Of a stretch of DNA of 54,395 nt, positions 1-54,395 are shown piece after piece (the first letter of the stretch is position 1; each line of letters starts with the position of its first letter). This stretch comes from Oscillospiraceae bacterium (GTDB taxonomy: Bacteria; Bacillota; Clostridia; Oscillospirales; Oscillospiraceae): assembly GCA_902790375.1 (NCBI GenBank), contig CADARY010000011.1, positions 1 through 54,395 on the forward strand, read 5' to 3'. Position numbers and translations under genes: made by a program. The notes beneath the pieces were generated by a model. The model saw only the letters and a program-made list of their open reading frames with translations, did no database searches and was not told where the DNA came from.

Positions 1-1
1 C

Positions 2-811
2 GAAACAGGCATCACCGGCAACTATACACCGACAGACGATGTGACGCTGTATGCAATTTGGGAGTCTAACACCTTCACCGTTTCCTACAACGCCAACGGC
101 GGCACGGGTGCGCCTGCGGCCCAGACGAAGGAGCCGGGTGTTGCGCTGACGCTCTCCGATATAGTGCCGACACGTGCTAACACCAGCGCGGGAAGCTACA
201 CCGTGACGCTCAATGCCAACGGCGGCAGCATGAGGTCAACATCTCTGAACGCGGCGCGGACAACAAGCTACACCTTCAAAAACTGGAATACCGCCGCAGA
301 CGGCAGCGGCACAAGCTATGCTCCGGGCGCAGCCTACAGCACCGACGCAGATGTAACGCTGTACGCCCAGTGGAACAGCAGCACCAGTACAGCGGCGGTC
401 AAGCTGCCCACGCCGACCCGCAGCGGCTACGCATTCAAGGGCTGGGGCAAAAGCAGCACTTCGACCTCCGGCGTGACCGGCAGCTATACCCCCACCGGTG
501 ATGTGACACTGTATGCAATCTGGCAATCGGCCGATTTCATCCTCCCCGACTCCCTGACAACCATCGAAGCCGAGGCCTTTGAGGGCGGGGCGTTCCGCTA
601 TGTGCAGCTGCCTGAGGGTGCAATCATGATCGGCTCCCGCGCCTTTGCCGACTGCCCGAGCCTCGCGTATATCTACATCCCCGAGGAGACCGGCACGATT
701 GCCGTGGACGCCTTCTCCGGTGTGAGCGGCCTCACGATCCTCGGCCGCAGCGGCAGCTATGCCGAGTTCTACGCGCAGCGAAACGGCATTGCCTTTGTCG
801 CGGTGGAGTGA
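2..811 (+). CDS. Surface/secreted protein with InlB-type and BspA-like repeats (5' partial)
   Basis: The reading frame is open from base 2, so the gene begins upstream of the window and only its C-terminal 269 residues are seen. Two or three Listeria-Bacteroides (InlB B-type) repeats are visible, recognisable by a GW or NW core and the ending DVTLYAIW or DVTLYAQW. These are followed by a BspA-like LRR_5 segment with the phrases LPDSLTTIEAEAF, IGSRAF and VDAF. Such proteins are normally exported and displayed on the surface for adhesion or substrate contact; that role is inferred from the family. No LPXTG motif, SLH domain or membrane anchor is present at the C-terminus, so attachment must lie in the missing N-terminal part or be absent. 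The C-terminal cassette ends like the remnant at 32029-32931. Confidence 0.85.
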   Translation, partial: ETGITGNYTPTDDVTLYAIWESNTFTVSYNANGGTGAPAAQTKEPGVALTLSDIVPTRANTSAGSYTVTLNANGGSMRSTSLNAARTTSYTFKNWNTAADGSGTSYAPGAAYSTDADVTLYAQWNSSTSTAAVKLPTPTRSGYAFKGWGKSSTSTSGVTGSYTPTGDVTLYAIWQSADFILPDSLTTIEAEAFEGGAFRYVQLPEGAIMIGSRAFADCPSLAYIYIPEETGTIAVDAFSGVSGLTILGRSGSYAEFYAQRNGIAFVAVE

Positions 812-843
812 GCGGTCTCGCCGGACAAATACCCGAAAACGCA

Positions 844-875
844 AGCACCGGCAGGGCAAAAGCCCTGCCGGTGCT
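844..875. terminator. Perfect 14-bp hairpin between convergent genes
   Basis: AGCACCGGCAGGGC, an AAAA loop, then its exact complement. It sits between the stop of the surface-protein gene and the stop of the convergent aldolase gene. There is no strong T-run on either side, so it may work as a weak bidirectional terminator or as an mRNA 3'-end stabiliser. Confidence 0.55.
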
Positions 876-907
876 GTGCGTTGATGCGCTTATTCTTTCG
901 CGTTTGC

Positions 908-1873
908 TTACTTGTTCACGAGGTGGATGGCGAAGCCGCCGTACTCGCCCTTGAGGTAGACAAACTTCGGCGCGCCCTTGTCGTTGTAGGTGATGGAATC
1001 CTTCTCGAACTCCACGCCCTGGCGGCCCAGGTGGTAGAGGCAGCGCTCGACGCTGTTGGTCTTGAAGCCGATGTGGCCGTTGGTGCCGGGGCCCTTGTGG
1101 CTCATGAACTCGATGGCGTTGTCGGCGGCGAACCAGGACTTGCCGGTGTCGCGCGGGGACAGGCCCAGCATGCAGCTGACGAGCCTGGCAAGGCTCTCGG
1201 CCTCTTCGCGGCTGCCGGTGTTGACGCCGATGTGGGCAAGCTGGATGCCCAGCATGACCTTGACGGCCTCCTTGCAGATGGCGGTGATCTCATCCCAGCA
1301 CTCGCCCTCGATGAGATCCTTCTTGACCATCCAGGTGCCGCCGCAGGCGACGATCTGGTCAAAGGAGAGGTAGTCCATCATGTTCTTGGTGTTGACGCCG
1401 CCGGTGGGCATCCACTTGAGCTCACGGTAGGGGCCGGCGAGGGCCTTGAGCTTCTTGACGCCGCCGTTGTCCTCGGCCGGGAAGAACTTGACCACCTCGA
1501 GGCCCAGGGCCATGGCCTGCTCCATCTCGCCGCCGGTGGCGGTGCCGGGGAGCATCAGAGCGCCCTTGTCAAGACCGTACTTCACGGTGTCGGGGTTAAA
1601 GCCGGGGGTGACGATGAACTGGGAACCGGCAGCCAGGGCACGGTCCAGGCGCTCACGGCTGGTGACGGTGCCGGCGCCGACGACCATATCGGGCACCTCG
1701 GCCGCGATGGCGCGGATGGCCTCCTCGGCCGCAGCGGTGCGGAAGGTGACCTCGGCCGCGTTGAGGCCGCCGGCCACGAGAGCCTTGGCCAGGGGCACGG
1801 CCTTGCTGGCGTCGTCAATGGCGATGACCGGCACGATGCCGATTTTGGACAGGGTATGGAGCACTTCGTTCAT
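908..1873 (-). CDS. eda: KDPG/KHG aldolase fused to a C-terminal VOC (glyoxalase-like) domain
   Basis: Residues 1 to about 205 are a class I 2-keto-3-deoxy-6-phosphogluconate / 4-hydroxy-2-oxoglutarate aldolase, which splits KDPG to pyruvate and glyceraldehyde-3-phosphate in the cytoplasm. The base/loop residues E41 and R45 (EVTFRT), the phosphate-binding GAGTV at 66-70 and the Schiff-base lysine K129 (VVKFFPAE) are all present. The ordinary enzyme is about 205-215 aa; this one is 321 aa. The extra C-terminal ~110 residues begin LAHIGVNTG and end GGFAIHLVNK, resembling a vicinal-oxygen-chelate/glyoxalase fold with two HIG strands. The ATG start has an AGGAGG box. A sigma-A promoter lies upstream. 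The gene is monocistronic here, and no kdgK or uxa genes are adjacent. The aldolase call is very sure; the VOC call is a fold-level judgement. Confidence 0.9.
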   Translation of the reverse strand: MNEVLHTLSKIGIVPVIAIDDASKAVPLAKALVAGGLNAAEVTFRTAAAEEAIRAIAAEVPDMVVGAGTVTSRERLDRALAAGSQFIVTPGFNPDTVKYGLDKGALMLPGTATGGEMEQAMALGLEVVKFFPAEDNGGVKKLKALAGPYRELKWMPTGGVNTKNMMDYLSFDQIVACGGTWMVKKDLIEGECWDEITAICKEAVKVMLGIQLAHIGVNTGSREEAESLARLVSCMLGLSPRDTGKSWFAADNAIEFMSHKGPGTNGHIGFKTNSVERCLYHLGRQGVEFEKDSITYNDKGAPKFVYLKGEYGGFAIHLVNK

Positions 1874-1928
1874 GGGGCATTCCTCCTGTTTATCTTTATA
1901 TTATTTTGCTGTGCGGTTTTCTGGCTTT

Positions 1929-1957
1929 ATTGTATCAGTCCGTGCGGGAACACGCAA
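1929..1957 (-). promoter_or_regulatory. Sigma-A type promoter of the aldolase gene
   Basis: On the minus strand: TTGCGT (1952-1957), a 17-nt spacer, then TACAAT (1929-1934), about 55 bp upstream of the eda start codon. Confidence 0.6.
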
Positions 1958-1975
1958 GACCCTAAACGGAGAAAT

Positions 1976-2001
1976 ACCCGACCGGAACGGACCGGCCGGG
2001 T
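1976..2001 (-). terminator. Hairpin downstream of murC
   Basis: A 10-bp GC-rich stem (ACCCGGCCGG paired with CCGGTCGGGT on the minus strand, one G-T pair), followed by ATTTCTCC. It lies 11 bases past the murC stop and probably ends that transcript before the eda promoter. Confidence 0.5.
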
Positions 2002-2012
2002 AAAGAAGTGTT

Positions 2013-3389
2013 TTATTTTTTCTCCTCCACCAGCCGCTCGCCGATCTTGTAGACGTCGCCGGCGCCGACGGTGAGCACGATATCGCCCGGGTGGGCGATG
2101 GCCCGCAGGGCATCCTCGATCACGTCAAAGGTCTGGCAGAAGATGGAGCCCTCCACCTCTTTGGCAAGGTTCGCCGAGGAGATGCCGATGGTGTTCTTCT
2201 CGCGGGCGGCAAAGATCTCCGCCAGAAACAGCACGTCGGGCCGCCGCAGCTGCTGCACAAAATCGTCAAAGAGGGCGGCGGTGCGGGAATAAGTATGGGG
2301 CTGGAAAACCAGGACGATGCGCTTGTAGTTGAGCTGCTCCACCGCGTCGAGCAAAACCTTCAGCTCGCCCGGGTGGTGGGCATAGTCGTCATACACGTCC
2401 GCGCCGTTATACTTGCCCTTGAACTCAAAGCGGCGGCCCGCGCCGTTGAAGCCCGCAAGACCGTACTTGACCGCGTTGGGGCGCACGCCGAGGCTGATGC
2501 AGGCGGCGGTGGCGGCCAGGGCGTTCTTGACATTGTGCAGGCCGGGCACATGCAGGGTCACATCGGTGAAGAGGCGGCCCTTGTACAGGATTTCAAAATG
2601 GGAATTGGCACCCAGAAACTCGATGTTCCTCGCGGTGACGTCGGCCTCCCTGTTCAGGCCGAAGGTGATGACGCGGCCCCGGATGTCCCGGATCACGTCC
2701 ATGGTGTTGGCATCGTCCAGGTTTGCCACCACGTAGCCGTCCTCCGGTACGCGCAGGGCAAACTCGTGGAAGGAGTGCTTCACATCGTCCAGATCCTTGA
2801 AGAAGTCCAGGTGATCGGCCTCGACGTTCAGAATGACCGCGACCGTTGGATGGAAGGACAAGAAGGAGTTATAATACTCGCAGGCCTCCATGATGATGGT
2901 GTTGCCGTGGCCCACGCGGTGGCCTGCCTTGAGAAGCGGCAGGGTGCCGCCGATCATAACGGTGGGGTCCTTGTCGGCAGCCATCATGATATGGGTGCAC
3001 ATGGAGGTGGTGGTGGTTTTGCCGTGGGTGCCGCAGATGCAAAGAGCGTTGGCATAGTCCTTGGAGATCGCGCCCCAGGCCTGGGTGCGCTCAAAGACCG
3101 GGATGCCCCGCTCATGCGCCGCCCGGATCTCGGGATTGTCGTCATGGACGGCGGCGGTGCGCACGACAAATTCCACGTCCTCCGTGATATTCTCGGCATG
3201 GTGCCCGATCAGGACGGGAATGCCCTTCAGGCGCAGCGCGTCGACATTGACGCCCTCGTTCATATCCGAGCCGCTGATGCTCAGGCCCATGCCCTGCAGC
3301 ACCTCGGCCAGCGACGACATGGACACGCCGCCGATGCCGATCAGATGTCCCCGTCTGCCCGGGGACAGAAAGTTTTCAAATTCAGCCAT
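2013..3389 (-). CDS. murC: UDP-N-acetylmuramate--L-alanine ligase MurC
   Basis: A cytoplasmic ATP-dependent ligase that adds L-Ala to UDP-MurNAc, the first amino-acid step of peptidoglycan precursor synthesis. It has an N-terminal Rossmann domain (HLIGIGGVSMSSLAEVL), the Mur ATP-binding loop GTHGKTTTTSM, a central domain (IILNVEADHLDFF-like) and a C-terminal domain with DDYAHHPGE. At 458 aa it matches the usual MurC length. The frame stays open far upstream (to 4001), but the family N-terminus starts at MAEFENFLSPGRRGHLIGI and has a GGAG box about eight bases before it, so the ATG at 3389 is chosen; the longer frame would overlap the divergent uracil-DNA glycosylase gene. It stands alone, away from a dcw cluster. 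Confidence 0.95.
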   Translation of the reverse strand: MAEFENFLSPGRRGHLIGIGGVSMSSLAEVLQGMGLSISGSDMNEGVNVDALRLKGIPVLIGHHAENITEDVEFVVRTAAVHDDNPEIRAAHERGIPVFERTQAWGAISKDYANALCICGTHGKTTTTSMCTHIMMAADKDPTVMIGGTLPLLKAGHRVGHGNTIIMEACEYYNSFLSFHPTVAVILNVEADHLDFFKDLDDVKHSFHEFALRVPEDGYVVANLDDANTMDVIRDIRGRVITFGLNREADVTARNIEFLGANSHFEILYKGRLFTDVTLHVPGLHNVKNALAATAACISLGVRPNAVKYGLAGFNGAGRRFEFKGKYNGADVYDDYAHHPGELKVLLDAVEQLNYKRIVLVFQPHTYSRTAALFDDFVQQLRRPDVLFLAEIFAAREKNTIGISSANLAKEVEGSIFCQTFDVIEDALRAIAHPGDIVLTVGAGDVYKIGERLVEEKK

Positions 3390-3536
3390 AGTGCATCTCC
3401 ACAGATTGATTGGTCCCCGCCCGAAAAGCAGTTGCGGGCAGGGGAAAAAGGTGGTAAACTGTTTTTGCTTCATTATAATACGCCGCCGGACGACTTGCAA
3501 GCGCTTCTTTCCCGGCGGGAAGAGGGGTGAATCGCC

Positions 3537-4106
3537 GTGGATTCCTGGCAGGCCCTGAAAAGTGAATGCGCCGAATGCCGCGGCTGCTCCCTCTGCAAAA
3601 CACGGCACAGCCTGGTCTTCGGCGTGGGGAACGAGCAGGCGGAGGTCATGCTCATCGGCGAAGGGCCGGGCGAGCAGGAGGATTTGAAGGGCGAGCCCTT
3701 TGTGGGTCCCGCGGGCAAGCTTTTGGACGACATGCTGAAAATGATCGATCTTGAGCGCAGCCGGGTCTATATCGCCAACATCGTCAAGTGCCGCCCGCCC
3801 GGAAACCGCGACCCGCAGAATATCGAGCAGGACGCCTGCCGCGGCTGGCTTGACAGGCAGATCGCCCTCGTCAATCCCAAAATCATCGTGTGCCTCGGCC
3901 GCATTTCGGCCAAGGCGCTCATCGACCCGGACTTTCGCATCACGCGGGAGCACGGCGTCTGGTACGAGTTCGACGGCCGCCGCTTCATGGCGACCTATCA
4001 CCCCTCCGCCCTGCTGCGCGATATGAGCAAGCGGCCCGAGGCGTTTATGGATCTTCGCAGCTTGAGAAAGGAAATCAGGGCTGTCTGCGACAGCGTATAT
4101 CTATGA
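3537..4106 (+). CDS. Family 4 uracil-DNA glycosylase (Fe-S type)
   Basis: Base-excision repair enzyme that removes uracil from DNA. At 189 aa it has the family-4 signature: a cysteine pair near the N-terminus (CAECRGCSLC), motif A GEGPGEQED with a following GxPFVGPAG, two more cysteines around residues 82-100 (VKCRPPGNRDP ... DAC) that complete the 4Fe-4S site, and motif B HPSALLR. The start is GTG at 3537, preceded by an AGGGGTGA ribosome site. Its stop overlaps the next start (ATGA at 4103), so it is the first gene of a coupled three-gene unit with the DUF2156 and GNAT genes. It diverges from murC across a short intergenic region. Confidence 0.92.
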   Translation: MDSWQALKSECAECRGCSLCKTRHSLVFGVGNEQAEVMLIGEGPGEQEDLKGEPFVGPAGKLLDDMLKMIDLERSRVYIANIVKCRPPGNRDPQNIEQDACRGWLDRQIALVNPKIIVCLGRISAKALIDPDFRITREHGVWYEFDGRRFMATYHPSALLRDMSKRPEAFMDLRSLRKEIRAVCDSVYL

Positions 4107-5005
4107 TCGAATTTCACGCCATCTCCCTGCTGGACAAGGAATGGATCGACCGGCACCTTCGGTGTGAGGACACTCCCAGCGCGGACTTCAACTTCGGCAA
4201 CATGTTTATCTGGGACGAGCATTATCGTCAGCTCGTCTGTGACTTCGGGGAGCGCACGCTGACCAAGGTGCGCCTGCACGGCCTGCCGGCCTTCGCCTAT
4301 CCCGTCGGCTGTGGCCCGCTGCGCCCGGCGATCGACGCGCTGCGCAGCTATGCCGCCGTCATGAACTACGACTTTCTGCTGCGCGGCATCACCGACCGGC
4401 ACAAGGCGCTGTTAGAGGAGGAATTTCCCGACTGCTTCCTGTTCTGCGAGGAGCCAAAGTACGCCGATTATATCTATGAGGCACAGAAGCTCGCCACCTA
4501 CGCCGGCAAAGCGCTGCACGGGAAGAAGAACCACTGCAACCGCTTTGAAGCAGAGCACGACTGGGCCTTCGTCCCGCTGACGCGGGAGCTGATCCCCGCC
4601 TGCACGCAGATGCTCAACGCCTGGACCGAGGAGAATGCCGAACGCCTGGACGAGAGCATCGTCTTCGAGCACAACGCCATCGACCGCGCTTTCCGCAATT
4701 ATGAGGCGCTGGGGCTGGAGGGCGGCGTCCTCTTTGCCGACGGGAAGATCCTCGGCTTCAGCTTCGGGGAGATGACCAGCTCCGACACCTTCGACGTCCA
4801 CGTGGAAAAGGCCGCGGCGGACGTAAACGGCGCTTATCCCATGGTATGCAGGGAGCTGAGCAGAATGCTCCTCGCGCGCCACCCGGAGCTTGTCTGGCTC
4901 AACCGTGAGGACGATATGGGGCTCGAGTCCCTGCGCAAATCCAAGGAGTCCTACAAGCCCGCGTATCTGCTGCGCAAGTACGCGGCCAAATGGACAGGAG
5001 ACTGA
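4103..5005 (+). CDS. DUF2156 family protein (LPG-synthase C-domain-like GNAT fold)
   Basis: A 300-residue protein matching DUF2156/phosphatidylglycerol-lysyltransferase C-terminal-like proteins of Clostridia. Recognisable landmarks are DFNFGNMFIW near residues 33-42, HGKKNHCNRF near 139-148, and the C-terminal NREDDMGLESLRKSKESYKP stretch. The related domain in MprF transfers an aminoacyl group from tRNA to a lipid, but no MprF membrane part is present, so the substrate is unknown. The start overlaps the glycosylase stop by four bases (ATGA), implying translational coupling. A GNAT acetyltransferase follows after four bases, so two acyltransferase-fold proteins are made together. Family assignment is good; function is not assigned. 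Confidence 0.85.
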   Translation: MIEFHAISLLDKEWIDRHLRCEDTPSADFNFGNMFIWDEHYRQLVCDFGERTLTKVRLHGLPAFAYPVGCGPLRPAIDALRSYAAVMNYDFLLRGITDRHKALLEEEFPDCFLFCEEPKYADYIYEAQKLATYAGKALHGKKNHCNRFEAEHDWAFVPLTRELIPACTQMLNAWTEENAERLDESIVFEHNAIDRAFRNYEALGLEGGVLFADGKILGFSFGEMTSSDTFDVHVEKAAADVNGAYPMVCRELSRMLLARHPELVWLNREDDMGLESLRKSKESYKPAYLLRKYAAKWTGD

Positions 5006-5009
5006 GCCC

Positions 5010-5825
5010 ATGGCAGAATATACGATACGTGAATACCGGGCCGGGGATATCCCCGCGCTCTCGTTCCTGTGGCAGGATGTGTTCGGCGACCCGCTGCCCT
5101 TCACGGCGGAGTTTTACGCCATGCTGCCGGATATGGGCTCCGCCGTGGTGGCGGAGCTGGACGGAAAGCTCATCGGAGCGGCCCATGTGCTGAGCGGCTT
5201 TGAGCTCGTGACCCGGCGGAAGAAGGCCCCCGTGGTGGGCTACATCTACGCGGTGATGGTCACCGCGCAGCGCCGCAGCCTCGGCGTCGGCAAGGCCCTC
5301 ACGCTGGAGGCGGCGGCCCTCGCGCGGCGGCGGGAAGCCGCGGTGATCTGCACGCTGCCGGCGGATGCGCCGCTCTACGGCTGGTACCACAGGCTGCTCG
5401 GCATCGAATGTGTGCTGCACCGCAGGCGCTTTGAGATCGGCTGCGCACCCCGGGAGCAGGTAATGGAGCTGAGCGCCACCGAGTACATGCACTGGCGGGA
5501 GACGCTGCTGGAGGGGAAAAACTATCTGCGCCCGTCTCAGCCCACGCTGGAGTTTCAGCGGCGCTTCTGCAAATTCTTCGGCGGCGGCCTCTACGCCTGC
5601 CGCAGCGGTATCTGCACGGCGGAGCTGGACGGGGACACCTGCCTTATCAAGGAGCTCATCGCCCGCGACAGTGAAGACTGCGCCGATATCGCGGCCTCCG
5701 TGGGGCACCTGCTGGGGGCAAAGACCTGCGTCTATTATCTTCCCGCCCGGGACGGGGAATCCTATATCGCCGCCCAGCCCGGCAGCGTCCCTGCCGACTG
5801 TGTGTGGAATCTCAGCTTCGACTGA
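5010..5825 (+). CDS. GNAT family N-acetyltransferase
   Basis: A 271-aa GNAT protein. The N-terminal half carries the acetyl-CoA binding fold: YTIREYRAGDIPAL at the start, a central strand VVGYIYAVMVTAQRRS and the pyrophosphate loop GVGKAL (motif A, near residue 92). The C-terminal ~120 residues form a second, less conserved domain, as in two-domain GNATs of the Eis or YitI sort. The substrate cannot be told. The start is ATG at 5010, four bases after the DUF2156 stop, and it is the last gene of the glycosylase unit. Confidence 0.85.
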   Translation: MAEYTIREYRAGDIPALSFLWQDVFGDPLPFTAEFYAMLPDMGSAVVAELDGKLIGAAHVLSGFELVTRRKKAPVVGYIYAVMVTAQRRSLGVGKALTLEAAALARRREAAVICTLPADAPLYGWYHRLLGIECVLHRRRFEIGCAPREQVMELSATEYMHWRETLLEGKNYLRPSQPTLEFQRRFCKFFGGGLYACRSGICTAELDGDTCLIKELIARDSEDCADIAASVGHLLGAKTCVYYLPARDGESYIAAQPGSVPADCVWNLSFD

Positions 5826-5937
5826 TCATTTTACAAAGACGAAACAAAATCATGGTTATTTCCGAAACATCTTTGCGGTATTCTATACTCGCAAGCAGAA
5901 AAGAACTTCATACGGAACAAAAGTTCTTCTAAATCAA

Positions 5938-5960
5938 GCAGAGTGGTCAGGCACTCTGCT
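5938..5960 (+). terminator. Terminator of the UDG-DUF2156-GNAT unit
   Basis: AGCAGAGTG, a five-base loop, CACTCTGCT, then TTGGTTTATTTT. It lies about 110 bp past the GNAT stop. A shorter AAGAACTT/AAGTTCTT pair (5901-5928) precedes it. Confidence 0.6.
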
Positions 5961-5983
5961 TTGGTTTATTTTGAAAGAAAATA

Positions 5984-6005
5984 CGGGGGCGCCTGTGCGC
6001 CCCCG
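5984..6005 (-). terminator. Terminator of the PurN-like gene
   Basis: On the minus strand a GCGGGGGCGC/GCGCCCCCG-type stem is followed by TATTTTC, directly after the stop at 6013. Confidence 0.6.
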
Positions 6006-6012
6006 CATTATT

Positions 6013-6627
6013 TCACTTTTCGATCAGCACCCGGTTGCCGTGGATCTTCAGCTTTCCGGAGCAGTAAAGGATCACCGACTGACTGAGAAGACGCCATTCG
6101 GCCTCCTCCAGCACGCGCCTTGAAAGGGACTCGGGCGTATCGTCCGCGCGGACCTCCACGGCCCGCTGGAGAATGATGCTGCCGACACGGCCGTCCCCGT
6201 CGGCAAAGTACGACGTTGCGCCGGTGAGCTTGAGGCCGCGCTCCAGCACCGCGCGCTGGATGTCCCCCTCCTCGTCCTCAAAGGCGGGATAGAGCGCCGG
6301 GAAGGTGCCGATGATGCGGTTTTTGAACTGGTAGGGAATCACGCCGAGGGGCAGATCATAGCCCGCGAGGATCACAAGCTCAATGTCCATATCCCGCAGC
6401 TTGTTCGCCACCGCCATGGAGTGGCTGGTGCTGTTGGGAAAAAGCTCCGGGTCCACCACATAGGCGGGCACCCCGGCATTGAGGGCGCGCTTCATGGCGT
6501 TGACCTCCCTGGCCGTGGAGATGACCGAAACCAGCTCAAAATCCGGTATTTCCTTAAAATACATGGAATCCAGGATCGCCTGGAGCCTCGCCCCGTCCCC
6601 GGATACCAGTGCCGCCGCTCTGACCAT
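6013..6627 (-). CDS. PurN-like formyltransferase-fold protein with a degenerate active site
   Basis: A 204-aa protein with the glycinamide ribonucleotide formyltransferase (PurN) fold: SGDGARLQAIL near the start aligns with the SGxGSNLQAI loop, ELVILAGY with the folate-site strand, then TFPALYPAF and VGSIILQ. The three PurN catalytic residues appear to be replaced. Aligned to NIHPSLLP, this protein reads GTFPALYP (Asn to Gly107, His to Phe109). Aligned to LDGGPVILQ it reads GRVGSIILQ (Asp to Arg147). Normal GAR formylation is therefore unlikely; a regulatory or different ligand-binding role is possible. Start chosen at MVRAAALV with GAGAGG upstream. It is not next to pur genes. The fold call is firm; loss of activity is inferred from alignment by eye. 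Confidence 0.8.
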   Translation of the reverse strand: MVRAAALVSGDGARLQAILDSMYFKEIPDFELVSVISTAREVNAMKRALNAGVPAYVVDPELFPNSTSHSMAVANKLRDMDIELVILAGYDLPLGVIPYQFKNRIIGTFPALYPAFEDEEGDIQRAVLERGLKLTGATSYFADGDGRVGSIILQRAVEVRADDTPESLSRRVLEEAEWRLLSQSVILYCSGKLKIHGNRVLIEK

Positions 6628-6660
6628 GTCGAACCTCTCAACCCCCGGGTGTGCCGGTAC

Positions 6661-6689
6661 TTGTCCTGCGGGACAAAACACGCTATAAT
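6661..6689 (+). promoter_or_regulatory. Promoter of the phosphatase-GNAT unit, with an overlapping inverted repeat
   Basis: TTGTCC (6661-6666), a 17-nt spacer, TATAAT (6684-6689). The -35 is part of the inverted repeat TTGTCCTGCGGGACAA (6661-6676), a possible operator. Confidence 0.65.
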
Positions 6690-6726
6690 ATAAAGCAGCG
6701 CCGACACATTCCGTGTTATGTCGACT

Positions 6727-6755
6727 ATTATACCGTATACAATGGCCTCGGTCAA
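6727..6755 (-). promoter_or_regulatory. Promoter of the PurN-like gene
   Basis: On the minus strand TTGACC (6750-6755), a 17-nt spacer, TATAAT (6727-6732). It faces the plus-strand promoter at 6661-6689, so the two initial transcripts should overlap by roughly 25 bases. Confidence 0.7.
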
Positions 6756-6773
6756 GCGTCAGGAGTGAAGCTG

Positions 6774-7907
6774 ATGACAGAAATTTATGTAATTCGACAT
6801 GTCCAGGCAGAGGGGAACCTCTACCGCCTCATGCAGGGACACTGGGACGGGGACGTCACAGCCCTCGGCGAGAAGCAGCGCGACGCGCTGAGCCTGCGCT
6901 TCCGGGACATCCCGGTGGACGCGGTGTACTCGAGCGATCTCTGGCGCGCGCGCTTTACCGCCTCGGCCATCACCCGCTTTCACGATCTGCCCATCCGCTG
7001 CGACAGACGGCTGCGGGAGATCCACGTCGGTCCCTGGGAGGCTCAGCCCTTTGCCAATCTCCTCTGGGAGCAGCCGGAGCTGATGGATACCTTCATGCAC
7101 GATTCGGCAAACTTCTTCCTCCCCGGGGCCGAGACTTTCCGGGACGTGCGGGAGCGCGTGCTCGAGGCCCTGTACGAAATCGCCGGGGCAAACGAGGGGC
7201 GCACCGTGGTCATCACGACCCACGGGGTCGCCATCCGCTGCATGCTGACGGCGCTCCTGGGCGTGCCGCTCAACGACCGGGAGACGGTGCCGATCTTCCA
7301 CAACACCGGCATTTCGCACCTGCGCTTTGAAAACGGGCGCTTCACGGTGGACACGGTGGACGATTTCTCCCATCTTCCGCCGGAGCTGGCGCAGAACGCT
7401 TCGGCAGTCACGGCTCTGCGGCATGTGTGCGTCGATCCCGGGCAGCACCGCGCACTCTACGAGCGCTGCTATGCCGACGCCTGGATGGCTGCCCACGGGA
7501 ATCTCGTCGGCTTCGAGCCCGCGCCCTACTATCACGCCGCGCGGGACCATTACCGGCGGGACAGCGAGGCCATCTCCCTTCTGTACGACGGAGACAGCTT
7601 TGCCGGTCTCATCGACCTGGATATCGCCCGGGGCGAGCATGCCGGCTATGGCTGGGTGAGCCTTCTGTACCTGTGCCCGGAATACCGCGGGCGCGGGCTG
7701 GGCGTGCAGCTTCTGGGCAGGGCGGTGACCAGGTACCGGACGCTGGGCTGCAGCGCCGTGCGCCTGTATGCAGCGGAGGACAACACGGCCGCCCTGGCCT
7801 TCTACCGGGCCAACGGCTTTACGGAGCTTTCACGCGCCCCCGGCGCAAACGGCGAGCTGCTGCTGATGGAAAAGCAGCTTGGGAGCCACGGCTATGGCGT
7901 TGTATGA
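6774..7907 (+). CDS. Histidine phosphatase domain fused to a GNAT acetyltransferase
   Basis: A 377-aa two-domain protein. Residues 1 to ~200 are a histidine phosphatase (phosphoglycerate-mutase-like) domain: phospho-histidine motif IRHVQAEGN (RHV rather than the usual RHG), SSDLWRA, the acid site LREIHVGPWEA, and the second histidine TTHGVAIR. Residues ~225-377 are a GNAT domain with WVSLLYLCPEYRGRGLGVQLL (acetyl-CoA loop) and AALAFYRANGF. Substrates are unknown; one may guess at a small phosphorylated metabolite that is also acetylated. The start is ATG at 6774, eight bases after AGGAG. The next gene overlaps its end by 14 bases, so the two are coupled. Confidence 0.88.
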   Translation: MTEIYVIRHVQAEGNLYRLMQGHWDGDVTALGEKQRDALSLRFRDIPVDAVYSSDLWRARFTASAITRFHDLPIRCDRRLREIHVGPWEAQPFANLLWEQPELMDTFMHDSANFFLPGAETFRDVRERVLEALYEIAGANEGRTVVITTHGVAIRCMLTALLGVPLNDRETVPIFHNTGISHLRFENGRFTVDTVDDFSHLPPELAQNASAVTALRHVCVDPGQHRALYERCYADAWMAAHGNLVGFEPAPYYHAARDHYRRDSEAISLLYDGDSFAGLIDLDIARGEHAGYGWVSLLYLCPEYRGRGLGVQLLGRAVTRYRTLGCSAVRLYAAEDNTAALAFYRANGFTELSRAPGANGELLLMEKQLGSHGYGVV

Positions 7908-9006
7908 AGAGCGCGCCCGCGTCCTGCGCCCGGAGATCGAGGCGGGGCGGCGGGTACTGGTCATATCCGACATCCACGCGAATCTCCCCTATTTCCACGG
8001 CCTGCTCGACAAGGTCGGCTTCTGTGACGACGATTTCCTGATCCTCAACGGCGACTTTCTCGAAAAGGGCGCAGAGAGCCTCAGGACCCTGCGCGAGGTC
8101 ATGGCGCTGTGTGAAAAGGGCAGCACCCTCGCCCTCATGGGAAACTGTGACGGCTGGGCCGCGATCTGTCATGAGGACAGCAAGCGGCTGGAAGCCCTCC
8201 CCCGTTACCTGCGTCTCCGCAGGCGCGGCCTCATGTGGGACATGGCCCTGGAGCTGGGCCTTGATCCGCTGAATCTCGGGGATCTTGACGCTTTTCGCCG
8301 CCGCCTGACGGAGCGTTTCCCGGCGGAGCTTGCCTTTCTGGACGCGCTGCCCCATGCGGCGGAGGCGGGGCGCTACATCTTTGCCCACGCGGCGGTATAC
8401 CCGGACAAGCCCCTGAGCGAGCACAGCGCCGGGGAGCTGACGCGCTGCGACGCCTGGTATAAGCTGGGCTATTCCTTTGACAAATGGGTCGTCGTGGGGC
8501 ACTACCCCGTGATGCTCTATGCGGACGGCATCGTCTGCGCAAACCCCATCATCGACCGCGAGCGCCATATCGTCTGCCTCGACGGGGCCTGCGTGCTCAA
8601 GGACGACGGGCAGCTGAACTGCCTTATCATCCCCGACATCACGGGAGACGAGCTCTCCTTTGATTCCTACGATTCCTTCCCCATGGCGACGGTGCTGGAG
8701 GATCAGGCGGCATCGGCGCGCTCGGCCTATATCCGCTGGGGCGACAGCCGCGTGCAGGTTCTCCGGCGCGGAGAGGAGTTCTCCCGCTGCCGCCATGTTC
8801 GCACGGGCTATGAGCTGGATATCCTCACCAAATATCTCTTCACCGATGGGGAGCTCACCGACTGCAACGACTGTACCGATTACGTTCTGCCCCTGAAGGC
8901 AGGCGATCGCGTAAGCGTGGTGGAGCGCTGCTCCCGCGGCTTCTTTGTGAAACACAACGGCGTCTCCGGCTGGTACTTCGGGGCGCTCAAAGAGGACGAA
9001 AAATGA
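7894..9006 (+). CDS. Calcineurin-like metallophosphoesterase with a C-terminal SH3-like domain
   Basis: A 370-aa protein. The N-terminal ~255 residues carry metallophosphoesterase motifs in order: VISDIHANL (motif I), LNGDFLEKG (II), LMGNCDGW (III, the GNHD equivalent with Cys in place of His), a later FAHAAV and WVVVGHYPV (metal His sites). The last ~60 residues (from TDCNDCTDYVLPLKAGDRVSVV to GVSGWYFG) look like an SH3b domain. Substrate unknown; phosphoserine/threonine or diadenosine phosphates are possibilities from the family. ATG 7894 has GGGAG upstream and overlaps the preceding stop; its own stop overlaps the next start (ATGA). Confidence 0.85.
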   Translation: MALYEERARVLRPEIEAGRRVLVISDIHANLPYFHGLLDKVGFCDDDFLILNGDFLEKGAESLRTLREVMALCEKGSTLALMGNCDGWAAICHEDSKRLEALPRYLRLRRRGLMWDMALELGLDPLNLGDLDAFRRRLTERFPAELAFLDALPHAAEAGRYIFAHAAVYPDKPLSEHSAGELTRCDAWYKLGYSFDKWVVVGHYPVMLYADGIVCANPIIDRERHIVCLDGACVLKDDGQLNCLIIPDITGDELSFDSYDSFPMATVLEDQAASARSAYIRWGDSRVQVLRRGEEFSRCRHVRTGYELDILTKYLFTDGELTDCNDCTDYVLPLKAGDRVSVVERCSRGFFVKHNGVSGWYFGALKEDEK

Positions 9007-9284
9007 AAACTGTCATTTCTGGCGCAGCGTTTTTCTGCTGCGTCATGAGCCTTGCCCTGCTGTTGCTCATGGGGGCCGACAAGCACTATGCCAAAAGCGG
9101 GCGCCGCCGCGTGCCGGAGAAGCGGCTTTTCCTGCTGGCGCTGCTGGGCGGGGCCCCGGGCGGCCTGCTCGGCATGTACGCCTTCCGCCACAAGACACGT
9201 CACCCGCGCTTTCTTCTTGGCTTCTGGGCACTCGCGCTTTTACAGCTCGGCGCGCTGGGGTATTGCGCGTATCGCTATATGTAA
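9003..9284 (+). CDS. DUF1294 family small membrane protein
   Basis: A 93-aa protein with two or three membrane segments (residues ~5-24, 43-60 and 71-91) and the DUF1294 core RRRVPEKRLFLLALLGGAPGG followed by GMYAFRHKTRH. Function is unknown in the family. It overlaps the metallophosphoesterase stop by four bases and is the last gene of this three-gene unit. No clear terminator is seen before the convergent DUF378 gene. Confidence 0.9.
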   Translation: MKTVISGAAFFCCVMSLALLLLMGADKHYAKSGRRRVPEKRLFLLALLGGAPGGLLGMYAFRHKTRHPRFLLGFWALALLQLGALGYCAYRYM

Positions 9285-9334
9285 CCTGCCCGGACGCGGA
9301 GAGTGAAGCTCCACTCTCCGCACTCCAAACTGAT

Positions 9335-9547
9335 TTACATCTCGTCGTCCACGATGGCGTCGCTGCGAAACAGCAGGCTCACGCACCACAGGGCCGACAG
9401 GCCCACCAGCGTATAGATGACCCTGCTGACGGTTGCCGTCTGTCCGCTGAAGAGCCAGGCCACGAGATCAAAACGAAACAGGCCGATACTGCCCCAGTTG
9501 ATGCCGCCGATGATGGTCAGCGCCAGCGCGATCCGGTCCATAAGCAT
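9335..9547 (-). CDS. DUF378 family small membrane protein
   Basis: A 70-aa protein with two membrane helices (IALALTIIGGINWGSIGLF, then VSRVIYTLVGLSALWCVSLLF), the DUF378 pattern of a short conserved membrane protein of unknown function. The frame extends upstream, but the DUF378 start MLMDRIALAL at 9547 is preceded by GAGAGGAG, so it is chosen. It is monocistronic and convergent with the DUF1294 gene. Confidence 0.85.
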   Translation of the reverse strand: MLMDRIALALTIIGGINWGSIGLFRFDLVAWLFSGQTATVSRVIYTLVGLSALWCVSLLFRSDAIVDDEM

Positions 9548-9670
9548 ATGCGTTACGCTCCTCTCTTGTTTGGGTTCCCGCTTAGTATGCCCGGCGGACA
9601 GGCGCCTATGCATACCCAAAAAAATTTTTTCGCTTCGACAAAACTGGTGCTGCTGCGCCCTTTCTCGCTC

Positions 9671-9800
9671 TTTACAAGACTTCGCGCGCGTGCTACTATA
9701 ATGGCACAGCTTATCCAATTGGCCTTTCCAGGGAAAGGCCGCGGCTCATATCTTTATCCCAAACCCTGTCTTGCGGACCGCCCTTGCGGTCCGCTCTTTT
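9671..9800 (+). ncRNA. Candidate small RNA or leader with its own promoter and terminator
   Basis: In the 371-bp gap 9548-9918, a TATAAT box (9697-9702, with TTTACA at 9671 but a long 20-nt spacer) is followed by a hairpin GGCCTTTCC/GGAAAGGCC (9721-9740) and then a strong terminator hairpin GCGGACCGC-CCTT-GCGGTCCGC (9773-9794) with a long T-rich run. A transcript of about 90 nt would result. It matches no RNA family I recognise (not SRP, 6S, tmRNA, or a familiar riboswitch). It could instead be an attenuating leader of the flavodoxin-fold gene, whose start lies 125 bp further on. The rest of the gap is AT-rich and shows no gene. Confidence 0.4.
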
Positions 9801-9810
9801 TCTTTATTTT
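9773..9810 (+). terminator. Strong intrinsic terminator upstream of the flavodoxin-fold gene
   Basis: A nine-bp GC-rich stem with a CCTT loop (9773-9794), then TCTTTTTCTTTATTTTTT. No plus-strand protein gene precedes it closely, which is the main reason to suspect a short transcript ending here. Confidence 0.75.
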
Positions 9811-9918
9811 TTATTATCTCTTTTATTATATTTTTGCAAAAAACGCAGAAACTATCAGTAGATTTTTGCCGTCAAATAGAGTACAATCAGAAACACTTCT
9901 CGCAAGAGGGGAAACAGC

Positions 9919-11265
9919 ATGAAGATTCTCATCGTCAACGGCTCGCCGCGGGGGCGCTTCAGCGTGACGCTGCAGAGCTGCCTGTATCTGGAAAAGCGCT
10001 TTCCGCGCCACAGCTTTGAATATCTGAATGTCGGCGCCGGGATCGACGGCTTTGAACGGGACATGGCTCCCGCCGCCGCAGCCTTCGGCCGGGCGGAGCT
10101 TGTGATCTTTGCCTATCCGGTATACTGCTTTCTCGTCCCCGCCCAGCTCCACCGCTTTGTGGAGCTTTTGAAGGAGAGCGCGCTTCCGCTCGGGGGCAAA
10201 TATGTGACGCAGCTTTCCACCTCAGAGCATTTCTTTGACGTGACGGCCCACCGCTTTTTGGAGGACAACTTCCACGATCTGGGCATGCGGGTGATCCACG
10301 GCCTCTCGGCGGACAGAGGCGACCTGCTGACAGAGCGCGGGCGGCGCGAGGCGGAAGCCTTTCTGGAATACGCCGTCTCCTGCGTCGAAAACGGTCTTTA
10401 CGAGCAGGCGCCGCCGCGCTCCGCCGTATCGGCCGGCGCGCCTTATGTGAGCAGTCTGGAGCCGTGTGAGAAGCGGGACGGCTTTGACACCGTGATCGTA
10501 GCGGATCTGCGGGAGGGGGACGAGAGCCTGCGCGCCCTCATCCGGGACTTCGGCGCCGCCTATCCCTTCCGCACGCGCTTTGTGAACCTTGCGGATTTCC
10601 CCTTCCGCGGCGGCTGTCTCGGCTGTCTCAACTGCATGATCCACGGCAAATGCGTGTACCGGGACGGCTTTGACGCGCTCCTGCGGGAGAAGCTCCGGCC
10701 TGCCGACGCCATTGTCTATGCCTTCACGCTGCGCGACCACAGCATGGGCTCCCGCTTCAAGCTGTATGACGACCGGCAGTTTTTTAACGGCTGCCGCTCA
10801 CTTCTGGAGGGCAGGCCCATCGCCTGTCTTGTAAACGGCGATATGGGGCTGGAGGAGAACCTGCGCACGGTGCTTGAAGCCCGCGCCGCCGTGGGGCACA
10901 GCTTCTTGGCGGGCTTTGCCTCCGGCGCGGAGGAGATCCGCACGCTCTCCGCCCGCCTTGTCTGGGCGCTGGAGCACCGCTATGCGCCGCCCCGGAGCTT
11001 CTACGGCGTGGGCGGCACGAAGATCGTCCGCGATCATGTGTGGCTGAAGCGGGGGCTGATGCGGGAGGACCACCTCTTTTTCAAAGCTCGCGGGCTCTAT
11101 GATTTTCCCCGGCGGCATTGGGTGAGGATGCTGGGGCTCAGCCTGCTCGGCGCTCTGATGCGCAGCCGCCGCCTGCGCCGCCTGCTCGGCGACAGGATGA
11201 ACGCGAGTATGCTCGCCCCCTATCAAAAAGTATTGAACAAGCTGTCACAGGAGGGATCCCCTTGA
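9919..11265 (+). CDS. Tandem flavodoxin-fold (NAD(P)H-dependent FMN reductase-like) protein
   Basis: A 448-aa protein with two flavodoxin-like halves. The first (residues 1 to ~175) opens with MKILIVNGSPRGRFSVT, the FMN phosphate-binding loop, and has the AYPVYCFLVPAQLHRFVE strand-loop. The second (~190-355) has the cysteine segment GGCLGCLNCMIHGKC typical of flavodoxin-fold NAD(P)H oxidoreductases, and FTLRDHSMGSRFKLYDDR. The C-terminal ~85 residues are basic and end in a helical region. Probably a cytoplasmic flavin-dependent oxidoreductase; electron donor and acceptor unknown. ATG at 9919 follows GAGGGGAAA. Its stop overlaps the TTG start of the TraX-like gene, so the two are coupled. A promoter is not obvious. 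Confidence 0.8.
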   Translation: MKILIVNGSPRGRFSVTLQSCLYLEKRFPRHSFEYLNVGAGIDGFERDMAPAAAAFGRAELVIFAYPVYCFLVPAQLHRFVELLKESALPLGGKYVTQLSTSEHFFDVTAHRFLEDNFHDLGMRVIHGLSADRGDLLTERGRREAEAFLEYAVSCVENGLYEQAPPRSAVSAGAPYVSSLEPCEKRDGFDTVIVADLREGDESLRALIRDFGAAYPFRTRFVNLADFPFRGGCLGCLNCMIHGKCVYRDGFDALLREKLRPADAIVYAFTLRDHSMGSRFKLYDDRQFFNGCRSLLEGRPIACLVNGDMGLEENLRTVLEARAAVGHSFLAGFASGAEEIRTLSARLVWALEHRYAPPRSFYGVGGTKIVRDHVWLKRGLMREDHLFFKARGLYDFPRRHWVRMLGLSLLGALMRSRRLRRLLGDRMNASMLAPYQKVLNKLSQEGSP

Positions 11266-12140
11266 GTGTTTTCCTGATGAAAATACTGGCTGTGATCTCG
11301 ATGCTCATCGACCACACTGCCATTGTTCTGTTCCCCCGTTTTATCGACGTCTCCGTCTATATGGCGATGCGCGCCATCGGCCGTTTTGCCTTTCCCGTCT
11401 TTGCCTTTCTGATCGTCAACGGCTATGAAAGGACCCGCGATGTAAAGCGCTATCTTACGCGCCTGCTGGCCTTTGCCGTGATCTCCCAGATCCCCTACGT
11501 CCTGGTCGGGGACGTCAATCACTTTCCGGAGGGGAACGCGCTGACGGTGACGCTCAGCCAGCGCTGGTTCGTGTGCCTGATCTTCATTCTGGTAGCGGCA
11601 ATCGCCTGGCTGACCACCGTGCGCGCAAATGCGACGGTGCTGTGGCCGGTGCTGGCGCTCGGCATGGCGGTGCTGCGGGTTACATACTGCGGCGTACGTA
11701 TCCTGTCGGAGCATCTGAACGTCTTCTATACGCTTGCGGCAGGTCTCGCTCTCATTGCCCTGGCAGACGCCGCCCTCAAGCCGAAGCGGGATCTTGTACG
11801 GCTGCTGATGCAGGCGCTGGGCCTGTTCAGCGCGTTCTTTCTGATCCGGGACAACATGGATTACGGCTCGATGGGTGTCGCGCTGATCTTTTCTCTCTGG
11901 CTTGCCCGGGGCAGCCGCTTCTCCCAGGCCGGGGTGATGCTCCTGTGGTGCGTCGTGCAGTACGTGCTCGGCGGGCAGCATCTCTCACACTTTTTCGTCG
12001 CGGCCCTCTCCGTGGCGCCGGTGCTGCTCTACCGCGGGCAGCAGGGCCCGCGGCTCAAGCTGGCCTTTTACGCGATCTACCCTGTACATCTGGTGATTCT
12101 CGGCGCCCTGACGGTATATTTTACCTTTCATCCCGCATGA
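11262..12140 (+). CDS. TraX family integral membrane protein
   Basis: A 292-aa polytopic protein with about eight hydrophobic segments. TraX-family landmarks are MKILAVISMLIDHTAIVLF near the N-terminus, MRAIGRFAFPVFAFLIVNGYERTRD, then SQIPYVL, and a final FYAIYPVHLVIL. TraX in F plasmid acetylates pilin, but chromosomal homologues in Firmicutes are thought to be acyltransferase-3-like membrane enzymes with unknown substrate. It starts with TTG at 11262 (MSVFLMKIL), placed after AGGAGGG and overlapping the previous stop (TTGA). No conjugation genes are nearby, so a conjugative role is not supported. Confidence 0.88.
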   Translation: MSVFLMKILAVISMLIDHTAIVLFPRFIDVSVYMAMRAIGRFAFPVFAFLIVNGYERTRDVKRYLTRLLAFAVISQIPYVLVGDVNHFPEGNALTVTLSQRWFVCLIFILVAAIAWLTTVRANATVLWPVLALGMAVLRVTYCGVRILSEHLNVFYTLAAGLALIALADAALKPKRDLVRLLMQALGLFSAFFLIRDNMDYGSMGVALIFSLWLARGSRFSQAGVMLLWCVVQYVLGGQHLSHFFVAALSVAPVLLYRGQQGPRLKLAFYAIYPVHLVILGALTVYFTFHPA

Positions 12141-12142
12141 GT

Positions 12143-12187
12143 GCATACACGCGGAGAAACCGCTTTCCGGTCTTTCCGCGTGTATGC
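12143..12187 (+). terminator. Terminator of the flavodoxin/TraX unit
   Basis: A 13-bp stem GCATACACGCGGA/TCCGCGTGTATGC followed by TTTCTTTTTGTTG, immediately downstream of the TraX-like stop. Confidence 0.85.
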
Positions 12188-12262
12188 TTTCTTTTTGTTG
12201 TAAATGCGCCGTTTTTGTGATATTCTAAGATGAATTACTATCTATCAAGGAGTGCGACAGCC

Positions 12263-13153
12263 ATGATCCTTGCGGTTACAGGCATCACCGGACATACCGG
12301 CGGTTATTTTCTGCAGGAGCTGATCCGAAACGGCTTTGACGGTACCCTGCGCGTACTGGTGCGGGAGACCTCCGACACCCGCGCGCTGGACGCATCCGGC
12401 CTGCAGGTTGAAAAGGTCGTCGGGGACATCCATAATCCGGACGATCTCTTTCGCCTGGTAAGCGGGGCGGACAGCGTCCTGCACATTGCGGGCATCCGGG
12501 ACACCCTCCCGCTGATGGCGGCCATTGAAAAGGCGGGCGTGAAGGGGCACATCGTCCTTGTGCACACAACGGGCATCTACTCGCGCTTTCGCATGGCGAG
12601 CGGCGAATATAAGGAGATCGAGCAGGCGCTGCAAGCGTATATCGACAAGGGGTATAACATCACGATCCTGCGCCCCACCATGATTTTCGGGGATCTGTGC
12701 GACCGGAACATCCACAAGTTCATCCGCATGGTGGATACGCTCCCCGTCATGCCCCAGGTGCGCTTCGGGCGGGCAAGGATCCAGCCGGTCAACGCCCGGG
12801 ACCTGGGCCGCGCCTATTACCAGTGCGTCATGAAGGAGAAGCTGCCGGAGCTCGACTATGTGGTATCGGGCAGCCGGGAGCTGACGCTGCGGGAGCTGTG
12901 CAGCCTGATCGGGATCTATCTCGGTAAGAAGACCCGCTTTGTGAACGTGTCGACCCCGGCGGTCGTGGGCTGCATGTGGTGCGTGAAGGAGCTCAGCGGC
13001 GGGAAGATCGACTATGTGGAAAAGGCCCTGCGCCTGGGTGAGGACCGTGTTTTCAGCCACGCCGCGGCCGCGCGCGACTTCGGCTTTGAGCCGGAGCCCT
13101 TTGACGTCGGCCTCAAGCGCGAGGTGGAGGAGTATCTGCATGCCAAACACTAA
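12263..13153 (+). CDS. NAD(P)-dependent epimerase/dehydratase (extended SDR)
   Basis: A 296-aa atypical/extended short-chain dehydrogenase-like protein. The N-terminal nucleotide-binding motif is TGITGHTGGYF (TGxxGxxG). Other landmarks are GDIHNPDDL, HIAGIRDTL, the VLVHTTGIYS strand and a C-terminal NAD(P)-binding-protein tail. The YxxxK active-site motif is not in its usual form, so it may be closer to NmrA-like or nucleotide-sugar modifying SDRs. It opens the polysaccharide cluster and overlaps the next glycosyltransferase gene by 14 bases, suggesting a sugar-nucleotide step. ATG 12263 has AGGAG upstream; the frame runs further 5' but lacks the fold there. Confidence 0.82.
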   Translation: MILAVTGITGHTGGYFLQELIRNGFDGTLRVLVRETSDTRALDASGLQVEKVVGDIHNPDDLFRLVSGADSVLHIAGIRDTLPLMAAIEKAGVKGHIVLVHTTGIYSRFRMASGEYKEIEQALQAYIDKGYNITILRPTMIFGDLCDRNIHKFIRMVDTLPVMPQVRFGRARIQPVNARDLGRAYYQCVMKEKLPELDYVVSGSRELTLRELCSLIGIYLGKKTRFVNVSTPAVVGCMWCVKELSGGKIDYVEKALRLGEDRVFSHAAAARDFGFEPEPFDVGLKREVEEYLHAKH

Positions 13154-14240
13154 GACCGTTCTCTTCCTCTCCAATCACTTCATCACGCTCTATTCCTTCC
13201 GCCGGGAGCTGATCGAACGGCTTGTGAAGCTTGGGCATCGGGTGGTATTGAGCATGCCGGCGGATGACCAGAACGCCTGGTTTCGCGCTCTGGGCTGTGA
13301 GATCATCGAAACGCCCATGTCCCGGCGGGGCCTGAACCCGCTGGAGGATCTGGCCCTGCTGCGGCGCTACCGGCACGTCATGCGGAAGGTGCAGCCCGAC
13401 ATTATCTTCAGCTACACCTCCAAACCGGATATCTACGGCTCCATGGCCTCCACCGCCCTGGGCTTCAGGCAGGTGTGCAACATCACCGGGCGCGGCAATT
13501 CCCTGGCCTACGACAACGCCCTGGCGGTCGTTGTGCGCAGTCTCTACCGCGCCTCCATCCGCAATTGCTACAAGGTTTTCTTCCAGAACGCCGACGACCG
13601 GGATTACTTTATCCGCTATCATATCGTGAAGGACAACTGGGCGCTGATCCCCGGCTCCGGCGTCAATCTCAGCCAGCACGCCCCGGCCCCCATGCCGGAC
13701 GACGGAGAGATCCGCTTTCTCTACATCGGGCGCATCATGTCCGTCAAGGGCATCGACCAGCTTCTTGACTGCGCCGTTGCCGTCCGGCGCCGGCATCCGA
13801 ACACCCGCTTTCTCCTCGCGGGCTTTGTGGAACAGGGGCAGTATGAGGAGAAGATCCGCGACTATCAGGCGCAGGGCTATATTGAGCACCTGGGCTTTCA
13901 GAAGGATATCGACGCCGTGATCCGCCGCTGCCACTGCACGATCCTGCCCTCCCACGGGGGCGAGGGCGTGCCCAACGCGGTGCTGGAATCCGCCGCCGTG
14001 GGCCGGGCCTGCATTGTCTCGGACGTCCCCGGTTCCCGGGACGCGGTGGAGGACGGCGTGACGGGCTATCTCTTCGAGCCGGGCAGCAGCGCCGCGCTCA
14101 TCGACAGGGTCGAGCGCTTTCTCGCCCTGACCCGGGAGCAGCGCGAGCAGATGGGCCTTGCCGGCCGTGAGAAGGTCGCGCGCGAATTTGACCGCGAGAT
14201 CGTCATCAAAGCCTATCTTAAAGAAGTGGAAGAAGCATAA
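13140..14240 (+). CDS. Glycosyltransferase family 4
   Basis: A 366-aa GT-B enzyme. The N-terminal acceptor domain begins TVLFLSNHFITLYSFRRELI; the donor domain contains FLYIGRIMSVKGIDQLLD, and the GT4 signature GEGVPNAVLESAAVGRACIVSDVPGSRDAV (E-x7-E type, here EGV...LES). It probably adds a hexose or HexNAc to a lipid-linked glycan at the inner membrane face. Close to capsular GT4 proteins that use UDP-sugars. Overlaps the SDR gene by 14 bases; the acyltransferase follows after 17. Confidence 0.9.
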   Translation: MPNTKTVLFLSNHFITLYSFRRELIERLVKLGHRVVLSMPADDQNAWFRALGCEIIETPMSRRGLNPLEDLALLRRYRHVMRKVQPDIIFSYTSKPDIYGSMASTALGFRQVCNITGRGNSLAYDNALAVVVRSLYRASIRNCYKVFFQNADDRDYFIRYHIVKDNWALIPGSGVNLSQHAPAPMPDDGEIRFLYIGRIMSVKGIDQLLDCAVAVRRRHPNTRFLLAGFVEQGQYEEKIRDYQAQGYIEHLGFQKDIDAVIRRCHCTILPSHGGEGVPNAVLESAAVGRACIVSDVPGSRDAVEDGVTGYLFEPGSSAALIDRVERFLALTREQREQMGLAGREKVAREFDREIVIKAYLKEVEEA

Positions 14241-14257
14241 GGCAAGGAGATGCATCC

Positions 14258-14821
14258 ATGTCCATCCGCAGAATGTTCAACAATGCCGTGAGCATTGTGT
14301 TTACGTTTATCAAGTTCAGCATCATGAAGCTCTTTCTCGGCTCCGGCTTTCACTTTGCGCCCATCTGCCGCTTTTCGCCCAATGTGGTCACGGAGTTCGA
14401 GCACGGCAGCCATGTCTCCATCGGCAACCGCACCCGCATCCACTCCGGCTGCAAGCTCAAGGTGCGAAAGGGCGCGGCGCTTACGCTCTCTGACAACGTG
14501 GTCTTCACCTACAACTGCATGATCAACTGCCGCGACAGCGTCACCATCGGGGAGGGGACGAGCATGGGCCCCAACGCCTGCATCTACGATCACGACCATG
14601 ACTTCCGCGCGGGGCTGGAGGAGCTGACCTTCAAGACGGCCCCGGTGGTCATCGGCAAAAACTGCTGGATCGCGGCGGGCACCGTCATCCTCATGGGCAC
14701 CACCATCGGCGACAACTGCATGATCGGCGCGGGCTGCATCCTCAAGGGGAACATTCCGGCCAATTCCGTCGTTACCCAGAAGCGGGAAACCGTGATCCGT
14801 CCCTGGGAGGTGCGCGCATGA
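14258..14821 (+). CDS. Hexapeptide-repeat (left-handed beta-helix) acyltransferase
   Basis: A 187-aa protein of the LbH/NodL-maltose O-acetyltransferase group. Hexapeptide repeats run from about residue 45 to 165 (HVSIGNRTRIHSG, VTIGEGTSMGPNACI, VVIGKNCWIAAGTVI, TTIGDNCMIGAGCIL). The catalytic histidine region is IYDHDHDF. It likely O- or N-acetylates a sugar in the glycan made by the surrounding cluster. It has an AAGGAG box, and its stop overlaps the next start by four bases (ATGA at 14818), giving tight coupling. Confidence 0.92.
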   Translation: MSIRRMFNNAVSIVFTFIKFSIMKLFLGSGFHFAPICRFSPNVVTEFEHGSHVSIGNRTRIHSGCKLKVRKGAALTLSDNVVFTYNCMINCRDSVTIGEGTSMGPNACIYDHDHDFRAGLEELTFKTAPVVIGKNCWIAAGTVILMGTTIGDNCMIGAGCILKGNIPANSVVTQKRETVIRPWEVRA

Positions 14822-15921
14822 TCCGTGTGCTGCACATGATCGCAAGTCTGGATGTGGGCGGCTCCCAGACCATGATGATGAACATCTACCGCAAGATCGA
14901 CCGGGAAAAGATCCAGTTCGATTTTGTGATCGACCGGCCGGCGGAGACCTATTTTGCCGGGGAGATCCACGAGCTCGGCGGGCGGGTCTACACCCTGCCG
15001 GCCTTTCGCGGCACCAACGCCGGCGAGATCCGGCGCGACTGGAACAACTTCTTCTACACCCACCCGGAGTATCGCATTCTCCACTCCCATGTGCGCAGCT
15101 ATGCCTCCCTCTATCTCCCGGTGGCAAGGGCGCACGGGGTCAAGACCATCATTCACAGCCACTCCACCTCCACCGGCGGCGGGGTCAAGGGCGCGGTCAA
15201 GTCTGTGATGCAGCTTCCCCTGCGGCATCAGGCGGACGTGCTGATGGCCTGCTCCCGGGACGCGGGTGAATGGCTCTATGGCAAAAGGGCCTGCCAGAGC
15301 GAGCGCTTTGTCCTCCTGCCGAACGGCATCGACACGGACCGCTTCCTCCTGCCCCCCGGCACGCGGGAGCGCTATCGCCGGGAGCTGGGGCTCGAGGGCC
15401 GCTTCGTGATCGGCAACGTGGGCCGCTTTTACGATGTGAAGAACCACACGTTCCTGCTCGACGTGTTTGCTGAGGTGCGCGCGCGGGAGCCGCGGGCGAG
15501 CCTGCTTCTCGTGGGCGTCGGCCCCCTGCAGCAGCAGATGGTGCAGAAGGCCGTGGACCTCGGCATCGCCGAGGATGTGATCATGACCGGAAACCGCACC
15601 GACGTGCCGGAGCTTCTCGGCGCGATGGATGTGTTTGCCTTTCCCTCCCTGTGGGAGGGGCTGCCGATGACGGTGGTGGAGGCCCAGGCGGCTGGCCTGC
15701 CCTGCGTGCTCTCCGACACCATCACAAGAGAGGTGGACGTGTCGCCCCTGGTGGAATATCTGCCCCTCGGCGACGCCGGCGCGTGGGCGGACGCCCTGCT
15801 CACCCGCAGGCCGCGGCTGAACGCCATGGAGGCCATCCGGCGCGCGGGCTTTGACATCCACAGCTCTGCGCAAAGACTGACGGAAATCTACACCGCACTC
15901 GACCGGGAGGCCGGGATGTGA
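14818..15921 (+). CDS. Glycosyltransferase family 4 (EpsF/CapM-like)
   Basis: A 367-aa GT4 enzyme similar to exopolysaccharide EpsF-type transferases. The start MIRVLHMIASLDVGGSQTMMMN is typical; IIHSHSTSTG, FVIGNVGRFYDVKNHTFLL and FPSLWEGLPMTVVEAQAAGLP (the E-x7-E donor motif) follow. It acts in the cytoplasm on a lipid-linked glycan. Its ATG overlaps the acyltransferase stop, so sugar addition and acetylation are probably made in step. Confidence 0.92.
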   Translation: MIRVLHMIASLDVGGSQTMMMNIYRKIDREKIQFDFVIDRPAETYFAGEIHELGGRVYTLPAFRGTNAGEIRRDWNNFFYTHPEYRILHSHVRSYASLYLPVARAHGVKTIIHSHSTSTGGGVKGAVKSVMQLPLRHQADVLMACSRDAGEWLYGKRACQSERFVLLPNGIDTDRFLLPPGTRERYRRELGLEGRFVIGNVGRFYDVKNHTFLLDVFAEVRAREPRASLLLVGVGPLQQQMVQKAVDLGIAEDVIMTGNRTDVPELLGAMDVFAFPSLWEGLPMTVVEAQAAGLPCVLSDTITREVDVSPLVEYLPLGDAGAWADALLTRRPRLNAMEAIRRAGFDIHSSAQRLTEIYTALDREAGM

Positions 15922-15938
15922 AACCAAAGGAGAACGCC

Positions 15939-17036
15939 ATGGCAGAAGAAGCGAAAACCGTAATGCTCCACTGCAGCTCCCTGCACAAGGGCGGGGCCGA
16001 GCGCGTGTTCGCCCAGCTTGCGGAGCGCTTTGCCGCCTGCGGCTGGCGCAGTATCCTTGTCACCGCCTATTCCGACCCGGGGCGGGAGGAGTACCCGCTG
16101 TCCGAAAAGGTGACGCGGTATAATATCGAGCCCGTGCGCCTGCAGCAGAACTTCGTCAAGCGCAATCTCAGCCGCATCTGCGCCCTGCGAAGGCTCTGCA
16201 AAAAGGAAAAGCCCGATATCCTCATTTCCTGCATGCAGGAGCCGAACTTCCGCGCCATGCTCGCAAGCGCGGGCCTGCCGGTCAAACGCCTTGTGTCCGT
16301 GTGCAACGCAGCGGAAAAGGAGTACCCCGGCCTCGGCGGCTTTGTGACGGGCAGGCTCCTCATGCCGCAGGCGGATGGCTGCGTCTTCCAGACAGAGGAG
16401 GAAAAGCGCTGGTTTCCGCAGCGGCTGCAGAAAAAGGGCCGCATCATCATGAATCAGGTGAGCGATTCCTTCTTTGCGGTACGGCATACGGGTCCCCGGC
16501 ACGAGCTTGTGAGTGTCGGCAGGCTCAACCCGCAGAAAAACCAGGCCCTGCTGATCCGCGCCTTTGCCCGCATCGCCGCTCAGACGCAGGAGAACCTGCT
16601 GCTCTACGGCGCGGGGGAGCTGCGGGATGAGCTGCAAAAGCTCATCGACTCCCTGGGCCTTTCCGAGCGCGTGAAGCTCATGGGCCTGAGCGCTGACGTG
16701 GCACGCGATATCAAGGACGCGCGGGCCTTTGTCCTCTCCTCGGACTTTGAGGGCGTGCCGAACGCCCTGCTGGAGGCAATGGCCCTGGGCCTGCCCTGCA
16801 TCGCCGCGGACTGTCTCGGCGGCGGCCCCAGAATGGTGATCGAGGACGGCGTGAACGGTCTGCTTGTCCCCATGGGGGACGAAGCGGCCCTGGCGGACGC
16901 CATGCTGCGCCTGCTGCGTGACCCCGAAGGGGCTGAGCACATGGGCAGAGCCGCGCGCGAAACGGCGGAGTGCTTCCGCCCAGACCGGGTCTTTGCCGAC
17001 TGGCGGCAGTATGCGGAGGATATCATCCATGGCTGA
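15939..17036 (+). CDS. Glycosyltransferase family 4
   Basis: A 365-aa GT4 enzyme. Landmarks: MLHCSSLHKGGAERVFAQLAERF (acceptor-domain loop), ELVSVGRLNPQKNQALLIRAF, and FVLSSDFEGVPNALLEAMALGLP (donor E-x7-E). It resembles GalNAc-alpha transferases of capsule clusters. ATG at 15939 is chosen for the AGGAG seven bases before it; an in-frame GTG at 15918 overlaps the previous stop and is less likely. The next gene overlaps its end by eight bases. Confidence 0.92.
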   Translation: MAEEAKTVMLHCSSLHKGGAERVFAQLAERFAACGWRSILVTAYSDPGREEYPLSEKVTRYNIEPVRLQQNFVKRNLSRICALRRLCKKEKPDILISCMQEPNFRAMLASAGLPVKRLVSVCNAAEKEYPGLGGFVTGRLLMPQADGCVFQTEEEKRWFPQRLQKKGRIIMNQVSDSFFAVRHTGPRHELVSVGRLNPQKNQALLIRAFARIAAQTQENLLLYGAGELRDELQKLIDSLGLSERVKLMGLSADVARDIKDARAFVLSSDFEGVPNALLEAMALGLPCIAADCLGGGPRMVIEDGVNGLLVPMGDEAALADAMLRLLRDPEGAEHMGRAARETAECFRPDRVFADWRQYAEDIIHG

Positions 17037-18051
17037 GGCGGTTTTTTTCAGTGTCCTGATCCCCGTTTATAATGTGGAGCCCTATCTCCGGGAGTGTCTG
17101 GATTCCATCCTCTCCCAGGGCTGGGAGAAGCTCGAGCTCATCGCTGTGGACGACGGCTCCACCGACCGAAGCGGCGCGATCTGTGACGAGTATGCCGCCC
17201 GGGATGGGCGCGTGCGCGTTATCCACAGGGAAAACGGCGGCCTGATGTCCGCCCGCCGCTGCGCCATCGCGCAGGCGAAGGGGGACTATGTCCTCTTTGC
17301 GGACTCCGATGACAGGCTCCTGCCAGGCGCGCTCGCTGCTCTGGACAGAGCCATCGGCAGAAGCGGGGCCGACTGCCTCATCTTCGGCGCCGAGCGCGAG
17401 ACGCCGAACGGCATCGTCCATAACGTGAATCCCCCCGCGCTCTGCGGCCGGGTGATCACGGACCGGCATGAGGTGATCCGCCTTGTGCTCAACGACAACA
17501 GCTACAACGTCCTCTGGCGAAAGTGCGCGCGCAGGACCTGCTTTGACGGGCGGGATTTCAGCCCCTGGTTCCACATCAGCCGCGGGGAGGATCTGATCCA
17601 GAGCACCGAGCTGCTGGAAAACGCGCGCAGCTTTTACTTTATGCCCGAGGAGCTCTATTTTTACCGCATGAACGCCGCCAGCATCACCCACACGGTCAGC
17701 TTTGACGGCTACCGCGCGGGCTTCGAGCTGGAGCGCTTTCAGCTCTGCTGGCTCAAGAAGCTGGGCATCTTTGACGAGGGCGACTATGATCATTGGCGCA
17801 ACCATCTGCTTGACGAGCTGGTGATCGAGCTCAAGCGCATCTGCCGCTTCTGCTTGGACCGGGCCAACGCCGTCGCCGCAATGGAGAGCATCCTCGCCGC
17901 AGACTTTTACCGGGACTTTCTCGCCGCCGGCTATCGGGGCGGCGGAGGCGGCGCACGCCGCGCCGCCAACCGTTTTGCCGTCGGCCTGCTGCAAAAACGG
18001 CGCTTTGATGCGCTTCGCTTCTTCTGCGCCCGTGTCTACCGGGGCAGATAG
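17029..18051 (+). CDS. Glycosyltransferase family 2
   Basis: A 340-aa GT-A enzyme. FFSVLIPVYNVEPYLRECLDSIL at the start, VDDGSTDRSG (nucleotide site), ENGGLMSARR and the metal-binding FADSDD (DxD) define GT2. A C-terminal ~120-residue region with GEDLIQSTELLENAR is the GT2 ED-base area. It is the only GT2 in the cluster and may start or branch the repeat unit. The start overlaps the preceding GT4 gene by eight bases. Confidence 0.93.
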   Translation: MAEAVFFSVLIPVYNVEPYLRECLDSILSQGWEKLELIAVDDGSTDRSGAICDEYAARDGRVRVIHRENGGLMSARRCAIAQAKGDYVLFADSDDRLLPGALAALDRAIGRSGADCLIFGAERETPNGIVHNVNPPALCGRVITDRHEVIRLVLNDNSYNVLWRKCARRTCFDGRDFSPWFHISRGEDLIQSTELLENARSFYFMPEELYFYRMNAASITHTVSFDGYRAGFELERFQLCWLKKLGIFDEGDYDHWRNHLLDELVIELKRICRFCLDRANAVAAMESILAADFYRDFLAAGYRGGGGGARRAANRFAVGLLQKRRFDALRFFCARVYRGR

Positions 18052-18062
18052 AAAGGAACTCT

Positions 18063-19505
18063 ATGGAAAAAGGCAACATCATCCGCTCCCTGCTCTATAA
18101 ATTTACAGAGCGCTTTGCCGTCAAGGGCATCGGCATGGTCATCAGCATCGTGCTGGCCCGCCTGCTCAGTCCCGAGATCGTGGGGCAGGTCGCCATTCTG
18201 GAAATCTTCATCAGCTTTTCGCTCATCATCATCGAAAGCGGCGTCAACAGCTCCCTGATCCAGAGCCGCACGGCGGACGAGCGGGATTATGCGACGGTGT
18301 TTTATCTGACCCTGGCCATCGCCTCCGCCGCCATCCTCCTTCTGGAGCTGACCGCGCCGCTGATTGCCGCGTATTATAAAAGCCCGCAGCTCACGGTGCC
18401 GCTCAGGATCTGTGCGTTCGTGCTGCTCTTCAGCTCCTTTAACTCCATCCAGGTGGCGCGCATGCAGAGGGAAATGCGCTTTCGGGAAATGATGTGGTGC
18501 AATCTCTCCGCCTCCCTGCTTGCCGGGGGCTGCGGCATCCTGCTGGCCCTGCGCGGCGCGGGGCTCTGGGCACTGGTGGCCTACCACTTCGGTCATATCA
18601 TCGTGGTGTGTGTTTTGCAGTTTCTTGTGCTGCGCTGGGTACCGACAGGCCGCTTCTCCCTGGAGAGCGCCCGCCGTCTCGGCGGCTACGGCGTGAAGAT
18701 GCTGGCCGCCTCCTTCATCAGCACTCTCTACACCAGCCTGCGCCCGCTCATCATCGGCAGGCGCTTTTCCACCGCAGAGCTCGGCTACTATGACCGGGGC
18801 CAGAAATTTGCCAGCACGATTTCCCTGAATCTGGACAGCGCCGTGCAGTCGGTGATGTTCCCGGTGCTGTCCCGCGCGCAGGACGACGCAGAGCAGTTCA
18901 GGACCATTCTGCGGCGGATGACGGGTCTGGGCAGCTTTCTGATCTTCCCGGTGATGCTGGGCCTTGCCGCCGTGGCGGAGCCGCTGATCGTGCTGCTGCT
19001 CAAGGAGCAGTGGCTCCCGACCGTGCCCTTCCTGGTGCTGCTGAGCATCGGCGAGGCCCAGGTGCCGCTGACAAGCTCAAACCTTGTGGCGCTCAAATCC
19101 CTGGGCCGCAGCGATATTTATGCCCGGCAGGAGCTTGTGCGCCGGGTATTGATGATCGCGGTGCTTGCCGTGAGCGTCTTCGCCTTTGACACGGTGGAGG
19201 CTATCGCGGTGAGCTTTGTGATTTCCGCCTGGCTGGATGTCTGGGTCACAGGCCTGCCGATCAGGAAGCTTGTGGGCTACGGCTTTTTCGACCAGCTCCG
19301 GGATGTATGGAAATCCGGCCTCAGCGCGCTTGTGATGGCGGGGGCCGTGTGGGCGCTGGGGCTTCTGTCCCTGCCGAAGCTGCCGCTTCTGCTGCTGCAG
19401 ATCGTGTGCGGCGCCGGGATCTACGCCCTGTTGAATCTCGCCCTGAAAAACGAGAGCCTCTCTTATGTGCTCTCCATGCTCAGGCAGCGCCGGGCCGCCT
19501 CCTGA
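18063..19505 (+). CDS. Lipopolysaccharide/teichuronic-acid type flippase (MOP superfamily, Wzx/TuaB-like)
   Basis: A 480-aa protein with about 12-14 membrane segments. It starts KGNIIRSLLYKFTERFAVKGIGMVIS and has the polysaccharide-export pattern ARLLSPEIVGQVAI, TAELGYYDRGQKFAS and VMFPVLSRAQDD. It should move undecaprenyl-linked oligosaccharide across the membrane. It lies 11 bases after the GT2 gene and precedes the two acetylation genes, as in Wzx/Wzy-type loci, though no Wzy polymerase is seen. Confidence 0.9.
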   Translation: MEKGNIIRSLLYKFTERFAVKGIGMVISIVLARLLSPEIVGQVAILEIFISFSLIIIESGVNSSLIQSRTADERDYATVFYLTLAIASAAILLLELTAPLIAAYYKSPQLTVPLRICAFVLLFSSFNSIQVARMQREMRFREMMWCNLSASLLAGGCGILLALRGAGLWALVAYHFGHIIVVCVLQFLVLRWVPTGRFSLESARRLGGYGVKMLAASFISTLYTSLRPLIIGRRFSTAELGYYDRGQKFASTISLNLDSAVQSVMFPVLSRAQDDAEQFRTILRRMTGLGSFLIFPVMLGLAAVAEPLIVLLLKEQWLPTVPFLVLLSIGEAQVPLTSSNLVALKSLGRSDIYARQELVRRVLMIAVLAVSVFAFDTVEAIAVSFVISAWLDVWVTGLPIRKLVGYGFFDQLRDVWKSGLSALVMAGAVWALGLLSLPKLPLLLLQIVCGAGIYALLNLALKNESLSYVLSMLRQRRAAS

Positions 19506-19529
19506 GCTGCCTGAAAAGGATATCGTTCT

Positions 19530-20531
19530 ATGAAGAAAAAACAAGTTTTCAGCTGGATAGGCAAGGCGATCCTCGCGGGCCTTGCCGCCTTTGCGCTTTT
19601 GTGCGCCGCCTGCGCCTTTTACTTCAACACGCCCGTGCACTACACAAACCCCGACGGGGCGACGGAGTACAAATACGAATCCGGCCGCTTCTACCGCGGG
19701 ACCGAGGGCTTCGGCTATGGGCGCATCAATAACGACGGGTTCAACAATGCCCGCGACTACAGCCCCGGCGACAAAATCGACGTGCTGCTGATGGGCTCTT
19801 CCCATACGGAGGGCTTCTGCGTCCCCCAGCGGAACACGGCCGGGGAGGTTCTCGGCCGCCTCTTCGACGGGGAAAAGAGCGTTTACAGCATCGGCATGGC
19901 GGGGCACACCTTCCTCTACTGCGCAAAGCGCCTGGACCGGGCGCTGGAGGTCTATAAGCCCACGGGCTATGTGGTGATCGAGCTTGCCACGCTCAGCTAC
20001 GACCCCGCCGTCATGGACGCCGCGACAGACGGCACGCTGCCGGACATTCCCTCCCACACGGGCGGGCTTCTCACGGCGCTGCAGAAGCTCCCCTTCCTGC
20101 GCCTGCTGTACACGAAGTATTTCAAAGGCACAAACGAGGCCGTGGCGGCTGCCGCCGGAACGGCGGAGCCGGTGACCGAGGAAGCGTACGAGACGGCCCT
20201 TGCCCGCCTTCTCAGGAAGCTCGGCGAAGTGAGCAAAGCGCACAGCACGAAGGCCATCCTTGTCTACACGCCAACCGTCCTCCCCGACGCGGCGGGGGCG
20301 ATCGCCTCCGACGCGCGGCCCGGTGAGCGGGAGACCTTTGCGCGCCTGTGTGCGGAAAACGGCCTTGTCTTCCTGGATCTCACGGAGCAAAACACCGCTT
20401 CCGTCACGCAGAACGGTCGCCTGCCCTTCGGCTTTGCGAACACCGCCCCCGGGCAGGGGCATATCAACAGCACGGGGCTGCAGATCTATGCGGAGGCTCT
20501 GCGCGCGCTGATCGCGGAAGAGGAGGGCTGA
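19530..20531 (+). CDS. Membrane-anchored SGNH/GDSL-like hydrolase (AlgJ/AlgX-type acetylation partner)
   Basis: A 333-aa protein with one N-terminal membrane anchor (residues ~9-32) and an extracellular domain. Block I is LLMGSSHTEGF, with the SGNH serine in GSSHTE. The C-terminal block has GQGHINSTGLQIYAEAL, where the histidine would complete the catalytic site. Adjacent to an MBOAT acyltransferase, it fits the two-part AlgI-AlgJ/PatA-PatB arrangement that O-acetylates surface polysaccharide; the pairing is inferred from order and spacing (four bases). Confidence 0.82.
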   Translation: MKKKQVFSWIGKAILAGLAAFALLCAACAFYFNTPVHYTNPDGATEYKYESGRFYRGTEGFGYGRINNDGFNNARDYSPGDKIDVLLMGSSHTEGFCVPQRNTAGEVLGRLFDGEKSVYSIGMAGHTFLYCAKRLDRALEVYKPTGYVVIELATLSYDPAVMDAATDGTLPDIPSHTGGLLTALQKLPFLRLLYTKYFKGTNEAVAAAAGTAEPVTEEAYETALARLLRKLGEVSKAHSTKAILVYTPTVLPDAAGAIASDARPGERETFARLCAENGLVFLDLTEQNTASVTQNGRLPFGFANTAPGQGHINSTGLQIYAEALRALIAEEEG

Positions 20532-20535
20532 GCAT

Positions 20536-21969
20536 ATGCTTTTTAACAGTCTGGCCTTTCTGGTCTTCTTCACCGTCGTCTGCGTCCTCATGGCGCTGAC
20601 GAATCTGCCCGTCTTCGCCGCCATGCCTCGGGAAAAGCGCCTCAGGCTCCGGCACATTCTCCTGCTGCTGGCAAGCTACGTGTTCTACGGCTGGTGGGAC
20701 TGGCGCTTCTGCTTTCTGATGCTGGCCCTCACGCTGGTAGCCCATGTCTGCGCATTGCAGATGGATACGCCCCGGTGCAGGGCCGCCCTTGTGATCGGCG
20801 TGGTGGTCCCGCTGCTGGTGCTCGGGATCTTCAAATACTATAACTTTTTTGTCGATTCCTTCTGTGCCGCCTTCGGCCTCACCCGGGCGGGCACGCTGCG
20901 GATCATCCTGCCGGTAGGCATCAGCTTCTATACCTTCCAGTCGCTGAGCTACACCATCGACGTGTCGCGCGGGAAGCTCAGGGCCGAGCGGGACTTCATC
21001 CGCACCGCCCTGTACATCGCCTTCTTCCCGCAGCTTGTGGCGGGCCCCATCGTCAAGGCCGGGGACTTTCTCCCGCAGCTGCAGGAGGAGCGGAACATCT
21101 CCCTCAAAAATCTCGAACCCGGCGTGCAGATCATGCTCTTCGGCCTTTTCAAGAAAATCGTCATCGCCGACAATATCTCCGCCTTTGTCGACGCGGTGCA
21201 CCAGGCCCCCGCAGCCTACAGCGCGGGCACACTGATGCTGTGCACCTACGCCTATTTTGTCCAGCTCTACTGCGACTTCTCCGGCTATTCGGACATGGCA
21301 GTGGGCTGCGCCCGCTGCCTCGGCTATGATCTGCCGCGAAACTTCAATGTTCCCTTCCTCTCCCCCAATGTCAACGAGTTCTGGAAGCGCTGGCACATCA
21401 GCCTCTCCGCCTGGCTCACGGAATACCTCTATTTCCCGCTCGGCGGCAGCCGCAAGGGCGAAGCGCGCACCTATCTCAACATTCTGATCAACATGACGGT
21501 CTGCGGCCTCTGGCACGGCTCGGCCTGGACCTTCGTGTTCTGGGGCTTTCTCAGCGGCGTGGCCCAGTGCCTGTACCGGCTGACGACGCCGATCCGGAAA
21601 AGGCTGCCGAAGCACCCGCTGCTGACGGCGCTGAACGTCTTTCTGACCTTCACCTTTATCTGCTTTACCGCGGTCATCTTCCGCGCAAGCGATATCGGCA
21701 CCGCCTTTCGCATCATCGGCTACATCTTCACCGGACACCGCGGCATCCATTTTGTGAGCTTCTGGGGGCTCTTCGGCCTCGCGCTGGTCTGGGGCGCGCA
21801 TATCGCCGCCCTTGTGCGCTCGAAGCGCCGCGGCATCCCGCCGACGGGCTTCTACCCCATCGTAAGGCTCAGCACCTTCCGGGGCCTGCTGCTCTTCTTC
21901 CTCCTGGCGGGCGTCACCCTCGCTCTCGGCTACACCGGGGAAAGTCCGTTTATCTACTTCCAGTTCTGA
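20536..21969 (+). CDS. MBOAT family O-acyltransferase (AlgI/DltB-like)
   Basis: A 477-aa polytopic protein with MBOAT features: SYVFYGWWDWRF near the N-terminus, LPVGISFYTFQSLSYTIDV, the conserved NEFWKRWHISLSAWL, and the active histidine in NMTVCGLWHGSAWTF. It moves acetyl groups from the cytoplasm to the outside for polysaccharide modification. It ends the cluster and is followed by a bidirectional terminator. Confidence 0.94.
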   Translation: MLFNSLAFLVFFTVVCVLMALTNLPVFAAMPREKRLRLRHILLLLASYVFYGWWDWRFCFLMLALTLVAHVCALQMDTPRCRAALVIGVVVPLLVLGIFKYYNFFVDSFCAAFGLTRAGTLRIILPVGISFYTFQSLSYTIDVSRGKLRAERDFIRTALYIAFFPQLVAGPIVKAGDFLPQLQEERNISLKNLEPGVQIMLFGLFKKIVIADNISAFVDAVHQAPAAYSAGTLMLCTYAYFVQLYCDFSGYSDMAVGCARCLGYDLPRNFNVPFLSPNVNEFWKRWHISLSAWLTEYLYFPLGGSRKGEARTYLNILINMTVCGLWHGSAWTFVFWGFLSGVAQCLYRLTTPIRKRLPKHPLLTALNVFLTFTFICFTAVIFRASDIGTAFRIIGYIFTGHRGIHFVSFWGLFGLALVWGAHIAALVRSKRRGIPPTGFYPIVRLSTFRGLLLFFLLAGVTLALGYTGESPFIYFQF

Positions 21970-21985
21970 TCCCGCGCATAAAAAC

Positions 21986-22021
21986 GCGCCACACAATTTC
22001 GCACGTGAAACTGTGTGGCGC
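21986..22021. terminator. Bidirectional terminator between the polysaccharide cluster and the CNNM pair
   Basis: A 10-bp perfect outer stem, GCGCCACACA/TGTGTGGCGC, with more pairing inside. On the minus strand it is followed by GTTTTTATG; on the plus strand by TTGCTTATTCTTTTTC. The flanking genes converge here. Confidence 0.75.
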
Positions 22022-22025
22022 TTGC

Positions 22026-23297
22026 TTATTCTTTTTCTTCCTTCTTCTCTGTGCGCTTGACGAGGACCTTGTCCACCCGCCGTCCGTCGGTCATCTCCAG
22101 GACCGTCACACGGAGGTTTTGCCACTCGAAGCTGTCCCCCACCTGGGGGAAGCCGCCGAAGCGCTCCAGCGTCCAGCCGCCGACGGTGCTGCTCTCAGCC
22201 TCAATGCTGCCCTCGGGCAGGCCCAGCAGCTCCTCCATCTCATAGAGCATCATGCTGCCGTCCAGCTCGTATTCATCGTCGGTGCGCTTGACCACCTCAG
22301 GCTCCACCTCGTCGTTGTCGTCCCAGATGTCGCCCACGATTTGCTCGAGCACGTCCTCCATGCTCAGTACGCCCAGGGTGCCGCCGTATTCGTCGGTCAC
22401 GATGGCCAGGTGCTGCCTGGCGCGGCGCAGCTGGTTCAGGACCGCCGGCAGCTTCATGGTCTTGTAGATGTAGCAGGGCGGCATGAGCAGGCTGCGGATA
22501 TCGGTCTTCTCCTCTTCGGTCAGGACCTTGAGGAAGCGGTTGAGATACAGCACGCCGATGATGTTGTCGATGCTGCCCTCATACACCGGCAGGCGGGAGA
22601 AGGGAGCCTTGTCGATCTGGGAAAGGATCTCGTTCCAGTCGTCCTCGATGTCGATGGCAATCACGTCGACCCGCGCGGTCATCACGTCCATCGCGGAGAT
22701 ATCCGAAAAGTCGATGGCGGAGCGCAGCAGTTCCGACTGGTCCTCGTCCAGGACCTTTTCATCCTCGGCCGTCTCGATGATGGAGTGCAGCTCCTCCACA
22801 GCCTCTTCGCCGTTTTCCTCCTTCTCCTCCTTGAGCCAGAAGGTCAGCAGCCAGTTGAGTCCGACCACCACCCAGATCACGGGCGTGAGCAGGATGGTCA
22901 GCAGCCGCACCGGGCGGGCAACGCGCAGGGAATAGCGGTTTGCGCTCTGCTTGGCGGTGATCTTCGGGATCGTCTCGCCGAAGATGATGATGACGACGGT
23001 CAGCAGCAGCGTCCCGATCCAGGTATATTTGTCGCTCCCGCTCAGCAGGATCACCAGTACCGAAACCAGGGACGATGCGCCGATGTTCACAAGGTTGTTG
23101 CCGATCAGGATGGCGCTGAGCGCCCTGTCGAAATGATCCAGGATCTCCACCACGGCCGCAGCGCGCTTGGAGCCCTCATCCCGCAGGTTCTCCATGCGGA
23201 GCCTGTTGCAGGAGGACAGGGCCATCTCCGAGCCGGAGAAGAAGGCCGACAGGCAGACAAGCCCCACGATGCAGAGGAAAAGCACAGTGGGATTCAT
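22026..23297 (-). CDS. CNNM/CorC-like transporter (DUF21 - CBS pair - CorC/HlyC domain), copy 2
   Basis: A 423-aa membrane protein: N-terminal DUF21 transmembrane domain (residues ~1-150, with SGSEMALSSCNRLR and IIFGETIPK), a CBS-domain pair (about 200-320, with SRLPVYEGSIDNIIGVL), and a C-terminal CorC/HlyC domain (YELDGSMMLYEM). Family members mediate Mg2+ or Na+ transport; 'hemolysin' is a historical name. The start overlaps the stop of the upstream paralogue by four bases, so the two are translated together from the promoter at 24614-24642 and may form a heteromer. Confidence 0.92.
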   Translation of the reverse strand: MNPTVLFLCIVGLVCLSAFFSGSEMALSSCNRLRMENLRDEGSKRAAAVVEILDHFDRALSAILIGNNLVNIGASSLVSVLVILLSGSDKYTWIGTLLLTVVIIIFGETIPKITAKQSANRYSLRVARPVRLLTILLTPVIWVVVGLNWLLTFWLKEEKEENGEEAVEELHSIIETAEDEKVLDEDQSELLRSAIDFSDISAMDVMTARVDVIAIDIEDDWNEILSQIDKAPFSRLPVYEGSIDNIIGVLYLNRFLKVLTEEEKTDIRSLLMPPCYIYKTMKLPAVLNQLRRARQHLAIVTDEYGGTLGVLSMEDVLEQIVGDIWDDNDEVEPEVVKRTDDEYELDGSMMLYEMEELLGLPEGSIEAESSTVGGWTLERFGGFPQVGDSFEWQNLRVTVLEMTDGRRVDKVLVKRTEKKEEKE

Positions 23298-24574
23298 GCG
23301 CTCTCACCTCCCTTTTCCTCGGGCAGGAGCGTTACGCGCAGCTTGAGGATGCGGTTGTGCTCCATGCCGATCACCGTGACGTGAACACGGTGGTAGCGAA
23401 AATGATCGCCGGGCTGGGGGATAGCGGGAAACTGCTCATAGGCCCACTCGCCCATGAGGGTGTTGATAAGCTCCTCGTTCTCCTCGGGGTCCTCATACTC
23501 CAGGCGCTCGAACACGTCGCTCACGGACTCGTCCGCGTCCACCTCGAACACGCCCTTGGAGACCTCGACAATGGGCTCCTCGACAATATCCTCCTCATCC
23601 CAGATCTCGCCCACAAGCTCCTCCAGGATATCCTCCACCGTCACGATGCCGAGGGTGCCGCCGAAGTTGTCCGTGACTACGGCCATGTTGTGCTTGTTCT
23701 TGGTCATGGCGGGCAGCAGCTCGTCGATCTTGGTGCTCTGATGTACGAAGAGAACCTCATCCAGCAGCGGGTGGAGATCCAGGTTCTCCCCCTCCCGGAG
23801 ATAGGCCTTGATGTATTTGCGGATCTGCAGCACGCCGATGATGTTGTCGATGCTGCCCTCATAGACCGGGAGCCGGCTGTGGGTAGAGGCCTTGATGCAG
23901 TCCAGGATCTTCTCATGGCTGCTCGCAATGTCGATGGCGACCAGATCCACCCGCGGGGTGAGGACGTTTTCCACCGTAACCTCCCCGAACTGCAGGGCGG
24001 AGGATATGAGATCCCCCTGCTCCTCATTGAGCGTGCCCTCCTCGGTCATGTCCTCAATGATATCGTAAAGCTCCTCTTCGGTGACAGATTTCTCCGCGTC
24101 GCCGGGGGTATGGCGCGCGGCCCAGCGCCCGATGGCGGTCAGCACCTTGGAGGCCGGGCGGAAGAGCTTCATGAAAAAGACCAGCAGGCCCGCTGTGGCG
24201 AGGGCCAGCTTGTCGCTGAATTTCTTTGCGACGCTCTTGGGCAGCATTTCCCCGAAGAAAAATACGACGCCCGTGGTGGCAAGTGTGCTGACCGATACGG
24301 CGCTCAGCCCCCAACGGCGCGTGACCGCAAGGGTGACCAGGGCGGCGATGGACAGGTGCGTGATATTGGTGCCGATCAGGATGGCGCTGATGGCGAGATC
24401 GAAATGATCCAGCACGTAGAGGGCCTCCTTCGCCCGCAGATCCCCCCGATCCTCCGCAACGCGCATGCGTGTGCGCGTGGTGGAGGCAAAGGCTGTCTCC
24501 GCCACGGCGAAGAACACCGCGCACAGAAGCAGCAGCACCGCGAAAACAAGTGGCAATCGACTGCCGTCGTCCAT
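23294..24574 (-). CDS. CNNM/CorC-like transporter (DUF21 - CBS pair - CorC/HlyC domain), copy 1
   Basis: A 426-aa paralogue of the next gene with the same order: DUF21 (AVAETAFASTTRTRMRVA, VFFFGEMLPKSVAKKF), CBS pair (SRLPVYEGSIDNIIGVL), CorC/HlyC (FEVDADESVSDVFERL). The two share long stretches but differ along their membrane helices, suggesting an old duplication. The ATG at 24574 follows AAAGGAG at a rather long spacing. It is the first gene of the pair. Confidence 0.92.
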   Translation of the reverse strand: MDDGSRLPLVFAVLLLLCAVFFAVAETAFASTTRTRMRVAEDRGDLRAKEALYVLDHFDLAISAILIGTNITHLSIAALVTLAVTRRWGLSAVSVSTLATTGVVFFFGEMLPKSVAKKFSDKLALATAGLLVFFMKLFRPASKVLTAIGRWAARHTPGDAEKSVTEEELYDIIEDMTEEGTLNEEQGDLISSALQFGEVTVENVLTPRVDLVAIDIASSHEKILDCIKASTHSRLPVYEGSIDNIIGVLQIRKYIKAYLREGENLDLHPLLDEVLFVHQSTKIDELLPAMTKNKHNMAVVTDNFGGTLGIVTVEDILEELVGEIWDEEDIVEEPIVEVSKGVFEVDADESVSDVFERLEYEDPEENEELINTLMGEWAYEQFPAIPQPGDHFRYHRVHVTVIGMEHNRILKLRVTLLPEEKGGESA

Positions 24575-24613
24575 AAAGGATCAACATCTCCTTTGGTATC
24601 AAAATTAATCGTT

Positions 24614-24642
24614 AGTATAACACGAGGCCGGATTTTCGTCAA
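24614..24642 (-). promoter_or_regulatory. Promoter of the CNNM pair
   Basis: On the minus strand TTGACG (24637-24642), a 17-nt spacer, TATACT (24614-24619). Confidence 0.75.
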
Positions 24643-24749
24643 TTCCCGTAAGGCTTCGTTTTGTGAACCTTTTGAGAAGAAAAGGAACCTCTTTTCAATC
24701 CCCCGCCTCTGTGCTACAATACAGAAAAACGATTTATGGAGGCGCAGCC

Positions 24750-25973
24750 ATGAAGCAGACGCGGGCGTATCCCCTTTTCACCGTCACGAAAAAAGGCACA
24801 CGCTGGGTCGAGGACGGACACCCCTGGATCTATGCCGCAGAGATCCTCGCCAAAAGCGCGGAGCCGGAAAACGGCGCTCTGGCCGACGCGGTGAGCGAGG
24901 GCGGCAAATATCTCGGCACCGGGCTTTACAGCCGGGACAGCAAGATCGGCCTGCGCCTTGTCTCCCGCAATGCCAACGACTGCTTTGACAAGGCCTTCTG
25001 GCGCCGGCGCATCCGCTACGCCTGGGACTACCGCAAGGCTGTGCTGGATGAGGCGGATCTTGGCTGCTGCCGCGTGATCTTCGGCGAGGCAGACGGCTTT
25101 CCCGGCCTCACGGTGGATCGCTTTTCGGAGCTTCTGGTCACGCAGACCCTCTCCGTCGGGATGGAGCGGCTGAAGGATCTGCTCTTCCCCCTCCTGGTCG
25201 AGGTTCTGCGGGAGGACGGGCAGGAGATACGCGGGATCTTTGAGCGCAACGACGCCGCTATCCGCGCGCTGGAGGGCCTGGAGCAGGGCAAGGGCTGGTA
25301 TCCCCTGCCCGGGGAAACACCTCCGGAGAGCCCCGTGACCGAGATCTGCGAGAACGGCATCTTCTACGCGGTCGATGTGGAAAACGGGCAGAAGACCGGC
25401 TTCTTCCTCGATCAGAAATACAACCGCCGGGCCGTTATGCGCCTGGCAAAGGGCCGCCGGGTGCTCGACTGCTTTACCCACACTGGCTCCTTCGCCCTCA
25501 ACGCCGCCCTCGGCGGGGCAGCGCATGTGACGGCGGTGGATGTGTCCGAAAGCGCCATCGCCATGGCTGAGGCCAACGCCCGCCGCAACGGGCTGGAGGG
25601 GCGCATGGACTTTGTCGCGGCGGATGTGTTCGACCTGCTGCCCACGCTCAAAAAGGGCGATTACGACTTTATCATCCTTGATCCCCCGGCCTTCACCAAA
25701 TCCCGCAAAACCGCAGACCGGGCGGAGAAGGGCTATAAGGAGATCAATCTCCGGGCTCTGCGCGCCCTGCCGCGGGGCGGCTGGTTTGCCACCGCGTCCT
25801 GCAGCCACTTCATGCCGAGCGCGCAGTTTGAGCGCATGCTGCGCTCGGCCGCCCGGGACGCGGGCGTGGAGCTGCGGCAGATCGAGGCGAGGCAGCAGGC
25901 CCCGGACCACCCCATTCTCTGGAACGTGCCCGAGACGGACTATCTCAAATTCTATCTGTTCCAGGTGGTGTAA
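24750..25973 (+). CDS. Class I SAM-dependent 23S rRNA (cytosine/guanine) methyltransferase, RlmI-like
   Basis: A 407-aa protein with an N-terminal PUA domain (HPWIYAAEI ... GLYSRDSKIGLRLVS), a middle RlmI-like strand region (RVIFGEADGFPGLTVDRFSELL) and a Rossmann methyltransferase (VLDCFTHTGSFAL for SAM binding; FIILDPPAFTKS, the DPPAF active motif; TASCSH). The family methylates 23S rRNA, commonly C1962. The start ATG at 24750 follows GGAGG. Expression is likely from a TACAAT-type promoter about 35 bp upstream of the start. It is monocistronic, ending in the terminator at 25991-26066. Confidence 0.9.
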   Translation: MKQTRAYPLFTVTKKGTRWVEDGHPWIYAAEILAKSAEPENGALADAVSEGGKYLGTGLYSRDSKIGLRLVSRNANDCFDKAFWRRRIRYAWDYRKAVLDEADLGCCRVIFGEADGFPGLTVDRFSELLVTQTLSVGMERLKDLLFPLLVEVLREDGQEIRGIFERNDAAIRALEGLEQGKGWYPLPGETPPESPVTEICENGIFYAVDVENGQKTGFFLDQKYNRRAVMRLAKGRRVLDCFTHTGSFALNAALGGAAHVTAVDVSESAIAMAEANARRNGLEGRMDFVAADVFDLLPTLKKGDYDFIILDPPAFTKSRKTADRAEKGYKEINLRALRALPRGGWFATASCSHFMPSAQFERMLRSAARDAGVELRQIEARQQAPDHPILWNVPETDYLKFYLFQVV

Positions 25974-25990
25974 GCCATATATTGTCAAGC

Positions 25991-26066
25991 GGCGGAAGTG
26001 CCTGCAATCGTTGATTTTTCGCAAAATCAGGAGAGATTGTCAGACAGTTCCGCCTTTATTTTTTCC
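25991..26066 (+). terminator. Long imperfect terminator stem after the rRNA methyltransferase
   Basis: GGCGGAAGTGCCTGCAATC pairs with GATTGTCAGACAGTTCCGCC (two mismatches, one bulge), enclosing a small GATTTT/AAAATC hairpin, and is followed by TTTATTTTTT. Confidence 0.65.
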
Positions 26067-26117
26067 GCCCGCGCACATACTGATTCGTGTGTAAAAATGA
26101 CGCGGGAGGAAACCGTT

Positions 26118-27110
26118 ATGAAAAAGCTTGTTCTGGCAGGGCTCTGGTCCCTGCTGCTGATGTCGGCGCTGACGGCGAGGGCCTTTGCCCAGGAGCTGAT
26201 GCTGGGCGGGCAGGCCGTGGGCATCCAGATCAGCACCGACGGTGTGATCGTGGCGGGCTACTGCCCGGTGGAGACGGAGGAGGGCGCTGTCAACCCCGCC
26301 GAGGACGCGGGGCTGCGGCCCGGCGATCTGATCTGCGGCGCGGACGGAGCGCCGGTGCCGGACGCGGCGGCGCTGATCCGGGCGCTGGATGCGGCGGGTG
26401 AGGAGATCGCGCTGCAGGTTCGGCGCGGCGCCGAGGAAATCCGGGTGCCGGTGGCGCCGGTGCCCGGGGAGGACGGGCGGCCCATGCTCGGTATCCTCCT
26501 GCGCGACGGGCTGAGCGGCATCGGCACCCTCACCTTCTGCGATCCGGACAGCGGCGTCTTCGGCGCGCTGGGGCACAGCATCAATGACAGCGAGACCGGC
26601 CTCTCCATCCCCCTGCGGGACGGCAGCATCACCGAGGCGCAGATCGTCTCGGTACAGCCCGGCACGGCGGGCGCGCCCGGCGAGCTCAACGGCGTGTCGG
26701 ATCTTTCGCAGGTGCTGGGCTATGTGGAGCGCAACACGGAGGTGGGCATCTTCGGCCACGCCGGCGCGGCCCTCGGCTCGCGTCCGGCTGAGATCGGCGT
26801 TATCACGGCGGGCCCCGCCTCCATCCTCTCCACCGTGGAGGGGCGGGAGGCCCGGGAATACGCCGTGGAGATCAACCGTGTCTACCGGGATTCCGACGGG
26901 ACCCACGCCATGTTCAGCGTGACGGACCCGGCGCTGCTGGGCCGCACCGGCGGCATCGTCCAGGGCATGAGCGGCAGCCCCATCCTGCAAAACGGCCGCC
27001 TTGTGGGCGCGGTAACGCATGTCTTCGTCAACGACGCCGCGCGAGGCTACGCGGTGAGCATCCAGGACATGCTGCGCGCCGCGGGCATCGCCCTGGACAA
27101 GGCGGCGTAG
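26118..27110 (+). CDS. spoIVB: SpoIVB-type serine peptidase (S55 family)
   Basis: A 330-aa protein with a signal or anchor helix (residues ~1-24), a PDZ domain (~35-115, with GLRPGDLICGADG), and the S55 peptidase domain. The catalytic-type residues are visible as H153 in GALGHSI, D270 in SVTDPALL, and S285 in GGIVQGMSGSPI. The closing HVFVND...GYAVSI is the SpoIVB family signature. In Bacillus this forespore-made protease crosses into the intermembrane space and triggers SpoIVFB cleavage of pro-sigma-K. At 330 aa it is shorter than the Bacillus protein, mostly in the N-terminal part. ATG at 26118 follows GGGAGG. Usually spo0A sits next to it; here it does not. Confidence 0.93.
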   Translation: MKKLVLAGLWSLLLMSALTARAFAQELMLGGQAVGIQISTDGVIVAGYCPVETEEGAVNPAEDAGLRPGDLICGADGAPVPDAAALIRALDAAGEEIALQVRRGAEEIRVPVAPVPGEDGRPMLGILLRDGLSGIGTLTFCDPDSGVFGALGHSINDSETGLSIPLRDGSITEAQIVSVQPGTAGAPGELNGVSDLSQVLGYVERNTEVGIFGHAGAALGSRPAEIGVITAGPASILSTVEGREAREYAVEINRVYRDSDGTHAMFSVTDPALLGRTGGIVQGMSGSPILQNGRLVGAVTHVFVNDAARGYAVSIQDMLRAAGIALDKAA

Positions 27111-27115
27111 TATAA

Positions 27116-27147
27116 GCGGGGTTGTGAAGATGCCTTCACAACCCCGC
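27116..27147. terminator. Bidirectional terminator between spoIVB and the YD-like gene
   Basis: A perfect 14-bp stem (GCGGGGTTGTGAAG, loop ATGC, complement), 5 bp past the spoIVB stop and just before the convergent stop at 27153. Confidence 0.8.
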
Positions 27148-27152
27148 TCGCT

Positions 27153-29078
27153 TTATTCATAGTAATAGTGGAAGCTGATCTCAAAAGTTCCCAGCGGGTA
27201 GTAGGCGGCCAGATAACCATGGTCATCAAATACCAGATACGTGTCTTCCCTGCTTGCGCCGTAATCCTCGTAGATCTGGTTCAGTACGGTGGCGTTCTCT
27301 ATGGGCTTGAAGGCGCCCATATACGAGGTTGTGGCTCCTGTTTCCCAACGATAGGAAAACTCCCGGATTTGCTCTGCTAAGTTTCCTTCGCTGTCTTTTG
27401 TAAAGTGCATCCCGATCCGGAGAGGGAGGCCCTCCTCGTCGTACTCCGCCGTCTTTCCTCTGGCAAGCTCACCGGCGGGTTTCTTCACCAGATCCGGGAT
27501 CTGCAGATCTGCAAGGCTTATGACGCGCTCAGAGGGTTCTTTTTCGCCCCATTTCGTGCCGTAGATGTAGGACTGGCCGTCCTCCGCATAGGTGTAAGTA
27601 AAGGTCGCATCGCCCCATCTGTTTTGATCGCGGTCATAAACCAGCCTCCCTTGGTCGTCGGTCCGGGTCTCGGCGTCATGCTGCCAGTCGTCATATTCTC
27701 CGGTGGCGTCAAAAGAAGTGACAGCCCCGGCAAAGCTTCCGTCTTCCGCATAGGCAAGCCGTGCTATCACGGGCAGCTCGGTCGCGCTTTTATCCATCAC
27801 GACGCGCACAAGCCGTTTGCTGCCGTCCGGGGTGGGAACCGGCGTGCCGAGATAGCTCTCCGCCAGAGGCGGATAAAAGTCCTCCGGCGCAAGCTGCGCG
27901 TTATCGGCCGCAGCGGCGGTGGGTTTCATCTCGATCTTGATTTCCCGGGTCTCATACGTATAGTTGATGCTGGTTTTCACATAGCGGGGTTCCGCGCCCA
28001 GGATCTTGAGCTCATATCGGTATTCGAGGCTCGGATTTCCGCTGCGCGTCGTATACTTGTGATCGCTGCGCCAGTTTGTGCTGGAGAGGCTGCCTCCCCA
28101 GAGGTAGGGGCCGTAAGCGCCGTCGGGGATCGAGTAGCCGATGGCATTGTCGTTGTCCTTGTCGATGGTGTAGCTGTACTGCGTCCAGCTCACGTAATTC
28201 CCGTTTGTGCGCCACTCGGCGTCGCTGACGAGATCCTGATCGTTATAATTCAAGGCGATGGTGACATGCTGATCGCCGGGCTTATACTCGTTGTAGCGGA
28301 ACTCCTCATTGGGAAGATCCACGATAAAGAGATAGTCGGAGCGGTGGATCTCTTCGGCGTCGTATTCGATGAGGTTCAGGCGTCCCTGCTCGTCATAACG
28401 GAAATACTCCATAACCTCGCCGCCGTCGGGGGCGACATGCTTCACGGCGACCTGTCGTCCGTCTTCATAGATCGGGGTCATGGTCTGCTCCGGTCCACCG
28501 TTTACGCTGACGGCGAGGAAGGTCAGGTTCCCGTCCCCGTCATACTCATAACGAACCCTGGCGCTGCCGATGCTCTCCCAGTCATAAGCGTAATAGGTGC
28601 AGAAGCCCTGTTCATTGAACTCATAAACAGTGGTTTCCGACAGGCCGTAATCTGTGCCCGTCTCTTCGATACGGCATAGCTGACCGTTTTCATAGTCATA
28701 CAGATGTTTCGTTTCCTCGCCATACCAGTTTGTATTCGTATATTCCGCGTGCAGGATCTGACCCTGATCATCATAAGTATACGTTAAATCCTCGTCCTTT
28801 ACGCCATAAGGAAGATAGACACAGGATACTTTCTCCGACGTGACATTGCCGAATTCATCGTACTCGTACACGGTGATCTGATCGAGGGATCTGCCCGGCA
28901 CCGGGTTAACCCAGGAAGGAAGCCCCTGGCCTCTTTCCTCCTTCCGGACAAGAAGCTCCTGCTGCTTGGAGACATAGACCTTTTCCGTATCATCCGCAGC
29001 GGCGTACGGAGCGGCGCTTACACAGAGGGAAACAAGGATCAGCAGGGAAAGCAGCAGGGAAAGGCAGCGCTTTTTCAT
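27153..29078 (-). CDS. Secreted protein with YD/RHS-like tyrosine-glycine repeats
   Basis: A 641-aa exported protein. A signal peptide (KKRCLSLLLSLLILVSLCVSAAPYAAA) is followed by many short YD-type repeats such as YEYDEFGNVTSE, YTYDDQGQIL, YEYDGDGNLTFL, FRYDEQGRLNLI and YTYAEDGQSYIYG. These resemble the repeats of RHS/wall-associated proteins, but there is no RHS core, no self-cleavage module and no C-terminal toxin, so it looks like a free beta-stranded secreted protein rather than a polymorphic toxin. Some repeats are degenerate. Function unknown; an envelope or carbohydrate-binding role is possible. Base use is a little AT-richer than its neighbours. Confidence 0.82.
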   Translation of the reverse strand: MKKRCLSLLLSLLILVSLCVSAAPYAAADDTEKVYVSKQQELLVRKEERGQGLPSWVNPVPGRSLDQITVYEYDEFGNVTSEKVSCVYLPYGVKDEDLTYTYDDQGQILHAEYTNTNWYGEETKHLYDYENGQLCRIEETGTDYGLSETTVYEFNEQGFCTYYAYDWESIGSARVRYEYDGDGNLTFLAVSVNGGPEQTMTPIYEDGRQVAVKHVAPDGGEVMEYFRYDEQGRLNLIEYDAEEIHRSDYLFIVDLPNEEFRYNEYKPGDQHVTIALNYNDQDLVSDAEWRTNGNYVSWTQYSYTIDKDNDNAIGYSIPDGAYGPYLWGGSLSSTNWRSDHKYTTRSGNPSLEYRYELKILGAEPRYVKTSINYTYETREIKIEMKPTAAAADNAQLAPEDFYPPLAESYLGTPVPTPDGSKRLVRVVMDKSATELPVIARLAYAEDGSFAGAVTSFDATGEYDDWQHDAETRTDDQGRLVYDRDQNRWGDATFTYTYAEDGQSYIYGTKWGEKEPSERVISLADLQIPDLVKKPAGELARGKTAEYDEEGLPLRIGMHFTKDSEGNLAEQIREFSYRWETGATTSYMGAFKPIENATVLNQIYEDYGASREDTYLVFDDHGYLAAYYPLGTFEISFHYYYE

Positions 29079-29126
29079 GTTTTCTCCTTCTTTCGATTAT
29101 ATTTATCGGCCAACTTGGCTAAATTA

Positions 29127-29155
29127 AATATATGCTTAAAGCAAGCGCTTGTCAA
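29127..29155 (-). promoter_or_regulatory. Promoter of the YD-like secreted protein gene
   Basis: On the minus strand TTGACA (29150-29155), a 17-nt spacer, TATATT (29127-29132). Confidence 0.75.
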
Positions 29156-29181
29156 CAAGCGGGCCGTCAAACGAAGTGCAA

Positions 29182-29216
29182 AATAAGAACGACCATGTAT
29201 TGGGGTCGTTCTTATT
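29182..29216. terminator. Terminator of the XRE regulator gene
   Basis: A 13-bp stem AATAAGAACGACC/GGTCGTTCTTATT with a nine-base loop, overlapping the regulator's stop codon by one base. Confidence 0.7.
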
Positions 29217-29440
29217 TAGGTGTCCATTTTCTTTTTATCCGTTCTCCCAGTGAGGTAATCAAGCGATACCCCAAGGGTATCCGCGACGCGGATAAGGATT
29301 TCCAGCTTCGGTTCTCTCCGCATAGCTTCATAATTCTGATATGCTTTCTCCGTTATATCGGCATAGATTGCTATCTGCGCCTGTGTCAGCCCTGCTTCCT
29401 TTCTGCACTTAACAAGCCTTTCGGACAGTATTTTCAGCAT
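29216..29440 (-). CDS. Small XRE-family helix-turn-helix regulator
   Basis: A 74-aa HTH_3-type DNA-binding protein. The HTH is RLVKCRKEAGLTQAQIAIYADITEKAYQNYE (about residues 7-37), followed by LEILIRVADTLGVSLDYLTGR, the standard XRE tail. ATG at 29440 follows GGGGGAAT; an upstream in-frame start would add 11 unrelated residues. It diverges from the 58-aa gene at 29550, and the shared gap has a 10-bp palindrome that could be its operator. Its low GC suggests it came in laterally. Confidence 0.9.
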   Translation of the reverse strand: MLKILSERLVKCRKEAGLTQAQIAIYADITEKAYQNYEAMRREPKLEILIRVADTLGVSLDYLTGRTDKKKMDT

Positions 29441-29461
29441 AATATTCCCCCACAATTGTTC

Positions 29462-29494
29462 TTGACAAAGCAATTATGAAAGAATAGAATTCTA
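29462..29494 (+). promoter_or_regulatory. Promoter with palindromic operator candidate for the 58-aa gene
   Basis: TTGACA (29462-29467), a 17-nt spacer and TAGAAT (29485-29490). The -10 lies in the perfect palindrome TAGAATTCTA (29485-29494), a plausible binding site for the divergent XRE protein. Confidence 0.55.
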
Positions 29495-29549
29495 AATATA
29501 CTAACGTTTGTTGGTGCTTTAGCTATTTCTTTGTGAGTAGGGGGTTATC

Positions 29550-29726
29550 ATGAAAAAAGTGGAGCTTCAGATTGAGGATTATCTTTATACTTTTTATAAA
29601 AAAGTTGGTGAAACTGCCGGTGGGCTCTCTCCGGAAACGGTAATGACAGATGCACTCTTTCGCATCGCTGGCGGTTTGAGTTTGAAAGCAACCCGTGAAC
29701 AGAATGGGCAGAAACATCCGAAATGA
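29550..29726 (+). CDS. Small conserved-type 58-aa protein (ribbon-helix-helix-like N-terminus)
   Basis: A 58-aa product, MKKVELQIEDYLYTFYKKVG at the start, then ETAGGLSPETVMTDALFRIAG and a basic tail. The pattern of one short strand (KKVELQIE) followed by two helices looks like the ribbon-helix-helix proteins often found as small antitoxins or regulators; no specific family is certain. It has an AGGGGG box six bases before ATG and its own promoter. It diverges from the XRE gene, so the two probably form a small regulatory module. GC is lower than the flanking genes. Confidence 0.7.
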   Translation: MKKVELQIEDYLYTFYKKVGETAGGLSPETVMTDALFRIAGGLSLKATREQNGQKHPK

Positions 29727-29733
29727 GCAAAGC

Positions 29734-29770
29734 ACGGCTCCCCGGGCGGGGAGCCGTGATCGTTTTATTT
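29734..29770. terminator. Terminator between the 58-aa gene and glnN
   Basis: ACGGCTCCCC/GGGGAGCCGT stem (29734-29757) followed on the plus strand by GATCGTTTTATTT. The two genes converge here. Confidence 0.75.
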
Positions 29771-31858
29771 CACGCTGAAAAGGATTTCGCCGTAGGACGG
29801 GTAGGGCCAGTATTTTGCGCCGCAGCGCAGCTCCATCTCGTCCACCACGGCCCGCAGGCTCTGCATGGCGGGAAAGACCCTGTCGCGGTAGTAGCGGGCG
29901 ACGGCGAGGCTCTCATGCTGGTTTTTAAGCCCCTCCATCGCCGTCTCCAGCGCCCGGCCATGGATGGCCGCGGAGGCGGTAAGACTGCTCAGCTCATTTA
30001 CGATCCTCGTCTCGTAGCTCACGTCCACCGCGCCCGAGAGGGTCTTTTTCTCGTTGGCGGCCCGGGCAAGCTCCGCCGTGCAGGCGGTGACGGCGGGCAG
30101 GATATCCTTCCAGAGCATATCCATCATGGTCAGCGCCTCGATATGCAGGACCTTGGAGTAGCCGTCCAGCTTCATCTCGCAGCGCGCCCTGAGCTCGGCC
30201 TCGCTGTAGATGCGGTGGCGCGTGAAGAGCGCCACGTTCTTCGGCGCGAGGTAGTAGGGGGTGCAGTCAGGCGTGGAGGGGTAATTGCTCAGGCCCCGGC
30301 GCTCGGCCTCCCGGGTCCACTCCTCCCCGTAGCCGTTGCCGTTGAAGATAATGCGGCGGTGGCTGCGGATGACCTCGCGGATCAGATCGTGCAGGGCGGC
30401 GTCAAAGTCCTCTGCATTCTCCAGCCGGTCGGCGTACTGGCGCAGGGACTCGGCCACCGCGGTATTGAGCACCACGTTCGGCCCGGAGATGGACTGGGAC
30501 GCGCCCAGCATGCGGAACTCGAACTTGTTGCCGGTGAAGGCAAAGGGCGAGGTGCGGTTGCGGTCGGTGGTATCCTTGGGAAACTTCGGCAGCACATGCA
30601 CGCCGACCTTGAAAAGCTCCTTCTCGCGGCTGCCGTAGGGGGCGCCCTTCTCGATGGCGTCGAGGATGGCGTTGAGCTCATCCCCCAGGAAGATGGAGAC
30701 GATGGCCGGGGGCGCTTCCGCCGCGCCGAGGCGGTGGTCGTTGCCGGCGGAGGCCACGCAGATACGCATGAGGTCCTGGTAGTCGTCCACCGCCTGGATC
30801 ACCGCGCACAGGAACAGCAGAAACTGCGCGTTCTCGGCCGGGGTCTCGCCCGGCTCAAAGACGTTGATGCCGGTGTCGGTGGTGATGGACCAGTTGTTGT
30901 GCTTGCCGGAGCCGTTGACGCCCGCAAAGGGCTTTTCATGCAGCAGGCACACCATGCCGTGCTTGCGTGCGATGCGCTGCATGAGCTCCATGGTGAGCTG
31001 GTTGTGGTCGGCGGCAATATTGGTGGTGGTGAAGATGGGGGCCAGCTCGTGCTGGGCGGGCGCGGCCTCGTTATGCTCGGTCTTGGCCATGACGCCGAGC
31101 TTCCAGAGCTCCTCGTCCAGATCCTGCATGAACTCCCGTACCCGGGGCTTGATGGCGCCGAAGTAGTGGTCGTCCAGCTCCTGGCCCTTGGGCGGGCGGG
31201 CGCCGAAGAGGGTGCGCCCGGTGTAGATGAGGTCCTTGCGCCGCTCGTACACCCCCTGGTCGATCAGGAAATATTCCTGCTCGGGGCCGACGGTGGTCTT
31301 GACGTAGTGCACATCCTCATTGCCGAAGAGCTTGAGCACCCTGAGTCCCTCGCGCTGGATCGCTTCCATGGACCGGAGCAGCGGCGTTTTCTTATCCAGA
31401 GCCTCGCCGCCGTAGGAGCAGAAGGCCGTCGGGATGCACAGCACCCCGTCCTTGATAAAGGCATAGGAGGTCGGGTCCCAGGTGGTGTAGCCCCGGGCCT
31501 CAAAGGTGGCGCGCAGGCCGCCGGAGGGGAAGGAGCTGGCGTCCGGCTCGCCCTGGATGAGCTCCTTGCCGGAGAACTCCATGATGACCTTGCCGCCGCC
31601 CACAGGGGCCAGGAAGCTGTCGTGCTTTTCGGCGGTGATGCCGGTCATGGGCTGGAACCAATGGGTGAAGTGAGTCGCGCCCTTCTCGATGGCCCAGTCC
31701 TTCATGGCGTTGGCCACGACGGCGGCCGCGGCGCTGTCAAGTCGCCTGCCCTCGTTCATGGAGCGCTGGACCTGTCGGAACACGTCCTTGGGCAGGCGCT
31801 CCCGCATGACGGAGTCGTTAAAAACCATGCTGCCGAAGATTTCCGTGACTGTGTTCAT
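29765..31858 (-). CDS. glnN: Glutamine synthetase type III (GlnN)
   Basis: A 697-aa GSIII, which makes glutamine from glutamate, ammonia and ATP and sets nitrogen assimilation in the cytoplasm; GSIII forms dodecamers. Recognisable segments are the GSIII N-terminus [46 protein letters not shown] (metal-site glutamates), [13 protein letters not shown] (ATP/glutamate loop) and the GSIII C-terminal helical extension. The length is normal for GSIII (~690-730). It has a strong sigma-A promoter, and a hairpin repeat lies in its leader. No amtB or glnK is adjacent. Confidence 0.97.
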
Positions 31859-31885
31859 AATAATTCCGCACTCCTTGCATATTCA

Positions 31886-31934
31886 TTGGAAAACCGGCGG
31901 AAGCGTCGCGCTCCCGTCGGTCGCTGATGGTAAA
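31886..31934. repeat. 49-bp hairpin repeat, copy 1 (in the glnN leader)
   Basis: Differs from copy 2 (32990-33038) at 4 of 49 positions. Its core is an imperfect hairpin built on CCGGCGGAAGCG and CGCTCCCGTCGG. It lies just downstream of the glnN -10 box, so it is transcribed as the 5' end of the glnN mRNA. Confidence 0.75.
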
Positions 31935-31962
31935 TTATAAGCTGGGCGCGCAGATTTGTCAA
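31934..31962 (-). promoter_or_regulatory. Strong promoter of glnN
   Basis: On the minus strand TTGACA (31957-31962), a 17-nt spacer, TATAAT (31934-31939): both consensus hexamers at ideal spacing. Confidence 0.85.
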
Positions 31963-32028
31963 CGGTTTTCACATGCCGGGCCCTGCCTGAGCCGGGCTTG
32001 TCTCTTCCAATTTTTTCTTGACGCATAA

Positions 32029-32931
32029 TCTTTTTCCCGGAAGTGCTTCAATCTCTTCCCCGCGGCGGACGTCCTCGCGCTGGCGGATTACACGGATGTC
32101 TTCCACTATGAGGACGACGGCATTCAGACGAGCCTGTTCTTCCGCCCGTCGAACAATGACCAGGCCATGGCCGCGCTGGAGACGGCAAACGGGCTGGATG
32201 ACCGCTTTGTCGCAGATATTAACATCGACTTCGGCTGGCGCGTCACCGGCGACGCCGCGCTCAGCCACAAGGCCGAGCTGCGCATCAACGGCGGCAGAGG
32301 CGGCAGCCTCACCGTGGCAAATGGCGCTTCCTTCACGAAGGACGGCGGCGGCAACATATTCATGTCCAATAACGGCAGCGCTGACTGCAATCAGTATATT
32401 AAGGTGGGCGGAAAGATGACGGTCGGCAATCTCACGATTGATCCCGGCTGTGCACTCCTGCTGGAGGATACCGGTATCCTGACCGCCGGCAAACTCCAGA
32501 TCGACGGTCGCTTTGCCCATAACGGCGCGCTCGTGCTGCGCCAGAAGCTCGCCTCCGATCCCGAGCCGCACCTGATCATGAACGGCGACTATGAGTACGG
32601 CGACGGTCGGATCTATGTCCTGGACTTTGAGAACCTGGACAGCTATTTTGCCAATTTCGACACCGGCATATTCGAGAAGTCCGCGCTCGACAAGGGTACG
32701 CTCTATGCTCCCTTCACCGTCGATATGGTCCTGCCCGCGCAGCTGCGCGGCATCGAGGAGGAGGCCTTTGCCGAGAACGGCTTTATCACGGTCTTCATCC
32801 CCGAAAAGGTACAGTCCATTGACGACTCCGCCTTTACCGACATCGACGGGCTGTGTGTCATCGGCTATTCCGGCACCGAGGCCCAGCGCTTCGCCAACGA
32901 CAACGGCTTTGCGTTCATCGCCGTCTCCTGA
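32029..32931 (+). pseudogene. 3' remnant of a surface protein with a BspA-like C-terminal cassette
   Basis: The frame is open only from 32029, just after an in-frame TAA at 32026, and has no signal peptide, no credible start and no ribosome site. The protein sequence begins mid-domain (about AADVLALADYTDVFHYEDDG), continues through a beta-helix-like stretch (LRINGGRGGSLTVANGASF, KVGGKMTVGNLTI, LTAGKLQIDGRF) and ends with an LRR_5/BspA segment (IPEKVQSIDDSAFTDIDGLCVIG). That end closely parallels the end of the gene at 2-811. An internal ATG at 32167 could give a 254-aa product, but no ribosome site supports it. Best read as the decayed 3' end of a once larger exported protein. Confidence 0.65.
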
Positions 32932-32949
32932 ATAGAGAAACTCAAAATC

Positions 32950-32980
32950 GGGGAGCTGTGAAGCAATTTCACAGCTCCCC
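32950..32980. terminator. 13-bp hairpin after the surface-protein remnant
   Basis: GGGGAGCTGTGAA/TTCACAGCTCCCC, 18 bases past the stop. No T-run follows; it precedes copy 2 of the 49-bp repeat. Confidence 0.5.
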
Positions 32981-32989
32981 GCGTATTCC

Positions 32990-33038
32990 TTGGAAAGCCG
33001 GCGGAAGCGTCACGCTCCCGCCGGTCGCCGATGGTAAA
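32990..33038. repeat. 49-bp hairpin repeat, copy 2
   Basis: Near-identical to 31886-31934 (4 differences), with CCGGCGGAAGCGTCACGCTC forming most of a self-pairing stem with CCGCCGG. Both copies follow TATTCNTTGG-type flanks. This copy lies upstream of the toxin-antitoxin promoter rather than in a known leader. Confidence 0.75.
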
Positions 33039-33045
33039 CGATCCT

Positions 33046-33134
33046 ATTATCCGATAGAACAGTTCGAATCTTTCAAACCGCTTTATCGGATAATCGTATA
33101 ACAGATTGCTTTTAGCTATCAAATGTGCTATACT
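33046..33134 (+). promoter_or_regulatory. Toxin-antitoxin promoter with an upstream inverted repeat
   Basis: Promoter TTGCTT (33106-33111), a 17-nt spacer, TATACT (33129-33134). Upstream, ATTATCCGATA (33046-33056) and TATCGGATAAT (33084-33094) form a perfect 11-bp inverted repeat 27 bases apart, a candidate operator or stem. Confidence 0.6.
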
Positions 33135-33166
33135 ATACGCAGAAGTCTGAAAGCGAGGTGTGTCTC

Positions 33167-33484
33167 ATGGCAAGATCAGCCACAAGGACGGCAAATGTTT
33201 TCACCCGTGTTGATCCTGAAACAAAAGAACAGGCGGAAGCGATCCTGAATCAGCTGGGCATTCCCATGTCCAATGCGATCAGCATGTTCTTAAAACAGAT
33301 CGTGATGCATCGCGGGATTCCCTTTGATATGAAGCTTCCTGCCTCTGTACCCGCCACGATTGGCAGCATGACCAGGGAGCAGTTCAATGCTGCGCTGCAG
33401 AAGGGCATGGACGATATCGCCGCCGATCGCGTTGTTTCTGCCGATGAAGTCGAAGCAGAGATGAAGAGCTTCTATGGCGTATGA
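33167..33484 (+). CDS. RelB/DinJ family antitoxin
   Basis: A 105-aa ribbon-helix-helix antitoxin: TRTANVFTRVDPETKEQAEAIL is the DNA-binding strand and helix, GIPMSNAISMFLKQIVMHRGIPF the second helix and signature of RelB/DinJ proteins. The C-terminal tail (DDIAADRVVSADEVEAEMKSF) should wrap the toxin. ATG at 33167 follows GAGGTG. Its stop overlaps the toxin start (ATGA), the usual toxin-antitoxin coupling, and the pair should repress its own promoter. Confidence 0.93.
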   Translation: MARSATRTANVFTRVDPETKEQAEAILNQLGIPMSNAISMFLKQIVMHRGIPFDMKLPASVPATIGSMTREQFNAALQKGMDDIAADRVVSADEVEAEMKSFYGV

Positions 33485-33810
33485 GCATGAAAATCGTTTA
33501 TACCCAAACGGCTCGACAAGACTTGCGAGAGATTTATGAATATATCGCCTTTACGCTTCTTGTCCCGGAAACAGCGCGTTCCCTCACGGGCAGAATCATG
33601 GCGGATATACGCTCCCTGGAAGCGTTTCCTGAGCGTAATTCTTTGTACAAGGACGAACCGTGGCACAGTCAGGGGGTACGCTTTTTACCGGTCAAGAATT
33701 ATCTTGTCTTTTATACAGTGACCAACGAAACGGAAACCGTTTCCATCGTGCGGATCCTATACGGCGGACGCGACATCGGCAAGCAGCTTGAAGAGACAAT
33801 CGAATGGTAA
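33481..33810 (+). CDS. RelE/ParE superfamily toxin
   Basis: A 109-aa (or 107-aa from the ATG at 33487) RelE/ParE-fold protein: MKIVYTQTARQDLREIYEYIA at the start, FPERNSLY in the middle and VKNYLVFYTVTNETETVSIVRILYGGRDI at the end, the core beta strands with the RILYGGRD signature of plasmid-stabilisation toxins. RelE members cut mRNA in the ribosome while ParE members poison gyrase; the sequence alone does not settle which. It overlaps the antitoxin gene and is followed by a strong terminator. No truncation is seen, so the pair looks intact. Confidence 0.92.
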   Translation: MSMKIVYTQTARQDLREIYEYIAFTLLVPETARSLTGRIMADIRSLEAFPERNSLYKDEPWHSQGVRFLPVKNYLVFYTVTNETETVSIVRILYGGRDIGKQLEETIEW

Positions 33811-33834
33811 CAAGGGAAACCCAATCCGATAACA

Positions 33835-33879
33835 GTCAAACTCGGAGCTGCGCGGGTTACGCGCGGCTCCGAGTTTGAC
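33835..33879. terminator. Bidirectional terminator between the TA pair and the AAA-CYTH gene
   Basis: GTCAAACTCGGAGC/GCTCCGAGTTTGAC with an inner GCGCG/CGCGC extension: a long near-perfect stem between two converging genes. Confidence 0.8.
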
Positions 33880-33904
33880 TCTGTTCGATTGTGCGCCGCG
33901 GCGC

Positions 33905-35005
33905 TTACAGGCTCTGGCGGTCGGCAAAGGCGCGGTTCTTGTAATAGGGATCGCCGGTCACCTCGCGGATGACCTCGATCTCGGGCGGCAGCGCCACGTC
34001 CCCCGAACCGTAGGCGAAGAGAATGGCCTTATCGCCGGCAAAGGGGTAGATGTCCAGCTCCATCCTGTGCCCGCCGTATTCAAAGCGGTACTTGAGCTTG
34101 CGCACGCTCCGCAGGCTCAGATCCGCCTCCATCAGATAGCTGACGTAGTCCTTTTCGGAGATGGGCCGCTCGGTCACCCAGCGGGTGCCGTCCTCGCCCA
34201 CGCGCTTGGTGGTGTAGAAGAAGAGCTGGTCGCCGAGGCTGGACTGCTGGCGGATGCGCCGCTCGATCTCCGGGTCGGAGGAGAGCAGATAGGTCTGCAT
34301 CATCTCGATGGGCAGCACGCTGTACTTGCGGCTGAGCTCCTCCCGGTCCGGCATGCGGACAAGATATTTCTTCTTGCCGGGCTCCGGCGCGCTCTGGCCC
34401 AGGATGCGGTAGATCTGCGCCACGGCACGGTTGATTTTGTCCTCGAAGTCCACGGAGTTGTCGATGACAAAGTGGTTCGGATGGGGCGACCAGGCCCTGA
34501 GCGTTCTGTCGTCGGCAATGCGGGCATCCTCGATGCTCTCATAACGGGCGGCATTGCCGTAGTTATAGGCGTACTCCGCCCCCTTGGCACAGGTCACCAG
34601 ATGCAGCACCGCGTCATAGTGGCCCATCAGCTCCGCCTCCGTGGTGCCGAAGCTGGCCAGGGTCAGGGCAAACTGTTCATCCGAGACATAGGCCTTGTCA
34701 TCCATCACCGCCCGGTCGTAGAGGATGAGCACCTTTTCCTCCGGTACAAGCTGCGCCGCCTTCAGGGCAAGCCTCTCCTTGTGGAGCTGATCCTCCACCA
34801 CGAAAAATTGGAACTCCTCCATCGTCATGCAGTTGGGGAAGGGACCGACGCCGAAGCCGGAAATCAGCTCCGTCGCGGTCTCGGGAATGGTGATGACCTT
34901 CCACCCGTCCTCACTCTTGAACTCCTTGAGTATGCGGCTGATCAGCGTTGTCTTGCCCGCCGCAGGGCCGCCGGTCAGAACGATTCTCGTGATCTGTTTG
35001 GCCAT
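33905..35005 (-). CDS. AAA-type ATPase/kinase fused to a CYTH-like domain (Ttd14-like)
   Basis: A 366-aa protein. The N-terminal ~185 residues are a P-loop domain of the AAA_28/NadR-like kinase group: Walker A GGPAAGKTT (12-20), ETATELISGFG, LYDRAVMDDKAYV (acidic Walker B-like). Residues ~205-345 look like a CYTH/triphosphate-tunnel domain: KKYLVRMPD, EIERRIRQ (the ExExK-like strand, here ending in R-Q), and LKYRFEYGGHRMELDIYPF. The same order occurs in the Ttd14 family of animals and in some bacteria; Ttd14 binds GTP and phosphoinositides. In bacteria the substrate is unknown. ATG at 35005 follows AAGGAGGGG. Monocistronic. Confidence 0.82.
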   Translation of the reverse strand: MAKQITRIVLTGGPAAGKTTLISRILKEFKSEDGWKVITIPETATELISGFGVGPFPNCMTMEEFQFFVVEDQLHKERLALKAAQLVPEEKVLILYDRAVMDDKAYVSDEQFALTLASFGTTEAELMGHYDAVLHLVTCAKGAEYAYNYGNAARYESIEDARIADDRTLRAWSPHPNHFVIDNSVDFEDKINRAVAQIYRILGQSAPEPGKKKYLVRMPDREELSRKYSVLPIEMMQTYLLSSDPEIERRIRQQSSLGDQLFFYTTKRVGEDGTRWVTERPISEKDYVSYLMEADLSLRSVRKLKYRFEYGGHRMELDIYPFAGDKAILFAYGSGDVALPPEIEVIREVTGDPYYKNRAFADRQSL

Positions 35006-35214
35006 GGGCTTCCCCTCCTTTTTGTGATGGGCGATTGCGAGCGCCGTTTTCGTTGAGAGCCCGCGTTTTTCACATGCGGCGGGGCGCGCGCCCCGGAGCT
35101 TGTGCGCGGGTGACAGGCCTTTCGCAAAGCAGCTTTATTGTACCATCATCCCTGTCATATTTCAATGAAAAAGAGCGGTCATCCCGCGCATCGCCGCTTC
35201 GCGCAGGCAGGGCT

Positions 35215-36717
35215 TCACCGGCGCGCAGGCGCGCCCATGGTCTTCAGCTCCTTCTTTCGTTCATACATCATCTGGTCGGCTTTTTCAAACACATCGCGCA
35301 GCTGCCGGTCCTCCGGCGTCAGGGCGGAGTAGCCGACCGAAACGACCACGCCGTTTTCCTTCAGGTTTTCTTCAACCCTGGCGTTCAGCTCGCTGATGAC
35401 CTCCGTCATCGTATCGTAGCCCTTCCCCTGGAGGAGAACGACAAACTCATCCCCGCCGACCCGGAATACCGCCCCATGCGTGAAGTACTCACAGATCAGC
35501 GCGCAGGCGTCCTTGATCAGCTGGTCTCCGGCGGCATGCCCCTGCGTATCGTTGACACGCTTCAGGCCGTTGATGTCGCCGACGACAACGGCCAGCTTCT
35601 CAAGCTTCCCCGCCTGGATCTGCTGATCGAGTGCCGCTTCCATTTCGGAATAGGCGTGCTTGTTGCGCACCCCCGTCAGGGAATCCGTGTTCGCCATGTT
35701 GCGGAAGGTCCTGCTGGTTTCCTTTTCTTCTTCAAGCTTGTCTTTGGAAATTTTTCTGATCTCAAGCAGAAGCACGACCGCAAGCAGCAGCACGGACACG
35801 AGAGTAAAGATAACCTGATTCCTGCTGGATTCCAGGTGTGTTTCACTGATGTCCCGGATCTGATCCTGAATAACGCTCTCGCGTATCAGGATCGCAATCT
35901 CCCAGCCGGTTCCCGGCATCGGGACATAGCGCAGGGTCTCTTCTGTCCCGCCGACGGAAAACGAGAGGCTTCCCTCCGCCTCGTTTTCAAAATTCGCGCG
36001 GTTCTCCTTCCAGACATTTTCCGGGACGATCCCCTGAATCGCGTCAAAAAGATTGCGGTCCGAGATGATCGGCCCCAGCTCCGTGCCGGACAGATTGCCG
36101 CCGTTTTTGGAATACAGGGCGAAATGCGTTCTCCCCTGATCGTCAAACGCCAGCAGGTCCACGATTTCTTTGATATCCAGCTGCACGAAGCAGGCCTTGA
36201 AGGTCTTTCCCATAAAGGAGAGCTCCGGTGTCGGGATGACCAGGCAGAGCTGCTTGGAGGAGCCGTAGAGTGAAACCGTCCGGATGATCCGATCCTTTAT
36301 CGTCTCCTCCGACAGGAACGCATGCCGGCTTCTCCCGGTATAGGTCGTGTACTGCGTATACACGATATTGTCTTTGTCAACCAGCGCAAAGCGGCTGAGT
36401 CCCAGCAGGGATTTGATCTTCCCGATTGCATTGCGCAGCTCTCCCTGCGAGTCGATCCTTTCCTCTTCAATAAAGGCGACAGCTTTTTCCATCTCCTCAA
36501 AGTTGCTGTTGATCAGATTTGTGATGGTCTTTGCGCGGCTGTCCGCCATGGCCTCAAGATAAAAGGAGCTGACCACGGAGACCGCTTCATTGGTTGCGGC
36601 GCCGGCCTGCCTTGAAGCCCATATTGTATTGGCCGTCATCATCGCCAGGATCAAGAGACTCCCCAGGACAGCCGTCAGCACAAAGCTTCTGTTCGATATC
36701 TGTCTCTTCTGTGTCAT
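35215..36717 (-). CDS. Membrane diguanylate cyclase with an extracellular Cache-like sensor
   Basis: A 500-aa signalling protein: TM1 (residues ~12-33), a large extracytoplasmic region (~35-300) with Cache-like features (FALVDKDNIVYTQY, AFDDQGRTHFALYSKNGG, WEIAILI), TM2 (~305-325), then a GGDEF domain. ANTDSLTGVRNKHAY, VVVGDINGLKRVND (metal Asp) and FRVGGDEFVV show an intact active site that makes cyclic di-GMP from two GTP. No EAL domain. The start overlaps the stop of the substrate-binding lipoprotein gene by four bases (ATGA), so they are coupled. The lipoprotein probably delivers a ligand signal to this sensor. Confidence 0.92.
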   Translation of the reverse strand: MTQKRQISNRSFVLTAVLGSLLILAMMTANTIWASRQAGAATNEAVSVVSSFYLEAMADSRAKTITNLINSNFEEMEKAVAFIEEERIDSQGELRNAIGKIKSLLGLSRFALVDKDNIVYTQYTTYTGRSRHAFLSEETIKDRIIRTVSLYGSSKQLCLVIPTPELSFMGKTFKACFVQLDIKEIVDLLAFDDQGRTHFALYSKNGGNLSGTELGPIISDRNLFDAIQGIVPENVWKENRANFENEAEGSLSFSVGGTEETLRYVPMPGTGWEIAILIRESVIQDQIRDISETHLESSRNQVIFTLVSVLLLAVVLLLEIRKISKDKLEEEKETSRTFRNMANTDSLTGVRNKHAYSEMEAALDQQIQAGKLEKLAVVVGDINGLKRVNDTQGHAAGDQLIKDACALICEYFTHGAVFRVGGDEFVVLLQGKGYDTMTEVISELNARVEENLKENGVVVSVGYSALTPEDRQLRDVFEKADQMMYERKKELKTMGAPARR

Positions 36718-37814
36718 AAAATATCACCATACAACAGCGAGAGCATCAACGCCGCGTCTTTCTGATAGATCACAGTGGTGATCTCATCTGTTTTTTCAGG
36801 AAATACGGTACCTGCCTGATTGCCGTCTGCGATTTTCACCGCGACCTGAATCGTGTCAAAACCGATCGAAAAGCAATCCTGCACGCCGAGGCAATAGATC
36901 ACGCCGTCGTCCAGGTAGCGCAGCGCCTCCTCGTCATGGTCCATGCCAACAATGACAGCGCCGCTTTTCTTCTCTGTGATCGCTCTGGCAGCGCCGACGG
37001 GATTGCTCATGTTGCAGCAGACGATCCCGTCAAGCGCCGGGCAGTCCTTCAGGATCTGCAGGGTAAGCTCATACGCCAGATCCACGGAATCCATGTCGTA
37101 CTCAACGGCAACGATTTCCATGTCCGGATATTTGGCAATGGTATCTCTGGCACCCCTTGCCCGGTCTTCGTGGCAGGGGGCGCCGACGCTTCCCACAAGA
37201 ACGGCAACCTTTCCCCTGTAACCCAGCTTCTCGCAGAGCGCTTCCGTCAGGTCTGCGCCATCCTGATAGTTGTGCGTGTTGCCGACATACGCGAGTCTTT
37301 TGCAGCCCTCGGCGGCATCCGAGCTCGAGAAGGTCATGACCTTCGTCCCGTCCTCCACCAGCCTGTCAAGAAGCGGAGAGATGATCTTCTCGTCTGCGAC
37401 ATCCACGCCGATCACATCATAGTCTTTCTGTGCCGCCGTCAGCAGTCTTTCGGTCTGATCCTCAGCGGACGCCCCTTCCGGCGCCATGTACTCGTAGGTA
37501 ACGGTGATCCCCTTGCTCAGATATTGTCTCTGGGCCTCCTCCATTCCGAGCGCCACAGCGTCCCACCAGGAGTGAACGGTTTTGTAGGTGAAATAAAAAT
37601 TGTAACGGTCCTTCAGCGGCTTATAGGAATCCAGCTCATGGTCGAAGTCGACCGCGCTGCGCACCGAATCATCCACTCCGGATGATTCCTGCGTCCCCGG
37701 CGGCGTGTTCTCAGCCGGACCGGCTGCGGAGGCGGCTGAAGAACAGGCGGTAAAACAGAACAGCACCGCCAATACCGTTATCAAGCTCATCCATATTTTT
37801 GCATAGCGCTTCAT
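36714..37814 (-). CDS. Substrate-binding lipoprotein (type 1 periplasmic-binding, RbsB-like)
   Basis: A 366-aa lipoprotein: signal peptide KRYAKIWMSLITVLAVLFCFTACS with the lipobox cysteine in FTAC, a low-complexity linker (~25-48), then a LacI/RbsB-type binding domain (YNFYFTYKTVHSWWDAVALGMEEAQ, DVIGVDVADEKIISPLLDRLVEDGTKVMTFSSSDA, DGIVCCNMSNPVGAARAI, VIVGMDHDEEALRYLDDG). These bind sugars or similar ligands. No ABC permease or ATPase is next to it; instead its stop overlaps a GGDEF sensor gene. Its likely job is therefore ligand sensing for cyclic-di-GMP signalling rather than import. Start ATG at 37814, with AGGAG upstream. Confidence 0.92.
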   Translation of the reverse strand: MKRYAKIWMSLITVLAVLFCFTACSSAASAAGPAENTPPGTQESSGVDDSVRSAVDFDHELDSYKPLKDRYNFYFTYKTVHSWWDAVALGMEEAQRQYLSKGITVTYEYMAPEGASAEDQTERLLTAAQKDYDVIGVDVADEKIISPLLDRLVEDGTKVMTFSSSDAAEGCKRLAYVGNTHNYQDGADLTEALCEKLGYRGKVAVLVGSVGAPCHEDRARGARDTIAKYPDMEIVAVEYDMDSVDLAYELTLQILKDCPALDGIVCCNMSNPVGAARAITEKKSGAVIVGMDHDEEALRYLDDGVIYCLGVQDCFSIGFDTIQVAVKIADGNQAGTVFPEKTDEITTVIYQKDAALMLSLLYGDIL

Positions 37815-38335
37815 TCAACCAGGCTCCTGTCTGTATTCTGTCAGGACACATTCATTTTCAAACGGAATCGTCACCCTGCTTGTTTTCAAGGCGCCGGCCA
37901 TCGAAAAAGCAGCGGGGCCGCGATGCAATTGGAGAAGATTCCCAAAACTAATTATAACAGCCTGTTGCCAAAAATCAAATGTTTTTCGCTTGGGGACGGC
38001 CGCGGTCAAAAATACCTTATTTTTCAAATGGGAACGGCGCGGGATATTCGCGCGCGCATACGGCAGAATAAAAGGCAGAGATCCTGTCGAATGCATTCAA
38101 AGTGGGGAATTAGTGTCAGAAAAACCGCAAAAAAAGTGCGTCAGGGCATGACAAGTCTTGACGAAAAGGGAATTTAGATGTATTATACATGAAGATATAT
38201 TTGCCCTTTCCAGCGATGAATATGTGTTTTTTCTGCCGCTTTCCAAAATCCGGCGCGGAACCCGGCAGACTGCATCTGTCCTTCATGCACAGAAAGCAAG
38301 CCTCTCGTAATTGATACAGAACGGAGGAACCCGTT
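37815..38335. other. Divergent intergenic region, no gene seen
   Basis: A 521-bp gap between the lipoprotein gene (minus) and the zinc-ribbon gene (plus), AT-richer than its surroundings. It contains a possible minus-strand promoter (TTGAAA-17-GAATAC, near 37840-37870), one TGTCGAA (38085-38091) resembling a Spo0A box core, and the plus-strand promoter at 38158-38186. Open frames here lack ribosome sites and recognisable domains. Confidence 0.5.
38158..38186 (+). promoter_or_regulatory. Promoter of the zinc-ribbon membrane protein gene
   Basis: TTGACG (38158-38163), a 17-nt spacer, TATTAT (38181-38186), giving a leader of about 140 nt. Confidence 0.7.
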
Positions 38336-38989
38336 ATGCCCATGATCCCAGAAGTAAAATGCCGTCGCTGCGGCGAGACATTTTCTTCCTTGCGCAGCCG
38401 CTGCCCAAACTGCGGCACCCGCCGGGTGACACAGAGCAGCCGTACCCCAAGCCCGACCCCCGGAACGGTGAAAGGTACCGCCGCCTATGAGCGCGCTGAA
38501 ACGAATGCCAAGTGGCAGATCATCTTCGGCCTGATCCTGGTCACCGCCGTTGTCCTGGCCGTCATCGTCATGGTCACCACCAGTCTTGAAGGCGCGGACA
38601 TCAAGCAGCAGACCACCGTCATTACGCCGCCCGTTGTTACCGAGTATATCCCGCCCATTGAGGAACCGCCCACACCGCCTCCCACGCCCACACCCACGGT
38701 TGAGGGCCTGCGCGTCATGTTCTTCACCACCGAGATTCAGAACGACTTTACCATCTGGGTGGACGATCCCATCGACCTGACCGTTCAGGTCATGCCGCTG
38801 ACGCTTCAGGGCCTGCAGGTCAGCTGGCAGTCCAGCAACCCCGAAATCCTGACCATCGAGCGCACCGATGAATATGCCGTGCACGTGGAATGCCACGACA
38901 ACGGCAGCCTGCCGAGCTCCTGCAAGCTCACCCTCACCTGCGCAGGCTTCGAGAAGGAGCTCACGGTCTACTGCCGTCCGGCCAAGTAA
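38336..38989 (+). CDS. Membrane protein with an N-terminal zinc ribbon and a C-terminal Ig-like (BIG2-like) domain
   Basis: A 217-aa protein: a zinc ribbon at the N-terminus (CRRCGETFSSLRSRCPNCG, two CxxC pairs, residues ~9-26), one transmembrane helix (~60-82), a Pro/Thr-rich linker (IPPIEEPPTPPPTPTPTVEG), then an Ig-like domain (DDPIDLTVQVMPLTLQGLQVSWQSSNPEILTIE), resembling bacterial Ig group 2. The ribbon is probably cytoplasmic and the Ig domain outside. The function is unknown; similar architectures are common in Oscillospiraceae. GGAGG precedes the ATG. Monocistronic with its own promoter and terminator. Confidence 0.82.
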   Translation: MPMIPEVKCRRCGETFSSLRSRCPNCGTRRVTQSSRTPSPTPGTVKGTAAYERAETNAKWQIIFGLILVTAVVLAVIVMVTTSLEGADIKQQTTVITPPVVTEYIPPIEEPPTPPPTPTPTVEGLRVMFFTTEIQNDFTIWVDDPIDLTVQVMPLTLQGLQVSWQSSNPEILTIERTDEYAVHVECHDNGSLPSSCKLTLTCAGFEKELTVYCRPAK

Positions 38990-39007
38990 AAAAGCCTGAT
39001 CCCCAAA

Positions 39008-39036
39008 CTGCCTCACGAAAACGTGGGGCAGTTGTT
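39008..39036 (+). terminator. Terminator of the zinc-ribbon protein gene
   Basis: CTGCCTCACG, AAAA loop, CGTGGGGCAG, then TTGTTTTC. Confidence 0.7.
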
Positions 39037-39045
39037 TTCGGCTTT

Positions 39046-39103
39046 GATTGTCAACCCGGCTATCGTTTTAAGGTTGACAATCAGGCCCTGCCTGTGCTAT
39101 GCT
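39046..39103 (+). promoter_or_regulatory. BirA operator overlapping the bioY-birA promoter
   Basis: GATTGTCAACC (39046-39056), a 15-nt spacer and GGTTGACAATC (39072-39082) form a perfect inverted repeat matching the Gram-positive BirA box (TTGTTAACC-N15-GGTTAACAA type). The second half-site contains the -35 TTGACA (39074-39079), with the -10 (CTATGC/TATGCT) at 39097-39103. Holo-BirA binding here would block RNA polymerase, so the pair should be shut off when biotin is plentiful. Confidence 0.85.
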
Positions 39104-39129
39104 CCTGTCGGAAAAGGAGGGAGAGCCCT

Positions 39130-39687
39130 ATGAACAACAAGCTTACCGCACAGGACACCGCCCTGATCGCCATGGGTGCGGCGCTGATCGCCATGTGCTC
39201 CTGGATCTCGATCCCGACGGCGATCCCCTTCACCATGCAGACCTTCGCCGTGTGCCTGGTGTCGGCGCTGCTCGGTCTTCGCCGCGGCATGTGGGCCGTG
39301 GCCTGCTATCTGCTGCTGGGCGCCGCGGGCGTGCCGGTCTTCGCGGGCTTCACGGGCGGCGTCGGCATTCTGCTGGGGACTACGGGCGGCTATCTCGTGG
39401 GCTTTCTGTCTACGGCGCTGATCGTGGGGCTGGCCGTGGAGAAGCTGGGGCGCAGCCTCCCGGTGCTGATCGGCTCCATGGCCGTCGGCATCCTCGTGTG
39501 CTATGCCTTCGGGACGGCGTGGTTCCTGTACGTCTATGCGCGCAAATCCGGCCCCATCGGCCTCGGCACGGCGCTTGGCTGGTGCGTGGTCCCCTATCTG
39601 CTGCCGGATGCCGTCAAGATCGTTCTGGCGAGCACCCTCGTGGGCCGGCTCTATCCGATCATTGACCGGGAGGTGCGCACGGCATGA
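39130..39687 (+). CDS. bioY: Biotin transporter BioY (ECF substrate-binding component)
   Basis: A 185-aa integral membrane protein with six helices. BioY signature segments are ALIAMCSWISIPTAIPFTMQTF, LLGAAGVPVFAGFTGGVGILLGTTGGYLVGF (the conserved biotin-binding region) and YLLPDAVKIVLAS. It is the S-component that captures biotin and works with the ECF energising module encoded elsewhere. ATG at 39130 follows GGAGGGAG. The birA start overlaps its stop (ATGA), and both are under the BirA operator just upstream. No biotin synthesis genes are seen, suggesting a reliance on uptake. Confidence 0.96.
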   Translation: MNNKLTAQDTALIAMGAALIAMCSWISIPTAIPFTMQTFAVCLVSALLGLRRGMWAVACYLLLGAAGVPVFAGFTGGVGILLGTTGGYLVGFLSTALIVGLAVEKLGRSLPVLIGSMAVGILVCYAFGTAWFLYVYARKSGPIGLGTALGWCVVPYLLPDAVKIVLASTLVGRLYPIIDREVRTA

Positions 39688-40652
39688 CACGCGACGAGGT
39701 GCTGGATTTTCTCTGGAACAACGTGGACAGCTACGTCTCCGGGACGGAGCTTGCCGATCGCCTCTCTCTCAGCCGCACGGCAGTCTGGAAGGCGATCGGG
39801 CAGCTGCGCGACCTGGGCTATGAAATCGAATCCCAGCCGAACCGGGGCTACCGCCTGCACTCGGTGAGCGATGTGCTCAGCGCCGAGGGCATCGTCCGCC
39901 ATCTGCGGCACAAGGAGCTGCGGCTGCAGTTCTACAAGACCATCGGCTCCACCAACACGACGCTCAAGGCCCTTGCGGCCGAGGGGGCGGAGGCCGGGCT
40001 TGCCCTGATCGCGGAGGAGCAGCTCATGGGCCGCGGCCGCATGGGCCGCAGCTTCTACTCCCCGGCCAACAGCGGCCTGTATATGAGCCTGCTGCTGCGC
40101 CCGGATATGCCGGCTGTGGATGCCACGCGCCTGACCGCCTGCGCGGCGGTGGCCGTGTCGGAGGCGATCGAGCTCCTCTCCGGCAGGGAAGCCGGGATCA
40201 AGTGGGTCAACGACATCTTTGTGGGCGGGCGCAAGGTCTGCGGCATCCTGACGGAGGCCAGCGTCGACTGCGAGAGCGGCATGATGCACTATGTCATCAT
40301 CGGCATCGGCGTCAACACCCACGTGCCCGACGGGGACTTCCCGGAGGAGCTGCGCGGCATCGCGGGGGCGGCCTTCGGAGCCGAGCCTGTGCCGGAGCTG
40401 CGCTGCCGGCTTGCGGCGGAGATCCTGGACCGGCTGATGGACTATACCCCGGACCCGGCCGCGCCGGAGGTCTTTGCGGGCTATCGCAGCCGCTCGCTGG
40501 TGCTGGGAAGGGAGATCAACATCCTCGCCCCAGGCCGTGAGCCCGTGCCCGCCAGAGCCGTCGACCTGGATGAAAACTACTCCCTGCGCGTCCGCCTTTC
40601 CGACGGCAGCGAGCGCCTGCTCAACTCCGGCGAGGTGAGCGTGAGGATATAA
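39684..40652 (+). CDS. birA: Bifunctional biotin ligase/repressor BirA
   Basis: A 322-aa protein: an N-terminal winged-helix DNA-binding domain (residues ~1-62, SGTELADRLSLSRTAVWKAIGQLRDLGYEI), then the biotin protein ligase catalytic domain (IGSTNTTL, the biotinyl-AMP loop GRGRMGRSFYSP, KWVNDIFVGGRKVCGIL) and a C-terminal SH3-like cap. It charges biotin carboxylases with biotin and, when loaded with biotinyl-AMP and no acceptor, binds the operator at 39046-39082 to repress bioY and itself. Coupled to bioY by a four-base overlap. Confidence 0.97.
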   Translation: MTRDEVLDFLWNNVDSYVSGTELADRLSLSRTAVWKAIGQLRDLGYEIESQPNRGYRLHSVSDVLSAEGIVRHLRHKELRLQFYKTIGSTNTTLKALAAEGAEAGLALIAEEQLMGRGRMGRSFYSPANSGLYMSLLLRPDMPAVDATRLTACAAVAVSEAIELLSGREAGIKWVNDIFVGGRKVCGILTEASVDCESGMMHYVIIGIGVNTHVPDGDFPEELRGIAGAAFGAEPVPELRCRLAAEILDRLMDYTPDPAAPEVFAGYRSRSLVLGREINILAPGREPVPARAVDLDENYSLRVRLSDGSERLLNSGEVSVRI

Positions 40653-40667
40653 AAGGATCTTTCTGCC

Positions 40668-40705
40668 GAAAAGGGGTGCAGCATGCTTTTGCTGCACCCC
40701 TTTTC
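40668..40705 (+). terminator. Terminator of bioY-birA
   Basis: A 15-bp perfect stem GAAAAGGGGTGCAGC/GCTGCACCCCTTTTC. It is bidirectional in form (A-run 5', T-run 3' in the stem base), also serving the converging phosphoribosyltransferase gene. Confidence 0.85.
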
Positions 40706-40718
40706 GATATGAGGTTTC

Positions 40719-41273
40719 TTATTCGATGGGCTTGCCGTTGGCATCGAACAGCGGCAGGTGGCCCAGGACGATGATATCGTCCCGCTTGCCGGCGTCGCCC
40801 TCGGCCAGGACGGCCATGCGGCCCGCCACGATGCCGCCGGCCCTGGTGACCAGCTCCTCGACCGCGTGCAGGGACTCGCCGGTGGAGATCACATCGTCCA
40901 CGATGAGCATGCGCTTGCCCTTGATGAAGGCGGCGTCTTCAGCGTCGATCACCAGGCGCTGCACGCCCATGGTGGTGATGGACTTGACGGTGACCTCAAA
41001 GGTGCCCTGCATATAGGCCTTGGCGCCCTTGCGGGCGACGAAGTAGCGCTCCGCCGCGCTCTGCCGCGCCATCTCGTAGCCCAGGGGGATCGCCTTGGCC
41101 TCAGGCGCAATGATGTAGTCGTATTCCGGCGCGCGCTTTAAAAGCTCCGCCGCGCAATGGACAGTCAGCTCGACATCGCCGAACATGACGAAGGCGCCGA
41201 TGCACAAATTCTCGTTGAGCTTGCACAGGGGCAGTTCGCGTTTCAAGCCGGCAATGTCCATTTCGTAAGTCAT
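40719..41273 (-). CDS. Type I phosphoribosyltransferase (adenine PRTase-like)
   Basis: A 184-aa PRTase. The PRPP-binding loop is MLIVDDVISTGES (about residues 119-131), and IIAPEAKAIPLGYEMAR matches the Apt-type region with a preserved PEA.GIPL-like stretch. It probably salvages a purine base to its nucleotide, but the acceptor cannot be fixed; it differs enough from standard Apt to leave the symbol blank. ATG at 41273 follows GGAGG at eight bases; the upstream in-frame extension has no family match. Monocistronic, convergent with birA. Confidence 0.88.
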   Translation of the reverse strand: MTYEMDIAGLKRELPLCKLNENLCIGAFVMFGDVELTVHCAAELLKRAPEYDYIIAPEAKAIPLGYEMARQSAAERYFVARKGAKAYMQGTFEVTVKSITTMGVQRLVIDAEDAAFIKGKRMLIVDDVISTGESLHAVEELVTRAGGIVAGRMAVLAEGDAGKRDDIIVLGHLPLFDANGKPIE

Positions 41274-41395
41274 ATTGAGATTCCTCCCGTTGTAGTATTT
41301 TGACAACAGTGTTATTTTACCGTATCTGCGCAAAAAATCAAGAGGCAAAACGGGATTGTGCGGTGTTGCCCAAGGCTTTTATGGAGAAAACAAAG

Positions 41396-41420
41396 ACCCG
41401 TGCGGCGAACCGCACGGGCC
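41396..41420 (-). terminator. Terminator of the HtrA-like protease gene
   Basis: On the minus strand GCCCGTGCGG, TTCG tetraloop, CCGCACGGG, then TCTTTGTTTTCT. Confidence 0.8.
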
Positions 41421-41470
41421 TTCGTTTGGGAGAAAAGAGAGGATTTATAGGAGAAAGAAAAGTAGCAATT

Positions 41471-42853
41471 TTAACCGGGCCGATCCTCGTCAAAGGTAAC
41501 GGACACGGTGCGGCTGGCGTCGGCGCGGTAGACGTCCACCTCCACCGTCTCGCCTGCGGAATAGCGCCGGATGGCGGAGCGCAGGTCGTCGTAGCGGCGG
41601 ACCTGGTAATCCCCGACGCGGGTGATGATGTCGCCCGCCTCGATGCCGGCCTTCTCGGCGCAGCCGCCTTTTTCCACGCTGTCCACATACGCCCCCACGG
41701 GCCAGCCGTAATACTGGGCGTACATCTCGTTGTACTTGGTGTTGGCCACGACGCCGAGGTGCGCCTTGCCGGTCACGTAGCCGGAGGTCAGCAGATCCTG
41801 GGCGATGGCGGCGGCGTCATTGATGGGGATGGCAAAGCCGATGCCCTCCACGCCGGAGCTCTTGTACTTGGCGGTGACGATGCCCACCACCTCACCCCGG
41901 GCGTTGTACACGGGGCCGCCGGAGTTGCCGGAGTTGACGGGCGCGTCGATCTGGAACATGGAAATGGATTCGCCGCTGGAATCGGTGACGATGCGGCGAT
42001 CCTTGGCGCTGACATGGCCGGTGGTCATGGAAAATTCCAGCTCGCCGAGGGGGTTGCCGACCGCGTAGATTGTGTCGCCCACGCGCATCCCCTCGCTGTT
42101 GCCGAGGGTCACGGGGCTCAGTCCGTCCGCGTCGATTTTGAGGATGGCCACGTCGTTGTCGGCCTCCACGCCGACGATCTGCGCTTTGTAGCGCGTGCCG
42201 TCGTGCAGGATCACATTCACGTCAATGCCCGCCTTGTAGGCGTCCTCAATGACGTGGTAGTTTGTCAGGATATAGCCGTCCGCAGAGATGATGAAGCCGG
42301 AGCCGCTGACGGCGGCGGAGGAGCGCATGCCGAAGTAGTTGGTATAGGTGACCTCCGTCGTAACGCCCACGACCTGCTGGCAGGCCATGTCGTAGAGATC
42401 CCCGGCGCTCATGGCGCCGCTTTCGTAGGCAGTCTCCGCGGCGTTCACGCTGCCGGCGCTGCCGCCGGTACTCTGCATCAGGACGATCTGATTTGCGCCG
42501 GACGAGAGCTCCTTCACGCTCTGCTCCAGGCTCACGACCCTGCGGTTAAAGACGTAGCCCAGCAGGGCCGCGCCGCCGAGGCTGCCGAGGATCGTACAGA
42601 TCAGGCAGCAGGCGATCAGCGCGCCGATGCCCACGCCCTTTTTGGTCTGGCTGCTCCGGTTTGACCGGGGCGTCCTCTCGGGCGGTGTATAGTAGCGCGG
42701 AGGCGTGGTACTCTCGCCCTCGCGGACATAATGCGCGTCGGAATACACGCGCTGGGAATAGCCGTTTCTGAAGTGATATTCGCCGTCGACCCTGTCGGTC
42801 TCTTCGCCCTGCGGGTTTTCGTTCACCGGCTTGTTTTCTTCCGGATCGAACAT
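41471..42853 (-). CDS. HtrA/DegP-like membrane-anchored serine protease with a PDZ domain
   Basis: A 460-aa envelope protease. A cytoplasmic N-terminal tail (residues 1-~70, charged and Pro-rich) precedes one membrane helix (GIGALIACCLICTILGSLGG). The trypsin-like domain has the triad in NYHVIED (His), NDVAILK (Asp) and APVNSGNSGGPV (Ser), followed by a PDZ domain (GGCAEKAGIEAGDIITRVGDYQV). It degrades or refolds misfolded proteins outside the membrane during stress. The start is the ATG at 42853 (MFDPEE), with AAGAGG upstream; an in-frame TTG nine bases earlier is less likely. No CssRS-type regulators are adjacent. Confidence 0.94.
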   Translation of the reverse strand: MFDPEENKPVNENPQGEETDRVDGEYHFRNGYSQRVYSDAHYVREGESTTPPRYYTPPERTPRSNRSSQTKKGVGIGALIACCLICTILGSLGGAALLGYVFNRRVVSLEQSVKELSSGANQIVLMQSTGGSAGSVNAAETAYESGAMSAGDLYDMACQQVVGVTTEVTYTNYFGMRSSAAVSGSGFIISADGYILTNYHVIEDAYKAGIDVNVILHDGTRYKAQIVGVEADNDVAILKIDADGLSPVTLGNSEGMRVGDTIYAVGNPLGELEFSMTTGHVSAKDRRIVTDSSGESISMFQIDAPVNSGNSGGPVYNARGEVVGIVTAKYKSSGVEGIGFAIPINDAAAIAQDLLTSGYVTGKAHLGVVANTKYNEMYAQYYGWPVGAYVDSVEKGGCAEKAGIEAGDIITRVGDYQVRRYDDLRSAIRRYSAGETVEVDVYRADASRTVSVTFDEDRPG

Positions 42854-43101
42854 TGTTTTCAAACCTCTTGCTCTTGAAATCTGTTGAAGCTGTCCCGCTT
42901 GTGTTTACGGCGTTACTATATGCGAAATTTATGACCTTGTCATGAACAAAGCGACAAGATTTTATAAACGATCCTTTCTTCGCCGCAAGCCCCGGCGGAT
43001 AGGGCAGCAAAGCCGTGCGTTTTCACTGTTCCCCTTGCTATCTATCAGTATATTGAAAAATATGGGTATCGGCTCATATCAGCTAACAATCACCGTGTAC
43101 A

Positions 43102-43217
43102 CCGTAGGGGCCGTTCACGAACGGCCCGGCAGTATAAAGTTGGTTTTTCGGATTCGCCCGGGCGCATTCGTCGGATGCGGCCTTTGCCGCCGGGCGATTC
43201 GTGAATCGCCCCTACGG
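43102..43217. repeat. 116-bp REP-pair/MITE-like element
   Basis: Ends are CCGTAGGGG at 43102 and its complement CCCCTACGG at 43217. Inside are two 20-bp palindromic units: GGGCCGTTCACGAACGGCCC (43108-43127) and GGGCGATTCGTGAATCGCCC (43192-43211). A degenerate third unit (GGGCGCATTCGTCGGATGCG-type, about 43160-43182) lies between. The same palindromes recur at 44476, 44671 and 44833, near and inside the transposase gene. No clear target duplication is visible. It looks like a non-autonomous element moved by the nearby RAYT protein. Confidence 0.75.
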
Positions 43218-43408
43218 TCATACAGGGAACTTTGCTGATACTGCGCAACGGCATGAGCTGTAATGAGTTGATGTATCCCCTTACAACGCACGCCGGGCAA
43301 AAGCAGCTTGCCCTTGTCCAGCGGCTTTGACAGCACAGCAGCACACATGTTACGCAGCGGTGTATCGACATAGAGCCGCAAAGGATTGAGAAAACGATAG
43401 AGGGCCAC
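43218..43408 (-). pseudogene. Possible gene fragment ending in the REP element
   Basis: A minus-strand frame opens with GTG at 43408 and reads MALYRFLNPLRLYVDTPLRN and onward about 63 residues until the REP unit at 43217, after which the reading is only repeat sequence. I do not recognise a family and see no good ribosome site. It may be the start of a gene broken by the REP insertion, or chance. The whole gap between the HtrA gene and 43432 is 578 bp and otherwise holds only the protease promoter region and the repeat. Confidence 0.2.
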
Positions 43409-43431
43409 GCAGATTTGTATAAAAATAGTGA

Positions 43432-44028
43432 TTATGCATCATACATAAGAGGAACACCACATTTCCAACACACGTGCCTCCCCTTCGGTTGTGTTGAACC
43501 GCACTTAGGACAAGTTCCAAAGTCTTCTCTATCGGCAGGTAGCAAATAGACTGCTTTTTCTCCCTTAGGATTTACACCATATTCGCAATCTTTTTTACTC
43601 TCTTCTTTACAGTCAATATCAGTTTCAACTGTGTTTTCCCAGAGTAGTTGCGTTTTTTTCTTCTCAAACTCTTGTTGTGAAATAATGCCCGCATCAAGCA
43701 ACTCTTTATACTCCTTTATATGCTTTATTCTATCCGCTTCACTTATGTTTTTTTCCACATTATTAGCTTTTTCTTGTTCCTGTCTGCTTTTCAAAATGGC
43801 CTCAGATTTCAAGGGAGTAGCATAAGGCGGCTGTTCATCATACGAGTTGCTATTTGAAGCTTGAGGAGAATAATTATCGTTTGGCCTGACAGCTACAATA
43901 ATAATTCCAATAATCCCCAACCAAAAGCCCCACCAAAAACCTCCATTCATATTTCTGCTTGATGCAATAGCCATACAAACAAAGCCACATACAACGCCTA
44001 CAATTAAGTAGACAAGTAAATACTCCAT
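43432..44028 (-). CDS. Small membrane protein with a SHOCT domain and a C-terminal zinc ribbon
   Basis: A 198-aa protein: two membrane helices at the N-terminus (YLLVYLIVGVVCGFVCMAIA and GFWWGFWLGIIGIIIVAV), a polar linker, a SHOCT domain (KEYKELLDAGIISQQEFEKKKTQLL, about residues 105-130) and a C-terminal zinc ribbon (CPKCGSTQPKGRHVCWKCG). The role of SHOCT domains is not known; they often sit on membrane proteins in many copies per genome. ATG at 44028 follows GAAGGGAG. Its GC is clearly lower than that of the flanking core genes, suggesting recent acquisition along with the repeat-rich DNA beside it. Confidence 0.82.
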   Translation of the reverse strand: MEYLLVYLIVGVVCGFVCMAIASSRNMNGGFWWGFWLGIIGIIIVAVRPNDNYSPQASNSNSYDEQPPYATPLKSEAILKSRQEQEKANNVEKNISEADRIKHIKEYKELLDAGIISQQEFEKKKTQLLWENTVETDIDCKEESKKDCEYGVNPKGEKAVYLLPADREDFGTCPKCGSTQPKGRHVCWKCGVPLMYDA

Positions 44029-44475
44029 TTCTTTTCTCCCTTCATTTTGATTATAATAAAAAGTGCGCAGCCCAAATGAGGCTACGCACGAAAAACGCAG
44101 AGCCTCATTTGCCGCGACGCAAATCTCCATTGCCTAAAAAGGGTGGGGAATTGAGGATGCGTTTTTACCAAAAATGGTAAAAACCCACCCTATTAGGCAA
44201 TAAGCAGTATTCGATTTGCGTCGCACATCTATAATAAGGCATATTCGCCAAAAAAGCAATGCTCAATTTGCCGCATTTCATAACTTTTTCAGCAGCAACG
44301 GCGACGGTAGAGCAAAGCACCACATCCCCAGCGCGGCAGGTCTGCTTCACCACCTACTTTTTGAAACTACACTTTCAATTTGCTTCGCACAGTAAATCCC
44401 CTGAAGGTTTTCCTTTTCCATCAAGAAAACTATGGAAAACCCCTGGGGGATTTGCTATTATCGTCTTGTGGACGC
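44029..44475. other. AT-richer, highly structured non-coding region
   Basis: No gene seen. Several nested inverted repeats are visible: AAATGAGGCT/AGCCTCATTT (44076-44110); an outer pair GCGACGCAAATC / GATTTGCGTCGC (~44113-44224) enclosing TTGCCTAA...AGGGTGGG / CCCACCCTATTAGGCAA and an innermost GTTTTTACCA/TGGTAAAAAC hairpin (44161-44184); and AAATCCCC...GGTTTTCC / GGAAAACC...GGGGATTT (44394-44453). The motif ATTTGCNNCGCA recurs about four times. It could be a folded RNA, a stack of short mobile elements, or transposon-end debris. Confidence 0.6.
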
Positions 44476-44501
44476 GGGCGATTCGTGAATCGCCCCTACG
44501 G
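44476..44501. repeat. REP palindrome upstream of the RAYT gene
   Basis: GGGCGATTCGTGAATCGCCC (44476-44495) followed by CTACGG, identical to the right end of the 116-bp element. No left-end partner (CCGTAGGGG) is present in the preceding 450 bp. Confidence 0.85.
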
Positions 44502-44664
44502 AATAACGGGTGAACCGGGAATTGCGCCGGGCCGGTATGAGGGATGAGGAGTATGCTGCCAAGTAGAAAGCAAATCCGCCTATCATGTCACGATTACAGC
44601 AGCCCCGGCGCTTATTTCGTCACGATCTGTACGCATGAAAAGCGCTGCATCCTCTCAGATATCA

Positions 44665-44690
44665 CCGTAGGGGCGATTCACGAATCGCCC
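44665..44690. repeat. REP unit inside the transposase gene, left orientation
   Basis: CCGTAG followed by GGGCGATTCACGAATCGCCC (44671-44690). Read in frame as VGAIHESP. Confidence 0.85.
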
Positions 44691-44832
44691 GCAGAGGTTC
44701 GTCTGACCGAGGCCGGTCGTTGTGTGCAAAATGTATTGGAAATACTTCCCATGCGCTACCCCAATCTGGCTGTAGACAAGTATGTAATCATGCCCAATCA
44801 CGTTCATCTTCTGCTGCAAATTACAAAGGAAC

Positions 44833-44857
44833 GGGCGATTCGTGAATCGCCCCTACA
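44833..44857. repeat. REP unit inside the transposase gene, right orientation
   Basis: GGGCGATTCGTGAATCGCCC (44833-44852) followed by CTACA. It is the inverted partner of the unit at 44665 and is read in the same codon phase (AIRESPL). Confidence 0.85.
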
Positions 44858-45096
44858 GTTACAGGAAAACGCGCCGCCCCGGAAGCAGGTGCGATCCTTG
44901 CTTGATATGGCGATCGGGTTTCTAAAGATGAACAGCAGCAAGCAAATACACATACACCGTCCCGATCTGACAGTATGGCAGCGGTCTTATCATGACCATG
45001 TGATCCGAAACGAAAACGATTATCGGAAAATCTGGAATTATATCGACACGAACCCTGCTCGTTGGAGAGATGACTGCTTCTTTATAGGATAATAAA

Positions 45097-45140
45097 TCCT
45101 CCTGTTTGTTGGTCTTTTTGACAGGCAACAAACAGGAGGA
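45097..45140. terminator. Perfect 15-bp hairpin between the RAYT gene and spo0A
   Basis: TCCTCCTGTTTGTTG, a 14-base T-rich loop, then its exact complement. It begins a few bases after the transposase stop. On the minus strand it is followed by TTTATTATCC, so it may end the spo0A transcript; it may equally be a transposon end structure. Confidence 0.6.
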
Positions 45141-45164
45141 ATTCATTGGTTCAGGCAAAAATAT

Positions 45165-45269
45165 TTATTGGTGTTTCAGTCCGCAATCACACATACTTTC
45201 ATAGGGTTTGTTGGCTTCTTCCAATCTTACCCAGTCCCGCAAGCCCTTGCGCCGCAAGCGTTTGCTCAC
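45165..45269 (-). CDS. Possible 34-aa peptide coupled to spo0A
   Basis: A short frame starts with GTG overlapping the spo0A stop (GTGA) and reads [20 protein letters not shown], then [14 protein letters not shown]. It is basic at the start and has a CxC near the end. The overlap would permit translational coupling, but there is no independent support and no family I recognise; it could be chance. Confidence 0.25.
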
Positions 45270-46060
45270 CTTACGGCGTGCTTGCGTTTGAGGGAAAGAT
45301 TGTCAGCAATCATGGCGATAAATTCGCTATTCGTCGGTTTTCCCTTGATGCCGCTCACGGTGTAGCCGAAGAAGCGCTGGAGGGTCTCCACGTCGCCGCG
45401 GTCCCAGGCGACCTCGATGGCGTGGCGGATGGCGCGCTCGACGCGGGAGGGCGTGGTGCCGAAGCGCTTGGCCACCTCGGGGTAGAGCACCTTCGTGACG
45501 GCGTTGATCATGTCCATGTCCTTGATGGTGAGGATGATGGCCTCGCGCAGGTACTGATAGCCCTTGATGTGCGCGGGCACACCGATCTCGTGGATAATGT
45601 CGGTGACGATGGCCTCCAGGTCCGCGTCGGTGCGCGCGGCCTCGGCGCTCCTGCGGAAGTCCACACCCACGCCCGGGGTGCGGGGCAGATCAAAATTGAG
45701 CTGGCGGATGCGGCTGATGAGCGACTCGATATCGCAGGGCTTGGGGATGAAATAGTCCGCCCCGCAGTCGGAGCACTCGGCAATGACCTTGCCGTTGACA
45801 AAGCCCGACAGCACGATCACGTGGCAGGCCGCGCCCTTGTCCGGAAGCCTGCGCAGAACCTCCAGCCCGTCCAGCTTGGGCAGCACCAGCTCCAGCAGGA
45901 TCAGGTCCGGCTTGAGCTCCGCCGCCCGCTCCAGCGCCTCCTGCCCGTCGGACGCCGTCCCTACGACCTCCATGTCTCCTTCGGCCGCGACAAGCTCCGT
46001 AAGCTGCCGACAAAATTCCCGATTCGGGTCGACGGTGAGAATGCGAATCTTCGTTTCCAT
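45266..46060 (-). CDS. spo0A: Spo0A, master sporulation response regulator, with a non-canonical receiver
   Basis: A 264-aa Spo0A orthologue: receiver domain (1-~125), linker, and the highly conserved DNA-binding domain (from [21 protein letters not shown] through [15 protein letters not shown], the recognition helix, to [14 protein letters not shown]). In Spo0A the Asp of the VLDIIMPHLDG segment is phosphorylated. Here the aligned segment is [11 protein letters not shown] with Glu57 (codon GAG) in its place. Of the two acidic pocket residues (ADDNRE in Bacillus) the first is kept (D11) and the second is Pro12. The switch Ser85 and Lys107 remain. Phosphorelay control is therefore doubtful; a phosphomimetic or altered switch is possible. 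ATG at 46060 follows GGGAGG. Spo0A-box-like sites lie upstream. Confidence 0.95.
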
Positions 46061-46176
46061 AATATAAATCCTCCCATGTTGCGATAGAGGCTGAAGCGTT
46101 TAGTCACAATGGCTTCGTTCATCGCGTTTGTCGGTATAAATTTACCATAGCGGCCAGTTTTGCGACAACAGAATAC

Positions 46177-46290
46177 TGTCGAACAATCGGGATTACTTGT
46201 TGACATAATACGCTATTTTTAGTCCTCTTTCAACGGCGTTTTATGGATTTCCTCAGATTTCTTTCCGCCTCTTTGTCGAATGCTGTCGAA
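46177..46290 (-). promoter_or_regulatory. spo0A promoter region with three Spo0A-box-like sites
   Basis: A sigma-A promoter on the minus strand: TTGAAA (46228-46233), a 17-nt spacer, TATTAT (46205-46210). TGTCGAA cores occur at 46177-46183 (transcribed leader), 46274-46280 (part of a perfect TTTGTCGAA at 46272-46280) and 46284-46290, the last two 10 bp apart on the same helix face. This fits autoregulation by Spo0A. The 263-bp gap 46061-46323 holds no gene. Confidence 0.7.
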
Positions 46291-46323
46291 GGGGCAGGGG
46301 CGCCGCTGTTCTTTCACCGAAGC

Positions 46324-46965
46324 TCAGGGCCCGTCATAGAGCAGCTCGAAGCTCTCATAGTGGTCGCCGGTGTAGTAGATCAGCCCGTCGTTGGAAAAGA
46401 TGATCCGCTTCCCGCCGCGGGATCTGGCGCCGAGGGTATCCACGTCGCACTCCGTCCAGCGGCGTCCCTTGGCCTTGGGCAGCTGCCCCTCGTAATTGCC
46501 GAAGTAGTCGCCGCCGATGCACATGCCGGGCAGCACTCTGTCAAGCGGGCCGCCGCTCCAGCCCAGGGCCTCCGCATCCTTCTTCCTGATGAAGTTTTCG
46601 GGCAGATGGCCGTAGGTATGGATATACAGGGCCAGATCCTCCTTGCTGGTATAGATCCCGTACTCATCCAGTTCCTCCCCGGTCGGCTCCGGCGAAGGCG
46701 TCGCCGCGGGGATACGGGTCGACAGCGGCTTCGGCGTCTCAATGCGTTCGGGGGTGGCCGCCGCGGGGGGCGCGGACGAGACAGGCTTCGCCGTCTGCTC
46801 CGGCGCGGAGGAGGCGGGTGTCGGCGCTGCGGTCGGCGAGGGCGAAACGAGCGTGAGCGCCGCGGTGGGCGTCGGCGCGGGGGGCGCGTTATTCGTGCCG
46901 GGCAGGAACAGCCATGCCAGCACCAGGGCCAGCAGGATCACCGGCAATGTTTTTGTCAGCTTCAT
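46324..46965 (-). CDS. Secreted/anchored barnase-type ribonuclease (RNase N1/T1 family)
   Basis: A 213-aa protein: a hydrophobic N-terminal signal or anchor (~4-22), a long Ala/Pro/Thr/Ser-rich spacer (~25-97), then a barnase-like domain (~103-212). TSKEDLALYIHTYGHLPENFI, EALGW, GGDYFGNYEGQLP and the DHYESF end align directly with barnase. The catalytic set is present: K128 (barnase K27), E172 (E73), R183 and R187 (R83/R87), H202 (H102). It should cut RNA outside the cell, probably after guanosine. No barstar-like inhibitor gene is seen anywhere in the window. It has its own promoter and lies upstream of spo0A on the same strand. Confidence 0.9.
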   Translation of the reverse strand: MKLTKTLPVILLALVLAWLFLPGTNNAPPAPTPTAALTLVSPSPTAAPTPASSAPEQTAKPVSSAPPAAATPERIETPKPLSTRIPAATPSPEPTGEELDEYGIYTSKEDLALYIHTYGHLPENFIRKKDAEALGWSGGPLDRVLPGMCIGGDYFGNYEGQLPKAKGRRWTECDVDTLGARSRGGKRIIFSNDGLIYYTGDHYESFELLYDGP

Positions 46966-46998
46966 AAGCCATCAGCTCCTGTCATAGATATTATAAGA

Positions 46999-47027
46999 AT
47001 AATATCACGAAACAAAACGCTTGACAA
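46999..47027 (-). promoter_or_regulatory. Promoter of the barnase-like gene
   Basis: On the minus strand TTGTCA (47022-47027), a 17-nt spacer, TATTAT (46999-47004). Confidence 0.75.
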
Positions 47028-47053
47028 CGCTTCTGTTTTTTCGCGGAAAGCTC

Positions 47054-47082
47054 TTGCAATTTGTAACAGTTTCGTGTATAGT
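47054..47082 (+). promoter_or_regulatory. Promoter of the PAP2 gene
   Basis: TTGCAA (47054-47059), a 17-nt spacer, TATAGT (47077-47082), 33 bp upstream of the start codon. Back to back with the barnase-like gene's promoter. Confidence 0.75.
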
Positions 47083-47115
47083 GGTTACGACAAGTTACGA
47101 AAAGAGGGATGCTCC

Positions 47116-48081
47116 ATGTATACTACGGCAGCCGCATTATGGCTCGATACCCATTTTGCCGGCTTTGATCACCTGTTCCTGTCCATTCAGCACTGGTTCG
47201 CCGACCATCTGGGCGGTGTGCTGACGCCGCTGATGCGCGTGATCACACTGCTGGGCGAAAAGGGCTGGCCCTTTTTCCTGCTGGCGCTGGTGTTCATCCT
47301 GCTGGCGGACAAGCGTGATCTCGGCGTGTGCATCTTCGGCGCCGTCTGCTGCGGCGCGCTGATCACCAACATCATCCTCAAGGACAATGTGGCCCGCCTG
47401 CGCCCCTTTGAGAGCGGCAATGTGGAATACGAGCTCTGGTGGATGGCAGTCGGCTCCCCGCCGGAGGACGGCTTCTCCTTCCCGTCCGGGCATGTGACGG
47501 CCTGTGCCGCAGGCATGACCGCCATCTCGCTGATGAAGGGGAAGAAGTGGATCGCCCCCTCCGTGGTCGTGGTGCTGCTGATGATGATCTCCCGCAACTA
47601 TCTGATGGCCCACTATCCCAGCGACGTGGCGGCCGGCATGCTGATCGGTGTGTTCTCCGGTTTTGTCGCCTGGTTCATCACGCTCGGCATCTTCCACGTT
47701 CTCAAGCGTTATCGCAGGAGGTTCGCTTTCTGCAGATTCATCCTTGATTTTGACATTCGCGATATCCTGCCCTTTGATCTCCCCCGGGGCCGCAAGGCAA
47801 AGGAGCCGAAGGCCCGGAAGTCCGACGGCGTGGAAACCGGGAAGCCCGTTTCCTCCCAGCGCCGCACAGCGCCCGTCGAATCGCCTGTCAAAGAGGCTCC
47901 GGCAGCGGCGGCAGCGGCAGAACGCGCACCGGCGCGCGAAAGCCGCCCGGCGCCCGCAGCGGCGGCGCAGAGCGCAAGGCCCGCAGGCCCTGCGCGCACC
48001 GGCGGCCGCCATGTTCTGCCCGAGGGCGCCGCGGGTTCTTCCAAAGCGAAGACGCCCTCCAACTACCAGGGCAAGCACTGA
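47116..48081 (+). CDS. PAP2-family membrane phosphatase with a long Ala/Pro-rich C-terminal tail
   Basis: A 321-aa protein. The first ~200 residues form a six-helix PAP2 phosphatase with the three motifs KDNVARLRP, FSFPSGH and SRNYLMAHYPSD; such proteins dephosphorylate undecaprenyl pyrophosphate or phosphatidylglycerophosphate outside the membrane. From about residue 215 the chain becomes charged and then low-complexity, rich in Ala, Pro, Arg and Ser (for example APAAAAAAERAPARESRPAP), likely a disordered cytoplasmic tail. Such a tail is not part of the basic enzyme. ATG at 47116 has GAGGG upstream. Confidence 0.92.
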   Translation: MYTTAAALWLDTHFAGFDHLFLSIQHWFADHLGGVLTPLMRVITLLGEKGWPFFLLALVFILLADKRDLGVCIFGAVCCGALITNIILKDNVARLRPFESGNVEYELWWMAVGSPPEDGFSFPSGHVTACAAGMTAISLMKGKKWIAPSVVVVLLMMISRNYLMAHYPSDVAAGMLIGVFSGFVAWFITLGIFHVLKRYRRRFAFCRFILDFDIRDILPFDLPRGRKAKEPKARKSDGVETGKPVSSQRRTAPVESPVKEAPAAAAAAERAPARESRPAPAAAAQSARPAGPARTGGRHVLPEGAAGSSKAKTPSNYQGKH

Positions 48082-48099
48082 GAATCCCTGCGCATGCGC

Positions 48100-48125
48100 G
48101 ATCCGGGGCAATCCTGCCCCGGATC
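48100..48125 (+). terminator. Hairpin after the PAP2 gene
   Basis: GATCCGGGGCA/TGCCCCGGATC, an 11-bp perfect stem 18 bp past the stop. Only a weak T-run follows. Confidence 0.55.
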
Positions 48126-48187
48126 ACTTGTTGAAGCACAGATTGTTATGAAACGGTAAATTCCGCGCCGCATCCGGTTCCATACGG

Positions 48188-48215
48188 TTGAATTTCCGTT
48201 TAAAAGTGGTATACT
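48188..48215 (+). promoter_or_regulatory. Promoter of htpG
   Basis: TTGAAT (48188-48193), a 16-nt spacer, TATACT (48210-48215). No CIRCE (HrcA) element is seen. Confidence 0.6.
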
Positions 48216-48259
48216 TACGATTTACGGAACAAAATAATTGACTGGAGGAACCAAACGAA

Positions 48260-50173
48260 ATGTCAAAGAAGCAATTCAAAGCGGAATCCAAACGCCTGCT
48301 TGATCTGATGATCAACTCCATATACACCAACAAGGAGATCTTCCTGCGCGAGATCATCTCCAACGCCTCCGACGCCATTGACAAGCTCTGCTACCTGTCG
48401 CTGACGGACGAGAACGTGGGGCTCAACCGCGCCGATTTCCGCATCGACGTGATCCCCGACAAGGACGCGCGCACCGTCACCGTCAAGGATAACGGCATCG
48501 GCATGAGCATGCAGGAGTGTGAGACCAATCTCGGCGTCATCGCAAAGTCCGGCTCCGGCGCCTTCAAGGCCGAGATGGACAGCTCCAAGGCCGAGGATCT
48601 GAGCATCATCGGCCAGTTCGGCGTCGGCTTCTACTCCGCCTTCATGGTGGCCGACAAGGTCACGGTCCTGACCCGCAAATACGGCGAGGAGAAGGGCGTC
48701 AAGTGGGAGTCGAGCGGCGCCGACGGCTACACCGTCACGGAGATCGACCGGGACGAAATCGGCACCGAGGTCATCATGCACCTCAAGCCCGACAGCGAGG
48801 AGGAAATTTACGGCAGCTTCCTCGAGACCTGGAAGCTCCGCGCCCTCATCAAGAAATATTCCGACTACGTGCGCTGGCCCATCATCATGGAGGTCGAGCG
48901 CAGCGAGAGCTATGAGACCGGCGAGAAAAACGACGACGGCACTCCCAAGACGGCCTACCGCACCGTCACGCAGGAGGAAACCATCAACTCCATGATCCCC
49001 ATCTGGCAGCGCGCCAGGAGCGAGGTCACAGACGAGGACTGCATCGCCTGGTACAAGGAGAAGCACCACGACATCAAGGACCCCTGCGCCCTGGTGCGCA
49101 TCAACGCCGAGGGTACGGTCAGCTACAAGGCCATGCTCTTTGTCCCCGGCGAGGAGCACGGCAGCCAGTTCTACGGCGAAACCAAGGGCGGCATCACGCT
49201 CTACTCCAACGGCGTCATGATCATGGAGGAGTGCGACAAGCTGGTGCACGACTATTTTGAGTTTGTGAAGGGCGTGGTGGACTCGCCGGATCTGTCCCTG
49301 AACATCTCCCGCGAGCTTCTGCAGCATGACCGCCAGCTCAAGATCATGGGCCAGAACATCGAAAAGCGCATCAAGGGCGAGCTTGAAAAGCTCATGAAGG
49401 AGGACCGGCCCAAGTACGAGGAGTTCTTCCGCAACTACGGCGTGCACATCAAGTGCGGCGTCTGCGACGAATACGGCCGCTACAAGGATTTCCTGCGGGA
49501 TCTGCTGATCTTCTATACCTCGGAGGATCACCAGATGTCGCTCAAGGAATATGTCGAGGCCATGCCCGAGAGCCAGAAGGTCATCTACTACGCAAGCTCC
49601 GACTCTGTCAAGCACGCGCTGAGCCTGCCCCAGTGCGAGGAGGTCCGTTCCCGCGGTTATGAGATCCTGTGCCTCACGACCCCCATCGACGAGATGGTGC
49701 TGCAGGCCCTGCACGATCAGGACGGCAAGAGCTTCTGCAACGTGGTCACGGACGATCTCGGCTTCGACACCGAGGAGGAGAAAAAGGCCGCCGAGGAGCG
49801 GAACATTGAGAACAAGGAGCTGCTGGATTTCGTCAAGGAATCCGTGGGCGACGCGGTCAGCAAGGTGCGGCTGAGCCGGAAGCTGGCCTCCCAGCCCTGC
49901 TGCCTGACCACCGAGGGCGGCCTGACCCTTGAGATGGAAAAATACTTCCGCCGCGGCCCGAGCCCCGAGATGCGCAACATCCGCGCGACGCGCATTCTGG
50001 AGCTCAACCCGGAGCACAAGGCCTTCACGGCGCTGAAGGGCGCTTTTGATAACGGCGAGAAGGACAAGGCCAGGAACATGGCCCTGATCCTTGCGCGCCT
50101 GGCCGAGCTTCTGGCCGGGGCCGAGATCGAGGACCCCGCCGCTTTTGTGGGCGAGGTCGCGGAGCTGTTCTAA
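48260..50173 (+). CDS. htpG: Molecular chaperone HtpG (Hsp90)
   Basis: A 637-aa bacterial Hsp90. The N-terminal GHKL ATPase is clear: FLREIISNASDAIDKL (catalytic Glu and Asn), VKDNGIGMS, IGQFGVGFYSAFMVADKV. The middle domain has SNGVMIMEECDKLVHDYFEFVKGVVDSPDLSLNISRELLQ, and a C-terminal dimerisation domain follows. It helps fold client proteins in the cytoplasm in an ATP-driven cycle. At 637 aa it is full length. GGAGG precedes the ATG. It has its own promoter and lies upstream of the hemW-vanW-metG group, 113 bp away. Confidence 0.97.
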   Translation: MSKKQFKAESKRLLDLMINSIYTNKEIFLREIISNASDAIDKLCYLSLTDENVGLNRADFRIDVIPDKDARTVTVKDNGIGMSMQECETNLGVIAKSGSGAFKAEMDSSKAEDLSIIGQFGVGFYSAFMVADKVTVLTRKYGEEKGVKWESSGADGYTVTEIDRDEIGTEVIMHLKPDSEEEIYGSFLETWKLRALIKKYSDYVRWPIIMEVERSESYETGEKNDDGTPKTAYRTVTQEETINSMIPIWQRARSEVTDEDCIAWYKEKHHDIKDPCALVRINAEGTVSYKAMLFVPGEEHGSQFYGETKGGITLYSNGVMIMEECDKLVHDYFEFVKGVVDSPDLSLNISRELLQHDRQLKIMGQNIEKRIKGELEKLMKEDRPKYEEFFRNYGVHIKCGVCDEYGRYKDFLRDLLIFYTSEDHQMSLKEYVEAMPESQKVIYYASSDSVKHALSLPQCEEVRSRGYEILCLTTPIDEMVLQALHDQDGKSFCNVVTDDLGFDTEEEKKAAEERNIENKELLDFVKESVGDAVSKVRLSRKLASQPCCLTTEGGLTLEMEKYFRRGPSPEMRNIRATRILELNPEHKAFTALKGAFDNGEKDKARNMALILARLAELLAGAEIEDPAAFVGEVAELF

Positions 50174-50286
50174 GGCAATACCGCATAATTCGGCAAGAGC
50201 AGATCCTGAGAAAATTTGGGTTCTGATAAAGGCACTTTTTCGCAGATGTACTTTGTGTACCTCAAGCGGCGGGGGAGCCAAGTTAC

Positions 50287-51573
50287 ATGCAGGAGCAAGT
50301 TATGACACGACCGAGACTTGGTATCTATATTCATATCCCCTTCTGCGCCTCGAAGTGCAGCTACTGCGATTTCTACTCTCTCGCGGGCTGCGACCATCTG
50401 ATGCCCGAGTATCAGCAGGCGCTGCTGGAGCATATCCAGGAGTCGTCCCACTCCATCAAGAGCTATGAGGTGGACTCCATCTACTTCGGCGGCGGCACGC
50501 CCAGCTTTTACGGGGCCGACCGGCTGGTGCAGATCCTGGATCAGCTCAAGCTCAACGGCAACGTGCGCCTGGACGGGGAGATCAGCGTGGAGTGCAATCC
50601 CGATTCTCTCAGCTACACGGCCCTCCGGCTCCTGCGGCAGGAGGGGGTCAACCGCATCTCCATCGGCGTGCAGGCCACCGACAACAATCTGCTGAAGCTC
50701 ATCGGCCGCCGCCACAACTTTCAGCAGGCGCAGCGGGCCTTTCGCGACGCGAGAAACGCGGGCTTTGACAACATCAGCCTCGATCTCATGTACGGTCTGC
50801 CCAGCCAGACCAAGCGGGACTGGGCCGACACCCTCGCCAGGATCGTGGAGATGCACCCGGAGCATATCTCCTGCTACGGTCTCAAGCTGGAGCCGGGGAC
50901 GAAAATGTATAAGGAATACAAGGGCTCGCCCATCCTGCCGGATGACGACGAGCAGGCCGACATGTACTCCTACGCCGCCGAGATGCTCGAGCGCTACGGC
51001 TATAAGCAATACGAGATCTCCAACTTCGCCGCCCCGGGCTTTGAGTCGCGCCACAACCTGAAATACTGGAACATGGACGACTACATCAGCTTCGGTCCCG
51101 GCGCGCACTCCTGCGTGGGCAATATCCGCTACAGCTTTGTCAAGGACCTCCGGGAATATATCTCCGGCGTGCACCGCAAGGTCAGCATCGTGGACGAGTA
51201 TGAGGAGGTCAGCCCCCTGGAGCGCGCGGTGGAGTACGTCATGCTCGCCATGCGCACGGCCAGGGGCATCTCCCGCTACGACTATGTCACGCGCACCCAG
51301 TGCGACTGGCGGCCCATCGGGCAGGTGCTGGAGGCCTTCATGCAGAAGGGCTGGGTCGCCCGGACGGAGGATCGCTACCACTTCACGGTGCCGGGCTTTC
51401 TGATCTCCAACACGCTGATCGGCATTCTGCTGGAGACGCAGGCCAACGGCCGCATTGAGGGCGCGCCCTGGATCAGCGACGCGGAATACGCCGCGCGCCG
51501 GGTAGATCTGCCCAAGGGCGAGGAGGAGCTTTTCGCCGAGCTCTATCAACAAAAGAAAAAGACTGAGGGATGA
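50287..51573 (+). CDS. hemW: Radical SAM heme chaperone HemW
   Basis: A 428-aa radical SAM protein. The cluster motif is CASKCSYCDFYS (CxxxCxxC), with the Phe/Tyr and without the extra Cys that HemN uses, which marks it as HemW rather than coproporphyrinogen dehydrogenase. Other signs are YFGGGTPSF, EISVECNPDSL, GVNRISIGVQ, DNISLDLMYGLPSQT, and the HemN C-terminal domain. HemW binds heme and hands it to proteins; names such as 'oxygen-independent coproporphyrinogen III oxidase' are legacy. The vanW-family gene starts three bases after its stop. Confidence 0.93.
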   Translation: MQEQVMTRPRLGIYIHIPFCASKCSYCDFYSLAGCDHLMPEYQQALLEHIQESSHSIKSYEVDSIYFGGGTPSFYGADRLVQILDQLKLNGNVRLDGEISVECNPDSLSYTALRLLRQEGVNRISIGVQATDNNLLKLIGRRHNFQQAQRAFRDARNAGFDNISLDLMYGLPSQTKRDWADTLARIVEMHPEHISCYGLKLEPGTKMYKEYKGSPILPDDDEQADMYSYAAEMLERYGYKQYEISNFAAPGFESRHNLKYWNMDDYISFGPGAHSCVGNIRYSFVKDLREYISGVHRKVSIVDEYEEVSPLERAVEYVMLAMRTARGISRYDYVTRTQCDWRPIGQVLEAFMQKGWVARTEDRYHFTVPGFLISNTLIGILLETQANGRIEGAPWISDAEYAARRVDLPKGEEELFAELYQQKKKTEG

Positions 51574-51576
51574 GCC

Positions 51577-53235
51577 TTGCAAGATCAATTCGATAAACTC
51601 ATGGAAAGCAAAATAAGCAGCGGCCAGGAGAAAAAGTCCGAGATCCCGCCGAAGAAAAAGCCGCCCCGCCGGGGAAAGCGCATCGCGCTCAAGCTGGCGC
51701 TGGCGCTGTGCCTCGTGGTGCTGCTGATCTGCGGCGCGGCGGTCTGGGGCTATACGCTGAGTGTCAACGGCCGCAATCTCCCCCAGGTCTATGTAAACGG
51801 CGTCTTCGTCGGCAACATGACGCCGGAGGAGACCGAGGCCGCCCTCAGGCAGGCCAAATGGGACGCTCTGGAGGGGGAAAGCCTCTCGGTGAGTCTCCCG
51901 GCCGGGGCCGGCTTCACGGTGGACTATCTGCGTTCCGGCGCAGCAGTGAGCCGGGAACAGGCCGTCGCCGCGGCGAAGACCTACGGCCACGACGCGGGCG
52001 TGTTCACAAACCTCTGGCGCTGGCTGACAAACCACATCAGCCCCGTGGATGTGCTGGCCGGGGAACGGACGCTGGACAAAAGCTACATTCAGTCCTGTAT
52101 GGATCAGGGAATCCTGAGTCTCTCCGCCGCGCTCAGCAAGACGCCCTGGACCGCCGACCCCGAGAGCGCAAAGCTTGTGCTCTTCAAGGGCGCGGGCGGG
52201 GTCGAGCTGGACACCGACGCCCTCTATGACGCCGTTGCCACAGCCCTGCGGGCGGGCGAGAAGACCATGCGCTTTGAAAAGCTCAGGCACGAGCCGCCCA
52301 TGCCGAACTTTGAGCAGATCCGTGATCAGGTCTGCGTTGAGGCCCAGAGCGCCTATTATTCCGAGTCCTTTGAGGTCGTGCCCGAGGTGGTGGGCGTGAG
52401 CTTTGATCCGCAGCAGGCCGCACAGCTCTGGCAGGCGGCCGGGATTGCGGAGGAGGTCGTGGTTCCGCTGGAAATCACCCAGCCCCTCTACACCGCCGAG
52501 CAGCTCAAGGGCCTGCTGTTCCGTGACTTGCTGGGCGCGCAGATGACCTACTACTACGGGTCGACGGCCGAGCGCATCAACAACATCCGCCTCGCCGCCT
52601 CGAAGCTCGACGGGCTGATCCTCCTGCCGGGCGAGAGCTTTTCCTACAACGACACGGTGGGCAAGCGCACCCAGGAGGCCGGCTTCCAGTATGCCGACGC
52701 CTATTCCGACGGCCAGGTCGTGCCCGAGCTGGGCGGCGGCATCTGCCAGGTGTCCTCCACCCTCTACAGCGCCGCCCTCTACTCCCGGCTCAAGATCCTC
52801 TCGCGCACAAACCACTATTTCAAGGTCGGCTATCTCGACCTCGGCATGGACGCCACGGTGAGCTGGGGCGCGCCGGACTTCAAGTTCCGCAACGACAAGG
52901 AGCTGCCCATCAAGCTCGCCGCCTACCTCAACGAGGACGAGAGCTCTCTGGTCATCGAGATCTGGGGCACGGACTTTGACGGCGTCAAGGTCAAGCTCCG
53001 CCACGAGGATACGCCCATTTACGACGAGCAGTATCCGGACGTGCAGATCGGCTGGAACGTCAAGACCTACAGCGATCTCTATGACCTGGACGGCAACTAC
53101 ATGGACACTTCCTATGTCAGCACCAGCGTCTACTACTTCCACGATGAGGATATCGAGTGGCCCGAGGGGGTCGAAAAGCATTTGAGCGACGCCTTCAACA
53201 CCACTCCCGAGCCCGCGCGCGATCCGTATATGTGA
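51577..53235 (+). CDS. VanW family protein with peptidoglycan-binding-like domain
   Basis: A 552-aa membrane-anchored protein: a short basic N-terminus, one membrane helix ([22 protein letters not shown]), a PG_binding_4-type domain near residues 65-180 ([19 protein letters not shown]), a second such region, then the VanW domain ([55 protein letters not shown]). VanW is named from vancomycin-resistance clusters, but chromosomal homologues have no known function beyond the cell wall. A TTG start at 51577, seven to eight bases after GAGGGA, is preferred; the next ATG is at 51601. Confidence 0.9.
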
Positions 53236-53260
53236 AATTAACGATACAGGAGAAAAGAGC

Positions 53261-54395
53261 ATGGAAAACAGGAAGACATTTTACATCACAACGCCCATCT
53301 ACTACCCCTCCGACAAGCTGCACATCGGCCACACCTACTGCACCGTGGCCACCGACGCCTTCGCCCGCTACAAGCGCCTGCGGGGCTATGATGTGATGTT
53401 CCTCACCGGCACGGACGAGCACGGTCAGAAGATCGAGGACAAGGCCCGCGAGGCCGGCATCACCCCCAAGGAGTTTGTGGACCGCATCGTGGAGGGCCCC
53501 GGCGGCATCCTCGACCTGTGGAAGCTGATGAACATCTCCAACGACCGCTTCATCCGCACCACCGACGACTATCATGTCCAGTCCATCCAGCGCATTTTCA
53601 AAAAGATGTACGAGAAGGGCGACATCTACAAGGGCGCCTACAAGGGCAAATACTGCACGCCCTGCGAGAGCTTCTGGACCGAGAGCCAGCTTGTCAACGG
53701 CATGTGCCCCGACTGCGGCCGCCCTGTCCACGACGCCGAGGAGGAGGCCTACTTCTTCCGTCTCTCGAAGTACGCAAAGCCCGTTCAGGAGCTGCTGGAG
53801 TCCGGCACCTTCCTGGAGCCCGCCTCCCGCGTCAATGAGATGATCAACAACTTCATCAAGCCCGGCCTGGAGGATCTCTGCGTCTCCCGCACCAGCTTCA
53901 CCTGGGGCGTCCCCGTGGACTTCGACCCGGGCCATGTGGTCTATGTGTGGGTCGACGCCCTCTCCAACTACATCACCGCCCTGGGCTATCAGAACGACCG
54001 CTATCACGACTATGAGAAGTACTGGCCGGCCGACTGCCACATTGTGGGCAAGGAGATCGTCCGCTTCCATTCCATCATCTGGCCCGCCATGCTCATGAGT
54101 CTGGGCGAGCCTCTGCCCAAGAAGGTCTACGGCCACGGCTGGCTCGTCATCGACGGCGGCAAGATGTCCAAATCCAAGGGCAATGTGGTGGATCCCTACG
54201 TGCTGGCGGAGAAGTTCGGCGTGGACGCGCTGCGCTTCTTCCTGCTGCGCACCTTCCCCTTCGGGTCCGACGGAAACTTCTCCAATGAGCTGTTGATCTC
54301 CACGATCAACACCGACCTTGCCAACGACCTCGGCAACCTTGTCTCCCGCACCACCGCCATGGTGGAGAAGTACTTCGGCGGCAGGCTCCCCGCAG
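53261..54395 (+). CDS. metG: Methionyl-tRNA synthetase MetG (3' partial)
   Basis: The window ends inside this gene after 378 codons. The class I synthetase signatures are present: [15 protein letters not shown] (the HIGH motif), the zinc knuckle [12 protein letters not shown]...CPDCGRP (two CxxC pairs), [16 protein letters not shown] and [10 protein letters not shown] (KMSKS). It charges tRNA-Met with methionine. ATG at 53261 follows ACAGGAG. It is 25 bp after the VanW gene on the same strand. No T-box leader is seen in that short gap. Confidence 0.97.

Follow-up and report, generated by a model that had tools for sequence, protein, structure and literature searches.

A Spo0A with glutamate at the phospho-acceptor position in an Oscillospiraceae bacterium and its recurrence in the Oscillospirales

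According to passages of a 2024 review (PMC11210211), all endospore formers enter sporulation through Spo0A, a regulator that becomes active when a conserved Asp is phosphorylated, and the phosphorylation site of the Clostridioides difficile protein is given as Asp56 in part of PMC11115286. Receivers in which the acceptor Asp is replaced are known as aspartate-less receivers (ALRs); section 7 of PMC4395418 reports that Glu is the commonest replacement (26%), that most of these receivers retain the first pocket acid and the Lys, and that most have lost the second acid. The same section describes receivers, NtrC among them, in which an Asp-to-Glu substitution made in the laboratory can activate without phosphate. 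In gut phages, an excerpt of PMC10294663 describes Spo0A proteins that have no receiver and whose output is proposed to be freed from receiver control.

The Spo0A analyzed here shares with the Bacillus and Clostridioides proteins the two-domain architecture, a match to TIGR02875 and a near-invariant DNA-binding domain, but carries Glu at the acceptor site where they carry Asp. As in the ALR domains of RitR and ChxR, the acceptor Asp is replaced, acid 1 and the pocket Lys are kept, and acid 2 is lost; ChxR also carries Glu at the acceptor position (PMC4395418, section 7). The ALRs in that section are other regulators, whereas this protein is the master regulator of sporulation, and Glu accounts for 34 of the 46 distinct Spo0A proteins without Asp, a share to be set against the 26% of that survey. 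The substitution is the same as in the laboratory receivers; those were engineered, whereas Glu in Spo0A is natural, repeated and mostly found where the pocket has a single acid (position 12 is non-acidic in 31 of 34 distinct Glu57 proteins). Release of the output from receiver control may be common to the phage proteins and this one, but here the receiver is present and conserved.

The original prediction knew of no Spo0A in which Glu occupies the acceptor position, and none was found described in the accessible portion of the openly licensed literature. A term search of the searchable parts of PMC11210211 and of PMC6136694, which deals with the evolution of the sporulation pathway, returned no mention of it, and PMC11536998, in the part available, uses the presence of spo0A as a sporulation marker and does not consider the acceptor residue. 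The ALR class itself is known; what is new here is a predicted aspartate-less receiver in Spo0A, where it is unexpected, with an apparently repeated origin.

The Spo0A protein of the window

The window is a stretch of 54,395 nucleotides from a draft genome of an Oscillospiraceae bacterium (contig CADARY010000011.1). The spo0A gene and its acceptor-site residues, numbered from Met1, lie as follows.

45266..46060, minus strand: spo0A gene, 264 amino acids, ATG start, stop codon included (open reading frame and translation; TIGR02875, PF00072, PF08769)
45695..46060, minus strand: receiver domain, residues 1-122 (PF00072, residues 7-119; AlphaFold2 pLDDT blocks of 89-98 over residues 1-120)
45890..45892, minus strand: codon 57, GAG (Glu), the phospho-acceptor position (translation and alignment)
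46025..46027, minus strand: codon 12, CCG (Pro), replacing the second acidic pocket residue (translation and alignment)
46028-46030, minus strand: Asp11 codon, retained
45740..45742, minus strand: codon 107, AAG (Lys), the conserved pocket lysine, retained (translation and alignment)
45281..45622, minus strand: Spo0A C-terminal DNA-binding domain, residues 147-260 (PF08769; phmmer matches to 1lq1 and 1fc3)

The original prediction named no strand; its claim of Glu at position 57 was confirmed by the minus-strand translation, and its assignment of the DNA-binding half to Spo0A agrees with the matches to PF08769 (3.5e-46, residues 152-255) and to the TIGR02875 profile spore_0_A (314.8 bits against a cut-off of 200, residues 4-260). 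By its full-length TIGR02875 score and its C-terminal domain, the protein is a Spo0A orthologue. Residue 57 aligns with the Asp that is phosphorylated in other Spo0A proteins, Asp56 in the numbering of Bacillus. The pocket pair is Asp11-Pro12, in which only the second acid is gone, and Ser85, Phe104 and Lys107 are retained. Since it lacks the acceptor Asp, and has only one of the two metal-binding acids, we do not class the protein as a phosphorylation-activated response regulator; the receiver fold, the replaced acceptor, and the retained pocket Lys and coupling residues place it among the ALRs. The receiver most similar to the AlphaFold2 model is that of phospho-Spo0A (1qmp); structures of receivers in the unactivated form come almost as close in score, so that the predicted structure is uninformative on the active versus the inactive state.

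A whole-genome search of the source draft (95 contigs, 88.6% complete) found a single Spo0A copy; a second, canonical one, a possibility raised with the prediction, was not found in this draft. Among 21 other genomes of the order with Glu57, a second match at E <= 1e-35 was seen in two (G373 and G081), and two members of the genus (G031 and G033) each have an additional short C-terminal Spo0A fragment.

We lean slightly towards the explanation that this is a working Spo0A with an aspartate-less receiver, in which Glu57 and Lys107 would take the place of phospho-Asp and activity would be set by amount or by a partner. The observations behind it are the conservation of the residues, the repeated appearance of Glu, Lys107, purifying selection, the spore genes and the upstream boxes.

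Distribution and repeated appearance of Glu57

A long Spo0A match was present in 28 of the 37 genomes of the genus. Residue 57 is Asp in 22 of these and Glu in six, namely the window's own genome (G000), G027, G022, G031, G033 and G036. The assemblies of its three nearest relatives, G027, G022 and G031 (91%, 83% and 81% identical), encode the residue by GAG, GAG and GAA, respectively. The second pocket acid is absent in all 28 genomes read, 22 of them with Asp57; its change in the window protein, pointed out in the original prediction, is therefore real but not specific to this protein. Because the loss is genus-wide and includes the Asp57 members, it is probably older than Glu57.

Scoring of position 57, proposed earlier as a check for the Oscillospiraceae and carried out here across the Oscillospirales, gave 138 Asp, 27 Glu, 7 Asn, 4 Ser and 2 Gly among 178 loci. 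Of the 355 matching genomes, 148 were read, largely in descending order of match quality; 27 further genomes of the genus were added, and three second copies (G034, G288 and G310) are included. As the sample consists mostly of best matches, the frequency of Glu57 may be overstated. The 13 loci with Asn, Ser or Gly are L042, L047, L049, L050, L056, L196, L227, L244, L250, L252, L254, L258 and L261. Glu57 occurred in seven families, six of which also have Asp57. Judged from these alignments, Glu57 is a recurrent trend across the order, a point absent from the earlier prediction. Outside the order, Asp57 was found in 59 of 60 loci of the class (from 60 of the 80 matching genomes, mostly the best), and the only Glu57 locus of this sample (L309) also lacks acid 12. 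Residues other than Asp were commoner within the order than outside it (p = 4.7e-5).

Among 80 named loci, some of which are identical in sequence to loci of the genome sample, Glu57 was found in nine, all without acid 12, including the complete genome AP018533.1 (CCNA10, L068) and Flavonifractor sp. An100 (L077). Every one of the 42 named loci that keep both acids of the pocket, those of Bacillus and Clostridium included, has Asp57.

The history of the residue was followed on a quick single-gene tree (LG+G4) built from 253 distinct Spo0A protein sequences after removal of columns 11, 12 and 57. The rows include named loci from outside the order; L056, which is too short, was left out, and each of four duplicate pairs was reduced to a single row. 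The tree requires 19 changes between Glu and non-Glu and contains 13 independent Glu/Asp pairs across well-supported branches. When it is rooted on Bacillus, the tree gives about 15 Asp-to-Glu, four Asp-to-Asn and about four Glu-to-Asp changes. Glu makes up 15 of the 19 replacements of Asp at position 57, whereas at nine control columns with an Asp majority it makes up 35 of 116 (p = 1.4e-4), which indicates that the acceptor Asp is not simply decaying and that an acid is favored. Lys107 is present in every distinct Glu57 protein (34 of 34) and in 202 of 207 with Asp57; among the order loci, none of the 27 with Glu57 lacks it, compared with four of the 13 in which residue 57 is Asn, Ser or Gly (p = 0.008).

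The association of Glu57 with the loss of acid 12 is clear on the tips (p = 1.8e-4). On the tree, 12 or 13 of the 15 changes fall on lineages without the acid, which occupy 56% or 70% of the branch length (p = 0.05 and 0.13), and the independent pairs gave no signal of a link. When the phylogeny is taken into account the link is weak, which counts against our explanation, and we do not use it as a main argument.

The main rival to our explanation is that the acid at 57 is merely structural. Phosphate dependence would already have gone with the second pocket acid, position 57 would need only to be acidic so as to pair with Lys107, and Asp and Glu would drift at unchanged activity. The absence of the second acid throughout the genus, in Asp57 members too, fits this account, as does a non-acidic residue 12 in 94 of the 138 Asp57 loci of the order; position 12 accepts many residues, while position 57 is mostly Asp or Glu. 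The Glu-to-Asp returns suggest interchange between the two acids and count to that extent against our explanation. However, three of the four returns are single rows, and the fourth lies within a Glu group with a support of 9. The Asp57 majority (138 of 178) speaks for a continuing importance of Asp in most members. Moreover, there are receivers in which Asp accepts phosphate with a single acid in the pocket. We therefore regard a merely structural acid as unlikely, although it comes first among the alternatives.

Phosphate supply, selection and sporulation genes

No match to Spo0E was found in any of 36 genomes of the order, for which a Bacillus control gave four matches and a Clostridium control none. 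We rejected the absence of Spo0E as a sign that control is free of phosphate, since the Asp57 relatives and the Clostridium control are equally without a match and the absence thus provides no argument. A profile search found no Spo0B-type domain in the source genome, and 14 of 61 genomes of the genus had Spo0B-type matches at E <= 0.02. Small Spo0B-like proteins seemed at first to occur in Asp57 sisters, but the four small matches read in relatives look, by eye, like short quorum-type sensor kinases or fragments of them, and the lead was dropped; two adjoin the same type of transporter, and one adjoins a LytTR-type regulator. Passages of the review PMC11210211 describe the phosphorelay as absent in Ruminococcaceae and other clostridial families.

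The source genome encodes 12 HisKA kinases. Their pairing was read with a home-made receiver profile in ten stretches covering the 12 matches, and most of the kinases lie beside or are fused to a receiver. In the 6 kb read for one of them (on C16), no receiver ORF is present, and another (on C54) runs to the contig end. The proposal of a Spo0A independent of the phosphorelay thus stands only in part: the acceptor Asp is gone and neither a second Spo0A nor a Spo0B-type match was found in this genome, but 12 HisKA kinases remain.

Among the receiver helices of the Glu57 clade, conservation is highest in the first, the docking site of kinases (mean identity 0.89, compared with 0.61 in six Asp57 neighbors, which are more diverged overall). 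Because of this conservation, some partner may still bind the receiver. Together, the remaining kinases, one of them without a receiver ORF, and the conserved helix speak against our explanation and for another form of phospho-control, in which the phosphate goes to Glu57 itself or to a neighbor such as Ser85, or binding of an orphan kinase regulates Spo0A. Against this, we know of no example of Glu phosphorylation in bacterial signaling. Section 8 of PMC4395418 likewise describes it as unknown as of 2015. We consider control of this kind improbable.

In the window's Glu57 clade, dN/dS was 0.15-0.24 for the receiver and 0.04-0.15 for the DNA-binding domain. Receiver values were 0.00-0.29 in six Asp57 pairs and 0.04-0.46 in other Glu57 pairs. 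The substitution rates thus point to a receiver under purifying selection with Glu57 or Asp57 alike; given the similar values in Asp57 pairs and the rise to 0.46 in distant Glu57 pairs, selection does not single out Glu57.

Among the sporulation proteins, a SpoIVA match was found in 27 of 27 Glu57 genomes (in G141 by a contig-end fragment only), in 12 of the 13 genomes whose residue 57 is Asn, Ser or Gly, and in 23 of 24 with Asp57. Among 14 control genomes the model matched B. subtilis only, and the match in the source genome (4.5e-189) is above the cut-off. All 27 Glu57 genomes also match the SigG model, none above the curated cut-off and 22 at 376-439 bits; the SigG-like factor of the source genome scores 400 bits, below the cut-off of 457. 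As unrelated sigma factors of 10 of the 14 control genomes are also picked up by this spore-sigma model, only its high scores count. The SpoIIE model matched in 25 of 27 Glu57 genomes, never above the cut-off and in several cases partially. The source genome thus has sporulation genes, but its SpoIIE-like matches are weak (3.0e-9), which counts against our explanation and is possibly due to the incompleteness of the genome. Within the genus, SpoIVA was found in 23 of the 28 genomes with a long Spo0A match, compared with one of nine without, that one partial. The eight genomes having neither (G001, G009, G010, G014, G015, G020, G024 and G028) suggest either that sporulation was lost within the genus or that the assemblies are incomplete.

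These data also bear on decay, the possibility that the receiver has lost its function and that Spo0A, or sporulation as a whole, is disappearing. In its favor, divergence is faster in the receiver than in the DNA-binding half, residue 57 is Asn, Ser or Gly at 13 of the 178 order loci, two of the 13 genomes concerned (G051 and G073) have a stop codon within the Spo0A match, and SpoIIE is weak in the source genome. Decay is nevertheless very improbable, as the receiver is under purifying selection, SpoIVA is kept, the upstream boxes are kept in the genus, and Glu is favored over other replacements; in the genus, moreover, it is loss of the whole Spo0A that accompanies loss of SpoIVA. A sequencing or assembly error at codon 57, for which only the draft state of the source genome would speak, is rejected with near certainty, since Glu57 recurs in five other genomes of the genus with two different Glu codons and in the complete genome AP018533.1.

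Upstream boxes and a possible route to activity

The region upstream of spo0A contains copies of TTCGACA, a motif that we take to be the Spo0A box (0A-box).

46274..46290, minus strand: tandem TTCGACA pair, 0A-box-like, 10 bp apart, upstream of spo0A (exact motif match)
46177..46183, minus strand: third TTCGACA upstream of spo0A (exact motif match)

The tandem pair is the sole occurrence in the window at up to one mismatch (0.02 expected); the 7-mer by itself is no rarity, with 10 copies in the window and 5.4 expected. At least one box motif was present in 28 of 29 spo0A upstream regions of the genus, compared with 1.2 expected, and two or more in all six Glu57 and in 21 of 23 Asp57 regions. 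Boxes per region were 1.0 with Glu57 (n = 6) and 0.66 with Asp57 (n = 35) in the family, and 0.64 with Glu57 (n = 14), 0.70 with Asp57 (n = 79) and 0.64 with Asn, Ser or Gly (n = 11) in the order. With 0.04-0.05 expected, these densities are above chance with either residue and below that of the genus. At the named loci, the values were 0.44 for Glu57 (n = 9, none with two or more) and 0.85 for Asp57 (n = 71, 16 with two or more); the few boxes at these nine Glu57 loci count against our explanation. Taken together, the motifs point to a Spo0A that continues to bind at its own gene and regulate it irrespective of residue 57, and their position upstream of spo0A makes dose control plausible.

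The gene directly upstream of spo0A (46324-46965, minus strand) encodes a barnase-type ribonuclease (PF00545, 3.4e-18) with a signal-like N-terminus by eye. Ribonuclease-like stretches were also seen by eye near spo0A in the sister loci L010 and L058, whereas in Flavonifractor sp. An306 (L065, 4567-5721), an isolate from chicken with Asp57, the gene just upstream encodes a SpoIVB peptidase (TIGR02860). On the other side of spo0A, at 43191-44858, the palindrome GGGCGATTCGTGAATCGCCC occurs in four copies, one of them inverted (0.07 expected at up to three mismatches), and a related palindrome lies at 43100-43128. Two GGGCGATTCGTGAATCGCCC copies fall inside an ORF resembling a REP-associated tyrosine transposase (44544-45092, plus strand; 61.8 bits, cut-off 80). 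Palindromes and ORF together look like a REP/RAYT element.

For a working Spo0A with an aspartate-less receiver, the following course may be envisaged. The second metal-binding acid of the pocket was probably lost first, and Glu would then have replaced the phosphoryl-accepting Asp at position 57. Together with Lys107 and Ser85, Glu57 would hold the receiver in or near the active state, free of phosphate. It counts against this course that Asp-to-Glu alone is often insufficient and that Spo0A is among the cases that needed further mutations (PMC4395418, section 7, citing Green 1991); the altered pocket may therefore supply the second change. Spo0A activity could then be set by the quantity of the protein, through its own box-rich promoter, and also by a protein or ligand docking on the conserved receiver face, in place of phosphate from a histidine kinase. 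Extended to the order, the proposal is more tentative, and we hold it somewhat less likely to be right than wrong: entry into sporulation would have been freed repeatedly from phosphotransfer, with a phosphomimic Glu keeping Spo0A active and abundance or a partner deciding.

If this wider proposal is true, not every endospore former follows the rule that Spo0A acts through phosphorylation. A large group of bacteria that have spore genes and no phosphorylated residue in Spo0A would show that the gate to sporulation can be rewired, which would matter for predicting spore formation in such bacteria, many of them known from metagenomes only. At least one Glu57 strain, the chicken isolate Flavonifractor sp. 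An100, is among the pure-culture isolates named in part of PMC6069880. About 15 natural changes of a phosphorylation site to Glu within one regulator would provide a system for studying how a phospho-switch evolves into a phosphate-free one.
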